Part shown: positions 1 through 50,048 of the stretch, in pieces
Layout: each line of letters begins with the position of its first letter
How positions within the stretch are numbered: position 1 is the first letter of the stretch
NCBI GenBank assembly: GCA_947367795.1
Contig: CANBER010000005.1
Coordinates: 1 to 50,048 of the forward strand
Length of the DNA stretch: 50,048 nucleotides
Reading direction: 5' to 3'
Origin: an uncultured Candidatus Saccharibacteria bacterium
Lineage (GTDB): Bacteria; Patescibacteriota; Saccharimonadia; Saccharimonadales; Saccharimonadaceae
Program-made: the position numbers and the translations under genes
The notes under the pieces: generated by a model
Databases searched by the model: none
What the model saw: only the letters and a program-made list of their open reading frames with translations
What the model was told of the DNA's origin: nothing

Positions 1-60
1 TAATGGAAAGATAGGCCGTCTCGTGCCAAAACGAGAAGTAGTTTAGAAAGGAGTGATGAA

Positions 61-564
61 ATGGCGACTAGGAGTAGCTTTTTGTCTGGAAAAGGCAGTG
101 TGCGGATGTTTCATGAATTAAACCAACAAAAGGAGGGGCGCCCGCGGGGGTATTTTCGGTTTTTGCAGAATTATTGCTTTACGATTTATGCGGAGAGTAT
201 GCCTCAGGATGCGTCAGTAACGTTATTCTTGTATCCGGAAGATGTGAGTGGAGAGGTCTGCGTGGCAGATAAATTCGCGAGCATGGTGGTGAACATCGTC
301 GAAGGCAGCCGCATGGTGATCAATGAACAGGAAGGCCGGGAGTACGTCGAGGCGGTAATAGAGGACCTGAAAGGATTCAGATTTACCGGTGAGGCGGAAA
401 AAGTGTCTGTGCTTCCCTGCACTGGCGATATGATCGATCTAATGTATGAAAAACCGCTGCCACAGAGTGGACGTAGGGTGATCGAGGGACGGATCATGAG
501 CGCGATCGGACAGGATACTGGCTGGGTCTTCCGGGAATTTGTGACGGAAGAACGTTTTATGTGA
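61..564 (+). CDS. Hypothetical protein, 167 aa, soluble
   Basis: I do not recognise this family. The ATG is preceded by a strong ribosome binding site (AGAAAGGAG, about 8 nt upstream), which supports translation. The protein has no signal peptide or membrane segment. It is mixed alpha/beta in appearance with a Glu- and Val-rich centre and a few aromatic residues near the N terminus (RGYFRFLQNYCFTIYAES). The leader, visible from base 1, contains a small hairpin (TCTCGT/ACGAGA), and the window starts with TAATGG, which may be the end of a TATAATGG promoter. A strong terminator follows at 617. It has the same style (monocistronic, own promoter and terminator, small soluble product) as the orphan genes at 3360 and 32737, so a lineage-specific protein is likely. 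Confidence 0.7.
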   Translation: MATRSSFLSGKGSVRMFHELNQQKEGRPRGYFRFLQNYCFTIYAESMPQDASVTLFLYPEDVSGEVCVADKFASMVVNIVEGSRMVINEQEGREYVEAVIEDLKGFRFTGEAEKVSVLPCTGDMIDLMYEKPLPQSGRRVIEGRIMSAIGQDTGWVFREFVTEERFM

Positions 565-607
565 TGCTTTTTCGTCTAACCTCTGTTTCTGATAATGTGA
601 GGTGAAC

Positions 608-644
608 TCTCAAAAACTCCCGAGTGAAGGCTCGGGAGATTTTC
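608..644. terminator. Bidirectional rho-independent terminator between the 167-aa gene and rplK
   Basis: An 8-bp perfect stem, CTCCCGAG/CTCGGGAG, with a 6-nt loop sits at 617-638. The plus strand continues into ATTTTCG, and the minus strand continues into TTTTTGAGAG, so it can end both convergent transcripts. It also shows that rplK is not followed by rplA here. Confidence 0.85.
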
Positions 645-660
645 GTGGGTTTGACCGCGA

Positions 661-1086
661 TTAGTCTTCGACGACTACGCCCATAGAGCGGGCGGTGCCG
701 GCGATGACTTTGACGGCACCGTCGAGATCAATGGCGTTGAGCTGATCCATTTTGGTCTTGGCGATGTCTTCGAGATCGGCGCGGGAGATTTTGCCAACTT
801 TTTCGAGGTTAGGTTTGCCGCTTCCCTTGTCGATTTTGATTTTTTCGCGGATGAGATCATCAACGGGCTGACCGAGGCAGACCCAGTCAAAAGTACGATC
901 ATCGTAAACTTTGATGTGGACGATGACGTTTTTGCCCATGAATTCTTTGGTTTTTTCGTTGAATGGATTGATGAAATCCATCATATTTAGACCCCACTGA
1001 CCGAGAGTAGAGCCAACTGGAGGACCAGCCGTAGCCTTGCCACCAGGAATGCGCAACTTGAGGTTGCCGATAACTTGTTTGGCCAT
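661..1086 (-). CDS. rplK: Ribosomal protein uL11 (L11)
   Basis: This is the 50S stalk-base protein, which binds 23S rRNA at the GTPase-associated centre. The 141-residue length is typical. The N-terminal domain carries the family signature in the form PPVGSTLGQWGLNMMDF (family usual: PAVGPALGQQGVNIMEF), and the C-terminal RNA-binding domain ends in the usual GTARSMG motif. It has its own promoter (1156-1184) and a leader with two hairpins, and it is separated from secE-nusG by a 304-aa orphan gene. The usual downstream partner rplA is not adjacent; a terminator follows directly. Confidence 0.97.
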   Translation of the reverse strand: MAKQVIGNLKLRIPGGKATAGPPVGSTLGQWGLNMMDFINPFNEKTKEFMGKNVIVHIKVYDDRTFDWVCLGQPVDDLIREKIKIDKGSGKPNLEKVGKISRADLEDIAKTKMDQLNAIDLDGAVKVIAGTARSMGVVVED

Positions 1087-1184
1087 AATTTTCCTTTAAT
1101 TCTGGATGAAGCTTCCAGATACGATAATATATTATATATCGTGCGTAACACTATTATTGTAACATAGGTGAAGAATACTGTCTA
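1087..1184 (-). promoter_or_regulatory. rplK promoter and structured leader
   Basis: The promoter reads TAGACA (1179-1184), a 17-bp spacer and TACAAT (1156-1161). The leader that follows has two palindromes: an AT-rich ACGATA/TATCGT element at about 1122-1143 and TCTGGA-AGCTTCA-TCCAGA just before the start region. The SD AAAGGAAAATT precedes the ATG. The leader could serve autogenous control, but no known L11 or L1 binding motif was recognised. Confidence 0.65.
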
Positions 1185-1223
1185 GATGTTGACTTTGGGG
1201 GTAAGGTAAGCTGGTGGTCAGCT

Positions 1224-2138
1224 TTATTTCTTGCGACCGAAAAATTTACCGAAGAGACCCTTTTTGGCTTCTGGTTTACCGGAATTGGGCTGATGAGCTG
1301 AACCATCCAGCGCTTGATTAGTATTAAAATCAGGACGATAAACTCGCTCACGCTCGGCGGGGTCAAAATATTCGGCGTAAACTCCATCTGCAACATTTTG
1401 CGCGTACTCTTCTGGTGTTTCTCGATTTGGGGCAGTGAGGAGTTGTTGATTACGGGCTTCACGCTCAAGATTTTGCCAGGCTTCGTGATATTCTTGACGT
1501 TTACCGTAGAATTTTTGCTTGAAAACCTCGAGGTCTTCGGTGTAGGCGGTACGCTTGGCGGGCTGCTGAATGCTGTTGATTAAACTGGCTTCAAGAGATT
1601 GAAATTCGACGGGTGTAGGGTAGTTTTGGATGGCGGTGGCAAGGTCGGTCAGATCGACAGAGTCATAATTGTTGAAGCCTCGACCACTAGCTACAGCGAG
1701 GATGCGTTGTTCGTGGACTGAACTAAGCGCTTTTAGAGTTTTTTCTGCGTTTTCTTCTTTGCCAAACATTGGCGGCCTAATAGTCTGGAGGAGCTGGCTT
1801 TCGATGGCAGGGCTAAGTTGACCATTAATGAACCAATTGTAGAAATCTTGGCGATCTGCTTCGGTGGCGGAGTCGCTGACTTCGACGACTGACTTGCCGG
1901 TATGGAGTGCGTTGACGATTTTGGCACCTTGACGCTGGAGGCGCTCATAGAGCTTGTTGTGATCTTGCGGAAGTCGATTGGGACGCTTGGGGTCACGAGT
2001 GTTGAAAAAGATAGTTTGGGAGTCAGGATCCTCGGGTTGAGAATTCGCAGTAAATGGGACTTTGCTAAGGTCGTCCCAGTCGGAATTGGCGTTATGAGAT
2101 TGATGAGATGCGTTGGGATTAGAGAGGGTATTATTCAT
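1224..2138 (-). CDS. Hypothetical protein, 304 aa, Asn/Gln-rich, probably leaderless
   Basis: The family is not recognised. I chose the start at MNNTLSNPN (2138) rather than an upstream start because a TATAAT box lies exactly 6 bp before this ATG, so transcription should begin at the A of the start codon. The first 35 residues are low-complexity and rich in Asn, Ser and His. The middle is helical. The C terminus is basic with a GLFGKFFGRKK tail that might touch the membrane or nucleic acid. There is no signal peptide or transmembrane segment. It sits between rplK and the secE-nusG terminator, so it is probably not part of either ribosomal unit. Confidence 0.7.
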   Translation of the reverse strand: MNNTLSNPNASHQSHNANSDWDDLSKVPFTANSQPEDPDSQTIFFNTRDPKRPNRLPQDHNKLYERLQRQGAKIVNALHTGKSVVEVSDSATEADRQDFYNWFINGQLSPAIESQLLQTIRPPMFGKEENAEKTLKALSSVHEQRILAVASGRGFNNYDSVDLTDLATAIQNYPTPVEFQSLEASLINSIQQPAKRTAYTEDLEVFKQKFYGKRQEYHEAWQNLEREARNQQLLTAPNRETPEEYAQNVADGVYAEYFDPAERERVYRPDFNTNQALDGSAHQPNSGKPEAKKGLFGKFFGRKK

Positions 2139-2150
2139 ATGCTTATTATA
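2139..2150 (-). promoter_or_regulatory. Extended -10 promoter for a leaderless mRNA
   Basis: On the minus strand the sequence is TGCTATAATAAGCATATG. The TG and TATAAT (2145-2150) form an extended -10, and 6 bp separate it from the ATG at 2138. There is no Shine-Dalgarno sequence. The same TATAAT-N6/7-ATG spacing is seen before the VanZ gene and the YhhN-like gene. Confidence 0.75.
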
Positions 2151-2163
2151 GCAGGTTTGCAAA

Positions 2164-2198
2164 TATCAAAAAAGAGTTAGATTTAGACTAACTCTTTT
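2164..2198 (-). terminator. Terminator of the secE-nusG unit
   Basis: An 11-bp stem, AAAAGAGTTAG/CTAACTCTTTT, with a 7-nt loop is followed on the minus strand by further T residues. It lies just downstream of the nusG stop codon. Confidence 0.85.
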
Positions 2199-2213
2199 GA
2201 GATACTGCATGGT

Positions 2214-2759
2214 TTACAGCTGTTTCACTTGGAGGGCGTCGAGCTCGACGGGAGTTTCACGGCCGAACATGGAGACCATGACTTTGAGTTTGCCTTTTTG
2301 GGTGTCAATGTCAGAAACAGTGCCTTCGAAGCCCTTGAACGGCCCATCGATGATGGAGACGACCTCACCGACTGAATAATTGACGGAATATTTTGGGTCT
2401 TCTACGCCCATGCGTTTTTTGATTTTGTTGATTTCCTTTTCGGAAACTGGGGTGGGCTGGGTGCCATTGCCGATGAATCCGGTGACGCCAGGGGTATTTC
2501 TCACGATGTACCAAGTTTCGTCGGAAAGACTCATTTCGACGAGGACGTAACCTTGGAAAATTTTACGATCTACGACTTTGCGCTTGCCGTTTTTGATTTC
2601 GATGCGCTTTTCTTTAGGGACGATGGCGTCGAAGATTTTGCCCTGGAATTCGGGGCTATCGAGACGTTGTTTGATGCTTTCGGCGACTTTGTCTTCGTAG
2701 CCGCTGTAGGTACTGATGGTGTACCAAGCGCGGGTGTCGTCATAACGGTTTACTGCCAT
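2214..2759 (-). CDS. nusG: Transcription termination/antitermination factor NusG
   Basis: NusG binds the RNA polymerase clamp and influences pausing and Rho- or ribosome-linked elongation. The 181 residues comprise an N-terminal NGN domain (about 10-115; ARAWYTISTYSGYEDKV-like start and the NTPGVTGFIG signature) and a C-terminal KOW domain (about 128-178; GEVVSIIDGPFKGFEGTV). It lies 19 nt after secE in the conserved secE-nusG pair, with an SD (AAGGAGAAATT) before the ATG. It ends at its own terminator instead of running on to rplK-rplA. Confidence 0.97.
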   Translation of the reverse strand: MAVNRYDDTRAWYTISTYSGYEDKVAESIKQRLDSPEFQGKIFDAIVPKEKRIEIKNGKRKVVDRKIFQGYVLVEMSLSDETWYIVRNTPGVTGFIGNGTQPTPVSEKEINKIKKRMGVEDPKYSVNYSVGEVVSIIDGPFKGFEGTVSDIDTQKGKLKVMVSMFGRETPVELDALQVKQL

Positions 2760-2778
2760 AATTTCTCCTTATGTTAGA

Positions 2779-3246
2779 TTAATGTACCCCGAGTAAGAGG
2801 TTGAAAATAAATGTAAAGAAAGTATCGAGAAGGATGATGAAGCCAAGGAAGATAGCACAATAGATGAAGACGGCGAGGACGAGCTTCCAGGCGTTGGTAC
2901 GGTTGGGCCAGCGGACTTGGCGTAATTCCCTCCATGAGTCGCGCAAATAGCGACCGAATGCGACGAAAGGTCGAGCCAAGATGAAGACTTCTTTGAGGGG
3001 TTTTTCGGTGGTCTCGGTACCGGATTTTGGAGTCTTTTTAGACTGATTTTTTTGTGATTTGGGGGTAGGCTGGGGAGTTTCGGATTTGGCTGTAGTTGGT
3101 TGGGTTTTGGTGGCTTGAGCGTCGGTGGGGCTTTGGTTTTTTGCGTCAGTGGTAGATGGTTGGTCGGTAGTTTTGGTTTTAGTGGCCTCGGGAGAGCTCT
3201 GGGGGGCTTGGTCCTGAGGAGTTTTAGGATCTCGATCCTGTGACAT
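2779..3246 (-). CDS. secE: Preprotein translocase subunit SecE with long N-terminal extension
   Basis: SecE is the clamp subunit of the SecYEG translocon in the cytoplasmic membrane. The ATG at 3246 is preferred to an in-frame GTG two codons upstream because AGAAAGGAG lies 5 nt before it. Residues 1 to about 85 form a low-complexity, Thr/Pro/Gln/Lys-rich tail. The SecE core follows: the amphipathic helix with RYLRDSWRELRQVRWPNR and one C-terminal membrane helix. At 155 aa it is more than twice the size of a minimal SecE (about 60 aa); the extension is probably disordered and cytosolic. It is the first gene of the secE-nusG unit. Confidence 0.93.
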   Translation of the reverse strand: MSQDRDPKTPQDQAPQSSPEATKTKTTDQPSTTDAKNQSPTDAQATKTQPTTAKSETPQPTPKSQKNQSKKTPKSGTETTEKPLKEVFILARPFVAFGRYLRDSWRELRQVRWPNRTNAWKLVLAVFIYCAIFLGFIILLDTFFTFIFNLLLGVH

Positions 3247-3263
3247 GATCACTCCTTTCTAAC

Positions 3264-3300
3264 AAAAAAAGTCTGATACCAGACTGTCAATAGTATTGTA
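3264..3300 (-). promoter_or_regulatory. secE promoter with terminator-like hairpin at the transcript start
   Basis: An extended -10 box, TGTTACAAT (TACAAT at 3295-3300), is followed within about 10 bp by GTCTG-GTAT-CAGAC (3271-3284) and seven T residues (3264-3270), then the SD of secE. The hairpin would form at the very 5' end of the mRNA. It may be an attenuator, a 5' stabilising stem, or chance. Confidence 0.5.
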
Positions 3301-3324
3301 ACACGGTGGTCAAGATTTGGGAAG

Positions 3325-3354
3325 AGAGAAAATATGGCGCCCAGAATGGGCGCC
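3325..3354 (-). terminator. Terminator downstream of the 214-aa orphan gene
   Basis: A GC-rich perfect stem, GGCGCCCA/TGGGCGCC, with a 3-nt loop (3336-3354) lies just after the stop codon and is followed by ATATTTTCTC on the minus strand. Confidence 0.85.
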
Positions 3355-3359
3355 TGAAA

Positions 3360-4004
3360 TCAGATGATGGTCATGAGGCGATGACTGATCTGGAGAGGGA
3401 TAAAGTGACGGTAATCTTCGCTGATGAACCCTCCCCGGTGCTGGATGTGAAACTCAATCTGTGGAACCGAGAGTGACAGGCTGAGCTCAATGGTAGGATT
3501 GAACCTAAGATCGAGGATGGACAGAGGTGGCTGGTTCAGGTATTGCTTGAGCAACTCAAAACGGTCGCAGGAGTAGACTGCTGTCTCGTAGGGTAGTGAC
3601 GGGGCAGATTGAGTGTTCTCGCATCCCAGGTCAATTTCTTCGTAAGTGACTCCGAATTTATCAAAGAGGACTCGCAGAGAGGACTTGCCGATGCGCTGCA
3701 CAAGGGCATGACAGATGTAGGTGTTGATATCTGTCACTGCGTCGCTCAGTAGGAGACGAATCGGCCGGTTTTGCTTGAGGAAGATAACTGCTGACGGCTT
3801 GGGCGCGATCTTGAGGCGATTGTCGCTGAACCTGATCCGAGTATTACAGTGTCGAGCGACAATGTAATGATCATATGGTAGGCCGCTGGCAGTGGCACCA
3901 CTTGCAAAGGCCTGGTCAAATTCGTCGAAAGAGTTGCCTTCACTCGTGGTCCAGAGGTCGATGGTGTGAATCATGAAGAGTTTCTGAATTAAATTATTGG
4001 TCAT
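3360..4004 (-). CDS. Hypothetical protein, 214 aa, soluble
   Basis: The family is not recognised. The reading frame extends further upstream, but the start at MTNNLIQKLF (4004) is chosen because AAAGGA lies about 8 nt before it and the strong promoter at 4108-4136 would make much of the upstream frame untranslated leader. The protein has no signal peptide or membrane helix and no recognisable catalytic motif. It contains scattered His and Cys residues (HYIVARHCNTRIRF; LGCENTQ) and ends in HRLMTII. It is monocistronic, with its own promoter, a roughly 97-nt leader and a GC-rich terminator. Confidence 0.65.
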   Translation of the reverse strand: MTNNLIQKLFMIHTIDLWTTSEGNSFDEFDQAFASGATASGLPYDHYIVARHCNTRIRFSDNRLKIAPKPSAVIFLKQNRPIRLLLSDAVTDINTYICHALVQRIGKSSLRVLFDKFGVTYEEIDLGCENTQSAPSLPYETAVYSCDRFELLKQYLNQPPLSILDLRFNPTIELSLSLSVPQIEFHIQHRGGFISEDYRHFIPLQISHRLMTII

Positions 4005-4107
4005 GCTAACCATCCTTTCAAGGTGCAAAAGTAGGGTGTTGATGATTCCATAAAGCTCTAGCTTAGTGAGCTGAGGATTTTGAGAAATAAAAACACCCCC
4101 TATTTCC

Positions 4108-4136
4108 ATTATATCACACTTGAACGAAAAAGTCAA
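4108..4136 (-). promoter_or_regulatory. Strong sigma-70-type promoter
   Basis: TTGACT (4131-4136), a 17-bp spacer ending in TGTGA, and TATAAT (4108-4113) followed by GG. This is the clearest copy of the promoter form seen repeatedly in the window (TGTGATATAATGG). It drives the 214-aa orphan gene. Confidence 0.85.
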
Positions 4137-4169
4137 TAGTTTTATGGTGTCGGGGTGGAATTTAAGGGG

Positions 4170-4904
4170 TCAGAGATGCTGACGATGGTGTTCGGCGAAG
4201 CTCGCTTCGGTGATGTGTTGATCGCGAATGATGGCGTCGGGGTTGATGCGACTTTGCTCTAGGAGCTCGTGGAGAGATTTGAGATCGGACCCAGAGAGGA
4301 AATTTTGATTGGTCAGCTGGTGGAGTAGTGTGCGAAGATGAGCTTGAGTGCAGATGTGGCAATGGTCGGGGAGATGATCAACGACTTTAAGGGTGGCGGA
4401 TCGTCCAAAAACAATGATGGAATAGAGAGGGAGATGTGAAAAATCTGTCAGAAGATTCTGAATGGTAGTGAGATGGAGAGAGTTTTGGAGGACGGGATTG
4501 TAAAATTGATGTTTTTCACGTCCAAAATTCAGGACTTCGGTCCAGGAACGGCGTTCACAATCACCATAAATCCAGCCGTTGTAATCTTTGGATTCGAAAA
4601 TATAGAGGCCACTAGGGTGGAGGGCTAGGCAGTCGATTTGGGTGAGGGCGGCGGTGGAGGCGACGGTGCTAGCGAGTTGATTTGAATGATGTAGTCGTTT
4701 GGCTGGGTTTGAGTAGGCTGGTTGGTTTGGTTCATCCTGATTGTTGGGCTGGTCGGGTTTGGGAAAATAGCAGTCGGGGAGGATATATTCGGGGGTGAAG
4801 AATTTTTCTAAGGTAAAAATGAGGCGGTGTTCTCCGGGGGTGAGATGGAGAGGATAAGGTGAGGTGACGTGCGTACCTTTGACGCGGTATGCTTGGTCAG
4901 GCAT
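4170..4904 (-). CDS. NERD-domain (nuclease-related) protein
   Basis: NERD domains are distant relatives of restriction-endonuclease-like folds found in DNA-processing or signalling proteins. The core motif is visible at about residues 85-145: TQIDCLALHPSGLYIFESKD, then YNGWIYGDCERRSWTEVL and KHQFYNPVLQN, matching the family pattern of an acidic residue, the E-x-K pair (ESK) and a W[IT].G element. The C terminus (about 150-244) has the usual IIVFGRSATLKV strand and a helical tail. The length of 244 aa fits stand-alone NERD proteins. The linker at 50-80 is Pro/Asn/Gln-rich. The true substrate is unknown. Confidence 0.8.
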   Translation of the reverse strand: MPDQAYRVKGTHVTSPYPLHLTPGEHRLIFTLEKFFTPEYILPDCYFPKPDQPNNQDEPNQPAYSNPAKRLHHSNQLASTVASTAALTQIDCLALHPSGLYIFESKDYNGWIYGDCERRSWTEVLNFGREKHQFYNPVLQNSLHLTTIQNLLTDFSHLPLYSIIVFGRSATLKVVDHLPDHCHICTQAHLRTLLHQLTNQNFLSGSDLKSLHELLEQSRINPDAIIRDQHITEASFAEHHRQHL

Positions 4905-5042
4905 GGATGTATTTGCTGTATAGGTTAGTTTTAGTTTTGATGTGGTAGAACACGGTTCTAAAAATTAAAATTTGTGTTTTGAGCGGATATATGTGGGTAG
5001 TGATGGGTCAATTTCTGCTTACAAGAAATTGTAGGAAGAAAT

Positions 5043-5117
5043 TGGCTGGGGATGAGGGATTCGAACCCCCGAATGCCGGGACCAGAACCCGGTGCCTTAC
5101 CACTTGGCGAATCCCCA
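5043..5117 (-). tRNA. tRNA-Gln (anticodon CUG)
   Basis: The full cloverleaf can be folded: acceptor TGGGGAT/ATCCCCA, anticodon stem CCGGG/CCCGG with loop TTCTGGT (anticodon CTG, reading CAG), a T arm with GGTTCGAATCC, discriminator G and an encoded CCA. The U1-A72 pair and GGGG start are typical of bacterial tRNA-Gln. Confidence 0.95.
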
Positions 5118-5202
5118 AGCTGTTGCCATTATAGCACAATAGTTTGAGAAAAGCTAGAGCGTTTGGGCGATTCTTTGGTTTGGATTGTTGAGAGACCTTT
5201 TA

Positions 5203-5426
5203 TCCTTCGTCCGTAGTGGAGATGTGATGTTGCTGTCAGGCGCCTTTAGAGATGCTGGGCAGTATGGTGACTTTTGGTCTGTAACGGTGCAAAATTTCTT
5301 GTCCAACACTAGTGCGAATGCCTACTATTTGATATTTAGTGCTGGAGGATTGGACCCGTCGCATGAACCGAGTGCGCGTTGGTATGGTTACCCCATCCGC
5401 TGCCTAGCCTATTAGTTTATATATAG
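5203..5426 (+). pseudogene. FISUMP-like variable cassette 1 (orphan C-terminal domain fragment)
   Basis: A 224-bp unit begins with TCCTTCGTCCGTAGTGG, encodes 70 codons from SFVRSG to PIRCLAY and a TAG stop, and continues 11 bp past the stop (TTTATATATAG). The pattern (FVRSG, W-S, AYYL-F, DPS, RW-G-PIRCLAY) matches the C-terminal end of the Fibrobacter succinogenes major paralogous (FISUMP/TIGR02145) surface domain. There is no N-terminal part, signal peptide or ATG; a TTG-started frame from 5185 is unlikely to be a gene. It is the most divergent of three equal-length copies in the window (others at 5589 and 43593), differing also at silent sites in the middle while both ends are identical. 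It is read as a silent cassette. Confidence 0.75.
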
Positions 5427-5624
5427 CTATAGTAGGCTTAGTTCCTCTTCTCTTCGATCGAGGTGGCGCTCTCAAAATCGAATCCCTCGCTATGCTCGGG
5501 CCGTGATTTTGACCTGCGTCAGCCTTAGGCGACGGCCTGACGCGACGCGGACCGAGAAAAGCCTTAACCTTACTTACATAATCCATCACTATATATAAAC
5601 TAATAGGCTAGGCAGCGGATGGGG
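5391..5624. repeat. 36-bp perfect inverted repeat flanking a 162-bp structured segment
   Basis: The conserved 3' ends of cassettes 1 (5391-5426) and 2 (5589-5624) face each other and are identical over 36 bp, from CCCCATCCGC to TTTATATATAG. The segment between them (5427-5588) has no gene but contains its own complementary pairs (TCAAAATC/GATTTTGA and GCGTCAG/CTGACGC). Homologous recombination between the arms could invert it, and the transcript would fold into a very long hairpin. Confidence 0.8.
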
Positions 5625-5812
5625 AAACCGTCCCAACGATTGTCCGGGCCGTCCGACGGGTGGACGCCAGACGCACCGAAGCCGAGGTAGTACGCGGTAG
5701 CAGAAGTAACAGAGGCGAACGCCACGGAAATTGAGCTCCAACCGTAACCAGAGATGCCGAAGGCCCTCAGAGAACCGTAGTACAGATGGACGTACCCACT
5801 ACGGACGAAGGA
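5589..5812 (-). pseudogene. FISUMP-like variable cassette 2 (orphan C-terminal domain fragment)
   Basis: This is a 224-bp unit on the minus strand with the same ends as cassette 1. The 70 codons run SFVRSGYVHLYYGSLRAFGI, then SGYGWSSISV, ATAYYLGF, HPSDGPDNRW and GFPIRCLAY-stop. It shares GYGWSSISV, PSxGPDxRW and most silent sites with cassette 3 at 43593, but many first and second codon positions differ. No start codon or N-terminal domain lies upstream. The sequence before it is an AT-rich gap leading to the divergent racemase-like gene. It is likely a silent donor or variable repeat for a full-length surface protein encoded elsewhere. Confidence 0.75.
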
Positions 5813-5906
5813 ATTTTATGTGGAGTATTTAAATTTGGTTTAAATGTCGCTGTTTCATAAGCGGTTGATTGACGAAAAAGTTTTAAACTGGAGTGAAGGA
5901 GCAAAA

Positions 5907-6854
5907 ATGTTGAAAGTTGTAGTATATGGTTATGGTTGGGGTGGAGAATTGGTAGCAAATTATTTAGAGGCGGAGCTGGGGATTGTGGAGGTGGTGCGAG
6001 TGGTTGATTGGCTTGGGGATCATAATCAAATGGATACGGCGGAAATGATGCAACGTCTAGAAAAGGATTTGTGCAAGTATTTAAACGTGGTGGATGTGAT
6101 TGTGCTTGGTGATTATCGATTGTTGCAGATTGCTGGAGCGTTATGTAGGAAGTATCCTGGTCAAAAATTCGTGACCATGGGTGTGAGTTATGCGAAGATT
6201 TTGCGGACGAGAAATTATCCGGCGAATGTTGTGCTACTAGCCGATGATTTGGAGAAGAATGAGGACGTGAGAGATAATTTGCGCAGAGAGTTGGAGCATT
6301 CGACTTTAGTGATACCGGACTGTAGTGGTTGGGAGGAATTGATTAATCAAGATATGATGACGCCAGAGATATTAAGAACGGAATTGGCATGGGACTTTGT
6401 GGTGCAATTGCCTGGGGCAGGGAGAAGAAGGGGGCGTAGAATGTTTGAGGCTCCGCGAAAAGTGACAATGAAGGAACAAATGGAGAGTGAGAAGGCGCAA
6501 AATACGAAGCTGCCGCAGGAAACTTTGTTACCAGAAGATAGTACGACGGATAGACAAAGGATTGCACAGGCGATTCAGAGGCTGAATTTGGCGCAAAAAG
6601 AAGTTGCAGTAACGGAAAAAGAGACGACAGATGAATCTAGAAAACTGGTGGTAGAGTTGCAGCGTCGACGCGAGGTCTCGTATATAAAGCCGGATGTAGT
6701 ACTGATCTTGAATACGAGTTTTTGGGAGATAGAAGGGATGTTGGAAGAGGTGTTTGGTTGGGAAGTGAGGGTAGTGGATTTTCGGGAAAAGCTACTGCGG
6801 GATACTTGTGCTGCATTAAAACTTAGAGGTGTAGACGGGAGACGCCCGAAGTGA
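5907..6854 (+). CDS. Glutamate-racemase-like protein lacking the catalytic cysteines
   Basis: The overall pattern resembles MurI (Asp/Glu racemase superfamily). The N terminus VVVYGYGWGGELVANYLEAE corresponds to the family's FDSGxGGLTV start, DVIVLGDYRLLQIAG corresponds to the D-xx-VIACNTA segment, and PDVVLILNTSFWEIEGMLEE corresponds to the D-xx-VLGCTHYP segment. Both catalytic Cys positions appear replaced, so racemase activity is unlikely. A charged insert of about 90 residues (210-295, Lys/Glu/Gln-rich) separates the two halves. The start at 5907 is chosen for its SD (GAAGGAG, 6 nt before ATG); upstream in-frame ATGs lack one. The length of 315 aa slightly exceeds MurI (about 265). The gene faces the LCP gene convergently. 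The family assignment is by eye and moderate. Confidence 0.5.
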   Translation: MLKVVVYGYGWGGELVANYLEAELGIVEVVRVVDWLGDHNQMDTAEMMQRLEKDLCKYLNVVDVIVLGDYRLLQIAGALCRKYPGQKFVTMGVSYAKILRTRNYPANVVLLADDLEKNEDVRDNLRRELEHSTLVIPDCSGWEELINQDMMTPEILRTELAWDFVVQLPGAGRRRGRRMFEAPRKVTMKEQMESEKAQNTKLPQETLLPEDSTTDRQRIAQAIQRLNLAQKEVAVTEKETTDESRKLVVELQRRREVSYIKPDVVLILNTSFWEIEGMLEEVFGWEVRVVDFREKLLRDTCAALKLRGVDGRRPK

Positions 6855-6863
6855 AGCGCTCGA

Positions 6864-8378
6864 TTAAAGACCGGCGGTGTTTAGGGATTCTCCGGCAAGC
6901 ATAGAAGTAATGAGATTGTGGGCTTTGTCGACGGTGGCGAAGTCTGGTGCCATGACATAGAGTAATTGGTGACCCATGGAGTAGGTATAATCATGAGCGT
7001 CTTCGCCTTCGAGGTTGTACTTATAGATTTGCCAGTTAGGCATGTCTTGGAGTTGAAGACGAATCAGGGCGGAGATCTCATCATGATGAAGATTGGTCTC
7101 GAGTGAATTTGAAATGTCTTGCAGGATCTCGGAATACTTAGTCAGGATGATGGGTGAATGGCTGATTTTGCTAATTAGGGCACTAATAACGGCTTGTTGG
7201 TTTTGGACGCGGTGACGATCGCCAGTGGAATAAGCCTTACGTTCCCTGGCGAAGGCAAGAGCAGTTGCTCCATCCATATGGATATTGCCTTTGGAGATGG
7301 TGAGGTTGCGGTTGGTCCAAGGAGTGAAACTTTGGTCGGAGTAGACTTCGATACCGTCGAGTGTATCAACGAGATTTACCACCGTGGAGAAATTAACTTT
7401 GAGGTAGTAATTGATAGGGACATCTAGGACATCCTCAAGGGTGGTGACGGACATCTGGATGCCGTAGATGCCGGCGTGAGTAAGTTTGTCTTTGGGCCCG
7501 GTAGTATTGTGGAGTTGAACGTAATAATCGCGCGGGATGGAAATAAGTAGGATTTCGTGAGTTTTTGGATTGACCGTGGCGAGCATATTAACGTCGCTGC
7601 GGCCACGTTTCATGGTAGAAATATCACCGTAGGCATCAATGCCACTAATATAAAGAACGAAAGGTTCGGTGGTGAGATCGAGATTGTTTGTTGTAAAATC
7701 GTCATGTGATTCGACTTGGACTTCGATGGTATGGATGATGCGGGTTTGTTCGCTGAAGGGGGTAGAATTATCTAGAGAGAGTTCATTCAGTAAATCGTAA
7801 TGTATCGAGCTAATGAAGGCCGCATCAGTGATCTGACCCGTGAGGTTGGAAGATAGCTCACTGATAGAAGAAACGGTTTGCGTTTGGGCGGGTAGAAGCG
7901 AGTGGAGCTCTGCGACGGCAGCATCGTAAATGTCTTGATTCTCGTCGTAAGTGGCAATAGTATGATCTTGTAAATCTGTGATGTTTTGATAAGGAGAAGA
8001 ATTCATAACTACAACATAATATGATTCGGTAAGGTAGTCTTGACCTTTGAGATGGTTCACGAAATTAAAAGTTTGATTGAGATATATGATGGCAAAAAGA
8101 TAGATCGCGCTAAACAAGAGACTGAGGAAGAAAAGTGGGATTTTGATGAAAAGTTTGATGTGTTTCAGAAGCATGAGGGGGATAAAGACGATGGTGATGA
8201 TGCCAAGTATAATCAGCGTGGAATAGAGGTAGAGGGGAGGAAGAAAATTAATCAGGACGACCATTGTCCCGAGAGTGAGTGTGGTGGTAATGAGTAATGT
8301 AGAAAAGATAATACTGAGAATGAGCCAGACTTTATGAGGTCGGGGTGAGGCGGTAGATTTGGGGGAGGTTTTTGACAT
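6864..8378 (-). CDS. LytR-CpsA-Psr (LCP) family phosphotransferase
   Basis: LCP enzymes transfer lipid-linked glycopolymers to peptidoglycan outside the cell. Residues 15-115 contain about four hydrophobic membrane helices. An accessory extracellular region (about 125-240) follows, and then the catalytic LCP domain (about 250-440). Visible LCP motifs are the DxYGDISTMKRGRSDVNML segment with its Arg and Asp, LLISIPRDYYV, KLTHAGIYG and LAFARERKAYSTGDRHRVQNQQ, which bind the polyprenyl-pyrophosphate and metal. The length of 504 aa is typical of the CpsA-like multi-pass type. The SD is AAGGACCC before the ATG. It lies next to the complete polysaccharide set and probably attaches that product to the wall. 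Confidence 0.93.
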   Translation of the reverse strand: MSKTSPKSTASPRPHKVWLILSIIFSTLLITTTLTLGTMVVLINFLPPLYLYSTLIILGIITIVFIPLMLLKHIKLFIKIPLFFLSLLFSAIYLFAIIYLNQTFNFVNHLKGQDYLTESYYVVVMNSSPYQNITDLQDHTIATYDENQDIYDAAVAELHSLLPAQTQTVSSISELSSNLTGQITDAAFISSIHYDLLNELSLDNSTPFSEQTRIIHTIEVQVESHDDFTTNNLDLTTEPFVLYISGIDAYGDISTMKRGRSDVNMLATVNPKTHEILLISIPRDYYVQLHNTTGPKDKLTHAGIYGIQMSVTTLEDVLDVPINYYLKVNFSTVVNLVDTLDGIEVYSDQSFTPWTNRNLTISKGNIHMDGATALAFARERKAYSTGDRHRVQNQQAVISALISKISHSPIILTKYSEILQDISNSLETNLHHDEISALIRLQLQDMPNWQIYKYNLEGEDAHDYTYSMGHQLLYVMAPDFATVDKAHNLITSMLAGESLNTAGL

Positions 8379-8488
8379 GAGTGGGTCCTTGCTTAGGATT
8401 TGACAAAATGAGACATATAATAGAATATATAATATATATTATAGCGTAATATTATGAATAAAGCAATGGTTGATATATAGAATTATGA

Positions 8489-8517
8489 TTGTATTAGTAT
8501 ATCATATATGATATAAT
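8489..8517 (+). promoter_or_regulatory. Promoter of the acyltransferase-licD unit
   Basis: TTGTAT (8489-8494), 17 bp and TATAAT (8512-8517). An ATG lies 1 bp after the box and another at 8528, but transcription should start near 8524, so the first translated ATG is probably the one at 8573 after the G-tract. Confidence 0.7.
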
Positions 8518-8561
8518 TATGATACTTATGGCAGAGAAAAACAACTATCATGACAAGACCA

Positions 8562-8570
8562 GGGGGGGGG
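8562..8570 (+). repeat. G9 homopolymer at the acyltransferase start
   Basis: Nine consecutive G residues lie directly upstream of the chosen ATG (8573). They act as, or replace, the Shine-Dalgarno sequence. If translation began at 8519 or 8528 instead, they would be codons within the reading frame. Either way, a change in tract length could alter expression by slipped-strand mispairing. Confidence 0.8.
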
Positions 8571-8572
8571 TG

Positions 8573-9598
8573 ATGATAAAGGCAGAAAAGAAAAACTACA
8601 TCACTTATTTGACGGTATTGGCAAGTTTGGCGGTGGTAATGTTGCACTGTAATTTTCGTTGGTATGGATTTGGGTATGAGCGAAGTTGGGTGACATCGAA
8701 TTTCTTGCGGTCGGTAATGATTTTTGCGGTACCGGTTTTCTTTATGGTGACTGGGGCAACTCTGATAGATTATCGGAAGCGGTATAGTACTAAAGAGTTT
8801 GTGATAAAGCGAGTAAAACGAACGGTGATTCCGTTTTTGGCTTGGTCAGTGATTGGCGGCGTCTTGATTATGGCGGAGAAAAATCAGTGGCTGAGGATAG
8901 ATGAATTTACTTCGGCGGTGCTGGGATGTAAATTTATTGATTTTTACTGGTTTTTCCCGGCGTTGTTTGGAGTTTATTTGGCGATTCCCTTTTTGTCGTT
9001 GATTCCGGAAGATAAACGTAAATCGGCCTTTGCTTATGCGATTATTTGTGGGTTTGTGTTAAATTCATTGTTGCCGTTTGTGATACGATTTTTACCAATT
9101 ACATATGATAGGGAGCATTTTATTTTCCCGGCGATGGGTGGATATCTACTGTTGGTGCTAATTGGATATTATTTGTCGCATTTTGAATTAATAAAAAAAC
9201 AGCGTATAGTGGTTTATAGTTTGGGTATAGTGGGACTTTTGATGATGATTTTCGGGACGTGGTGGGCATCGTTTGACGCTGGGAAGATCAGCTATATGTT
9301 TGAGGGTTATCAAAATGTGCCGTGTGTACTATATTCGACGGCGATTTTCTTGGTGGTGAGAAATATGAAGAGTTCTAAATTGACGAGGATCTTTGATCGA
9401 GTACTGGTGCCGTTTGCGGGTTTGGCGTATGGAATATATTTAGTGCAATGGTTCGTGCTACACTTTGTGGCGAAAGTTGAATGGATTGATCGTGGCGGCA
9501 TTTGGTATCGGACACTGGGTGGGGTAAGTGTATATTTGATATGTGCGGCGGTGGTCTGGGTACTGAAAAAGATGCCGGTGACGAGAAGGATTGTGTAG
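8573..9598 (+). CDS. Acyltransferase 3 family membrane protein (O-acyl transferase)
   Basis: This integral membrane enzyme is likely to O-acetylate or otherwise acylate surface glycans. Residues 1-340 form about ten hydrophobic helices. The family's early motif is present as LASLAVVMLHCNFRW (helix 1 with the catalytic-site His), and FDxYWFFPALFGVYLAIP-like and GLAYGIYLVQWFVLH segments match the acyltransferase 3 fold. MIKAEKKNYITYL is taken as the N terminus; the frame is open back to 8519. It is followed by licD with an 11-bp gap, and a G9 tract sits at its start, suggesting phase-variable expression. Confidence 0.88.
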   Translation: MIKAEKKNYITYLTVLASLAVVMLHCNFRWYGFGYERSWVTSNFLRSVMIFAVPVFFMVTGATLIDYRKRYSTKEFVIKRVKRTVIPFLAWSVIGGVLIMAEKNQWLRIDEFTSAVLGCKFIDFYWFFPALFGVYLAIPFLSLIPEDKRKSAFAYAIICGFVLNSLLPFVIRFLPITYDREHFIFPAMGGYLLLVLIGYYLSHFELIKKQRIVVYSLGIVGLLMMIFGTWWASFDAGKISYMFEGYQNVPCVLYSTAIFLVVRNMKSSKLTRIFDRVLVPFAGLAYGIYLVQWFVLHFVAKVEWIDRGGIWYRTLGGVSVYLICAAVVWVLKKMPVTRRIV

Positions 9599-9608
9599 GA
9601 GTGCGAGA

Positions 9609-10418
9609 GTGAGTGAAATTGAAAAGGTACAAGCTAAGCTACTTGATATGATGCATCGGTTGGTAGTGGTGTTGGATGAACATCGGATACCATATTATGT
9701 ATGTGCTGGGACGCAATTGGGTGCAGTGCGGCACAAAGGTTTTATACCATGGGACGATGATATTGACATTATGATTCCACGGCCGGATTATGAGAGGCTG
9801 ATCCAGCTGGCGCGAGCTAATGATTTGAAACTAGGTGAAGGCTTGGAGGCTAGAAGTATTGAGCTTGGCAATGCGCGGATTCCTTTTTTGAAAGTGATTG
9901 ATCCTCAAGTGGAAATTGTGGATCTGGGGCAAGTGGACCGAATTAATAAACTTTGGATTGATGTTTTTCCGATGGAAGGTTTGCCAAGTGATGCGGACGA
10001 ACGTGTGAAATTCTATCGGAAAGCGAGAAGAATACAGAAAAGTTTTTTGATTGGGTATAATAGTTTAGCGCAACTGATAAAAATTACCAAACGTAAACGC
10101 CAGATTCTAGCGAAATGGGCGATTCATGTAGGCGTGAGGGCGTATGGTCTGAAACGCTTAGCGAGGAAGTTGGTGAAGCATTGTAGTCGATATGATTTTG
10201 AGCAAGCGGAATATGTGGGTTTGGTAATGTGGAGCTATGGGGAAAAAGAAGCAATGCTGAAGGCGGATTTGTGGACCAGGCAGTATGAGTTTTGTGATAT
10301 GAAAGTGAAGGGTGTGGGGGATTATGATCGATATTTGAAGAATAGTTTTGGTGAATATATGATATTACCGCCAGTTGACCAACGCAAAACTCATGGCGTG
10401 AAGTTGGTGTGCGATTAA
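9609..10418 (+). CDS. LicD family protein (phosphocholine/phospho-sugar transferase-like)
   Basis: LicD proteins transfer phosphocholine, phosphoribitol or similar groups onto cell-surface polysaccharides. The nucleotidyltransferase-like core is clear: YYVCAGTQLGAVRHKGFIPW then DDDIDIMIPRPDYERL, with the DDDID metal-binding triad. WIDVFPMEG follows, as in the family. A GTG start at 9609 is chosen because AGGAG lies 7 nt upstream, within the end of the acyltransferase gene, which suggests translational coupling. The length of 269 aa is typical. It ends tail-to-tail with the flippase gene, overlapping by 4 bp. The substrate is not predictable from the sequence. Confidence 0.92.
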   Translation: MSEIEKVQAKLLDMMHRLVVVLDEHRIPYYVCAGTQLGAVRHKGFIPWDDDIDIMIPRPDYERLIQLARANDLKLGEGLEARSIELGNARIPFLKVIDPQVEIVDLGQVDRINKLWIDVFPMEGLPSDADERVKFYRKARRIQKSFLIGYNSLAQLIKITKRKRQILAKWAIHVGVRAYGLKRLARKLVKHCSRYDFEQAEYVGLVMWSYGEKEAMLKADLWTRQYEFCDMKVKGVGDYDRYLKNSFGEYMILPPVDQRKTHGVKLVCD

Positions 10419-11653
10419 GAATTTGAGAAGAGTTGTTTGTGACGGAAATAGGCAGCGAAACGTAATCCGAAGAGTATGATTTCGGAAAGTACGCGAATGA
10501 TGGCGATATTAATCAGAGTGAAATGATCGGTAAGTGCTAGAAGGAGCAGGAGAGCAATATTGATGATGACGGATGTGACCGTGCTGATAGTTACGGCGCG
10601 ATTTTGATCAATGGCGCCGAGGGTGGGCCAGCCATAGATAATGGCGAGAAAGCTAAAGAAAAGGCAGGGGGTGAGAATTTGCAAAATAGGTGCGGCGGCG
10701 ACATAATGACCTCCTCCGAGCAGAAAGAGTCCGAATTTGGCGCAAAGTACGAATAAAATGCAACCAAGAGTGATGAGTGGGAGGAAGATTTTGAGAATTT
10801 GATGAATGAGCTTGAGACTACGGGTGCGGATCATTTCGGGATAAATTCCTCCAGACAAGGGCGAATAGCAGGCTTGGATGGTCCCGATAATTTGCATACA
10901 AATTCCCCAGTAGGCGACATCGGTAGTGGTGAGGAAGAGACCGACGATGATGGTGCTGAATGCGTTGAAAGACGTGGAGGCGACGTCGGAAAGAAAATAA
11001 ACAAAAGAAGTTTTGATAGACTTGAAAGCATTTTTGAGATTGCTATAACTGATACGTAGTTGCATTTTCTTAACCTCGTGCAGGACCCAGAGGATGGCGA
11101 TGAAAGTAGAAATGAGATCGAGGATAGGGATGAGGAGTAGGTCGGAATCGTTTTTGATAAGAAGGAAGGTGAGAATGGTGGAGAGGGTTTTAGTGATGAT
11201 GAAGCGGATGGTGATGATATGCATACGCTCGATGCCGCGAAAGAGAAAGTCGAGCAGGAAGATTGAAGCAAAAACCACAAGGTAGGAGAGGACAGTAAAA
11301 AGAAAGTTTTGACGCAGAATTGGCAAAATGAATGCAAGTAAGATGGTGGCGAATAAGCCGATGAATCCGAGTATAACGCGAGCAATGAGGGTGTCGCCGA
11401 CGATGAGGCCGATCCTGGAATGATCATGTCGAATTTTGACAATGTCTTTGGTTGCAGAAAGAACAAAGCCGAAGTCGACGAGAACTTGGAGATAAGCCAT
11501 GACAGTTTTGACATAAGTGACTACGCCATAAGTATCGGTGGAGAGGACGCGGGTGAGGTAGGGTAGCGTAATAAAAGGAAAAATGATTTTGGCTATATGA
11601 AAAATACTGAGCATGGCGGTATTGATCGCGAGTCGTTTTGCGGGGGTTTTCAT
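10415..11653 (-). CDS. Polysaccharide flippase (Wzx/MOP family)
   Basis: This protein should flip undecaprenyl-linked oligosaccharide repeat units across the membrane. Its 412 residues form about 12 hydrophobic helices. The N terminus NTAMLSIFHIAKIIFPFITL then PYLTRVLSTDTYGVVTYVKT matches the polysaccharide biosynthesis protein family signature (P-YL-R-L-----G). It overlaps the upstream polymerase-GT gene by 4 bp (ATGA), so it is the last gene of the unit sugar transferase, DUF4422, polymerase-GT2, flippase. Its end overlaps licD on the other strand. Confidence 0.93.
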   Translation of the reverse strand: MKTPAKRLAINTAMLSIFHIAKIIFPFITLPYLTRVLSTDTYGVVTYVKTVMAYLQVLVDFGFVLSATKDIVKIRHDHSRIGLIVGDTLIARVILGFIGLFATILLAFILPILRQNFLFTVLSYLVVFASIFLLDFLFRGIERMHIITIRFIITKTLSTILTFLLIKNDSDLLLIPILDLISTFIAILWVLHEVKKMQLRISYSNLKNAFKSIKTSFVYFLSDVASTSFNAFSTIIVGLFLTTTDVAYWGICMQIIGTIQACYSPLSGGIYPEMIRTRSLKLIHQILKIFLPLITLGCILFVLCAKFGLFLLGGGHYVAAAPILQILTPCLFFSFLAIIYGWPTLGAIDQNRAVTISTVTSVIINIALLLLLALTDHFTLINIAIIRVLSEIILFGLRFAAYFRHKQLFSNS

Positions 11654-13953
11654 GAGCGGAGGGCCTGTTTAATTAAACGATAAAATGGCGTAAGACGAAG
11701 GTGGGCCTTGGGGCCAAAAGTACGAAGAATTAACATTTCCAGACGAATGAATTTGGAAAAATGGGGATTTTGGATAATTTTGGTTAGTGTGGCCGAATCA
11801 TAGAAATTGGAGAGCAAATTGAGAGACTGAGCGAAGTTTTGATGATTGGTGGCAAGTGAAATGGCGTGGATACCACGGACAGTCATTTCGAGCTCAAAGA
11901 ATGTAAAACTTTCGAGATGATTTGATTGAAGCTGAGCATGCAGGTGGCTGGGGATGAGTTTAAGTAGGGCTTGATATTCGGTGAGTTTAGGACTGATTTG
12001 ATGCATCGCGGAAGTCGGATGTTGTACGTAGCCGATGAGCTTGCCGGGCAGGATAGCGAGAGATTTGGTGTGGCTAAAGGTTTCGAGGCAGAAGAGGATG
12101 TCTTCGCCGATGCTGAGCTGCTCAGAGAATTGGAGATCGGAGATGAGACTACGGCGAATGAGTTTATCCCAAACATTGTTCGAGATGTGATCGTAGAGAT
12201 ATTTTTCTATGATGTTAGGAGCTGTGAGGATGGATGGGTTATAGTGATATTTTGAATCGAGATGGGTGTTGCCGTAGACTTCGTAATAATTACACATGGA
12301 AATATCGGCATGGGTTGAGACGGCGTTTTTGAGCAACAGCTCGTACATGAGGGGATTAATTTGATCGTCGACGTCGACGCAAATGACGTAATCGCCGCGG
12401 GCGGCTTGGAGACCGAGATTGCGGGCATGACTGACGCCGTGATTTTGGTCGCTGTTAATGAGGGTGAGATTAGAGTAGGTTTGTGTGAGCTGCTGGGCGA
12501 ATTCGAGCGTATGATCAGTGGAGCCGTCATTGACTAAAATGATTTCAAAGGTGATGTTCTGAATGCTTTCGAGTTGGGTGATGCAGGAAGTGAGGAGGCG
12601 TTCGGCGTTGTAGACTGGAAGGATGATGGAGAGAGATTTAGATGTGGTGAGGGAGAGGATGTCTTGATAATCGGGGGCGGGCGGTGTAGGTTTGAAGATC
12701 CAGGCGACAAGTAGGAAGCCGATGAGATAATTCGGGATGACGGTTTGGATGCGCATGAAGGAGACGAGAATACCATACATAATGAGGATGTAGAAAAGGA
12801 ATTTACGAAGGTCGGTATGGTGTTCAAGACGGCGGGCGAGATAGACTACAAGGACTCCGAAAATTAGTGAAGCCAGGATGACAAAAACGATGCCGCCGTC
12901 GGCGAAGAAGTAGTAGACTGGTGTGACGAAGGCGTTGCTTATCCCGGCACCAGTGGGAACGAATTTTTCGGCGTTCAGCATAGTAGTCATGGCAGTATCG
13001 AAAACGGGAGGGACAAAAGCGCTGAGTCCGAGTAGGTTGAGAAGACGTAAAGGATAAGAAAAGATGCCAAACAAGGTTAGGAGGCCGAAAGTATGAGATG
13101 TGCTGGCGAGTGTGGGGAGCCAGATGCTGAGTAAGGTGGGTGGCATGGCAAAGTAAGTGTAGAATTGCTTGAATAAGTTGCCGAAACCGGTGCGGAAGGT
13201 GGTGGCGAGGATCATGAGACCAAGTGTGGAGACGAGGAGGATGATGGTAGGTTTGGGGATTTTGCGGGCGGCGGTGGACCTATGCATGAGGTAGTACGAA
13301 CAAAACATGCAGAGGATGAGAAAAAGGAAGCCGAGACGTCCACCGCCGCCCGCAATGGCGTTGAGGCAGAGGGTGAGAATAGCCAGGATCATCAGAAATA
13401 GGCGACGTGGACTATGCTTGCGGTGGAACCAAAAGTATGAAGCTACACCCGGTAAGATTAAAGTCATGGGTGAGCAAATGAGGGTGCGAATGAGTTCTTC
13501 GAGGAAACTACGTCGCGCGAGAATGGGATTGTTGGAGCCATATGGCGCAAGAGTCCAATTGCGAATTTGCCACATGGGGGTGCCGTTTTCGAGATTGATG
13601 ATAACCAAAATCAGATCAATAAAATTAAAAAGAATCACGAGTGCACACAGAAAATAGAAAACTAACCATTTCGTCCGGGTGTGGGATGGAGGCCTTCGGG
13701 AGGTCCGAAACGGTAGCTTACGCGCGATGAGGTTTCCGGCGAAGAAGGAGAGATTCATTGCAAGGAGTAAACCGTAGGCTGCGCTAGAAGGTGGTTCAAG
13801 ATGGTACAGATGAAGCAAGGAAAGTCCGAGGATTAAAGTCCATAACCCAAAGAAGAGACTGGCGGGTGAAAACAGTTTGGCGGATTTGGTAGCGCGCAGG
13901 GTGTAGCAAAAACAGAGTAGCGCGCTCAGGAATGCAAAGATACCTAAGACCAT
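11650..13953 (-). CDS. Fused O-antigen/capsule repeat polymerase (Wzy-like) and GT2 glycosyltransferase
   Basis: Residues 1 to about 435 are a polytopic membrane domain with about 12 helices and the loop pattern of oligosaccharide repeat-unit polymerases (for example FNFIDLILVIINLENGTPMW and GGGGRLGFLF). From about 445 a cytosolic GT-A family 2 domain starts: SLSIILPVYNAERLL, IILVNDGSTDHTLE, NHGVSHARNLGLQAARGDYV and CVDVDDQI (the DxD motif), then NNVWDKLIRR and GEDILFCLE. The 767 aa are continuous with no stop or frameshift. Normally these are two proteins. The SD is AGAGG, 7 nt before the ATG. It lies 18 nt after the DUF4422 gene. The polymerase half is assigned by topology and context. Confidence 0.85.
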   Translation of the reverse strand: MVLGIFAFLSALLCFCYTLRATKSAKLFSPASLFFGLWTLILGLSLLHLYHLEPPSSAAYGLLLAMNLSFFAGNLIARKLPFRTSRRPPSHTRTKWLVFYFLCALVILFNFIDLILVIINLENGTPMWQIRNWTLAPYGSNNPILARRSFLEELIRTLICSPMTLILPGVASYFWFHRKHSPRRLFLMILAILTLCLNAIAGGGGRLGFLFLILCMFCSYYLMHRSTAARKIPKPTIILLVSTLGLMILATTFRTGFGNLFKQFYTYFAMPPTLLSIWLPTLASTSHTFGLLTLFGIFSYPLRLLNLLGLSAFVPPVFDTAMTTMLNAEKFVPTGAGISNAFVTPVYYFFADGGIVFVILASLIFGVLVVYLARRLEHHTDLRKFLFYILIMYGILVSFMRIQTVIPNYLIGFLLVAWIFKPTPPAPDYQDILSLTTSKSLSIILPVYNAERLLTSCITQLESIQNITFEIILVNDGSTDHTLEFAQQLTQTYSNLTLINSDQNHGVSHARNLGLQAARGDYVICVDVDDQINPLMYELLLKNAVSTHADISMCNYYEVYGNTHLDSKYHYNPSILTAPNIIEKYLYDHISNNVWDKLIRRSLISDLQFSEQLSIGEDILFCLETFSHTKSLAILPGKLIGYVQHPTSAMHQISPKLTEYQALLKLIPSHLHAQLQSNHLESFTFFELEMTVRGIHAISLATNHQNFAQSLNLLSNFYDSATLTKIIQNPHFSKFIRLEMLILRTFGPKAHLRLTPFYRLIKQALRS

Positions 13954-13971
13954 ATCGGCCTCTTTTTGAGT

Positions 13972-14814
13972 TTAAAAACTTTGGGCATATTTCCTCCCGC
14001 AGAATTTAGACAGGAGAAAACTGCTGCCTTTTTGTAGCCAATTAGTACGAGCAGTGGAGAGCATGGATAGTTCGGTATAATCGAGATGATGGGTATAGAG
14101 CCAAACGTCAAGCAGTAATTCGCTGACACGACCGACATAGCGTTGATCGAAATTACTCCAGGTAGATACGTCGATGTTGGCTTCGAGTTCGAAGAGAATC
14201 GGAAAGAGCCAATTGCAATATTGATCAAGTAGATCACGACGCATAATGAACATATTGAACATATGGGCACTGCGACGAGTATGTAAGCGATCGAATTCGG
14301 GGAGGTAGGCAGGAGTGCGCTCGGCGATGATGTGACGGACCTTGAAGAGTGGCTCGGGATTTAGAGTGTGGGTATAGTGATCAAAAAGATTTTCGATTAT
14401 GTAGTGACGTTTGGTTGGCAAAATGATATGTGAAGATTGAAGGAGTTGGAGGATTTCGGGGGAGGAGGCGATCCGTGCAAGCCGACGGTGAGTTTTAGCG
14501 ATGGATTTGTCATTTGTAATGTATGAAGGCAATAAACTAGCGCTGAGTTTAGAAGTGTGAAGCGTGGAACGGAAATGACGACGATAATGGACGAGCCCGA
14601 TGTAGTCAGCAGAAGAATTTTTCCAGGCCCAATAGAGCGCGGTGAGCTCACAGAAACGTGGATTGCGGTCTGAAATGTGATCGCCGGTATTGTCGGGTAT
14701 GAAAGGAAGATCAAGATCACTAATGGCGCGACCGACTTGAATTGGACTATACCCTGCATCACTTGGCATGGGGTAGGGTCGATGCGTGGCGACAAAAATT
14801 TGCAAGCTCGGCAT
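13972..14814 (-). CDS. DUF4422 glycosyltransferase-like protein
   Basis: DUF4422 proteins occur in capsule and exopolysaccharide clusters and are taken to be glycosyltransferases. The signature is clear: IFVATHRPYPMPSDAGYSPI near the N terminus, ISDRNPRFCELTALYWAWKN, YIGLVHYRRHF, HIILPTKRHYI and later HMFNMFIMRRDLLDQYCNWLF and YVGRVSELLLDVWL. The length of 280 aa is slightly above the domain. The start overlaps the sugar-transferase stop (TGATG), indicating translational coupling. It probably adds the second sugar to the lipid-linked unit begun by the upstream enzyme. Confidence 0.9.
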   Translation of the reverse strand: MPSLQIFVATHRPYPMPSDAGYSPIQVGRAISDLDLPFIPDNTGDHISDRNPRFCELTALYWAWKNSSADYIGLVHYRRHFRSTLHTSKLSASLLPSYITNDKSIAKTHRRLARIASSPEILQLLQSSHIILPTKRHYIIENLFDHYTHTLNPEPLFKVRHIIAERTPAYLPEFDRLHTRRSAHMFNMFIMRRDLLDQYCNWLFPILFELEANIDVSTWSNFDQRYVGRVSELLLDVWLYTHHLDYTELSMLSTARTNWLQKGSSFLLSKFCGRKYAQSF

Positions 14815-15422
14815 CAGCTATTACTCCCGCTGAGTAGGATTTTGAAAGTGCCGAGAAAAATTCCAAAGTCATGCTTGAATTTTTCGGTGTAAGTGGCTTC
14901 GAGACGTAGACGTTCTTTGAAAAGGACTTGGTTGTGGCTGGAAATTTGCCACAGTCCAGTGATACCGGGTTTGGTTTTGATGATTTCTTGATAGTATTTG
15001 CCCATGTAGGGCTTTTCGGAGAGCAGGTAGGGACGGTTGCCAATGAGTGACATGTCACCTATTAATAGGTTGATGAATTGAGGAAATTCATCAATAGAAT
15101 AATTACGAAGGAATTTTCCGATTTTAGTGATGCGAGGATCATGTGCAAGTTTGCGGAATTTAGTATATTCGCGTTTGATAGTGGGGTCGGTGTTGAGGAG
15201 TCGGACGAGTTCTTCTTCGGCATTCCAGACCATGGTGCGGAATTTGAAGAGAGTGAAGATCTTGCCGTCTTTGCCGATGCGCTTTTGGGTGTAGAAAATA
15301 CTGTGCCAGTCGCCAGTGCTGATGTAGGTGATCTTGACGATTAGACTGATGGGTATCAAAATAAGGAGGCCGATGAGACCGATGATGATGTCGCAAATTC
15401 GCTTGAGAAATAAGTAAAACAT
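14814..15422 (-). CDS. Initiating sugar-phosphate transferase (undecaprenyl-phosphate)
   Basis: This enzyme puts the first sugar-1-phosphate on undecaprenyl phosphate, starting repeat-unit synthesis. It has one N-terminal membrane helix (CDIIIGLIGLLILIPISLIV) and then the conserved monotopic catalytic domain: FYTQKRIGKDGKIFTLFKFR with TM, LRNYSIDEFPQFINLLIGDM, SLIGNRP and KPGITGLWQISSHNQV. The frame is open upstream to 15554, but MFYLFLKR is chosen because it aligns with family starts, so the real 5' region may be a roughly 100-nt leader containing a GGCT/AGCC hairpin. No good SD is visible before the chosen ATG. First gene of the polysaccharide unit. Confidence 0.93.
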   Translation of the reverse strand: MFYLFLKRICDIIIGLIGLLILIPISLIVKITYISTGDWHSIFYTQKRIGKDGKIFTLFKFRTMVWNAEEELVRLLNTDPTIKREYTKFRKLAHDPRITKIGKFLRNYSIDEFPQFINLLIGDMSLIGNRPYLLSEKPYMGKYYQEIIKTKPGITGLWQISSHNQVLFKERLRLEATYTEKFKHDFGIFLGTFKILLSGSNS

Positions 15423-15525
15423 GATATTATATCTCAATGTGACGATACGGTTGATTCCCTGTTTACCCTGGTTTTGGATAATATAAAATATCACGGCTGG
15501 TGAGCCGGGATATCCTTCTCCTTTC

Positions 15526-15554
15526 ATTATATCACAGATTGCGTAAAAATTCAA
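15526..15554 (-). promoter_or_regulatory. Promoter of the polysaccharide unit
   Basis: TTGAAT (15549-15554), 17 bp ending TGTGA, and TATAAT (15526-15531). It belongs to the recurrent TGTGATATAATG type and precedes the sugar-transferase leader. Confidence 0.8.
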
Positions 15555-15620
15555 TAGTTTTGGGGAAAATTAGGCTAAAATTTTGAAAATTTTGGGAAAA
15601 ACTAGGCGAATTTGAGGTGT

Positions 15621-16184
15621 TTAGGCGTGCGAACTAGGTGGATCTTGATCGTCCGTAGAGGTGTGGCTGCGACGGCCGAGCGAGTAAGCGAAATAATAGC
15701 TAGAAGCAAAGGTGACACCGAGAAAAGCTCCGATGCTGTCGATCAAAACATCTAAAAATTGCCCAGTGCGACCGCTGATGAAGGTTTGATGGAATTCGTC
15801 GGTGATGGCGAAGAGGATGCAGATGAGGAGCGAAATGAGACAGATGCTCCAGTAGCGTCGGGCGGAGAAAATCGTGCAGCCCACGATAATTGCGAGAAGG
15901 ACAAGGACGAAATAGACTCCGGCGTGGAAGACTTTGCGCAGGGGTGCATTAATGAGTGCGGCGGCGTAATCGATTTGTTCGTCGGTAAGGTGAACGTTGG
16001 TGATGTGATGATTATTGGTGACAACGAGGATGCGTTGGATCGCCGAATCGACGATGCTGACACTGGCGTCATTGGAATCGACCGAGCTCATGCCGGATAA
16101 ACGGAAAATGGCTACACCCCAGGCGATTAAAACTGCGAGGGCGAGCGTGATTTTAAAGATTTTCCAGAATTTAGATTCCAGCAT
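15621..16184 (-). CDS. VanZ-like membrane protein
   Basis: VanZ-family proteins are small multi-pass membrane proteins associated with resistance to glycopeptide antibiotics and with envelope functions; the biochemical role is unclear. Helices lie at about 10-28, 88-105, 110-130 and 150-170. The family signature is present: FRLSGMSSVDSND after helix 1, HAGVYFVLVLL, and AITDEFHQTFISGRTGQFLD followed by DVLIDSIGAFLG. The length of 187 aa is typical. The ATG lies 6 bp after a TATAAT box, so the mRNA should be leaderless. The C-terminal tail is hydrophilic (Ser/Asp/Pro). Confidence 0.88.
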   Translation of the reverse strand: MLESKFWKIFKITLALAVLIAWGVAIFRLSGMSSVDSNDASVSIVDSAIQRILVVTNNHHITNVHLTDEQIDYAAALINAPLRKVFHAGVYFVLVLLAIIVGCTIFSARRYWSICLISLLICILFAITDEFHQTFISGRTGQFLDVLIDSIGAFLGVTFASSYYFAYSLGRRSHTSTDDQDPPSSHA

Positions 16185-16196
16185 TACTATATTATA
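16185..16196 (-). promoter_or_regulatory. -10 box for leaderless VanZ mRNA
   Basis: TATAAT (16191-16196), ATAGTA and then the ATG at 16184. This is the same 6-bp spacing as at 2139-2150. No SD is present. Confidence 0.7.
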
Positions 16197-16802
16197 CTAT
16201 AGTTTGGTGCGATTTTCGAGAGCAGCTGAGAGCGTGATTTGGTCGGCGTAAGAAAGATCGACGCCGAGAGGGAGACCGCGAGCGAGGCGGGTGACGTTGA
16301 CTGCGGGGTATTGATCGTGGAGCATTTTTTGAAGCAAGAGAGCGGTGGACTCGCCTTCGACTGAAGGGTTGGTGGCAATGATAATTTCGGTGACTTGGTC
16401 GGGCTCGATGCGGGCGAGGAGTTCTTTGATGCGGAGCTCGTTGGCAGTAATACCGTCGATGGGTGAAATTGCGCCGCCTAGGACGTGGTAGGTGCCTTGA
16501 AATTGTTTGGTTTGTTCGATAGCGTAAATGTCGAGCGGTTCTTCAACGACTAGAATGGTCGACTTGTCGCGCCCAGGCGCATCATAAAAGGCTGAGACTT
16601 CATCGTTGGTGTCGATTAGGGCGAAGGTGATGGGGCAGTTTTTGACGCCGGTGTGGAGGTTGGTAAGAGCCTGGGCAATGTTGGTACTAATACGGGGGCT
16701 ATTTTTGAAAAGAAAATAGGCATAGCGCTCAGCAGTGCGTGCACCTACGCCGGGTAGGTGGCCGAGGGCCTCAATGGTATCTTGTAGGGCTTGGGGAAGC
16801 AT
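16197..16802 (-). CDS. recR: Recombination mediator RecR without a complete zinc finger
   Basis: RecR with RecO/RecF loads RecA at gaps. Residues 1-50 hold the helix-hairpin-helix (LGHLPGVGARTAERYAYFL). The C4 zinc-finger position (about 55-75) has only one Cys (GVKNCPITFALIDTNDEVSA), so metal binding is probably lost. The Toprim domain follows, with STILVVEEPLDIYAIEQT, YHVLGGAISPIDGI and IIATNPSVEGESTALLL, and the conserved VTRLARGLPLG end. MLPQALQD (16802) is chosen over a start 12 codons upstream because it matches RecR families and has GAGG about 9 nt before it. A large inverted repeat lies directly upstream. Confidence 0.92.
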   Translation of the reverse strand: MLPQALQDTIEALGHLPGVGARTAERYAYFLFKNSPRISTNIAQALTNLHTGVKNCPITFALIDTNDEVSAFYDAPGRDKSTILVVEEPLDIYAIEQTKQFQGTYHVLGGAISPIDGITANELRIKELLARIEPDQVTEIIIATNPSVEGESTALLLQKMLHDQYPAVNVTRLARGLPLGVDLSYADQITLSAALENRTKL

Positions 16803-16813
16803 AATATATACCT

Positions 16814-16916
16814 CGTTTAATATTTCTGTCAACGACATCTGGTGAGCCTCTCCTCATCTAAAGAATTGGAACCGGCTCAGCCAGGATATGATGTCTTATG
16901 ACAGAAATATTAAACG
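16814..16916. repeat. 103-bp long imperfect hairpin between rpsI and recR
   Basis: The outer arms are a perfect 18-bp inverted repeat (16814-16831 and 16899-16916; CGTTTAATATTTCTGTCA and its complement). Inside are GACATC/GATGTC (16834-16839 with 16890-16895) and TGGTGAGCC/GGCTCAGCCA (16840-16848 with 16874-16883), leaving a 25-nt loop. It does not match signal recognition particle RNA, tmRNA or a simple terminator. The minus-strand arm also contains a TTGACA that could serve as a -35 element for recR. It is either a structured RNA or a short palindromic mobile remnant. Confidence 0.8.
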
Positions 16917-16930
16917 TCGCACTTGTTCGC

Positions 16931-16953
16931 GTGAGGGTCCCCCAAGCCCTCAC
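16931..16953 (-). terminator. Hairpin just after rpsI
   Basis: A perfect 7-bp stem GTGAGGG/CCCTCAC with a 9-nt loop lies directly after the rpsI stop. There is no T-tract, so it may be a processing or weak termination signal rather than a full terminator. Confidence 0.5.
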
Positions 16954-16964
16954 ACAGACGACGA

Positions 16965-17363
16965 TTAACGTTTGGAGAATTGTTCCTTTTTGCGGGCGGA
17001 ACGTAGACCGTACTTCTTGCGTTCTTTTTCGCGCGGATCGCGTTTTAAGAAGCCAGCTTTCTTTAATACGGGGCGAAGATCAGCCATTTCGGTAGTCAGA
17101 GCTTTGCTAAGGGCGAGTTTGATTGCATCAACTTGTCCAGCAAGTCCGCCACCAGCGACGAGCACAGAAACATCGTACTCGTTTTGCTTTTCGGCGAGAG
17201 CGAGTGGATCGGTAATCTCTGCGAGTAGGCTCTTGTTGCCGGAAAGATAATCAAGGGCGGGTTTATCATTGATAGTGATAGTTCCCTTGCCTTTGTAGAG
17301 GCGAACACGAGCAGTGGCAGCTTTGCGGCGGCCGAGGCCGTAGATGTAGTCTTTGGTAGCCAT
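16965..17363 (-). CDS. rpsI: Ribosomal protein uS9 (S9)
   Basis: A 30S head protein whose C-terminal tail reaches the P-site tRNA. The 132 aa start with YGLGRRKAATARVRLYKGKG, include GGGLAGQVDAI and end in the conserved basic LRSARKKEQFSKR tail with the terminal Lys-Arg. It follows rplM with overlapping ends, keeping the usual rplM-rpsI pair, here joined to the alpha operon after rplQ. It is the last gene of the unit that begins with infA. Confidence 0.97.
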   Translation of the reverse strand: MATKDYIYGLGRRKAATARVRLYKGKGTITINDKPALDYLSGNKSLLAEITDPLALAEKQNEYDVSVLVAGGGLAGQVDAIKLALSKALTTEMADLRPVLKKAGFLKRDPREKERKKYGLRSARKKEQFSKR

Positions 17364-17788
17364 TATTTGATCTCCTTTGGACTTTGTGCAGTATGGGCGT
17401 GTTCGGCTCCATCGAAGACGCGAAGGCGAGACAAGCGATCTGCAGCGAGCTTATTTTTCGGTAGCATGCCTTTGACGGCGCGCTCAATGGCAACTTTGGG
17501 GTTTTTCTCGATGACTTCTTCGAGTTTGAGTTCGGTGAGCCCACCTGGGAAGCCACTGTGGCGGTAGTATTTTTTGTCGATCATTTTGTTGCCGGTCACC
17601 TGGATGTTTTTGGCATTGATTACTACGACATAGTCGCCGTTGTCGGTGTGTGGGGTATAGGTGACTTTGCTTTTACCCATTAGCTTGTCGGCAATTACGA
17701 CCGCTAATTTGCCGAGCGGCATGCTGCCGGCGTCGATGATCCACCATTCACGATTAACTTCGGCGGTTTTTTGACTGTAAGTTTTCAT
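17363..17788 (-). CDS. rplM: Ribosomal protein uL13 (L13)
   Basis: A 50S assembly protein. The 141 aa contain the usual YSQKTAEVNREWWIIDAGS start, PLGKLAVVIADKLMGKSK, VVVINAKNIQVTGNK, YYRHSGFPGG and the AVKGMLPKNKLA motif. It directly follows rplQ (no gap) and overlaps rpsI by one base. Confidence 0.97.
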   Translation of the reverse strand: MKTYSQKTAEVNREWWIIDAGSMPLGKLAVVIADKLMGKSKVTYTPHTDNGDYVVVINAKNIQVTGNKMIDKKYYRHSGFPGGLTELKLEEVIEKNPKVAIERAVKGMLPKNKLAADRLSRLRVFDGAEHAHTAQSPKEIK

Positions 17789-18172
17789 TTATTTGCCCTC
17801 CTTTTTACTGAGGTCAATATCATCGACAAAACTGATGGTACCCATTTCAGCGTTATCCCCTTTGCGGAATCCAGCTCGCTCAATGCGAAGATAGCCGGAA
17901 TCACGCTTGATTTGAGGGGCAATGACATCCATTAGCAAATCTGCTGATTTGATGTCGTCTAGCCTAGCGATGAGTAATCTGCGATTTGCAAGGCCACCTT
18001 TTTTGGCGATAGTGATTAGTTTTTCGGTGTCACGACGCATTTCCTTGGCGCGTGCAAGGGTGGTCGTGATAGACTGATGTTCGATCAGCGCTTTGATTAG
18101 CCCACGTTGCAAAGCTCGTCTCTGGTCAGTCTTACGGCCGAACTTGCGGCCTTTGTATCCATGACGATGCAT
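17789..18172 (-). CDS. rplQ: Ribosomal protein bL17 (L17)
   Basis: A bacterial-specific 50S protein near the tunnel exit. The 127 aa start with MHRHGYKGRKFGRKTDQRRA and contain the typical LIKALIEHQSITTTLARAKE. The start overlaps the rpoA stop by one base, the usual rpoA-rplQ coupling. Confidence 0.97.
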   Translation of the reverse strand: MHRHGYKGRKFGRKTDQRRALQRGLIKALIEHQSITTTLARAKEMRRDTEKLITIAKKGGLANRRLLIARLDDIKSADLLMDVIAPQIKRDSGYLRIERAGFRKGDNAEMGTISFVDDIDLSKKEGK

Positions 18173-19110
18173 TATAGTAACTCCGTTAGTTTCTCTTTAA
18201 CTTCGTCCAGGGCTTTGCTGCCGAAGCCTTTGAGATCTTTGAGATCGACTTCGGAGAGGGCCACTAAATCGCGGACGGTCTTGATTTCGTTGTTGACGAG
18301 TGCATTAGCGGTGCGAGCGGAAAGCCCAAGCTCTTCGATAGGAAGATTGAGTCCGGAATCATCAGTCTCTTGCTCGACGCCAGGAGCTGGAGCAGTTTCG
18401 ACTGAAGTGCCTCCGGCTAATGCGGTATATTGGTTGACGAGGATGGCGTTGGCTTCTTCGAAAGCTTCACGTGGGGTGATGGTACCATCGGTGTCGACAG
18501 TGATGGTGAGTTGTTGAAGGTTAGTGTCTTGGCCGACGCGAGTGTTTTCAACTTTGAAGCGTACGCGAAGAACTGGGCTAAAGACAGCGTCGAGCGCGAT
18601 CATATCGCTGTGCAGGCGATCTTCACTGGATTTTTCGATGCTGAGGTAGCCGCGTCCGTTTTCGACGACGAGGTTCATGCGTAGAACGAAGTTGGGGTCA
18701 TCAATATGGCAAATGATTTGATCGGGATTGCCAACTTCGATACCGGCTGGGAATTTGATTTGGCCGGCAGTGACACGACCTTCTTCGCCAGCATCTTTGC
18801 CTTTGAGCTCAAAGCTGACTTCGACTGGCTCGTCAGAAGCGGACTTTAGACGGATATTTTTGAGGTTGAGCATGATATCGACAACATCTTCGCGGATGCC
18901 GGGGATAGCTGCGAACTCGTGGTTAGTGCCTTCAATACTGAAAGCGGTAATTGCCGCACCCTTAATGCTGGAGAGCAGGACTCGACGAATGGAATTACCC
19001 AATGTGTTGCCGTAGCCATAGAACAATGGGCGGATCACAAATTCAGCACTGTTGTCACCGATTTGGTTGACTTCGGCTAAATTGGCCTCGTGAATAACTT
19101 TTGTAGTCAT
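18172..19110 (-). CDS. rpoA: RNA polymerase alpha subunit
   Basis: The assembly platform of RNA polymerase. The 312 aa show the dimerising N-terminal domain (1 to about 235; EFVIRPLFYGYGNTLGNSIR then RVLLSSIKGAAITA) and the C-terminal DNA- and activator-binding domain (about 250-312; IEELGLSARTANALVNNEI and LKGFGSKALDEVKEKL). The linker is Glu/Pro/Ala-rich. It lies between rpsD and rplQ in the conserved alpha operon. Confidence 0.98.
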   Translation of the reverse strand: MTTKVIHEANLAEVNQIGDNSAEFVIRPLFYGYGNTLGNSIRRVLLSSIKGAAITAFSIEGTNHEFAAIPGIREDVVDIMLNLKNIRLKSASDEPVEVSFELKGKDAGEEGRVTAGQIKFPAGIEVGNPDQIICHIDDPNFVLRMNLVVENGRGYLSIEKSSEDRLHSDMIALDAVFSPVLRVRFKVENTRVGQDTNLQQLTITVDTDGTITPREAFEEANAILVNQYTALAGGTSVETAPAPGVEQETDDSGLNLPIEELGLSARTANALVNNEIKTVRDLVALSEVDLKDLKGFGSKALDEVKEKLTELL

Positions 19111-19119
19111 TTATCCTCC

Positions 19120-19737
19120 TTAACGTGAGTAGTACTCAACGATTAACTGTTCATTAATACCAGCTTCTGCTTCTTCGCGTTTTGGCAGGCCGGTGATTTC
19201 GATTGTCATTTTTTTCGGATCGGACTTCATCCAGCTGAGCGGAACGTTGCTAGAACTGCTGACTACGTTGTCAAGATTCTTGAAATATTCAGATTTTTGT
19301 GATTTGGGGCGAACTTCCAAGATGTCTCCTGGTTTGAGACGAATGCTAGGAATGTCAATGCGACGACCGTTGAGTAGGAAGTGTCCATGGGAGACTAGCT
19401 GGCGAGCTTGCCTACGAGTTGTAGCAAAACCGGCACGATAAACGGCATTGTCGGCGCGACGTTCGAGGAACTGTAAAAGGTTTTCGCCAGCGAGACCGTC
19501 AGTTTTGGCTGCCTCCTTCATGAGCTTGGCGAATTGTTTTTCAAGCAAGCCGTAAAGTCGGCGAACTTTTTGTTTTTCGCGAAGCTGGGTGAGGTAAAGG
19601 CTGCCACCACGAATGCGCATATCAGCGTGTTCGCCTGGGATGCCGGTTTTATGCGCCATGACCTTGTGGGCTTTGGGGGCTAGTGCGTAACCCTCACGGC
19701 GACTTTGTTTAACGATTGGAGAAGTATCTCGTGCCAT
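19120..19737 (-). CDS. rpsD: Ribosomal protein uS4 (S4), cysteine-free form
   Basis: A primary 16S rRNA binder that starts 30S assembly. The 205 aa comprise an N-terminal region in which the zinc-binding cysteines of C+ homologues are absent (PIVKQSRREGYAL), the conserved GEHADMRIRGGSLYLTQLRE segment, and an S4 RNA-binding domain (about 94-155; LQFLERRADNAVYRAGFATT, RQARQLVSHGHFLLNGRRID). The start overlaps rpsK by one base. Confidence 0.97.
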   Translation of the reverse strand: MARDTSPIVKQSRREGYALAPKAHKVMAHKTGIPGEHADMRIRGGSLYLTQLREKQKVRRLYGLLEKQFAKLMKEAAKTDGLAGENLLQFLERRADNAVYRAGFATTRRQARQLVSHGHFLLNGRRIDIPSIRLKPGDILEVRPKSQKSEYFKNLDNVVSSSSNVPLSWMKSDPKKMTIEITGLPKREEAEAGINEQLIVEYYSR

Positions 19738-20177
19738 TACGGTTTCCTTTCTCCCTTAGGACGCACGCCACCGTGCGCGATGGGGGTAACATCTGTAATA
19801 CTATCGATACGAATACCGACGTTGGAAACGGCGCGGATGGCGCTGTCACGGCCGAGGCCGATACCGTTAACGTAAACGTCGACGCTGTTTAGACCGTGTT
19901 CGCGTTTAGCGATTTCGAGAGCCTTTTCGGCAGCAATTTGAGCAGCATAAGCTGTGCCTTTTTTGCTACCACGGAAACCGTTGGCGCCGGCTGAGCTAGC
20001 GCTCAGTGCGCCGCCGTTTTTGTCGGTAATAGTGATGATAGTGTTGTTAAAGGTGGCTTGAATATGAATTTGTCCAGAGGTGACAACTCGTTTGCCTTTT
20101 TTGCCTTTAACTTTGGTCTTTGCGACCTGCTCCTCAGTAACGGGAGCGTCTAGATTCTTTTCAATCTCTTCTGTCAT
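19737..20177 (-). CDS. rpsK: Ribosomal protein uS11 (S11)
   Basis: A 30S platform protein. The 146 aa carry an acidic/basic N-terminal extension (1-35) and then the core: GQIHIQATFNNTIITITDKN, SSAGANGFRGSKKGTAYAAQ, GLGRDSAIRAV and the terminal HGGVRPKGERKP. It lies between rpsM and rpsD as usual. Confidence 0.97.
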   Translation of the reverse strand: MTEEIEKNLDAPVTEEQVAKTKVKGKKGKRVVTSGQIHIQATFNNTIITITDKNGGALSASSAGANGFRGSKKGTAYAAQIAAEKALEIAKREHGLNSVDVYVNGIGLGRDSAIRAVSNVGIRIDSITDVTPIAHGGVRPKGERKP

Positions 20178-20193
20178 ATTATGCTCCTATATA

Positions 20194-20580
20194 CTAAGTC
20201 TTGCTTGCAGCTTTGGGCTGTGCGCCACCTACGGCAATCGCGCGACCCTTACGTGTACGTGCATTCGTGCGGGTGCGTTGACCATTGACCGGCAAACCGG
20301 CTTTATGGCGGACGCCTTTGTAGGAGTTAATGTCTTTGAGACGTTTGATATTATTGGTAACGAGGCGTTTCAGATCACCTTCAACGGTATATTTATTACT
20401 AATGATATCGTTGATTTTCTGAATATCAGCCTCGGTGAGATCTTTCACCCGAGTGGTAGGCTCAATTTTGGCCTCCGCAAGGATGGCTTTACTCGTTGCC
20501 TGACCGATACCATAAACATAAGTCAACGCGATCCACGTGACTTTGTCGTTGGGAATGGTCACACTAGCAATTCTTGCCAT
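20194..20580 (-). CDS. rpsM: Ribosomal protein uS13 (S13)
   Basis: A 30S head protein forming inter-subunit bridges. The 128 aa include [19 protein letters not shown] (the H2TH fold), [20 protein letters not shown] and the basic [13 protein letters not shown] tail. It follows rpmJ by 2 bp. Confidence 0.97.
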
Positions 20581-20582
20581 GC

Positions 20583-20699
20583 TTAACCCTGCCTTTGCTT
20601 ATTCTTAGGTTTTTTCTTGTTGATGACACGAAGGACGCCTTTGCGGCGAACAATAATGTCATCGGGGGAGATTTTTTTAACACTTGCACGTACCTTCAC
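20583..20699 (-). CDS. rpmJ: Ribosomal protein bL36 (L36), zinc-free form, GTG start
   Basis: This 38-codon gene reads [20 protein letters not shown] then [18 protein letters not shown]-stop, aligning end to end with bacterial L36. All zinc-binding Cys/His positions of the C+ form are replaced, as in the C- paralogue. The start is GTG (20697-20699), with GGAAAGGA about 9 nt upstream. It is preceded by a strong hairpin (20725-20779) and lies between infA and rpsM, the conserved place. Confidence 0.95.
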
Positions 20700-20724
20700 A
20701 GTGTCAAAATCCTTTCCGTTACCC

Positions 20725-20779
20725 GTTGTAAAACGTCCAGATCTGACCCAATGCGCTGTGGGGCTCGACGTTTTGCAAC
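20725..20779 (-). promoter_or_regulatory. Hairpin between infA and rpmJ
   Basis: A 13-bp stem with one mismatch (GTTGCAAAACGTC with GACGTTTTACAAC) encloses a 29-nt loop containing a palindrome (CAGATCTG). It lies in the 90-nt gap between two cotranscribed genes, 25 nt before the rpmJ GTG. It may control rpmJ translation or mRNA processing. Confidence 0.65.
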
Positions 20780-20789
20780 AATTAATATT

Positions 20790-21050
20790 CTATTGCAATC
20801 GAAAGCTAATGCGACCCTTTGATAGATCATATGGGGTCAATTCTACTTCGACCCGGTCTCCCGGCACTAAGCGGATGAAATTCTTGCGCATGCGTCCACT
20901 CATGTGTGCGATGATATTATGACCGTTCTCAAGCTCCACCCGAAATTGGGTGTTGGGCAGAGACTCAACGACCTTGCCCGTGAGCTTGATAACTTCCTTG
21001 CGGCTATTGTCCGAAGACTTAGCCTTGGTAGTTTTGTTTTGACTAGCCAT
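20790..21050 (-). CDS. infA: Translation initiation factor IF-1
   Basis: It binds the 30S A site during initiation. The 86 aa have a 15-residue basic N-terminal extension, then the S1-like OB fold: [60 protein letters not shown]. It is longer than usual (about 72) only at the N terminus. Own promoter at 21064-21092; first gene of the alpha-operon-like unit. Confidence 0.97.
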
Positions 21051-21063
21051 AAATTACTATTTC

Positions 21064-21092
21064 AGTTTATCACAGATTTTTGGGATTGTAAA
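21064..21092 (-). promoter_or_regulatory. Promoter of infA and the downstream ribosomal block
   Basis: TTTACA (21087-21092), 17 bp ending TGTGA, and TAAACT (21064-21069), about 14 bp before the infA ATG. This separates infA-rpmJ-rpsM-rpsK-rpsD-rpoA-rplQ-rplM-rpsI from the sortase gene. Confidence 0.75.
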
Positions 21093-21105
21093 GTAGAAAA
21101 ATGGA

Positions 21106-21897
21106 TTATTCTTGTAAGATAGCGCGAACAAATAACCGGTGAGAATACGTACGGCTAGAAAGCCAATAGTCACCAGTACAAGTAATGAGCGTGAGGGAAC
21201 TTTTGCCGGGGGTGGGTGAGGAAAAAGCGGATTTGTTCATGTAATCGTTGGCTTCATCACCGATGGCTTTGGTGGCGAGATCAACGACCGTGTAGGTGTA
21301 CATTCGGCCATCCCCCATTTCGATGTTGATGGTTGCGCCTTGATGGATGCGGGGGAGGCTGCGAAAGATCCCGCTTCCTTGGGCTCCACCATGAGCATCA
21401 ATGATAGAGACGCCTTTGGCGCCGGGTAGGGCGGATTTGGTGTACCACCCGACATCATAAATATTGTATGGTGTGGACAATTCCCCGTTGGGTTTGAGGC
21501 CAATTTCGACGATGCGGGAATTGTTGATGCCGAGACTGGGAATAGATAGATAGCGCGGTTTGTCTGGAGCGACGATGTATTCGGCAACTTCGGTGGAATT
21601 TGGCTCATGATCGTCGATGTGCTCGCCGTCGTCACCGGTAGCTTGGGAGGACTCAGTGGTATGGCGTTCGCTACCTTCCATGCGGGAGAAGTAACCATGT
21701 TCCCAGATGGCGACGCGTAGGAAGAAAATGGCGAGGATGGATAAAATTACAGCACCAATGATGTAACCGGGGCGGAAATGAAGTTTACGGATTTTGGGGA
21801 GGCGAAGAGAATTCTTTTTGGTAGTTTTGGGTGATTTGGTATTATCTGTAGATGATTTTGAGGTAGATGATGTATTTTTGGAGATGATTTTGCCCAC
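21106..21897 (-). CDS. Sortase (class D/F-like) transpeptidase
   Basis: A membrane-anchored cysteine transpeptidase acting outside the cell to join surface proteins. Residues 1-44 are basic and Ser/Thr-rich. A membrane helix lies at about 48-66 (IIGAVILSILAIFFLRVAIW), followed by an acidic linker. The sortase domain (about 110-263) shows YLSIPSLGINNSRIVEIG, SIIDAHGG (catalytic His), LTLITCTGDYW (catalytic Cys in TxxC) and TYSHRLFVRA (catalytic Arg). It follows secY by 15 bp. No LPxTG-type substrate was seen in the window. Confidence 0.92.
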   Translation of the reverse strand: MGKIISKNTSSTSKSSTDNTKSPKTTKKNSLRLPKIRKLHFRPGYIIGAVILSILAIFFLRVAIWEHGYFSRMEGSERHTTESSQATGDDGEHIDDHEPNSTEVAEYIVAPDKPRYLSIPSLGINNSRIVEIGLKPNGELSTPYNIYDVGWYTKSALPGAKGVSIIDAHGGAQGSGIFRSLPRIHQGATINIEMGDGRMYTYTVVDLATKAIGDEANDYMNKSAFSSPTPGKSSLTLITCTGDYWLSSRTYSHRLFVRAILQE

Positions 21898-21912
21898 TTT
21901 TGCGTTCCTTAA

Positions 21913-23331
21913 TTATTTATATTCGTCGTAAGTGACCATAAGTGCACGAGAATTGACTTGGCGGAGATTTTCGAGAGCAACGGTGACGACGATGAGAAGA
22001 CCGGTGCCGGAAAGAGAGAGACCAAGAGGCATGCCCGAAAGGATGATGAAAACATAGTCAGTGATAAATGGAAGCATGGCAATGAGCCCGAGAGAAAGGG
22101 CGCCGAATAGATTGAGACGATTGATGGTATGTCCGAGATATTCAGCGGTGCGGAGACCGGGGCGGACTCCCTCAATGAAGGCACCTTGTTTTTGGAGATT
22201 GTCGGCGATTTCATTGGTGTTGTAGATGATGCTGGTGTAGAAATAGGTAAAGAGGACGACTAGCAAAAAGTAGACTGCTGGGTAGACGAACCAAGTAGCC
22301 GTAATACCGTTGGGGTACATAGTAGCGAAATTGTTGGCAGAAGGCGCGGTGAAAAGGTTGACGAGGGTGGCGCCGAAGGAATTGTCAGGATTGATAGTCT
22401 GGAGCAATTGGCCAATGAGGGCAGGTAGAGAAAGAAAGGCAGTAGCGAAGATGACGGGAACGACGCCGGCAGCAATGAGTTTGAGCGGAAGGATGGATTT
22501 GATACCGCCGTAGGCGCTGTTGCCGTGGACACGTTTGGCATAATGGATGGTGATGACGCGTTGGGCTTCGTTGATTTTGACGAGCAAGTAGATTACGATG
22601 ACGACGGCGATGGTAAATCCGAGGATGATCCAGAAAGCAATGGGATTGACTGGGAGATTGAGCCAACCAAAGAGGGAGAGTGAACCAGCTGAAGTGTCGA
22701 AAAGTAGGGCGCCCATGCTGGTGAGAGTCTGAGGAAGCTGAGAAAGAATCGAGGCTAGGATGATGGTGGAGATACCATTGCCAATGCCTTGTTCGGTAAT
22801 GAGCTCGCCGAGCCACATAAGAATCATGGAACCTGCGACCATAGCAGTGACCGAGAGGAGCCAATCTGTGCTAGTAGGAGTGTAAGTGAAGGCAGTGTTT
22901 GAGGCGATCACTGTGCGGTAGAGGATGAAGATAGAGGCGATGGACTGTACGATAGCAAGAGGTACGGCGAGAATGCGCGTCCATTGACTGATCTTGCGGC
23001 GACCGGTCTCACCATCTTGAGAGAGCTCTTCGAGGCGAGGGATGGCTTTGGTGATGAGCTGGACGACGATGCTAGCGGTAATATAGGGGGAAATACCCAC
23101 CATGAGAATGGAGAATTGGGTGAAACCACCACCGGAAATGAGATTTAAGAAACTACCGAAGTCGGATTTCTGAATCAGGTTCTGGATGGCTTCTTGAAAT
23201 GTCGTAGGTTCACCGAGCGGAACTGGAATGTGAGCGAGAAAACGATAGACAACAATTAGCCCAACGACGATGAGGATGCGACGGAGCATATCTTTGTTCT
23301 TGAATGACTTGAAAATGGTTTTGAAATTCAT
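21913..23331 (-). CDS. secY: Protein translocase subunit SecY
   Basis: The channel of the Sec translocon with ten membrane helices. The 472 aa include YRFLAHIPVPLGEP, the plug region near ISGGGFTQFSILMVGISPYI then TASIVVQL, and the conserved cytoplasmic loop KRVHGNSAYGGIKSILPLKL. It is separated from rplO by a terminator and its own extended -10 promoter, unlike the usual spc operon, and is followed by a sortase instead of adk-map. Confidence 0.97.
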   Translation of the reverse strand: MNFKTIFKSFKNKDMLRRILIVVGLIVVYRFLAHIPVPLGEPTTFQEAIQNLIQKSDFGSFLNLISGGGFTQFSILMVGISPYITASIVVQLITKAIPRLEELSQDGETGRRKISQWTRILAVPLAIVQSIASIFILYRTVIASNTAFTYTPTSTDWLLSVTAMVAGSMILMWLGELITEQGIGNGISTIILASILSQLPQTLTSMGALLFDTSAGSLSLFGWLNLPVNPIAFWIILGFTIAVVIVIYLLVKINEAQRVITIHYAKRVHGNSAYGGIKSILPLKLIAAGVVPVIFATAFLSLPALIGQLLQTINPDNSFGATLVNLFTAPSANNFATMYPNGITATWFVYPAVYFLLVVLFTYFYTSIIYNTNEIADNLQKQGAFIEGVRPGLRTAEYLGHTINRLNLFGALSLGLIAMLPFITDYVFIILSGMPLGLSLSGTGLLIVVTVALENLRQVNSRALMVTYDEYK

Positions 23332-23348
23332 GTTCCCTACTTTACTCC

Positions 23349-23354
23349 ATTATA
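23349..23354 (-). promoter_or_regulatory. Extended -10 promoter before secY
   Basis: TGTTATAATGG, with TATAAT at 23349-23354 and ATG 17 bp downstream. A second TGCTATAAT lies further upstream at about 23417-23432. No convincing -35 accompanies the nearer box. The rest of 23332-23607 holds no gene. Confidence 0.6.
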
Positions 23355-23607
23355 ACATACTTCGGTGAGGCCGAAAACGACCTAAAGCAGTGTGATCTGA
23401 TTTTGGTATAAATCTGGTATATATTATAGCATGGATTTGGTCAGGTGGTGAAAAATGGACTATTTCGCAAGGCAGCGGACAGAAAAAGATCGTTCGGATA
23501 CGTAGTAATGTGTAGGAGTGATGAATTGATTGGCAAAACTTATTTTGGAAAACATAAACTTTTCTCAAGAAAAAGTGAGTTAGCGTAGATGTTGTGGGGT
23601 AACGCGT

Positions 23608-23640
23608 AAAAATCGCCCATAGAATATTCTTCTATGGGCG
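23608..23640 (-). terminator. Terminator after rplO
   Basis: An 11-bp perfect stem, CGCCCATAGAA/TTCTATGGGCG, is followed by ATTTTTACGC on the minus strand, 21 bp after the rplO stop. It ends the rplF-rplR-rpsE-rplO unit before secY. Confidence 0.9.
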
Positions 23641-23661
23641 TACTTTTCTTTGTGAGTGTAT

Positions 23662-24141
23662 CTATTTGTTGGAAGACTCTTCAGTTTTCTGAGCAATGCG
23701 CTGTGGGACAGCAATCTTTTTGAAGCTGCCACCGGCTTTTTCAAGAGCGGCAACGGCGGTTTTGCTAGCGAACTGAGTCTCGAGTTCGATCTTTGAGGTA
23801 AGATCGCCACGAGTGATAACCTTGACCTTAGTATAAGGATTCTCGATGAGACCTTTGTCGGCGAGAGTGAAATTGTCAACTTTGCCGGAGAGATCGTTCA
23901 GGCGATCGGTGTAAACTACAGTAGCTTTGTCATGCAGGCTCTTGAAACCTTTGAGCTTCGGAATAGCTTGCATGATGGCGCGTTGGCCGCCCATGAAACC
24001 AGCTGGCATTTTGCGATGACCGGTGCGGGCCTTCTGGCCCTTAGTACCGCGACCAGCGGTCTTACCGCGACCGGCGGAGATACCGCGACCGGCGCGAGTC
24101 GGACGAGTATTCTTATTGACTTGTAGATCGTTGTACTTCAT
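23662..24141 (-). CDS. rplO: Ribosomal protein uL15 (L15)
   Basis: A 50S core protein. The 159 aa have the Gly/Arg-rich start (RPTRAGRGISAGRGKTAGRG then TKGQKARTGHRKMPAGFMGG) and the C-terminal KIAVPQRIAQKTEE region. It directly abuts rpsE; the rpmD (L30) gene that normally lies between them is absent. Confidence 0.96.
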   Translation of the reverse strand: MKYNDLQVNKNTRPTRAGRGISAGRGKTAGRGTKGQKARTGHRKMPAGFMGGQRAIMQAIPKLKGFKSLHDKATVVYTDRLNDLSGKVDNFTLADKGLIENPYTKVKVITRGDLTSKIELETQFASKTAVAALEKAGGSFKKIAVPQRIAQKTEESSNK

Positions 24142-24798
24142 TTATTTCTCCTCCTTTGTGGCGGATGACTTAGTCTCGGTTTTTTTGCCGGTATTGCCAA
24201 CCCATTCGTCACGTGGAACTTGAGAGCGTAGGCCGTCAATCACAGCGTAGGCAATGTTGACCTTGTTGGTACTGCCGAGGCTCTTAGAAATGAGGTTTTT
24301 GATGCCGGTAAGGCCGATGATGCTACGTACGACGCCGCCAGCGATGATACCTGTACCAGGAGCGGCAGGCTTCATCAAGACATCGGCGCCAGTGGAGCGA
24401 GTCTCGACTTCGTGACAGATGGTTTCTCCATCCATGTGGAATTCGATCATTGATTTTTTAGCTTTGGCAGTGGCCTTTTGGACGGCGCTAGTCACGTCGC
24501 CACCTTTGGCGATGCCGATACCGATTTTATTCTTATGATTCCCGATCGCGACAAGAGCTTTGAAGCGCATGCGGCGACCACCTTTAACGGTGCGAGAGAC
24601 ACGGTCGATATTGATCGTGACGGTGTCAAACTCTTTGGGGGTATTATCTTGGTTGTGGCCTCGATCGCGACGACCACCCCGACGCCCCATGGGTTTGCCA
24701 CTGATGTCGCGGCGAACGCGGGACTCGGCAGTCTTGTCGTCCATTTTGAGAGTGCCGGACTTGTTGACTACTTTGGCAGTTTTGTCAGTGTCAGCCAT
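24142..24798 (-). CDS. rpsE: Ribosomal protein uS5 (S5)
   Basis: A 30S protein of the decoding-fidelity region. The start MADTDKTAKV (24798) is chosen because rplR ends 1 bp upstream; the longer open frame overlaps rplR. The core shows VTINIDRVSRTVKGGRRMRF, KALVAIGNHKNKIGIGIAKG, APGTGIIAGGVVRSIIGLTG and the C-terminal VIDGLRSQ. An N-terminal basic extension (about 1-55) and a Lys-rich tail make it longer (218 aa) than E. coli S5 (167). Confidence 0.96.
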   Translation of the reverse strand: MADTDKTAKVVNKSGTLKMDDKTAESRVRRDISGKPMGRRGGRRDRGHNQDNTPKEFDTVTINIDRVSRTVKGGRRMRFKALVAIGNHKNKIGIGIAKGGDVTSAVQKATAKAKKSMIEFHMDGETICHEVETRSTGADVLMKPAAPGTGIIAGGVVRSIIGLTGIKNLISKSLGSTNKVNIAYAVIDGLRSQVPRDEWVGNTGKKTETKSSATKEEK

Positions 24799-24799
24799 C

Positions 24800-25129
24800 T
24801 TAGAACTCCAATCCTTCCTTGCGGGCAGCGTCGGCGAGGGCCGCCATTCTGCCAGCATATAATTTTGCTCCACGATCGAAAACGACGGTTTTAATATTGG
24901 CTTTCTTGGCTTTGTCAGCGATAGCTTTGCCAATGAGAGCGGCTTTTTCGGTCTTGGTGCCAGTTAATTTTTGACCAATAGTGGTAGCGTAAGCTAAAGT
25001 CTTACCGGTGTCATCGTCGACAATCTGAGCGGTGATGTGCATATTGCTAATATGGACGCTGAGACGAGGACGAGCGGACGTGCCATGAATCTTGGCGCGA
25101 GTACGCTTTTTACGAAATACAGTGTTCAT
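24800..25129 (-). CDS. rplR: Ribosomal protein uL18 (L18)
   Basis: A 5S rRNA-binding 50S protein. The 109 aa show RTRAKIHGTSARPRLSVHIS, DDTGKTLAYATT, GKAIADKAKKANIKTVVFDR and YAGRMAALADAARKEGLEF. The ATG overlaps the rplF stop by one base (TAATG). Confidence 0.96.
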   Translation of the reverse strand: MNTVFRKKRTRAKIHGTSARPRLSVHISNMHITAQIVDDDTGKTLAYATTIGQKLTGTKTEKAALIGKAIADKAKKANIKTVVFDRGAKLYAGRMAALADAARKEGLEF

Positions 25130-25665
25130 TATTTCTTACCTGCCTTTCCTGCCTTACGAAGAATGACTTCGTCCACATATTTAATGCCTTTGCCCTTGTA
25201 TGGCTCAGGTTTCTTGAGGGCACGGATCTCGGCGGCAACTTGGCCGACCTTTTGTTTGTCAATGCCAGAGACGGTGATGGTCATTTTCTCAGTCTTGAGT
25301 TCGATGCCATCAGGAGCTTGGTATTTGACAGGATGGGAGAATCCGAGCGCCATTTCGATTTCTTTGGGTCCGCCATTGAGACGGAAGCCGACACCGTTGA
25401 TCTCGAGTTTTTTCTCGAAACCTTTGGTGACGCCTTGAATGGCGTTGTTTAAGAGGGCGCGCTGAAGACCGTGCCAGGCACGTGACTTCGGTTCGTCATC
25501 TTCGCGAGTAACGGTCAAAATATTGTCAGCGATGGCAACTTTGACTTTTTCCTGAAGCGGGACATTGAGTGAACCTTTCGGTCCAGCGACAGTAATATCC
25601 GTGTCGCCGACCGTGATTGTCACTCCCGCCGGAATTTCGATGGGTTGTTTTCCGATACGACTCAT
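25129..25665 (-). CDS. rplF: Ribosomal protein uL6 (L6)
   Basis: A 50S protein near the sarcin-ricin loop. The 178 aa begin SRIGKQPIEIPAGVTITV and end with the signature PEPYKGKGIKYVDEVILRKA. In most bacteria rplF directly follows rpsH; here rpsH is 8 kb away (33764) and rplF has its own promoter, so the operon has been split. Confidence 0.97.
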   Translation of the reverse strand: MSRIGKQPIEIPAGVTITVGDTDITVAGPKGSLNVPLQEKVKVAIADNILTVTREDDEPKSRAWHGLQRALLNNAIQGVTKGFEKKLEINGVGFRLNGGPKEIEMALGFSHPVKYQAPDGIELKTEKMTITVSGIDKQKVGQVAAEIRALKKPEPYKGKGIKYVDEVILRKAGKAGKK

Positions 25666-25693
25666 ATTTTCCCTTTATATTAATATCTCTGTC

Positions 25694-25722
25694 ATTTTAG
25701 CATGGATTGTGGAAAAATTCAA
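25694..25722 (-). promoter_or_regulatory. Promoter of rplF-rplR-rpsE-rplO
   Basis: TTGAAT (25717-25722), 17 bp ending ATGC, and TAAAAT (25694-25699), with the SD AAAGGGAAAAT before the ATG. Confidence 0.8.
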
Positions 25723-25821
25723 GGGGTAAAATCGATGAAAATCAAGGGGGCAAGTGTGATTTATTAGATCCGGTGGCTATGAGCTTTAATATAATGGTGG
25801 TTCTGGAGTGTCAAAATTTGA

Positions 25822-25845
25822 TAGCTCCTATCTAAATAGGAGCTA
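25822..25845 (-). terminator. Hairpin after the 101-aa gene
   Basis: A 10-bp perfect stem, TAGCTCCTAT/ATAGGAGCTA, with a 4-nt loop. The minus strand continues TCAAATTTTG, a weak T-tract, so this is a probable terminator. Confidence 0.65.
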
Positions 25846-25868
25846 GTTTGCGTTATTTAGCTAATTGA

Positions 25869-26174
25869 TTAATCGGCGCTCCATGCATACCACCAGCCAT
25901 CGACTTGTGTATCTTTTAAACCAGTTTCGACAGTGATCTGCGATCCATTGGGAAAGTAAATTATTTCGCCAGCTCTGAGGCCGACACGGTGTCGGCGAGC
26001 TTCTTCTTGGGTACGATAAGCTTTAATGAGTGGTCGATGGGTGCTTTTCGCAGAGGCAGACATTTGCTCTTTGGTGAGCTTAGTAGCTTTCTTTACAGCT
26101 TCTGTTCCCTCTGGAAATACGATCGGACTCATTGTCCCGATGAATAGTGCGCCAAATAATGCTTCAATTAACAT
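25869..26174 (-). CDS. Small exported or membrane-anchored protein, 101 aa
   Basis: The family is not recognised. The first 20 residues are hydrophobic (MLIEALFGALFIGTMSPIVF), a short anchor or signal. The rest is basic and soluble, with AYRTQEEARRHRVGLRAGEI and a C-terminal GWWYAWSAD that resembles the end of short SH3-like or SPOR-like repeats. A strong SD (GGGAGGAG) precedes the ATG, and the promoter TAGACA-17 bp-TACACT lies upstream. It lies beside a second secreted orphan (26425). Confidence 0.65.
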   Translation of the reverse strand: MLIEALFGALFIGTMSPIVFPEGTEAVKKATKLTKEQMSASAKSTHRPLIKAYRTQEEARRHRVGLRAGEIIYFPNGSQITVETGLKDTQVDGWWYAWSAD

Positions 26175-26276
26175 AAAGAACTCCTCCCTCCATAGGTATT
26201 TGATTCTAGTGTAGCATAATATTTAAGTTTTGTCTATAGTTGCAGAGGTTTTGATAGACTCAATCTAATTTTTCTA

Positions 26277-26305
26277 TTGACTTTTTTACCAATGTGTGCT
26301 ATAAT
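26277..26305 (+). promoter_or_regulatory. Strong promoter without an obvious downstream gene
   Basis: TTGACT (26277-26282), 17 bp ending TGTGC, and TATAAT (26300-26305) point rightwards. The predicted transcript starts with an AGGCG/CGCCT hairpin (about 26333-26347) and then runs antisense into the end of the minus-strand gene at 26425. The only reading frame in its path is a 27-codon one (26358-26441) without a clear SD. Confidence 0.7.
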
Positions 26306-26424
26306 TAGGAGATAGACTAATTTAGGCGACCCCTGTAGGGCCGCCTATTGTGATGGTATGATACCGATATGGATAGTTGCACCTAACCATAAGATCGAAG
26401 TACCGCTTAGTGTGATAAGTTGCG

Positions 26425-27375
26425 TTATGTCAGTTTTGTGACGATGCCGCCGGGGAGTAAGGAATAGGTGTGCGAAATCTCATCAACGTCAAGCGTAATA
26501 ACTAAGGCCTGGCATTCGTTTGAATCGCCGCTATTTTTGCCAACAATACAGATGTTTGTGATTGTCTCCGCTGCTGCTTCTGCGGGAAGCTCCCAGGAGT
26601 CGATCTTATCCAAGAGGCACCATTGTTCGAAAACCTGATTAGTGCGACTGACGGCGAAGCTGAATTGCTGATCGTGAGCTGGTCCAGGAACGATTTCGAG
26701 GTAGCCGAGATAGTCGATATTGACTTTTTTGATGGTATTTTCGCCGGTGTAGAGATCGGTGCCGTCCCAGATATACTGGCGGTTTTGAACTTGGCGATGC
26801 GTAATGTACCCAGCATAGGGTTCATCTACCGTATCTTGTCGTACACTGCCGTCCCACTCTCCGGTCAGATAGGCCTTTAACTCTTTGCCGTAAGGTGTGG
26901 CTTTGTCGCCATAAAAGCTTAAGTCGAGCTCTTTTAAGAGTTGGTCGAGTTTGTCGTTGGTCGCTTTCTCCTGAGCTGCTGCGGCGATCTCTTCTGGTGA
27001 CGGCTGTTTTGGTTCGTAGACGTAGGGCTCGATGTCGATAGTGGCATAGACCCCAGACATGATGGCTGCGGCATAGACATTTTGGATACCATATGACTTG
27101 AAACGGTATTTGCTGTTCCCACCCATGCCTTCACCTGCACAGATAACGACGTTGACCGGAAAATCGCTTTCGTTGATTTCAATAACGATCGGGTTGGCAT
27201 CTGCCTCGGCTTTGGTCGGATAGGCAGGATATGTTCGGGACCAGCCATAAAAGGTAGAGATCGTGACGGTGTTGGCGGTGTACTTTATCTTTGCCTCTGC
27301 GGATATAGGTATTGAGCTGATTAAAACTGCGGTTAATAAAATAACGGTGAAGATCTGCTGAGTGATTCTTTTCAT
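26425..27375 (-). CDS. Secreted orphan protein, 316 aa
   Basis: The family is not recognised. A clear Sec signal peptide is present: a basic start (MKR), the hydrophobic core FTVILLTAVLISSIPI and a likely cleavage after SAEA (about residue 28). The mature part is acidic and beta-rich with several Tyr/Trp residues, a helical Glu/Ala/Lys segment (about 125-150) and four Cys (ICAGEG, QWCLLD, NICIVG, NECQAL) that could form two disulfides. The SD is GGAGGGAAATT before the ATG. A 150-nt leader with two hairpins lies between it and its promoter. It is a possible host-contact or surface protein, an inference from export only. Confidence 0.75.
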   Translation of the reverse strand: MKRITQQIFTVILLTAVLISSIPISAEAKIKYTANTVTISTFYGWSRTYPAYPTKAEADANPIVIEINESDFPVNVVICAGEGMGGNSKYRFKSYGIQNVYAAAIMSGVYATIDIEPYVYEPKQPSPEEIAAAAQEKATNDKLDQLLKELDLSFYGDKATPYGKELKAYLTGEWDGSVRQDTVDEPYAGYITHRQVQNRQYIWDGTDLYTGENTIKKVNIDYLGYLEIVPGPAHDQQFSFAVSRTNQVFEQWCLLDKIDSWELPAEAAAETITNICIVGKNSGDSNECQALVITLDVDEISHTYSLLPGGIVTKLT

Positions 27376-27553
27376 GTAATTTCCCTCCAGAATGTTGAAG
27401 AATCAGAGTTCGGAGTGTAGGATGTGCAACTCCCCCACTCGTCAGGTTACAAAGTGACATAAATTTTGAAATTAGTTTTAGATAAAACTAATACAAGGGT
27501 AAATTGATTTACCCTACTGTTTTTAGTGTAACATACTATGCGTAATTTGTAAA
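27376..27553 (-). promoter_or_regulatory. Promoter and two-hairpin leader of the secreted protein gene
   Basis: TTTACA (27548-27553), 17 bp and TACACT (27525-27530). The leader then contains AGGGTAAAT/ATTTACCCT (27496-27515) and ATTAGTTTT/AAAACTAAT (27471-27492), back to back. These stable stems at the 5' end could protect the mRNA or control translation. No known riboswitch is recognised. Confidence 0.65.
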
Positions 27554-27670
27554 TGGTGGGACGAAGACTAAAAGAGGTTACATAGGGCTTTATTTGATAG
27601 GAGTGATATTTTTGTAGCAACAGGGGCAAGAGTTCCGCCAGGCCTTCTGTCGGTTGAGGGTAATGTTGAT

Positions 27671-28222
27671 ATGGCGGAGATAGGGTCGGAGGAGGCTGAC
27701 CCCGAGCTTGACTTGAGTGGCGTGGGGCCTGTACGGGCGTCGCTGCTCAAGGACGAAGAGCTGGAGGCGATGGTCTATGGTATGAGAGTAGTGATCGCCG
27801 ATGGTACGGAATACTATGCCTCCGCTGATGAGGGTGGCTCTGGCAGTAAGGGCGTGATCGGAAATCGTTGGACGCCTTTGGGGATGGATCTATATACAGG
27901 TGGTTTTGCACGGCTTGATGAAGATAATCGAGTGAGTGGCCATCGAGGATGCGATCCTCAGGATGTACTGATTGCGAGCGGGCGTTTGGTAGATATCGGC
28001 GATGACTTGGATCGGGTGTGGACGGGAATTTTCTTGGATCCGAACCATGAGAGTTTGATCGGGTGGGTGCCAATACGCTCGGTGATGGTGTGCACATGTG
28101 AATATGATGAAATTTTCACTGATTTTCTGATGGAGATCGAGGAGAAATTTCAGACTACGACATATCTTTGTCAGCTAAATAATGAGCTCGATCAGATTAG
28201 AGCTGTAGAAATGTTGGATTAG
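27671..28222 (+). CDS. Hypothetical protein, 183 aa (start uncertain)
   Basis: The family is not recognised. It is an acidic soluble protein with no signal peptide or membrane segment; motifs such as RVVIADGTEYYASADEGG, NRWTPLGMDLYTGGFARLDE and LIGWVPIRSVMV suggest a beta-rich fold. The ATG at 27671 has GAGGG about 10 nt upstream. The same frame stays open for about 23 more codons upstream (reading DIFVATGARVPPGLLSVEGN) to near an AGGAG at 27600, without ATG, GTG or TTG at the right place, so a non-standard start or a damaged 5' end is possible. A strong terminator follows. Confidence 0.6.
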   Translation: MAEIGSEEADPELDLSGVGPVRASLLKDEELEAMVYGMRVVIADGTEYYASADEGGSGSKGVIGNRWTPLGMDLYTGGFARLDEDNRVSGHRGCDPQDVLIASGRLVDIGDDLDRVWTGIFLDPNHESLIGWVPIRSVMVCTCEYDEIFTDFLMEIEEKFQTTTYLCQLNNELDQIRAVEMLD

Positions 28223-28250
28223 AAAACTTAAGATATCGGATCGAGGTAGT

Positions 28251-28280
28251 CCCCCCGGTGAGTCACCGGGGGATTTTCTT
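28251..28280 (+). terminator. Terminator of the 183-aa gene
   Basis: CCCCCGGTGA-GTCACCGGGGG forms a GC-rich hairpin (28251-28272) followed by ATTTTCTT on the plus strand. It overlaps the stop of the convergent transporter gene. Confidence 0.88.
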
Positions 28281-30048
28281 ACAGTGAGAAGAGGCAAAGT
28301 ACGGCAATATTCACGACGGCAATAGTAGTGACGACTCGAATTCCCCACTTGAACCAGGTCGGATAATCGACTTTAGCTAGGGCTAAGCCACCCATGATGG
28401 CACCGCAGGTCGGGGTGATGAGATTTATCAGGCCGTTGGCGGCGACGATGGTCATAGCTGTGACATTGGTGCTGTAACCGAGGGTAGAAGCAACGGGGGC
28501 GATGATCGGGGTGGATAGAGTGGCAAGGCCAGAAGAAGACGGAACGAGAATTGAGAGTACGATGTGCAAGAGGTAATTTAGTGGTACGAAGAGGAGTTCG
28601 GGCAGGGTGGCGAGGAAGTTGGAGGCATTGAAAATAATGAAGTTGTCGAGCGAAGTTTGACTCATGAGTACCGATACTCCGCGAGCAACGGCGACAACCA
28701 GGACGACGCCGATCATATCAGCAGCGCCGCTAATGAAGGTATCGATGAAGCCACGTTCGCCAGTGTGGTTGATGATGGCGATGATGATTGAGCTGATCAA
28801 GAACCAGAGGGCAGCTTCGTAGAACCACCAGTTGCCGAGGGCAGCGCCGGTTAGCCAGCCAGTCCAGCTATCAAAGAAGGTGACACCAAATTCTCCCCAA
28901 GGAATAAAACCGACGATCATGACGAGAAAGGTGAGGGTGAAGATGACAAGAGTCCATTTCTGGCGGCCAGAAAGTGAACCGTCTTCTTCTCCAGATTGGA
29001 GATATTTGTCGTAAGTTTTTTCGGCGGCAGCTTGTTCACGCAGACTTAGAAAAGTGGAACCTTTGTCTTTTTGAACTTTTTTGGCGTAACGGATGGTAAA
29101 GAACATGGAAATGGCGAGGGTGGTGAGCCAGAGAACAGTAGCGATGAGGATGATGGTGCCTTGGTCGTAAGGAATGTCGGCATCTTTCATGGCGCTCAGA
29201 GCGACGCCAGTGGCAAAGGGGTTAATGGTGGATCCAAGGACGCCGGAGCCGGCACCAAGCAGAATGGTTGCGACGCCGACTAGCGGATCAAGCCCAGCGG
29301 CAAACATAGTAGCGGCGACGAGGATATAGAAGCCGACGCTTTCTTCGAGGAAGCCGTAGGTGGTCCCCATGACGGAGAAGATTAGCATGAGCAGGACGAT
29401 GAGGAGATATTCTTTGCCGTGGAGCTTTTTTACTAGGACCTTGATGCCGTTTTCGAGGGCTTTGGTGCGGGCGACGATGGCGAGGAATCCGCCGAGGATC
29501 ATAATAAAAATACAGACATCGATAGCGTTTTCGAAGCCGAGGATCGGGGCCATGAGGACTTGCCAGAGCTTAGCACCGACTACGCCGGAACCGTCGATGA
29601 TGGCACACTCGCCTTCGGTAGCTTCTTCACAGGCTTCGAGGCTGGCGTAAGTGGTTTGGCCTTCAGTTTCACTCGGAGTTTCGTCAACTACCTGGTCGGG
29701 TTGAGTGGTAACTTCGCCGTTTTTGATTTCGACATCGACGTCGTTGACGGTTTCGGAAATGGGAGCTTCTGGGCTTGATGTAGAGCTGTCGGAAATGGAA
29801 GTGGTAGTGGAAATTTCCGTGGGAGTTGCTGCATTGACCGATGTTGGCTCTTCGGTGGGAGTGGTCTCGACAGATGTTTCTTCGACGGTCGTTTCAACGG
29901 TAGCCTCCTCGGCTGCTACCGGTACGAATTCGGCTTTGGGGAGTAGATGTGAGATGATCCCCAGGGCGATGATCAGTATCATGATGATGGAGTACGCCGA
30001 GAGCATTGAGCGACGGCTCTTTTGGCGATTTTTCTTCTGCTTTTGCAT
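28279..30048 (-). CDS. YfcC/DcuC-type transporter, probable arginine-ornithine antiporter
   Basis: A polytopic membrane transporter of the YfcC family. In arginine deiminase operons such proteins are thought to exchange arginine for ornithine. Helix 1 is at about 15-35. An unusual 110-residue extracytoplasmic insert rich in Glu, Thr, Ser and Val (about 40-155) follows, and then about 11 helices with the family segments FIMILGGFLAIVARTKALEN, GTTYGFLEESVGFYIL, GAGSGVLGSTINPFATGVAL and SSSGLATLSTPIIAPVAS. At 589 aa it is longer than usual (about 470-510) because of the insert. It lies 39 bp after arcA, with the SD AGAAAGGG. The substrate is inferred from context. Confidence 0.88.
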   Translation of the reverse strand: MQKQKKNRQKSRRSMLSAYSIIMILIIALGIISHLLPKAEFVPVAAEEATVETTVEETSVETTPTEEPTSVNAATPTEISTTTSISDSSTSSPEAPISETVNDVDVEIKNGEVTTQPDQVVDETPSETEGQTTYASLEACEEATEGECAIIDGSGVVGAKLWQVLMAPILGFENAIDVCIFIMILGGFLAIVARTKALENGIKVLVKKLHGKEYLLIVLLMLIFSVMGTTYGFLEESVGFYILVAATMFAAGLDPLVGVATILLGAGSGVLGSTINPFATGVALSAMKDADIPYDQGTIILIATVLWLTTLAISMFFTIRYAKKVQKDKGSTFLSLREQAAAEKTYDKYLQSGEEDGSLSGRQKWTLVIFTLTFLVMIVGFIPWGEFGVTFFDSWTGWLTGAALGNWWFYEAALWFLISSIIIAIINHTGERGFIDTFISGAADMIGVVLVVAVARGVSVLMSQTSLDNFIIFNASNFLATLPELLFVPLNYLLHIVLSILVPSSSGLATLSTPIIAPVASTLGYSTNVTAMTIVAANGLINLITPTCGAIMGGLALAKVDYPTWFKWGIRVVTTIAVVNIAVLCLFSL

Positions 30049-30087
30049 GTTTCCCTTTCTAATAAACTTTATTAAATAAAATCTAGT

Positions 30088-31323
30088 CTACTTGGTGTCC
30101 TCCTCTCGCACCAGTGCCATTGCCATACAATGTGAACCACCGCGGCCGCGGGAGATTTCGGAGCTGGGAATTTCGATGACTTTGACGCCGTGACGACGCA
30201 AGGTTTCGTTAGTGACGAAGTTGCGGTCGTAGGCGATAACGACGCCGGGGCGGATGCAGAGTAGATTTACGCCATCGCTCCATTGTTCGCGTTCGGCGTC
30301 AATGCGTCGACCGTCGCCACATTTGATGAGTTCAACGCGGGAGAGATGGAGATACTTTTCGAGGACTTTCTGTAAGCTTTGGCGATTTTCGACGATTTCA
30401 AGCTCGTCGCCGCGGCCTTTGGTAATTTCGTAAATAGTGGAGATATCCATGATGGCGTCTTGAACGGCAAATTTGTTGGTGTCGACTTGAGTCATGACGG
30501 TGTCAAGGTGCATAAAACTGCGTTCGTCCGGAATGTCGATGGCGAGAATGTATTTGAAAGTGTTCTTTTTGTCTTTGAAGAGGTTTTTGGCAAACTCAGC
30601 GATGGCATCGGGTTCGGTACGTTGAGAGATGCCAATGGCGATGACTTCGGGTGAGAGTACCTGGATGTCGCCACCTTCGAGTGAATAGGGTTCGGTGCGT
30701 TGATAGTATAGTTTGGTATCTTCATAGAAGGGATGGTACTGGAAAATATATTCAGCAAAAATTGATTCGCGGGTGCGGGTGGGGGCCCACATTTTGTGTA
30801 GTGTGGCGCCGTAACCGATGGTGGCCATTGGGTCGCGTTGGAAGATGAGATTGGGGATGGGGTCGATAATCATGCGGCCAGTGTCGCGGGTGGCATAAAA
30901 TCCCGAGATGCCATTTAAGCGTTTGAGCTCCGAGATGTCGATGCCGGTGATACATTTTTTGATCATTTCGCGGTTGTTTTTGTAACTATTCAAGAAATTA
31001 TAGCAGTGCTTAGCAACTTTGGGCGAAGTGACGCCGGCTTCGTTGATAAAACGCTGTAAAAATTCTTTACGAACACTAGCGCTGGAGTTGTCGAGGGCTT
31101 CGGCCATGAGGTCTTCGAGGTAGATGACTTCGACGCCTTCGGCGCGTAAGGCATTGGCGAAAGCGTCGTGTTCTTGTTGGGCGATTTTTAGATAAGGAAT
31201 GTCATCGAAAAGTAAGCGACTCAGCGATTCGGGAGTGAGGTTGAGAAATTCGTCGCCTGGGCGGTGCATGAGGACCTTTTTGAGTGGCGCGATTTCGCTG
31301 AAATTACAGATGGTGTTTTTCAT
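30088..31323 (-). CDS. arcA: Arginine deiminase
   Basis: It hydrolyses L-arginine to citrulline and ammonia, the first step of the arginine deiminase pathway. The 411-aa length is standard. Motifs of the guanidino-modifying fold are present: LKKVLMHRPGDEF, IFQRDPMATIGYGATLHKM (FxRDP), EGGD, FMHLDTVMTQVD (catalytic His) and RGRGGSHCMAMALVRE (nucleophile Cys near the C terminus). The ATG lies 2 bp after the argF stop, with the SD AAGGGG. Order: argF, arcA, transporter. Confidence 0.98.
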   Translation of the reverse strand: MKNTICNFSEIAPLKKVLMHRPGDEFLNLTPESLSRLLFDDIPYLKIAQQEHDAFANALRAEGVEVIYLEDLMAEALDNSSASVRKEFLQRFINEAGVTSPKVAKHCYNFLNSYKNNREMIKKCITGIDISELKRLNGISGFYATRDTGRMIIDPIPNLIFQRDPMATIGYGATLHKMWAPTRTRESIFAEYIFQYHPFYEDTKLYYQRTEPYSLEGGDIQVLSPEVIAIGISQRTEPDAIAEFAKNLFKDKKNTFKYILAIDIPDERSFMHLDTVMTQVDTNKFAVQDAIMDISTIYEITKGRGDELEIVENRQSLQKVLEKYLHLSRVELIKCGDGRRIDAEREQWSDGVNLLCIRPGVVIAYDRNFVTNETLRRHGVKVIEIPSSEISRGRGGSHCMAMALVREEDTK

Positions 31324-31325
31324 GA

Positions 31326-32321
31326 TTACCCCTTAGGCTTTAAGGTTAAATATAAGACCGCTTTGATAGTGTGCATGCGGTTTTCGGCTTCTTCAAAAAC
31401 GAGTGAACGGTCGGAGTTAAAAACTTCGTCGGTGACTTCCATTTCGCTCAGACCATATTGGTCGTGAATCTCGCGGCTGACGGAAGTTTCGAGATCGTGG
31501 AATGAGGGTAAAGGATGCATGAAAACTGCGGTAGGTTTGGCGAGATCCATGACTTGCATGGTGACTTGATAGGGCTGGAGCTGCTTGATACGTTCGCCCC
31601 ATTTGGCTTTGTCTTCGCCCATGGAGAGCCAAACGTCGGTATAGATGACGTCGGCAGTACCAGCGAGAGAGTTAATGTCGGGCGTGATGGTGATGCTGCT
31701 GCCCTGTGCGGTGGCGACGGCTTGGCATTTTTCGAGTAATTTGTCGTCTGGCTGTAATTCGGTAGGGCCACACCCGATATAATTGACGCCCATTTTGGCG
31801 CTCATGGCCATTAAAGAGTTGGCGACATTATTGCGGGTGTCGCCGAGATAAGCTACAGTGAGCCCATCTAGACTACCGAAGTGTTCTTCAATGGTGAGGA
31901 AATCGGCTAGAGCCTGAGTGGGATGAGAGTAGTCGGTGAGTCCGTTCCATACGGGGACATTGGCGTATTTGGCGAGATCGTCGACGGTTTTTTGGGCGAA
32001 ACCACGATATTCGATTCCGTCGTAGAGCTTGGCGAGAACCTTAGCAGTGTCGGCGATAGATTCTTTGTGTCCCATCTGCGAAGCGGCGGGGTCGAGATAA
32101 GTTACACCCATACCGAGATCATGACTGGCGACTTCAAAGCTACATCGTGTGCGAGTAGAAGTCTTTTCAAAGAGTAAAACGATGTTTTTGTCCGGAAAAT
32201 ATTTGTGATTTTGACCGGTTTGTTTGTATTGTTTGAAGTTTTTCGCGACATCTAACATATAGCGCAGTTCTTCGGAACTGAAATCTAAAATTTGTAGAAA
32301 ATCGCGTCCTGCAAATTCCAT
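31326..32321 (-). CDS. argF: Ornithine carbamoyltransferase (catabolic, ArcB/ArgF type)
   Basis: It converts citrulline and phosphate to ornithine and carbamoyl phosphate in the catabolic direction. The 331 aa show the carbamoyl-phosphate loop STRTRCSFEVASHDLG, HPTQALADFLT, the ornithine-type loop DVWLSMGEDKAKW and FMHPLPSFHD. In standard OTCases the last motif is HCLPA; the Cys is Pro here, as in aspartate carbamoyltransferase, but the SMG loop keeps the call with ornithine. First gene of the arginine operon, SD GGTGGAGG. Carbamate kinase (arcC) is not in the window. Confidence 0.93.
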   Translation of the reverse strand: MEFAGRDFLQILDFSSEELRYMLDVAKNFKQYKQTGQNHKYFPDKNIVLLFEKTSTRTRCSFEVASHDLGMGVTYLDPAASQMGHKESIADTAKVLAKLYDGIEYRGFAQKTVDDLAKYANVPVWNGLTDYSHPTQALADFLTIEEHFGSLDGLTVAYLGDTRNNVANSLMAMSAKMGVNYIGCGPTELQPDDKLLEKCQAVATAQGSSITITPDINSLAGTADVIYTDVWLSMGEDKAKWGERIKQLQPYQVTMQVMDLAKPTAVFMHPLPSFHDLETSVSREIHDQYGLSEMEVTDEVFNSDRSLVFEEAENRMHTIKAVLYLTLKPKG

Positions 32322-32460
32322 ACCTCCACCTCTCGTGTGATTATATTATTAATATTGTAACATACACTAGCGGAATAGCGTGATTTTGGGAGTGAATTAT
32401 GCGAAATCGGTATAAAGTTTGAATTTTTAAGTAAAAAGTGGTGAAAATTAAGAAAATCTA

Positions 32461-32489
32461 TTGACAAAAATAAGTTGGTGTGATACAAT
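32461..32489 (+). promoter_or_regulatory. Promoter of the 303-aa orphan gene
   Basis: TTGACA (32461-32466), 17 bp ending TGTGA, and TACAAT (32484-32489) followed by GG. It is divergent from the argF promoter (TGTTACAAT near 32354). The 240-nt leader contains a GTAGG/CCTAC hairpin and the 33-bp tandem repeat. Confidence 0.85.
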
Positions 32490-32544
32490 GGAGGTAATGT
32501 AGGTAGTAACTAGCCTACAGAGGAAGGCAAAACGCAGGGAATCT

Positions 32545-32613
32545 CCTGTGTACACAGGTATTTTTCTTTGAAAAATACCTGTGTACACAGGTATTTTTCT
32601 TTGAAAAATACCT
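32545..32613 (+). repeat. Two perfect 33-bp tandem repeats with overlapping hairpins in a leader
   Basis: The units at 32545-32577 and 32578-32610 are identical. Each starts with the 14-bp palindrome CCTGTGTACACAGG and continues TATTTTTC-TTT-GAAAAATA, which pairs as an 11-bp stem AGGTATTTTTC/GAAAAATACCT. The palindrome and the stem share bases, so alternative folds compete. This may be a regulator-binding site in duplicate or an RNA switch. Confidence 0.85.
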
Positions 32614-32736
32614 TAAAGATTAATTGCCTGGTAGTTTAAGAGGTTGGTTTTGTACTCTTGGTTTGTTGGATGGAGATCAAGGATGATCTGCCATGCAGCA
32701 AACGCCTGCACGAAGATTCTAGAAAGGATGATGAAA

Positions 32737-33648
32737 ATGAAGAAGAGTAGAGAGCAGATGCGGAGAAATGTAATGCAAAGGATCCCTAATGTAGTACAAC
32801 AAACGGTGATGGTTGCAATTGAGCGTCAGCCGGCGATGGTTTGTGATCTGGACAAAATTGTCAGAACACATTCTTGTCGTCCTGAGAGAGCAGCTGAACT
32901 GATGGAGCACGTTGTGGCCTTGGTTGCAAGTGAGCAACCTGGAGCAGATCGCGCGTATTTACGTCAGCAGGCTTTTCAGGCGGCGGCGATCGATGATGGC
33001 AAAAAGGAAGTGATCCAGGCTAAGATTGTGGAAGTTGAGCTTCTGAAGAAAGGCTGGCAGATTCGATACGATGGCGGTTGGTCGTTGTGGATCCAGTCGA
33101 TACCTGATGGTTATACACCTAAGGTGGGATCGGATTTGTGTAGCTTTGCAAATGGCTGTTTTGTTCTTGGGGTTGTAATTGATGGTCATGTTTGCCGATA
33201 CAAGACATGCGAACAGGAGCGGAGAGAGCAACAGGCTGCGCTGGAGCGGCGCAGAGAAGAAACCAGGAAACAGTTTTCTGAGCATGATGCGGCGATCGAG
33301 AAACTGCCGGATGTATTCCAGCGGAGGATCAAGAAATTTCAGAGAGCGCCGCTTTTCCGGGAAGATTTGGAGGCTTACGAGATTTTCGTTTGTGAGCAGG
33401 CAGTGCTTTTTGCAGAAAAGCTGCAGACGATCGATGAGCTGATTCGCTGGTCGGAGCTTGACTTTGGACAGCAGCGCGAGGTCGTGCCGGAAATCAGTGA
33501 TGGGCATAGCGGAAATACTTTTGGCCTGGCTTGTTGCTTGGCGCGCTTGTATTTGGAGCAGCCTGAAATGATCATGGAGATGCCTGGAGCAATGGCCCCG
33601 CTGGTTGGATCGAATGCTTATTTGCCGGTAGAAGAGAGGAGTGCATAA
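32737..33648 (+). CDS. Hypothetical protein, 303 aa, helical
   Basis: The family is not recognised. MKKSREQMRR (32737) is chosen because AAAGGA lies 8 nt upstream; the frame is open further up but inside the leader. The N-terminal part (1-90) is helical and basic. A beta-rich middle (about 95-155; KIVEVELLKKGWQIRYDGGW then SLWIQSIPDGYTPKVGSDL) suggests a small barrel. A charged coiled-coil follows (about 160-200; CEQERREQQAALERRREETR). The C-terminal third is helical. There is no signal peptide or membrane helix. Own promoter, long structured leader and own terminator. Confidence 0.7.
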   Translation: MKKSREQMRRNVMQRIPNVVQQTVMVAIERQPAMVCDLDKIVRTHSCRPERAAELMEHVVALVASEQPGADRAYLRQQAFQAAAIDDGKKEVIQAKIVEVELLKKGWQIRYDGGWSLWIQSIPDGYTPKVGSDLCSFANGCFVLGVVIDGHVCRYKTCEQERREQQAALERRREETRKQFSEHDAAIEKLPDVFQRRIKKFQRAPLFREDLEAYEIFVCEQAVLFAEKLQTIDELIRWSELDFGQQREVVPEISDGHSGNTFGLACCLARLYLEQPEMIMEMPGAMAPLVGSNAYLPVEERSA

Positions 33649-33660
33649 CAATAGCTTTGG

Positions 33661-33697
33661 CCCCGTTTGTTGCTTGATGCAAGAACGGGGCTTTTAA
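33661..33697 (+). terminator. Terminator of the 303-aa orphan gene
   Basis: CCCCGTT/AACGGGG with an inner TTGC/GCAA stem is followed by CTTTTAATTT. Confidence 0.9.
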
Positions 33698-33720
33698 TTT
33701 GTGATAGAATTTGGCTTAGC

Positions 33721-33747
33721 AAAAAGTCCCCTTTTGAGGGACTTTTT
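33721..33747. terminator. Bidirectional terminator after rpsH
   Basis: AAAAAGTCCC-CTTTTGA-GGGACTTTTT is symmetrical, with T5 on both strands. It ends the rplC-to-rpsH unit on the minus strand, 16 bp after the rpsH stop. Confidence 0.92.
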
Positions 33748-33763
33748 GACGGGCGGTTGGACC

Positions 33764-34165
33764 CTAGTAGACTTTGACTAGAATTTCACCGCCAAGATGT
33801 TGTTTCTTGGCTTCGCGACCAGTCATGATTCCCTTCGAAGTGGAAATCAATACGCAGCCGCGGCCGCTTTTGACGACAGGAATTTCCTCGGCGCCAACGT
33901 AGACTCGGCGACCAGGTTTGGAAACTTTGGAAATCTCAGTAATGCGGGCGGGCATACCTTCGGCGCAAATTACGACGTGCAAAATTCCGCGAGGCTTGCC
34001 TTCCTCGACTTCATAGTCGGTAATGTAGCCGGCGTGCTTGAGGCCTTCAGTGACGGCAACTTTGAGCTTGCTCACAGGGACACGGATTTCGGTCTTGCCT
34101 ACCATAATGGCGTTGCGAATGCGAGTAATTAAGTCGGCAATTTGATCAGTTGATTGTAATGACAT
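33764..34165 (-). CDS. rpsH: Ribosomal protein uS8 (S8)
   Basis: A central-domain 16S rRNA binder. The start MSLQSTDQIADLITRIRNAI (34165) is preferred to an in-frame TTG two codons upstream. The core has VPVSKLKVAVTEGLKHAGYI and the C-terminal signature SKGIMTGREAKKQHLGGEIL. It is the last gene of the rplC unit; a terminator follows, and rplF, normally next, lies 8 kb away. Confidence 0.97.
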   Translation of the reverse strand: MSLQSTDQIADLITRIRNAIMVGKTEIRVPVSKLKVAVTEGLKHAGYITDYEVEEGKPRGILHVVICAEGMPARITEISKVSKPGRRVYVGAEEIPVVKSGRGCVLISTSKGIMTGREAKKQHLGGEILVKVY

Positions 34166-34183
34166 ATGCAATTCTCTCCTTTC

Positions 34184-34453
34184 CTACCAACTACTCTTAG
34201 TTACGCCTGGGATTTCACCCTTTGAGGCTTTTTCGCGGAAATTGATACGACTGAGGCCGAAGTAGCGCATGTACCCACGAGGGCGGCCGTCGAGCATATC
34301 ACGGTTTTTGAGCCTGGTGGGGCTAGCGTTCCTAGGAAGCTTTTGGAGACCTTCGAGGTCGCCAGCGGCTTTGAGTTCGGCGCGCTTAGCTTTGTATTTT
34401 TCGTACATTTTGCGTCGTTTTTTGTCGCGGAGGATGGCAGATTTCTTGGCCAT
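34184..34453 (-). CDS. rpsN: Ribosomal protein uS14 (S14), long zinc-free form
   Basis: The 89 aa start at [20 protein letters not shown] and end in [20 protein letters not shown] then [14 protein letters not shown]. It is the long C- type without the CxxC zinc motifs of the 61-aa form. The open frame begins 11 codons earlier inside rplE, but MAKKSA has AAGGAGGGC upstream. Confidence 0.97.
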
Positions 34454-34454
34454 A

Positions 34455-35027
34455 TTATTTGCCCTCCTTTTCAAACGGCATACCAAATGCTTCTAACAAC
34501 TTGGTGCTCCCTTCTTTTGAACCATTTTTGATGATAAATGTGACTTCGAGGCCATGGAGAACAGCGGCGTCCTCGAAAGTGATTTCGGGGAAGACGGTTT
34601 GTTCGCGTAGACCGAGGCTATAATTGCCCTGCTTGTCGAAGGCTTTGCGGCTGACGCCGTGGAAATCGCGGACGTGGGGCAAAGCGATATTGATGAGGCG
34701 GTCCACAAACTCGTACATTTTGTCGTTGCGTAGAGTTGTGAGATAACCGACGGGTGCGCCCATGCCTTTGCGGATTTTGAAACCAGCGATGGATTTTTTG
34801 GCGAGGCGATCGGTGGCTAACTGACCGGTAATTTTAGTTAAAGTGAGTTCGACAGTCTCAGTAAATTTCTTATCTTCACGCTTTTTGCCAACACCGCTGG
34901 AAATAACAACTTTTTCAAGTTTGGGAACTTGATTGATGTTGTCGAGACCAAGCTCAGTTTTAAGCTCTTTAGCGATTTTATCGTTGTAGAGAGCTTTGAG
35001 GCGTGGGGTGGTTTTCGTATTAGCCAT
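34455..35027 (-). CDS. rplE: Ribosomal protein uL5 (L5)
   Basis: A 5S rRNA-binding protein contacting P-site tRNA. The 190 aa include [60 protein letters not shown] and [14 protein letters not shown]. It overlaps rplX by one base. Confidence 0.97.
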
Positions 35028-35254
35028 TACTTATCCTCCTTTTTGAGGTTGGAGAGATCAATGCCGACGTGGACATCTTTCTTTCCGCCTTGGGGATTAT
35101 ATTGAGTGCGGCGCATGTGGCGGGTAACAATGTTGATACCTTCAAGCATGGCTTTGTTCGACTTCTTGTCGACTTTGACGATGGTGGCGACTTCGCCCTT
35201 GTGATCGCCGGCGATGACCTTAACTTTGTCGCCGGTCTTGAGAGATTTACTCAT
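35027..35254 (-). CDS. rplX: Ribosomal protein uL24 (L24), short form
   Basis: An assembly initiator with a KOW motif: GDKVKVIAGDHKGEVATIVK. At 75 aa it is shorter than E. coli L24 (104) but keeps EGINIVTRHMRRTQYNPQGG. It overlaps rplN and rplE by one base each. Confidence 0.95.
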   Translation of the reverse strand: MSKSLKTGDKVKVIAGDHKGEVATIVKVDKKSNKAMLEGINIVTRHMRRTQYNPQGGKKDVHVGIDLSNLKKEDK

Positions 35255-35622
35255 TATAGTACCTCCGGCGCAAGGCTGATAATTTTGTTGAAACCGAGTT
35301 CGCGGAGTTCGCGGGGTACTGGTCCGAAGACGCGAGTACCCTTGGGGGTTTTGTCGTCGTTGACTAAAACGGCAGCGTTTTCGTCGAAGCGGATGGTGGA
35401 GCCATCAGGACGACGAATTTGGTCGCGGGTGCGGACGATAACGGCGCGGACGACAGCTTTCTTTTTGATGTTGCCGGTAGGGCTGGCGTCTTTGACGCTG
35501 CAAGTGACAATATCACCAACACGGGCATACCTTGCGCGTGTGCCACCAAGGACCCGGATTACGCCAAGCTCTTTGGCGCCACTGTTGTCAGCGACTTTGA
35601 GCCGAGTTTCTTGTTGAATCAT
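35254..35622 (-). CDS. rplN: Ribosomal protein uL14 (L14)
   Basis: A 50S protein at the subunit interface. The 122 aa start [20 protein letters not shown], contain [20 protein letters not shown] and end [20 protein letters not shown] then PEVL. It directly follows rpsQ with no gap. Confidence 0.98.
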
Positions 35623-35922
35623 TTATTTCTCCTCCCCATTATCTATTACCTCGGTGACTTCGTCTTTGAGTTCGACGGTACCGTGGGACTTTTCGAGGAC
35701 TTTGGTGAGTTTATAGCTCTTGGTTTTGCTATAAGGGCGGCAAGCGACGATTTCGACCTTATCGCCGATGCCGGCTTCGTTGTTTTCGTCGTGTGCGGTG
35801 TATTTGCGGGTTTTGGTGTATTGTTTGCGATAGAGCGGATGAGTTTCGCGACTAGCGATGGAAACAGTGATGGTCTTGTCGCGGCTATTTGAGCTCACAA
35901 TACCTTGCAATTCTCCTGCCAT
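35623..35922 (-). CDS. rpsQ: Ribosomal protein uS17 (S17)
   Basis: A primary 16S rRNA binder. The start MAGELQGIVSSNSRDKTITV (35922) is chosen because AGGAG lies 9 nt upstream and rplP ends 1 bp before; a longer open frame overlaps rplP. The core continues HPLYRKQYTKTRKYTAHDE and VEIVACRPYSKTKSYKLTKV, with an acidic tail. The rpmC (L29) gene that normally lies between rplP and rpsQ is absent. Confidence 0.96.
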   Translation of the reverse strand: MAGELQGIVSSNSRDKTITVSIASRETHPLYRKQYTKTRKYTAHDENNEAGIGDKVEIVACRPYSKTKSYKLTKVLEKSHGTVELKDEVTEVIDNGEEK

Positions 35923-35923
35923 G

Positions 35924-36343
35924 TTAAAACTCCTCTTTCTTAATAATTTTGACGCGGACTGGAAGCTTGTGTCCGGCGAGGCGAAAAGCTTCGCGGGCTT
36001 GAGCTTCGGTAACATCGGCGATTTCGAACATTACAGTCCCAGCTTTGACTTTGGCGACGTAAAACTGAGGTTCACCTTTACCGCTACCCATTTTCACGTC
36101 GAGTGGCTTTTTAGTCACGGGCGTGTGTGGGAAAATACGGATCCAGATTTTACCGCCACGTTTGACGTAGCGAGTGATCGCCTGACGAGCGGCTTCGATT
36201 TGGCGGCTTGTAATACGTTCGTTGTCAAGCGACATGAGTCCCCATTCGCCAAATGCTACGCTGTTACAGCGAGAGGCGGTGCCTTCGTTTTTGCCTTTGC
36301 GGACTTTGCGGTGCGCGTCGCGGCGCGGTGTAAGAATAGCCAT
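35924..36343 (-). CDS. rplP: Ribosomal protein uL16 (L16)
   Basis: A 50S protein near the A site. The 139 aa show [40 protein letters not shown] and [20 protein letters not shown] then [18 protein letters not shown]. It follows rpsC by 1 bp. Confidence 0.98.
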
Positions 36344-36344
36344 A

Positions 36345-36971
36345 TTATTTCTCCCCCTTATAGATCCAAACTTTTACGCCGACGATCCCAGCAATAGTTT
36401 TGGCGTGGCAGATGTAGAAATCGACGTCTGCACGCAAGGTATGTAGTGGGACTGAGCCTTCGATGAATTTTTCGCGGCGGCTCATTTCGGCACCATTGAG
36501 ACGTCCGCTGACCTCGACACGGATGCCTTTCGCGCCAGCATTCATCGTAGATTGGCAAGCCATTTTGACGGCGCGACGGAAGTTCATGCGTTTACCGAGC
36601 TGGAAGCCGATGTTTTCGGCGACAAGCTTGGCAGAAAGCTCAGGCTTCTTGACTTCCTCGACATTGATGCGAATCGGACCGGTAACGATCTTTTCGAGTT
36701 CTTTTTTGAGCTCGTTGATGCCAGCACCCTGTTTGCCGATGACGGCACCAGCTTTGGCAGTGAGGATCGTGATGGTAGTCAAGTTCGCGCTACGCTCGAT
36801 GTCGATGCGAGCGATGGTGGGGCGGCTGCTAAAACGCTGTTCGATGCAGTCGCGGATCTTAGCATCTTCGATCAGCCAGTGACGGAAATCAGCTTTGCGG
36901 GTAAACCACTTTGATGACCAGTCCTTGCTGATCTGGAGACGATAAGAGACGGGGTTAACCTTCTGACCCAT
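36345..36971 (-). CDS. rpsC: Ribosomal protein uS3 (S3)
   Basis: A 30S mRNA-entry protein. The 208 aa start GQKVNPVSYRLQISKDWSSK, have the KH domain GAVIGKQGAGINELKKELEK and the C-terminal VSGRLNGAEMSRREKFIEGS. It overlaps rplV by one base. Confidence 0.98.
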   Translation of the reverse strand: MGQKVNPVSYRLQISKDWSSKWFTRKADFRHWLIEDAKIRDCIEQRFSSRPTIARIDIERSANLTTITILTAKAGAVIGKQGAGINELKKELEKIVTGPIRINVEEVKKPELSAKLVAENIGFQLGKRMNFRRAVKMACQSTMNAGAKGIRVEVSGRLNGAEMSRREKFIEGSVPLHTLRADVDFYICHAKTIAGIVGVKVWIYKGEK

Positions 36972-37375
36972 TACTTGTTCTCCTTCTTATCTGTGGCTTT
37001 GGTAGCCGCAGCATTTTTGACTTTTTCTTCTCCGGCAACTTCGACGAAGATATTGCTTGAGATCTTTTCAAACGGCAAGGCGCGGCCGCGGCTTGCGGGA
37101 ACATAGCGACGCATACGGGTGCCAGCGGTGACTGAAATGCGGGCAATGCGGATGGTTTTGGGGTCAATGTTGACATTGGAGTTATTCATGAGATTAGCGG
37201 TGGCGCTTTCGATAGCCTTACGGACGGCGCGAGCAGCACGGCGCGGAGTGTTTTCTAGAATAACAACGGCATCAGCGACGTAGCGATCACGTACCAAGCT
37301 GGCTACGATGCTAACTTTGCGTGGTTGACTGTCGATGCCTTTTGCGATGGCGTGGGCAAATACGGTATTACTCAT
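36971..37375 (-). CDS. rplV: Ribosomal protein uL22 (L22)
   Basis: A 50S tunnel protein. The 134 aa include DSQPRKVSIVASLVRDRYVA, LENTPRRAARAVRKAIESAT and the loop RISVTAGTRMRRYVPASRGR. The C-terminal tail is Lys/Ala-rich. It overlaps rpsS by one base. Confidence 0.97.
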   Translation of the reverse strand: MSNTVFAHAIAKGIDSQPRKVSIVASLVRDRYVADAVVILENTPRRAARAVRKAIESATANLMNNSNVNIDPKTIRIARISVTAGTRMRRYVPASRGRALPFEKISSNIFVEVAGEEKVKNAAATKATDKKENK

Positions 37376-37662
37376 TATTTACCTCCCTTGGCGGCTTCAG
37401 CGGCTTTTTTACCACCGTGGCGTTTGAATTTGCGAGTCGGGGCAAACTCACCGAGTTTGTGTCCGACCATATTTTCGCTAACGAAGACGGGGACGTGTAC
37501 GCGGCCGTTGTGAACGGCGATGGTACGGCCAACCATTTCGGGAGAAATAGTGGATTCACGTGCCCAAGTCTTGATCACGGTGCGGTCCTCGGCAGAGAGG
37601 GCAGCAATTTTCTTCGCGAGCTTGTAGTCTACATATGGACCTTTTTTCAGACTGCGAGACAT
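37375..37662 (-). CDS. rpsS: Ribosomal protein uS19 (S19)
   Basis: A 30S head protein. The 95 aa start [20 protein letters not shown] and carry [40 protein letters not shown] and [13 protein letters not shown]. Overlapping ends with rplB. Confidence 0.98.
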
Positions 37663-38498
37663 TATTTCCTCTTTCCTTCGTGGCGACTGCGCACGATCAT
37701 TTTATTAGTTTTCTTATTACGGCGTGTACGATATCCAAGTGTGAGCTGACCCCATGGAGTGCGAGGTGCTTTGCCGGTACCGTGTCGGCCACCGTCACCA
37801 CCACCGTGGGGGTGATCAGTAGCGTTCATGACGACACCACGTACAGTTGGGCGGATGCCCTTGCGGCGGCGACGACCGGCGGCACCGATTTTGATGTTCT
37901 GGTGCTGTTCGTTGCCAACTACGCCAATGCTGGCTTCGCAGTTGATCAAAACTTTGCGCATCTCTCCGGATGGAAGTTTGATGGTGGCGTAGCCGTTTTC
38001 TTTGGCCATGAGCTGAGCTTTAGTGCCGGCAGAGCGTACAATTTGGGCGCCGCGACCGGGAGTGAGCTCAATGGCGTAGATGAAAGTACCCACAGGGATA
38101 TTTTCGATGGGCATACGATTGGAGGTCTCGACAGCGGCAGTGTTGCCGGTTTCGAAGGTTGCGCCTTTACGCATGCTGCTATCGGCGATAACATAATAAT
38201 ATTTATTATTTTGGTCTTTGATGCGTGCAATTCGGGCGCTGCGATTTGGATCGTATTCGATTTCGCAAATTTCAAACTTACTGTCGGTGGGAAGCTTGTA
38301 GGTCAAGATACGATAGTGTCGTTTGACGCCGCCGCCACGATGTCGTACTGTAATACGGCCCTGATTGTTTTTGCCGGCCATTTGTTTTTTGCTGGCGAGC
38401 AAAGATTTCATCGGCTTTCGAGTGGTAATCTGGTCGAAATCTTGCGTGGTCTTTTGGCGTTGCGCGGGAGTGGTGGGGCGATAAGCTTTGATACTCAT
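37662..38498 (-). CDS. rplB: Ribosomal protein uL2 (L2)
   Basis: A 50S peptidyl-transferase-centre protein. The 278 aa include [40 protein letters not shown] and the signature [20 protein letters not shown] then [16 protein letters not shown]. Overlaps rplW by one base. Confidence 0.98.
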
Positions 38499-38914
38499 TA
38501 TTTATTCTCCTTCACCGCTTTCTTTTCCGCCTTTGCGACCTTTTTCTCTTCTTTGGCGGCTGCCTTTTCGGCTTTTTTGTCAACTTTAGTTTCAGTTGGT
38601 TTTTCGTCTTTAGTAGTAGATTCTTCTTCGAAGACCGGGATCTTATCGCCAGCTTTTAGTGTGATGTAGGCTACTTTCTTATCTTGGCGGAAAGTGGTTC
38701 CAGGATAAGCGTGTTTGCCACGAGAAAAGCGAGTAGGTTTGCCCTTGCGCACCATAGTGCGAACATCTAACACGGTAACTTTAAAGGCTTCTGCGATTTG
38801 TTTTGCAATTTCTTGTTTGCTGGCCTTCATAGGAACGAAGAAGATGTAAGTATTCTGAGTCTGCGCGGTATAAGCTTTTTCGGTAGCGCGCGGAATATAT
38901 TGCACAGTTTTCAT
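38498..38914 (-). CDS. rplW: Ribosomal protein uL23 (L23) with charged C-terminal tail
   Basis: A tunnel-exit 50S protein where trigger factor and SRP dock. The core (1-95) shows PRATEKAYTAQTQNTYIFFV, KQIAEAFKVTVLDVRTMVRK and GKPTRFSRGKHAYPGTTFRQ. Residues 96-138 are a Lys/Glu/Ala-rich tail (KKAEKAAAKEEKKVAKAEKK), absent in standard L23. Overlaps rplD by one base. Confidence 0.95.
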   Translation of the reverse strand: MKTVQYIPRATEKAYTAQTQNTYIFFVPMKASKQEIAKQIAEAFKVTVLDVRTMVRKGKPTRFSRGKHAYPGTTFRQDKKVAYITLKAGDKIPVFEEESTTKDEKPTETKVDKKAEKAAAKEEKKVAKAEKKAVKENK

Positions 38915-39516
38915 TATGCTTCCTCCTTATCGAGCAGCCAGTTCTCGGTGACTTTGAGAGCATTTGGGTCAAAGACAATGACGTCTGCATTGAGAATGTC
39001 GAAAACATTTAGATAGGTTGCGCGGACGAGTTTTAAATTTGGAATATTGTTTGTAGAACGCAAGATCTCGGCAGTCTTTTCTTTGGTGACGGCGAGAATA
39101 TTCTTGTCTTCGATCTTGTAATCTTGCATTAGTTTGACGGCTTCTTTGGTCTTGCCTGTGAGGGCTACGGGCTCTTTAAGAACGATGATGGTGTTCTCGG
39201 CATTTTTGAGGCTAAGAGCCTGCTTAACGGCCAATTTTTTGGCGCTTTTGCTGATTTTTTTAGTGAAGTTTTCTTCACCGGTGCGACCGAAGGCGACACC
39301 ACCATGGCGCCAGATTGGGTTGCGGGTCGAACCGAAACGAGCACGACCAGTTCCCTTTTGCTTCCAGGGTTTTTTGCCGCCACCACGGACTTCGCCGCGT
39401 TTTAGAGTTTTGGCGTGAGAACTTCTGGAATTAGCCAGATATGCATCGTAAGCGGTCTTGAGGAGTTCATGGTTTTGAACGTCCAAGCCGAAAATGTCTT
39501 TGTTTAGTTCAGCCAT
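38914..39516 (-). CDS. rplD: Ribosomal protein uL4 (L4)
   Basis: A 50S tunnel-wall protein; in E. coli it also autoregulates the S10 operon. The 200 aa have the tunnel loop KTLKRGEVRGGGKKPWKQKG then TGRARFGSTRNPIWRHGGVA and the C-terminal VFDPNALKVTENWLLD. It follows rplC by 1 bp. Confidence 0.97.
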   Translation of the reverse strand: MAELNKDIFGLDVQNHELLKTAYDAYLANSRSSHAKTLKRGEVRGGGKKPWKQKGTGRARFGSTRNPIWRHGGVAFGRTGEENFTKKISKSAKKLAVKQALSLKNAENTIIVLKEPVALTGKTKEAVKLMQDYKIEDKNILAVTKEKTAEILRSTNNIPNLKLVRATYLNVFDILNADVIVFDPNALKVTENWLLDKEEA

Positions 39517-39517
39517 A

Positions 39518-40129
39518 CTACTCCTTTCCCTCGATCGTTACGATACCTTTTTTCGGGCCGGGTACTGCACCCTTGAGGCCGATAAGATTGTTTTCGGCAT
39601 CAATATAGGCAACTACCAAGTTTTTGACAGTTACCTGATCGTGGCCCATGCGGCCTGGCATCTTCTTGCCTTTGAAAACTTTTTGGGGATACATCGATCC
39701 GATGGATCCGACGCGGCGAATGTTGCCTTTGAAGCCGTGCGTATTGCGCGATTCGTTGAAGTTCCAACGTTTGACGGTGCCAGCGAAACCCTTGCCTTTG
39801 GAGGTGCCAGTGACCTGGACTTTGTCTCCGAGGTTAAAGTTTGCTACGCTGACAGTGTCGCCGACTTTGAGCTCTGGTGCGTCCGCAGTGCGGAATTCGC
39901 GGAGAACTTTGGGGGTAACCCCAGCAGTCTTGACGTGGCCAGCTACCGACTTGCTCAGATTCTTACCCTGACCGTACCCCAGTTGCACAGCATTATAACC
40001 GTCAGATTCGACAGTTTTAATCTGAGTCACTGTGGAGGGGTCGGCTTGCAAAATTGTCACGGGAGTGACAATACCGTCGTCGCCGATGATCTGGGTCATA
40101 CCAATTTTGGTGCCGATGATGACTTGCAT
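39518..40129 (-). CDS. rplC: Ribosomal protein uL3 (L3)
   Basis: A 50S assembly initiator. The 203 aa include IGTKIGMTQIIGDDGIVTPV, TGTSKGKGFAGTVKRWNFNE, RVGSIGSMYPQKVFKGKKMP and GRMGHDQVTVKNLVV. It is the first gene of the cluster; rpsJ (S10), the usual first gene, is not here. The SD AAAGGAATAGG precedes the ATG. Confidence 0.98.
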   Translation of the reverse strand: MQVIIGTKIGMTQIIGDDGIVTPVTILQADPSTVTQIKTVESDGYNAVQLGYGQGKNLSKSVAGHVKTAGVTPKVLREFRTADAPELKVGDTVSVANFNLGDKVQVTGTSKGKGFAGTVKRWNFNESRNTHGFKGNIRRVGSIGSMYPQKVFKGKKMPGRMGHDQVTVKNLVVAYIDAENNLIGLKGAVPGPKKGIVTIEGKE

Positions 40130-40159
40130 CCTATTCCTTTCCCTTATGACATACGAAAG

Positions 40160-40206
40160 CTAGACTAATGGGCGGTTCCCTTTTGGGGCCTTCCCCGGTC
40201 GTCTAG
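40160..40206 (-). promoter_or_regulatory. Folded leader RNA upstream of rplC
   Basis: The transcript can form a closing stem CTAGAC/GTCTAG (40201-40206 with 40160-40165) enclosing two hairpins, GGGG-AAGG-CCCC and GGG-AACCG-CCC, a three-way-junction-like shape in the 5' UTR of a ribosomal operon. It may bind L3 or L4 for autogenous control. It does not resemble known leader families by eye. Confidence 0.65.
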
Positions 40207-40240
40207 TTAACGTCTATCGTTATTTAACTATACGTGTACC

Positions 40241-40269
40241 ATTGTAGCATAGATCTTTCAAGATTGCAA
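40241..40269 (-). promoter_or_regulatory. Promoter of the rplC-rpsH ribosomal unit
   Basis: TTGCAA (40264-40269), 17 bp and TACAAT (40241-40246) followed by GG. The leader is about 105 nt. Confidence 0.8.
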
Positions 40270-40293
40270 CCTCTTTAGGAGAGATTTTTCTGT

Positions 40294-40839
40294 CTATAAT
40301 CCGGGTGAAAAATGTTTGAGTTTGGCGCGGTGCTCTTTGTAGCGTGGGTCGTGGCTGGCTACTTCGGCCCAAAATGCTGCCGAATGGTCCATATGATTAA
40401 GGTGGGCTAATTCATGCAGAATGACGTAGTCTCGGAGGATTTCTGGTACTTGCATGAGGCCGATATTGAGTGAAATTGTGCCGGACGACGAGCAGCTTCC
40501 CCAGCGAGTGGCGGCGTGGCTGAGTCGGCAGCGGTCGTAATGGTAATTATAAAGTTTGGCGTAATATTCTAAACGATAAGGTAGATATTCCTTGGCTTTT
40601 TTCATGAGGAGTTTCTTTTTGGCGTCACGAGCGCGTTGAGTTTTGGGATCGTGCAAAGGGATTTGTTGACGGATGAGTGAACGGTTTGAGTTTAAGAAAC
40701 GTTTGACGAGAAAATCACTAGTGTGTTTAGGGACTGACATCTGGAGCCTGCCGGAGGGGGATACCGAAAAACGCACGCTTTTGGAAAGCGGGTTTTTGCG
40801 AACGATAACTTCGCCAAATTCGGCGTCGTTTAAAACCAT
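40294..40839 (-). CDS. YgjP-like zinc metalloprotease (DUF45)
   Basis: A soluble gluzincin-like protein of the YgjP/UPF family, often next to restriction or helicase genes; its substrate is unknown. The 181 aa show RKNPLSKSVRFSVSPSGRLQ near the N terminus, ATRWGSCSSSGTISLNIGLM (a conserved family block), VPEILRDYVILHELAHLNHM with HELAH, and the third ligand His plus FW a few residues on (DHSAAFW). It lies 22 bp after the P-loop kinase gene in the same direction. Both may be one unit. Confidence 0.92.
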   Translation of the reverse strand: MVLNDAEFGEVIVRKNPLSKSVRFSVSPSGRLQMSVPKHTSDFLVKRFLNSNRSLIRQQIPLHDPKTQRARDAKKKLLMKKAKEYLPYRLEYYAKLYNYHYDRCRLSHAATRWGSCSSSGTISLNIGLMQVPEILRDYVILHELAHLNHMDHSAAFWAEVASHDPRYKEHRAKLKHFSPGL

Positions 40840-40861
40840 GATTTAGGAAATACCTAGATGC

Positions 40862-41368
40862 TTAGCGCTCTTGGAGCTGAGTAAGGACTTGTTTAAGCTG
40901 AGTGTGATAGGTATGTTTGCCGGAGAGGACGATGGGCGCTTCGGCGTCGGATGGGGCCTCAAGTTCTTTGACACGAGTGTCATAAACAGTTTTGGCTTTG
41001 TCGATAGACTTGAGTTTGTTTTTGAGACGGGCGCGTACGGTATTGACGTCGGTCTGAATCCAGATGAGGGTGGGGGTATAGCCGGTTGAACGTAAAATCT
41101 CGGCAATCTCGCGGCGTTCTTTCTCGGTGCTGATGCCACCTTCAAAGACGAGTGTGGAACCGGTACGCGCGATCTGCTCTACGAGCAGTAGGATAAACTG
41201 GCGCGAAAGATTATGCTCTTGCTTGAGAGCATCTAAATCGTAAAATGTTGCATTGAATTGAGCGGCAAATTGTTTGCCAAAAGTCGTCTTGCCGCTGCAC
41301 GGCGCACCAAAAACTAGGATTGCGCGTTGGCCGTTGCTGGGTGACGGATGTGATTTTTTACCTTCCAT
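40862..41368 (-). CDS. P-loop kinase (AAA_33/zeta-like)
   Basis: A small ATP-binding protein. The Walker A motif is GAPCSGKTTFGKQF (residues about 20-33). A DLDAL element follows as in nucleotide and shikimate-type kinases, STLVFEGGIS is the Walker B-like strand, and VRARLKNKLKSIDKAKTVYD is the lid region. The 168 aa fit AAA_33 kinases that phosphorylate small molecules or tRNA. The substrate is unknown. The promoter -10 TGTGCTACAATGG lies at 41380-41385. Confidence 0.85.
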   Translation of the reverse strand: MEGKKSHPSPSNGQRAILVFGAPCSGKTTFGKQFAAQFNATFYDLDALKQEHNLSRQFILLLVEQIARTGSTLVFEGGISTEKERREIAEILRSTGYTPTLIWIQTDVNTVRARLKNKLKSIDKAKTVYDTRVKELEAPSDAEAPIVLSGKHTYHTQLKQVLTQLQER

Positions 41369-41391
41369 ATTCTACCTCCATTGTAGCACAA

Positions 41392-42099
41392 TTACCTTCC
41401 TTTGTGATATATTGTAGCACACTTTGAACTGTTTGAAACTAGAATTTGTGAGGGATAATAGAAAAACCAGGCAAAAAAGTTGGCCGGAGCGTATGTAGCA
41501 GCAGAAAAGATGTTTTGTAGTGACAGATATGACACTCCAGTGCAAATATCACAGCATAAGAATAAAGTAAATCCAGCTAATGCGCAAAGACTGCGTGGAT
41601 TCCTGGGGGCTTGGCGATACCATCGCCAACTAATATCGATATTAGTTGCCAGGACGAAGAGATAAAAAGCACAGGTGAGATGGATGAGGGGAGTGAATTT
41701 GAGGAAAAGATCAAGAACGATGGTGAAAATGATAAGCGTTATGAGAACTATGATGGGGCGACGTATGCGCACATAGTCAAGCCGGTAGAGATGACAAAGT
41801 TGGGCGATGAGAAAGAAGATCAGACCGATTTCGGCAAGATTATTGATGGCGAGAATACAATCGGCGATAAAAGTGGCGAGCATAGCTATGATCAAGAGGT
41901 GGTCATGACGGAAGTAGCACCAAGCATAAATGACACAAAGCAAGATGCCGCTGAGACGAATGGTGGTAAGGATAGGGCTGCTGGGGATTATAATGCCAAG
42001 AACTATATTGGCAGCAAAAATTCCGAGCCAGATAGTGGGCCAGGGTGCGGGAAAGATTTGTCCCAGTTTGAAATGGTGTAAGGGTTTGGAAGCGGTCAT
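41392..42099 (-). CDS. YhhN/TMEM86-like membrane protein
   Basis: About eight hydrophobic helices span the 235 aa. The segments ATFIADCILAINNLAEIGLI, FFLIAQLCHLYRLDY and GFTLFLCCDICTG match the YhhN (lysoplasmalogenase-like) pattern, including the intramembrane Asp residues. Bacterial members are poorly characterised. The start codon lies 7 bp after TATAAT (42107-42112), with no SD, so the mRNA should be leaderless. The family assignment is by eye. Confidence 0.65.
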   Translation of the reverse strand: MTASKPLHHFKLGQIFPAPWPTIWLGIFAANIVLGIIIPSSPILTTIRLSGILLCVIYAWCYFRHDHLLIIAMLATFIADCILAINNLAEIGLIFFLIAQLCHLYRLDYVRIRRPIIVLITLIIFTIVLDLFLKFTPLIHLTCAFYLFVLATNIDISWRWYRQAPRNPRSLCALAGFTLFLCCDICTGVSYLSLQNIFSAATYAPANFFAWFFYYPSQILVSNSSKCATIYHKGR

Positions 42100-42112
42100 T
42101 GGGGATATTATA
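42100..42112 (-). promoter_or_regulatory. -10 box for leaderless YhhN-like mRNA
   Basis: TGATATAAT (TATAAT at 42107-42112), then 7 bp, then the ATG at 42099. No SD is visible. Confidence 0.65.
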
Positions 42113-42136
42113 TCATGGGATGAGAGCGTTAGTGGA

Positions 42137-43420
42137 TTATTCGAGGTACATAATGTCTAGGTCGACGTTGCCATTAATTCCCTTCACCCGTCCGCTGTCG
42201 CTGAGTTGCCAGAGCCAGTACTTTCCAGTATAAGTGACATGATCGTAGTATTGAGCAACCCAGACAGGATGATTATTGGCGGTAGGCTGCCAGATCCGGT
42301 CGAGATAGACTTTGCTACTGTAGATTGAAGATTTATATCCGTATTGGGATAAAGTGTCGAGAAAGGTAGTGGCAACTTGATTGATGGTATGGAGACTCAT
42401 GTTGGTGTGATTGAAATTTCCCCAGTCTTCCCAGTCAAAAGCCACGCCAAGAGGGATGGAATAATTTTGAATTTGTTGGTGTACCCACTGAGCTTGATCG
42501 GCGGCTTCGGCGATATCGTTAGCATAAGAATAGAAGTAAATTCCGACGGGTAGACCGACTGCTGTGGCTGCAGTGAGGTTGGCGATGGCGTAACGATCTA
42601 GGAGATATTCTCCATCATATCCGTCTTGGTAGCCGAGGCGAATAAAAGCAAATTCCACACCTGAGGATTTGACTGCTGACCAATCGATATCTCCTTGCCA
42701 TGCAGAAACGTCAATGCCAATTTTAGTGTGGGCAGTTTTGTGGGTTTTGATGACGTCGGCGATCGGTAATTTGGTATTTGAAGGTGTATGGGAAGGGTAG
42801 TCTGGTGTAGCGCAAGAAGGAGCGATGACGTGGAGTGTGAAGGGCTGGTTGGATTGATTACCACTCGCGTCAGTGATACGGTACTCGAGATTATAGTCGC
42901 CAGGCTGGTCGAGATCGTAGTGACCAATGATTTCGCGAAGTGGATGATTGTCTAGGTCATCTGCACTGAACATAAGATCGGTAAGATCTCCTTCGTAGCC
43001 TCGGGTGAGGGTGTATGAAGTTTGACCATAGATACGGGGTGCGGTAGTATCGATGATATTGATGGTGAAAGTTTTACTACGACGTTTGTGTTTGAGGTTG
43101 ATATAGTCGAAAGTAATTTCCTGAGTTCCGAGTGTGTCTGGTGTAATAGTGAAATCATCTACGATTTCTCCATCGAGGTGATCGATAAAATCCGAAACTT
43201 TAGCGGTTTGGCCAAACGGTAGGGTAAGCGTATCATCCGGTTTGAGAGTGACAGAGGTTTCATCTAAGAGTCGATCTTCGGCGATATTGTGGACAATAAT
43301 GAAGATAGTAGCAACGACGAAGAGTACTGTGACGATTAGGATAATGATGAGTAGACGATGGCGTTTTTGATGGCAAGGCGGGCGGTCGTCTATGGTAGGA
43401 TGAGAAATTTCTGGTTGCAT
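42137..43420 (-). CDS. Membrane-anchored GH25 muramidase with Ig-like domains
   Basis: GH25 enzymes cleave the MurNAc-GlcNAc bond of peptidoglycan. Residues 22-45 form an N-terminal membrane anchor (LLIIILIVTVLFVVATIFII). Two beta-sandwich, Ig-like or HYR-type repeats follow (about 55-125 and 130-205; DTTAPRI and ITDASGNQSNQPFTLHV). The GH25 domain (about 230-427) shows IGIDVSAWQGDIDWSAVKSS (catalytic Asp), FAFIRLGYQDGYDGEYLLDR, PVGIYFYSYANDIAEAADQA, AFDWEDW (catalytic Glu) and WLWQLSDSGRVKGINGNVDL with D. For an epibiont it could remodel its own wall or attack the host's. TATAAT boxes lie 2 and 9 bp before ATG, so near-leaderless. Confidence 0.94.
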   Translation of the reverse strand: MQPEISHPTIDDRPPCHQKRHRLLIIILIVTVLFVVATIFIIVHNIAEDRLLDETSVTLKPDDTLTLPFGQTAKVSDFIDHLDGEIVDDFTITPDTLGTQEITFDYINLKHKRRSKTFTINIIDTTAPRIYGQTSYTLTRGYEGDLTDLMFSADDLDNHPLREIIGHYDLDQPGDYNLEYRITDASGNQSNQPFTLHVIAPSCATPDYPSHTPSNTKLPIADVIKTHKTAHTKIGIDVSAWQGDIDWSAVKSSGVEFAFIRLGYQDGYDGEYLLDRYAIANLTAATAVGLPVGIYFYSYANDIAEAADQAQWVHQQIQNYSIPLGVAFDWEDWGNFNHTNMSLHTINQVATTFLDTLSQYGYKSSIYSSKVYLDRIWQPTANNHPVWVAQYYDHVTYTGKYWLWQLSDSGRVKGINGNVDLDIMYLE

Positions 43421-43466
43421 ATATTATATATTATAGCAATTTGAATGGTATTTTTATTAAAACTCC

Positions 43467-43563
43467 ACAGTTTACGTTTTTGAAAAACGTAAGGTAGTTT
43501 GATGGTCAATAACAGGGGTAGGGTGTGAAAAAACAGTTTACGTTTTTCAAAAACGTAAGGTAA
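43467..43563. repeat. Duplicated hairpin element
   Basis: Two near-identical copies of TTACGTTTTT-N-AAAAACGTAA (43472-43492 and 43538-43558) within longer direct repeats starting ACAG and ending AAGGTA. The central base differs (G versus C). On the minus strand the cassette-side copy is followed by ACTGTTTTTT, like a terminator. They lie between the FISUMP cassette and the GH25 promoter. Confidence 0.8.
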
Positions 43564-43592
43564 GTCACATACAGCCACTGAGCCTACAAACA

Positions 43593-43816
43593 CTATATAT
43601 AAACTAATAGGCTAGGCAGCGGATGGGGAAACCGAGCCAACGAGAGTCTGGGCCGCCCGACGGGTTGACGCCAGACGTATAGAAGGCGAGGTCGTACGCG
43701 CTAGCAGAAGTAATTTGGTCAAGCGTCACAGAGATTGAGCTCCAGCCGTAACCATAGATGCCGAAGTTCCTCAGAGAACCGTAATTCAGAGGGATGTCCC
43801 CACTACGGACGAAGGA
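43593..43816 (-). pseudogene. FISUMP-like variable cassette 3 (orphan C-terminal domain fragment)
   Basis: This is a 224-bp unit with ends identical to cassettes 1 and 2, including the 36-bp 3' end. The 70 codons begin SFVRSGDIPLNYGSLRNFGI and end RWLGFPIRCLAY-stop. Compared with cassette 2 about 20 codons differ, nearly all replacing amino acids, while only a few silent changes occur and there are no indels. It lies 22 nt after the C39-like gene, with no start codon. It is a silent or variable cassette 38 kb from the other two. Confidence 0.75.
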
Positions 43817-43837
43817 TAGAGGTGAGTTTGTGCGAAT

Positions 43838-44206
43838 CTATTCTTCATTGTCAATCGCAACGATTTGGTAAAAAGCGTAATCATTGATCGGGGGTGGGTA
43901 TGGTATGGGGTCTAGGAAGGTTTGTTGCGTAGCGTCATAGACAATGTAATGCCAATAATTTTCTTTCTTGTTTCGGCACTCTATCAATAGATTATGCGTA
44001 ATGGTGCGAGGAAATGTATTCAGATGGGTAGTCTTGAATCCGGCTTTGTTTAGAGTGTTTTCCATTTCGTTGAATGTCATACAAAAATTTGATGGTGAAC
44101 TTTTGAAGCACAACTTGAGGGCTTCGTCGAAAGTGGTATGCGTGAGCATAGCAATACAACAGACTGAACAGGTTTGAGGCTTTGGCATTTTGACTAGATT
44201 GAGCAT
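43838..44206 (-). CDS. Small C39-like cysteine-peptidase fold protein, 122 aa
   Basis: The order of QTCSVCCIAMLTHTTFDEAL (Cys after Gln), WHYIVYD (His) and TFLDP (Asp) fits papain-like C39 peptidases, which cleave after double-glycine leaders or act as small hydrolases. At 122 aa it is minimal, and there is no transporter domain or signal peptide. The start may be MLNLVKM or MPKPQTC; no strong SD is seen. It follows the methyltransferase by 12 bp and may be coupled to it. AT-rich compared with the ribosomal region. The assignment is tentative. Confidence 0.5.
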   Translation of the reverse strand: MLNLVKMPKPQTCSVCCIAMLTHTTFDEALKLCFKSSPSNFCMTFNEMENTLNKAGFKTTHLNTFPRTITHNLLIECRNKKENYWHYIVYDATQQTFLDPIPYPPPINDYAFYQIVAIDNEE

Positions 44207-44218
44207 GTCTAATGGATT

Positions 44219-44905
44219 CTAAGCTTGTTTTTCGGGTTTGCGGATGAGGAGGTGATAGTGCCAGGATTCGTAGATTTTGTCTTCGGTGGGGTTCTCGTGG
44301 AATTCCTCGATTTGGTAGAGGTCGAGGATTTCAAATTTGTGAAATAATTCCTTGATTAGGCGATAATCGGCATAAAAATGGGGGACCCCGTCTTCTGGAC
44401 CGTTTTCTCGACGGAGTTTGGTATTTTCGTCAATTAGCTCCCAGTTGGTTTCCTTCCAACCCCAGGTGTCTTTGGAGCCTAGGGTAAGGTAGCATTCTCC
44501 ACCGGGACGTAGTACGCGTTGAAGTTCGGAAATTACTTGTCTTATGCCTGCGGTGTCGGTGTGAGAAATTACATTGCGGCATAGAATAGCGTCAAAGCTT
44601 TTGTCTGCGTAGGGCAAATGCAACATGTCGCCGATTTGGTAGCTGAAATGGAGATTTTCTGATTTGGCCCATTCTCGGGTTGCTGTGATTGCTGCTTGGG
44701 AAATGTCAAAACAAGAAACATTGAAATTGTTTTGTCCGAAAAGAATTGCATGTCGACCAAGTCTGCAGCCGAGATCAAGAAAGTCTTTGAATGCTAAACC
44801 TTGCCAACGACTCACGAGATAAAACGATTCGATACTTGGCGTTTGCCAAAATTTGGCATGACTACCTGTCACGATATTCCAATACCAGCCTTTAGATATG
44901 GACAT
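44219..44905 (-). CDS. Class I SAM-dependent methyltransferase (copy 1, altered motif I)
   Basis: A Rossmann-fold methyltransferase of 228 aa. Motif I reads FLDLGCRLGRHA, where the middle Gly of D-x-G-x-G-x-G is Arg, which may weaken SAM binding. Later motifs are intact: VSCFDISQAAI (acidic ribose ligand), FDAILCRNVISHTD and LQRVLRPGGECYLTLGSKD. It is a close paralogue of the gene at 47012. The C terminus (FHKFEILDLYQIEEF; ESWHYHLLIRK) is shared. SD TGGAGAAACC before the ATG. The substrate is unknown. Confidence 0.85.
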   Translation of the reverse strand: MSISKGWYWNIVTGSHAKFWQTPSIESFYLVSRWQGLAFKDFLDLGCRLGRHAILFGQNNFNVSCFDISQAAITATREWAKSENLHFSYQIGDMLHLPYADKSFDAILCRNVISHTDTAGIRQVISELQRVLRPGGECYLTLGSKDTWGWKETNWELIDENTKLRRENGPEDGVPHFYADYRLIKELFHKFEILDLYQIEEFHENPTEDKIYESWHYHLLIRKPEKQA

Positions 44906-45225
44906 AGGTTTCTCCAGAGATGTATGTTATATTATAAAGTAAGCAAAATTCAATGGCAGAGCCTCAAGGACTTAATCCTCAACCCTACTAAATATATGGT
45001 AGCATTTGGCGAGTTTAATGTCGAGTGTGCGAAGGCGGTGCTGGAAAGACACGGGATCGCTTGCTATACGTAGATTTTGCTGATTTTTGGCTATTTTATG
45101 ACTTTTTGTGGATTTTTGGGCTCAAAACTAATACCCCTACCTCAATATTGACGAACCTGAAGTTGTGGTTGACCGATTTTCTCTGCCAAAATAACCTGAT
45201 GATATTTTATTGATAAAATAAAGGT
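44906..45225. other. Gene-free stretch with short coding remnants
   Basis: No complete gene is visible. A short plus-strand frame ending at 45073 (reading KYMVAFGEFNVECAKAVLER then HGIACYT-stop) looks like the end of a lost protein but has no proper start. The right end carries the AT-rich promoter region of the HTH gene at 45226. Confidence 0.4.
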
Positions 45226-45621
45226 ATGAGCAAACCCATCAAATACACGCCAGACACGACCAAGAAACTCCTCGATGCGATTCGTAGTGGGTTCACGGTG
45301 AAGGCTGCCTGTGCGATGGTTGGAGTGACTGATATGACCCTGAGCCGTTGGCGAAGGCGACATCCTGATTTTGATGCCGATTTTAAAAAAGCCACAGAAG
45401 AGCAAACTTGGTATGCCAGAAAAGCCCTCAAAAAGGCTAAAATAAGGACTTATGAACGAAAAACGCAAAATACCCACAAAAAGGCCAGAAGGCCCTCACA
45501 GGCCAAATACAAGGCTCTGACGGCCATATTACAAGCGAGGTCGAAGGTATACAGTTTTATGAAGGACTTCCTGTGCGTTTTGGCAGTATTGCTGAAGATA
45601 AACCATACATACCTTGCGTGA
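45226..45621 (+). pseudogene. HTH protein, terminase-small-subunit-like, probably frameshifted
   Basis: Residues 1-70 form a helix-turn-helix domain like those of small terminase subunits or transposase-like DNA binders: KYTPDTTKKLLDAIRSGFTV, KAACAMVGVTDMTLSRWRRR and HPDFDADFKKATEEQTWYAR. Beyond about residue 83 the reading turns basic and unlike a domain. In another frame, 45456-45722 stays open for 88 codons with protein-like content (VEGIQFYEGLPVRFGSIAED, PYIPCVNPNNGRVEYLKRES) and ends in a stop. One extra A in the A5 run near 45476 would join the two, so a single-base deletion is likely. The next HTH gene (45952) is a paralogue. A phage or mobile-element remnant. Confidence 0.5.
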
Positions 45622-45722
45622 ACCCAAACAATGGCAGAGTGGAGTATCTTAAGCGTGAGAGTGGCTATAATGTCCAGCACATCTGTGATATCAGTGTGTT
45701 CAAGCGTAGTTTTCCTGGGTAG

Positions 45723-45951
45723 CATCGAAGGATTCAGGAACAATATCACTACTCTATGACATAGTAAAATCACACTTCTGACCCCTATTAACTCGTCTGG
45801 AAGTAGTAAATCAAATGTTGGTGATTTAAAAATCTCATTTGCGGCAAATCTGACACAATTAGGCTTTCTGGACGGGTAAACTTTCTGCATCGATTTTCTG
45901 ATATTATGAGGGCAAAAATATGAGACCTGTATGTCGTGATATAGTGGAAAT
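45723..45951. other. Gene-free stretch between the two HTH genes
   Basis: No supported gene. AT-rich sequence with a probable -10 (GTGATATAGTGG) just before the HTH gene at 45952. Confidence 0.4.
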
Positions 45952-46257
45952 ATGAGTAGAAAGTCCAAATTTACCCCAGAAGTCACCGAGCGAATCCTAG
46001 TTCTGATTCGTGACGGCTATACCGTGTCCGATGCGTGCCGAGGAGCGAGAATCTCCACCGACACCTTCTACCGTTGGTGCGACAAATATCCAGACTTCCA
46101 TAAAGCCGTAGTAGAAGCCACCGACCTTCAATGGAAATACGCTGAACAACTCGTCCGTAGTGGTTACCGAGGTTACACCAGAAGGCTGAATCGACCATCA
46201 TCCAACTATCAACCACTTGGGAATATGCCGTTCAAGTTGAATAACCTTAATTACTAA
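45952..46257 (+). CDS. HTH protein, terminase-small-subunit-like, 101 aa
   Basis: A helix-turn-helix protein paralogous to the one at 45226: KFTPEVTERILVLIRDGYTV, SDACRGARISTDTFYRWCDK, YPDFHKAVVEATDLQWKYAE. The tail (GYTRRLNRPSSNYQPLGNMP) is short and may be truncated. Its end overlaps the convergent HAD gene by 11 bp. No neighbouring terminase large subunit or phage genes are seen, so it is a remnant or a stand-alone DNA binder. Confidence 0.55.
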   Translation: MSRKSKFTPEVTERILVLIRDGYTVSDACRGARISTDTFYRWCDKYPDFHKAVVEATDLQWKYAEQLVRSGYRGYTRRLNRPSSNYQPLGNMPFKLNNLNY

Positions 46258-46999
46258 TCAGTCGAATCAGTTCGGCAACACTTGAAACTATATGGTTTGA
46301 GGGAACTACTTCCAATACCTCCTGCACTGAATCTCGCATTGCATAGCCATTAAACTCTGTTAGCATACCGATGTCGTTAGTATCATCGCCAATAGTAATT
46401 ATTGTCTCATCTGGGGAACTAGAGGCAAGATGACGAATAGCGTTCTCTTTACCAGCATCATTTGACATCACATCTACAAAAGAGTGATATCGCTCGCCCT
46501 CATCAATCCACTTAACGCTCGACAAAGTAGCATCTTTTACGAGAAACCCCTTAACTTGGTCGCCGTAATTTCGATTAACCATAGCCAGCACGCCGTTTCC
46601 AATCTCCATATCAGTCGTCCAGCAGCGGAGTTTTGTTGTATTGTGATCTAGCATAGGCCACTCTCTAGCACTGTGATAATATACAAAGGCAATTTCGCCA
46701 CCAAAACTCTGCAAGATGTCTTGCGAGATATCCTGTGCCGTTTTCTCCGATATGACATACTGAAAGACGACTTCCTCGCTTTGGTTCAGACATACTGCAC
46801 CATTATCCAGAATAATGTAATCAAAATAATCGCAGAAATCTGGCAAAACTCGGCCTAAACTTGAGGCATTGCGACCAGTTGCTAATACAAATTTATTTCC
46901 AGCCTGGCGAAAATTCTGAGCAACTTGTAAATTACCCATCAATACCCGTGGGTCAGAGTGTGAATATAATGTATTATCAAAGTCAGTGACTAAAATCAT
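46247..46999 (-). CDS. HAD-superfamily hydrolase (Cof/IIB type)
   Basis: A phosphatase of the haloacid dehalogenase superfamily. The catalytic DxD motif is VTDFDNTLYS (nucleophile Asp and acid/base Asp), motif II is LATGRN, and motif IV is ITIGDDTNDIGML (metal-binding GDDxND). The cap (about 75-190) is of the C2 type. The 250 aa fit sugar-phosphate or nucleotide phosphatases. AGGAGG lies 9 nt before the ATG, and the methyltransferase (47012) ends 12 bp upstream, so the pair is an operon. AT-rich codons differ from the ribosomal genes, suggesting acquisition. Confidence 0.92.
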   Translation of the reverse strand: MILVTDFDNTLYSHSDPRVLMGNLQVAQNFRQAGNKFVLATGRNASSLGRVLPDFCDYFDYIILDNGAVCLNQSEEVVFQYVISEKTAQDISQDILQSFGGEIAFVYYHSAREWPMLDHNTTKLRCWTTDMEIGNGVLAMVNRNYGDQVKGFLVKDATLSSVKWIDEGERYHSFVDVMSNDAGKENAIRHLASSSPDETIITIGDDTNDIGMLTEFNGYAMRDSVQEVLEVVPSNHIVSSVAELIRLISN

Positions 47000-47011
47000 A
47001 GAACTGACCTC

Positions 47012-47686
47012 CTATTTCTTACGTATCAAAATGTGATAATGCCAAGATTCACAGACTTTATCACCTGAACGCTTCTTAATAAACTCTTGCACCTGATGCA
47101 AATCAATAATCTCAAAATCACTAAACAATTCTTGAATCAAATTATAGTCAGCATAAAAATGTGGAACATTATTTTCTGGACCATCTTCCTGACGAAGTTT
47201 CGTATTTTCGTCTATTTTCGGCCAATCGGTCTCTTTCCATCCCCAAGCATCCTTTGAACCAAGGGTGAGATAACACTCGCCATTAACACGCAACACTCGA
47301 TAAAGTTCGCTAATGATTTGTTTCATACCAGCAGTATCCGTGTGATTGATGACGTGATACGACAAGATTGCATCAAAACTACCATCCCTAAAAGGCAAAC
47401 TAAGAGCATCACCAACTTCATAATTTAGATTCAGGTTCTCTAAATTCGCCCAATCTTTAGTTTGGTTAATGGCTTCATCCGAGATATCAAAGCACGACAC
47501 ATCAAAATGATTCTTACCAAATAAAATTGCGTGTCGCCCTAACCCACAGCCAAGGTCAAGAAAATCCTTAAATCCTAGGTTCTGCCAACGATTAACTAAA
47601 TAAAACGATTCAACGCTAGGTGTTCGCCAAAAATCAGCGTGACTACCTTTTACGACGCTCCAATTCCAACCTTTAGATCTAGTCAT
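47012..47686 (-). CDS. Class I SAM-dependent methyltransferase (copy 2)
   Basis: A paralogue of the 44219 gene over its whole length (224 aa; same start pattern SKGWNWSVVKGSHADFWRTP). Motif I is intact (FLDLGCGLGRHAILFGK), with VSCFDISDEAINQTKDWANL, FDAILSYHVINHTD and LYRVLRVNGECYLTLGSKDA. It is more AT-rich than copy 1, and no SD is visible; it lies just after tRNA-Trp on the same strand and is followed by the HAD gene. The intact copy is probably functional; the substrate is unknown. Confidence 0.9.
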   Translation of the reverse strand: MTRSKGWNWSVVKGSHADFWRTPSVESFYLVNRWQNLGFKDFLDLGCGLGRHAILFGKNHFDVSCFDISDEAINQTKDWANLENLNLNYEVGDALSLPFRDGSFDAILSYHVINHTDTAGMKQIISELYRVLRVNGECYLTLGSKDAWGWKETDWPKIDENTKLRQEDGPENNVPHFYADYNLIQELFSDFEIIDLHQVQEFIKKRSGDKVCESWHYHILIRKK

Positions 47687-47743
47687 TATTTTTACTCAAT
47701 TAGTTTCTTTATCTTAGCGACAAGTTGCTCCATCCGCTCAGTA

Positions 47744-47818
47744 TGGCAGGGGCGACAGGAGTTGAACCCATATCAACGGTTTTGGAGACCGCTATACTAA
47801 CCATTGTACTACGCCCCT
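47744..47818 (-). tRNA. tRNA-Trp (anticodon CCA)
   Basis: The cloverleaf folds: acceptor AGGGGCG/CGCCCCT, anticodon stem GCGGT/ACCGT with loop CTCCAAA (anticodon CCA, UGG), T arm GGTTCAACTCC, discriminator G and encoded CCA. It reads UGG only, consistent with UGA as stop. Confidence 0.95.
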
Positions 47819-47898
47819 ATGTGATAATTATAGCATGTTTTTTGAGAAAACGGGGGAAAACGTGGTAGAATAGTAGTAATGTTTAGATGTGAGGTGAT

Positions 47899-49434
47899 AT
47901 GCGAGTAATCCAGTTGTGCTTTCGATTACATTTTAGGTATTGTGATGCTGCTGAGGAGAGGTACCGTTTGGCGGAGAAGGAGATATATCAGCCACTGTTC
48001 GCCTTGATCGAGCGCAATCAGCAGAAGACCCGTAATTTTCACTTTACTTTGATGATTTCTGGGCCATGGCTGGAAATGACAGAAAAATACGCTCCAAATT
48101 TAATTGAGAGGCTGAAAAAAATCATCACAAAGGGCGGCGTGGAGTTGGTGGCAGAGCCATATTATTATTCCCTGGCGATTTTTTATAATGAGATGGAGAT
48201 GGCGGAGCAGACGAAGCTGTATCTCGAGAAAGTCAAGAGTCGATTTGGGGTGGAGCGGCGAATTTTGGCGCTGCCGGAGCTGATTTATAATGATAAAATC
48301 GCAAAATGGGCTGAGGAGTTTGGCTTTGCGGGGATGTTAGCGGGTGATGCGTCGCGTGTTTTGGATTGGCGAAGCGCGAACCATGTCTATGAGGCGGCGG
48401 GATGTCAATATTTGCGGGTTTTGTTTGAAAATGTGTATTTGACGCAAATGATAGAACATGCTAATGCGGCAATTTTGAGCGAGAAGCGCGACGAGATGGG
48501 TAGGATGTGTCAGGTTTTGGATTTTAAGAAGTTCGAAAAGTATTTGGATTTGGAGTTTTTGCGGGGGAGACTGGTAAATTTGTATCTGGATGCGGAGTTG
48601 ATCATGCGGCAGCGTCAGCGTGGAGTGATTAAGTTTTTGGATGAGCTGATTGCGGCGTGGACTGAGGCTGAAGATATGAAGATGGCAAATGCGGCGGAGG
48701 CTTGTGTGGCGGAAACGCCAGCGGCGGAAGTGAGTGTAAGGCAGACGATCAGTTGTCTAGGAGATGAAGTCGTGGCCTTGAGAGGGTGTTTGCCGATACG
48801 ATTGTCGGATATTGAATATCAATTACCATGGTGGGTGAACGGTGTGACTCAGAAGCAGCTTGGAGAAAAAATCTATAAGCTGCGCCGAGTAATGGTAGCA
48901 AGTGAAGATGAGAAATTGATGACGGATTATCGTTGGCTAATGCAGCTGGATTATCAAAAAGGGGCGGTGGAATGGGGCATGAAAGTTGTGTCGGAGACAA
49001 TTGATCGCTTGTATACTGAGATTGAGGAAGTTAAAAAGCGTCAAGCAGTAGAGATTTCTCGCGCTTACACGAAGAAGCGTGATCGGGGAGACATTGATAC
49101 GCCGAAGTTTGTGCCTGCGGACGAAGAGACGGAAATTAAGATTAATTTTGGCACGAAACGGACTGTTGGGACTGAGAGCAAGGATTTGCATGCTTCAGAT
49201 AACGATGGTGTGGTACCGGTGCGACGACTTACGAGGAGACCGGGTGTAGTGCCGGAGAGAAAAATCTCAGTGATGACGGATTCGGACGAAGCAATAGACG
49301 TGATTGAAGCTTTGCAGGATGCGGAAGAGGCGGAAATTATTTTGCCAGAAGTGGAAAAGAAGCCCAAAAAGCTGGCTCGAGATGGCGCGAAACATCGGAT
49401 GCGGCGTGTGATTAAAAAGCTAGTAATTGAGTAA
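47899..49434 (+). CDS. GH57-family-like glycoside hydrolase with long C-terminal extension
   Basis: GH57 enzymes act on alpha-glucans. The N-terminal (beta/alpha)7 part (1 to about 230) shows QLCFRLHFRYCDAAEERYRL, HFTLMISGPWLEMTEKYAP, GGVELVAEPYYYSLAIFYNE and the nucleophile motif as ALPELIYNDKIAKWAEEFGF. Residues about 230-330 keep parts of the domain (ISCLGDEV, LPWWVNGVTQKQLGEKIYKL). A charged tail (about 390-511) is unlike GH57 and ends basic (HRMRRVIKKLVIE). The promoter TTGAGA-18 bp-TAGAAT and SD GTGAGGTG support it. Activity on glycogen is an inference. Confidence 0.8.
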   Translation: MRVIQLCFRLHFRYCDAAEERYRLAEKEIYQPLFALIERNQQKTRNFHFTLMISGPWLEMTEKYAPNLIERLKKIITKGGVELVAEPYYYSLAIFYNEMEMAEQTKLYLEKVKSRFGVERRILALPELIYNDKIAKWAEEFGFAGMLAGDASRVLDWRSANHVYEAAGCQYLRVLFENVYLTQMIEHANAAILSEKRDEMGRMCQVLDFKKFEKYLDLEFLRGRLVNLYLDAELIMRQRQRGVIKFLDELIAAWTEAEDMKMANAAEACVAETPAAEVSVRQTISCLGDEVVALRGCLPIRLSDIEYQLPWWVNGVTQKQLGEKIYKLRRVMVASEDEKLMTDYRWLMQLDYQKGAVEWGMKVVSETIDRLYTEIEEVKKRQAVEISRAYTKKRDRGDIDTPKFVPADEETEIKINFGTKRTVGTESKDLHASDNDGVVPVRRLTRRPGVVPERKISVMTDSDEAIDVIEALQDAEEAEIILPEVEKKPKKLARDGAKHRMRRVIKKLVIE

Positions 49435-49463
49435 AAGATGTCCCACGTGGAGTGGGATATCTT
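49435..49463. terminator. Bidirectional terminator between the GH57-like gene and rpmG
   Basis: A 12-bp stem with one G-T pair, AAGATGTCCCAC/GTGGGATATCTT, with a 5-nt loop. The plus strand continues AATTTG and the minus strand TTTTAC. Confidence 0.75.
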
Positions 49464-49476
49464 AATTTGAAGTGAT

Positions 49477-49686
49477 TTAGCGTTTCTTTTCTTTGACTTC
49501 GTTGCGGCCGAGATTCTTTTTGGTTTCGGTGAAAACGACGTGTTTGCGCAGAACAGGATCGTATTTGCGCAATGAAAGTTTATCTGGAGTATTCATGGTA
49601 TTTTTCTTGGTATAATACGCACGAATTCCGGATTCTTCGGAGACTAAACCAACGAGTTTGCGCTTAGTGTTATTCTTCTTTGCCAT
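49477..49686 (-). CDS. rpmG: Ribosomal protein bL33 (L33), zinc-free form
   Basis: The 69 aa include [40 protein letters not shown] and VFTETK, matching L33. The two CxxC motifs of the zinc form are absent. The promoter TTTACA-17 bp-TAAAAT lies upstream with only a few nt of leader before the ATG. Confidence 0.93.
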
Positions 49687-49733
49687 AATGTCTTTTATTT
49701 TATCACAAAAAAATTGTACTGTAAACCATGAAA

Positions 49734-50048
49734 TTACGCGTCTTGGGAGGTTTCGGCGATTTCGTTGGTGATTCCCTGCCCGGTATTGGGAACATCGGAA
49801 GAATAAACAAAGTCACCCAAAAAGCAGACGATTAGGGCAAAGCAGAGGACTTTCTTGGGACGAATGGGGAGACGATCAAATAATTGAACAGCGAGCGGAT
49901 ACACGAAATAAACGATCGCGAGTCCACAGAGGCCGAAGCAGAAGACACTGAGAAAACAAACGCGTCCACTCAGGCTGAGCCAAGAGTCGCCGTAATCCCA
50001 CCATTTGAGATTTTTGAAGGTCTCTAGGTACCATCCGGTGAAATATTC
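49734..50048 (-). CDS. Putative ABC-transporter type IV (CmpB-like) membrane protein, 5' part outside window
   Basis: Only the last 104 codons are present; the gene enters from the right edge. [20 protein letters not shown] and [20 protein letters not shown] match the PF06541 pattern (EYxTGxxLE...WDYS...NxxGRIC). Two further membrane helices (about [14 protein letters not shown] and [16 protein letters not shown]) and a polar tail follow. The function of this family is unknown. Confidence 0.8.

Follow-up and report, generated by a model that had tools for sequence, protein, structure and literature searches.

In our view the cassettes described here are probably variable repeats that belong to one diversity-generating retroelement (DGR) and form a silent archive, lying between genes, for one gene encoding a FISUMP-domain surface protein, with which they exchange by gene conversion. 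The window, meaning the whole stretch of 50,048 nucleotides that was analysed, is contig 5 of a Saccharibacteria MAG of 860,540 bp in 38 contigs (hereafter the window genome). It holds three such cassettes, which the original prediction had taken either for a donor pool serving an expressed surface gene or for variable repeats of a retroelement with its reverse transcriptase (RT) elsewhere; these were posed as alternatives, and we find both supported at once.

Results

Three orphan cassettes in the window

The cassettes, their conserved ends and a flanking remnant are as follows (differences are counted against the template repeat):

5203..5426, + strand: cassette 1, an old and diverged orphan variable repeat of the DGR (67 non-A and 20 A differences)
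5203..5219, + strand: conserved 17-bp head of cassette 1, common to the template repeat; 5' homology
5391..5426, + strand: conserved 36-bp tail of cassette 1 (CCCCATCCGCTG, CLAY, stop, then TTTATATATAG)
5589..5812, - strand: cassette 2, a young orphan variable repeat of the DGR (6 non-A and 19 A differences)
5796..5812, - strand: conserved head of cassette 2
5589..5624, - strand: conserved tail of cassette 2
43593..43816, - strand: cassette 3, an orphan variable repeat of the DGR of intermediate age (21 non-A and 18 A differences)
43800..43816, - strand: conserved head of cassette 3
43593..43628, - strand: conserved tail of cassette 3
43817..43826, - strand: remnant of a gene-like coding 5' flank at cassette 3 (CTCACCTCTA; full form TATAATATAGCCTCACCTCCTCTA, in frame Y N I A S P P L)

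As had been described, the units at 5203-5426 (+), 5589-5812 (-) and 43593-43816 (-) are each 224 bp long and free of indels, lack a start codon and the N-terminal part of the protein, and have identical ends, with TCCTTCGTCCGTAGTGG as the first 17 bp and a last 36 bp that includes 11 bp beyond the TAG. Within this tail CCCCATCCGCTG is also found in the template, at an IMH-like position, and TTTATATATAG is absent from it. Cassettes 2 and 3, reported to differ at about 20 codons, differ at 32 nucleotides that fall in about 24 codons and change 20 amino acids. Cassette 1 had been counted simply as a third copy; this holds for its length and ends, but its non-A differences identify it as an old, diverged member of the set.

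Cassettes 1 and 2 are arranged as an inverted pair, tail to tail (5308-5426 / 5589-5707). Close tail-to-tail pairs number eight in the window genome, and the sister species G043 has 11 close head-to-head pairs as well as tandem arrays of up to five cassettes. Two perfect palindromes, TTACGTTTTT(G/C)AAAAACGTAA, lie just past the tail of cassette 3 (43472-43492 and 43538-43558), and similar palindromes in the window genome all stand 195-342 bp from a cassette head (8/8, in sequence that was itself selected around cassettes). A search of Rfam returned only two tRNAs in the window and no match at the DGR locus.

A reverse transcriptase, its template and the adenine signature

The retroelement reading placed an RT outside the window and expected a template copy with A at the variable positions, and both are present on another contig. 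The window genome carries one RT gene (C9:33781-34929, RVT_1, 383 aa), with the template repeat 343 bp downstream of it (C9:35272-35475). The best PDB match of the RT is 8ub7 ('Reverse transcriptase', E 1.7e-23), from a series that we take to represent the BPP-1 DGR RT. Its motifs are IGNLTSQ and YVDD, and a motif of the form (I/V/L)GxxxSQ is the mark of DGR RTs (PMC3521204). The template is an adenine-rich copy of the cassettes in which nearly all variable codons are AAC or AAT (SFVRSGNVNLNNGSLRNFGINGYGWSS...NLNFNASGVNPSNGPNNRWNGFPIRCL) and 14 of 60 codons encode Asn; it has the head and CCCCATCCGCTG in common with the cassettes, whose last 20 bp it does not have. Upstream of the RT is a frame of 95 residues, similar in size to the accessory protein Avd, that had no Pfam or NCBIfam match over the cut-off. 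The genome with most cassettes (G171, 146 matches) has an intact RT but, over C2:94000-99500 (L239), no adenine-rich template; its template may lie beyond the contig end or may have been lost.

We compared 44 complete, ungapped cassettes of the window genome with the template, and defined as young the 11 with at most 12 non-A differences. In these young cassettes 212/418 A sites are changed (51%) against 70/1782 other bases (3.9%), the adenines having become G, T or C in similar numbers. G043, which has its own RT and template, gives the same picture over 19 young cassettes (360/855 A sites, or 42%, against 136/3021 others, or 4.5%), and the Fisher p values for A against non-A change are about 1e-113 and 1e-152 for the two genomes, respectively. 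Picking young cassettes by a low non-A count does favour this contrast. Across all 44 cassettes the A-site differences remain at 14-26 of 38 throughout and the other differences range from 2 to 73. From the adenine-specific differences we infer that the cassettes are DGR variable repeats, albeit intergenic ones without start or N-terminus. Several marks of a DGR are thus met, namely the RT of (I/V/L)GxxxSQ type, the nearby template with adenines at variable codons and the adenine-specific differences between template and repeats. A variable repeat inside a target gene is seen for the G043 gene and not for nearly all of the cassettes, the 3' end of the gene in the window genome being unassembled.

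These data could also describe a multi-target DGR without an archive, in which the RT retrohomes into each orphan and the cassettes are by-products or decoys that are open only because the template is open. Its appeal is that the cassettes keep both homing ends (the head and the CCCCATCCGCTG that they have in common with the template) and that the adenine changes of young cassettes are mostly independent. We regard it as unlikely and already strained, on account of the old cassettes and of the gene copies considered below.

A genome-wide library of start-less copies

With at most two mismatches, the 17-bp head occurs 69 times in the window genome, one occurrence being the template repeat, and the reversed control pattern does not occur there at all; given 69 matches against 0, the roughly 68 head-bearing orphan cassettes of this 860-kb genome are not due to chance. 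A search with a profile of the cassette protein gave 75 matches in the same genome, although such counts also include the template, full genes and perhaps contig ends that are duplicated. Moreover, many contigs end in a cassette, as is to be expected of repeats that exceed the assembly k-mer, and the true count may therefore differ somewhat.

None of the cassettes in the window genome has the N-terminal part of the protein. ORFs of 150 aa or more make up 76% of the bases in G043, yet 66/67 cassettes there fall outside them, and many cassettes have a stop codon directly 5' of the head, which rules out translation initiated upstream of them. The library accordingly has the silent-cassette feature of multiple partial copies without a start and with conserved ends, intergenic in G043; the lack of starts is observed, and the absence of promoters is not shown.

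The TATAATATAGCCTCACCTCCTCTA flank precedes the head in 29/69 copies of the window genome and is kept in part in 12 more. It represents coding flank of a full-length FISUMP-type gene, absent from the template; its YNIASPPL matches YNIA..PL in full genes. Insertion of template cDNA was considered as the origin of all cassettes and rejected, since the template has neither the gene-like tails nor the 5' flank that is found, full or partial, in 41/69 copies. In G043 roughly a dozen cassettes (e.g. at C4:14158 and C9:33325) have, immediately 5' of the head, a repeat of about 30 bp with an internal inverted repeat, TTCAAnTTGAACCCGTATAGnCTATAC(T/G)(A/G)G, and this element is possibly tied to their dispersal.

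Gene-like flanks missing from the template would equally be left by one-way archiving, in which variable repeats leave the expressed gene for silent sites and never return, so that the library is a fossil record. This we hold to be quite improbable, for reasons that begin with the coding state of the cassettes.

Diverged cassettes remain open

No in-frame stop was found in any of the 92 complete cassettes of the window genome and G043. At least 40 non-A differences are present in 40 of the 92, and random placement would give about 34 with stops; pN/pS in the scaffold codons is 0.44-0.62. Open frames in diverged copies, combined with pN/pS of about 0.5, argue that cassettes pass through an expressed state. 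Rewriting from one template cannot yield old cassettes (40-78 non-A differences) that are stop-free with such a ratio, which counts against the multi-target account, and diverged silent copies with an open frame under purifying selection need a return to expression, which one-way archiving does not allow. We dropped the unmutated scaffold adenines as proof of purifying selection, since most of them follow a T and the context preference of the RT could explain them. Several cassette matches in G170 have one stop codon, unlike those of the window genome and G043; decay of that library could explain this, as could a position of the stop at the 3' junction.

The presumed target gene carries a cassette copy

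The gene presumed to be the target of the cassettes encodes a secreted FISUMP protein that ends in the conserved block of the cassettes; its expression is inferred from an intact frame and a signal. The window genome encodes full-length FISUMP proteins that have an N-terminal membrane segment, and the gene for one of them, on C19, runs into the contig start about 50 codons short of where its variable region is expected. The full-length gene with the same end block that the prediction looked for was found in sister species, whose orthologues reach into or through the variable region: ...YNIAREPLYFVRSG... (G024, complete), ...YNIAKAPLYFVRSG... (G171, complete through the region) and ...YNIAGAPLHFVRSG... 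(G043, cut within it). The match to the FISUMP family in Pfam/NCBIfam is below cut-off only, and the AlphaFold model of the region, which bears on the C-type lectin fold of DGR target proteins, is of very low confidence (pLDDT 34). A 612-aa frame (G173:C19) was rejected as the expressed target, being a fusion with an unrelated downstream frame. We also observed that the last ~77 bp of C15 (G000:C15:24952-25028) are identical to the start of C19 (G000:C19:1-77, reverse complement), inside the FISUMP gene and with different flanks; this reflects either a junction in the assembly graph or another, partial copy of the gene's 3' region.

With the gene's variable region unassembled in the window genome, exchange was seen only in G024 and G171, the two genomes with an assembled end, in each of which we used the variable region of the complete gene as the query. 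In G024 this region (C27) is identical to exactly one orphan cassette (C19) over 212/212 bp, and in G171 (C2) to exactly one (C4) over 199/199 bp. In both, identity runs from cassette head to tail with unrelated flanks, and the remaining cassettes match the gene mainly at the conserved ends. A gene carrying a cassette copy, the other feature of silent-cassette systems, is hence met in two species, with expression of the gene inferred. The identical blocks contain 39 and 49 adenines, none of them changed; the copy was therefore not made by a mutagenic RT, and we rejected the DGR RT as the route of copying between cassette and gene. A gene region that equals one cassette without adenine changes is also at odds with the multi-target account. 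One-way archiving is served as well by this identity as is return, since a recent outward copy would look the same; the shared G024 and G171 regions, however, look diverged and not like fresh DGR output, a judgement made without a template for either genome.

G043 shows the other route. The first 86 bp of its gene variable region have four differences from the template, all at adenines, which marks it as a fresh DGR product, written directly into the gene. Both routes, cassette exchange and direct DGR writing, thus appear to be present in the clade, given the gene that equals a cassette in G024 and G171 and the A-only template derivative in G043. Exchange among the cassettes themselves is modestly suggested by runs of mutated A-site states that they share in modest excess over a shuffled null (9 pairs against 1.6, and 13 against 2.2) and by identical cassettes that occupy separate sites in G043.

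Identical blocks and contig-end copies might also arise from collapsed or mis-joined MAG repeats or a mixture of strains. Many contigs do end within cassettes, contig ends share cassette starts of 77-79 bp, and the four named relatives are MAGs; G024 is 7% contaminated, with its gene copy 31 bp from a contig end. G171, however, is free of both problems, and since its gene and donor cassette lie inside long contigs, mis-assembly is unlikely there. The window cassettes, too, are inside long contigs with distinct flanks, G043 cassettes are mostly at intergenic sites in contig interiors, and nine independent genomes agree, so that an artefact has very little left to recommend it.

Distribution in the genus and family

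The many further cassettes that a donor pool predicts were found in each of these nine genomes, of 0.8-1.2 Mb each, at 69-146 profile matches (75, 77, 83, 125, 86, 70, 146, 69 and 87). Six other genomes of the genus with a related RT have 0-4. RTs of this DGR type occur in 95/174 genomes of the genus, and, among the matches listed, nearly all remaining genomes have few cassette matches and only 3/60 genera of the family have any at a stricter cut-off. In G031 (L149) the RT, the template and a FISUMP gene with a C-terminal variable repeat stand side by side, a canonical arrangement that is probably the ancestral state.

Discussion

The donor pool for a surface gene gains its support from the dozens of additional cassettes and from sister genes with a cassette-identical variable region, although neither expression nor direction is shown. 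For the silent archive that we favour we propose the following steps. The RT would copy the adenine-rich template with random adenine changes, a step that the sequences themselves demonstrate, and so produce variant forms of the target's final ~70 codons. These variable repeats would then be dispersed, without a start codon, to about 70-146 intergenic sites per genome, sometimes with 24-27 bp of the upstream coding sequence of the gene and usually with the gene-like 3' end that the template is missing; the dispersal is evident and its mechanism is not. Finally, a whole cassette would be copied unmutated between archive and gene, by homologous recombination or gene conversion ending at the conserved ends, an exchange that identity demonstrates in two species and whose direction is inferred. 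Besides inventing new variants, the cell could in this way change its surface protein to one that is already in store. That this serves host attachment, phage escape or recognition is no more than an inference.

We further lean, with rather less assurance than for the archive itself, towards a two-tier surface system in which the mutagenic RT does the inventing and variants that have been tested are kept by the lineage in a silent library, heritable and spread over the genome, from which gene conversion recalls them. If true, invention and memory would be combined in one locus family. DGRs are known to overwrite their target, so that each new variant costs the cell the one before it, however good. 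An archive that keeps DGR products and exchanges them with the gene would solve this problem; it would also join two kinds of diversification that have been regarded as distinct. The system is found in episymbiotic Saccharibacteria, whose means of host recognition and phage evasion are largely unknown, and the library is a visible share of an otherwise reduced genome.

Similar to described DGRs (BPP-1 Mtd, Treponema TvpA, CPR/DPANN), the element has an SQ-motif RT, an adjacent adenine-rich template and adenine-specific change, and it targets the 3' end of a surface-type gene. In those systems, however, the variable repeats lie within genes, whereas here one RT is accompanied by about 70-146 repeats that are nearly all orphan and intergenic. 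DiGReF lists at most four variable repeats per DGR, nearly all in ORFs (PMC3521204), and the largest case that we found is Thiohalocapsa PB-PSB1 with 9 DGRs, 21 variable repeats and 15 targets (PMC10907252). Remote targets were outside the detection of Roux et al. (PMC8144416), and surveys confined to the RT neighbourhood miss most of the repeats in the present system. We found no report of a DGR with an orphan repeat library, silent cassettes or FISUMP in the open-licence literature, to which our search was limited. Compared with canonical FISUMP-targeting DGRs of the same genus such as that of G031, the RT is related (57% identical) and the variable repeat is likewise at the C-terminus of a FISUMP gene, but G031 has 3 profile matches against about 70 or more in the cassette-rich genomes.

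Antigenic variation from silent cassettes is familiar from Neisseria (pilS to pilE), Borrelia vlsE, Anaplasma msp2 and Treponema tprK, in which the donors diversify through ordinary mutation and recombination. With these the present system has in common start-less partial copies, conserved ends, a variable middle and a gene that holds one copy (promoter loss is not shown here). The likeness to pilin-type silent loci rests on identity and constraint, and we do not claim antigenic variation. What sets the present system apart is that a mutagenic reverse transcriptase supplies the variants, and that the cassettes are scattered over the whole genome of an ultra-small Saccharibacterium.
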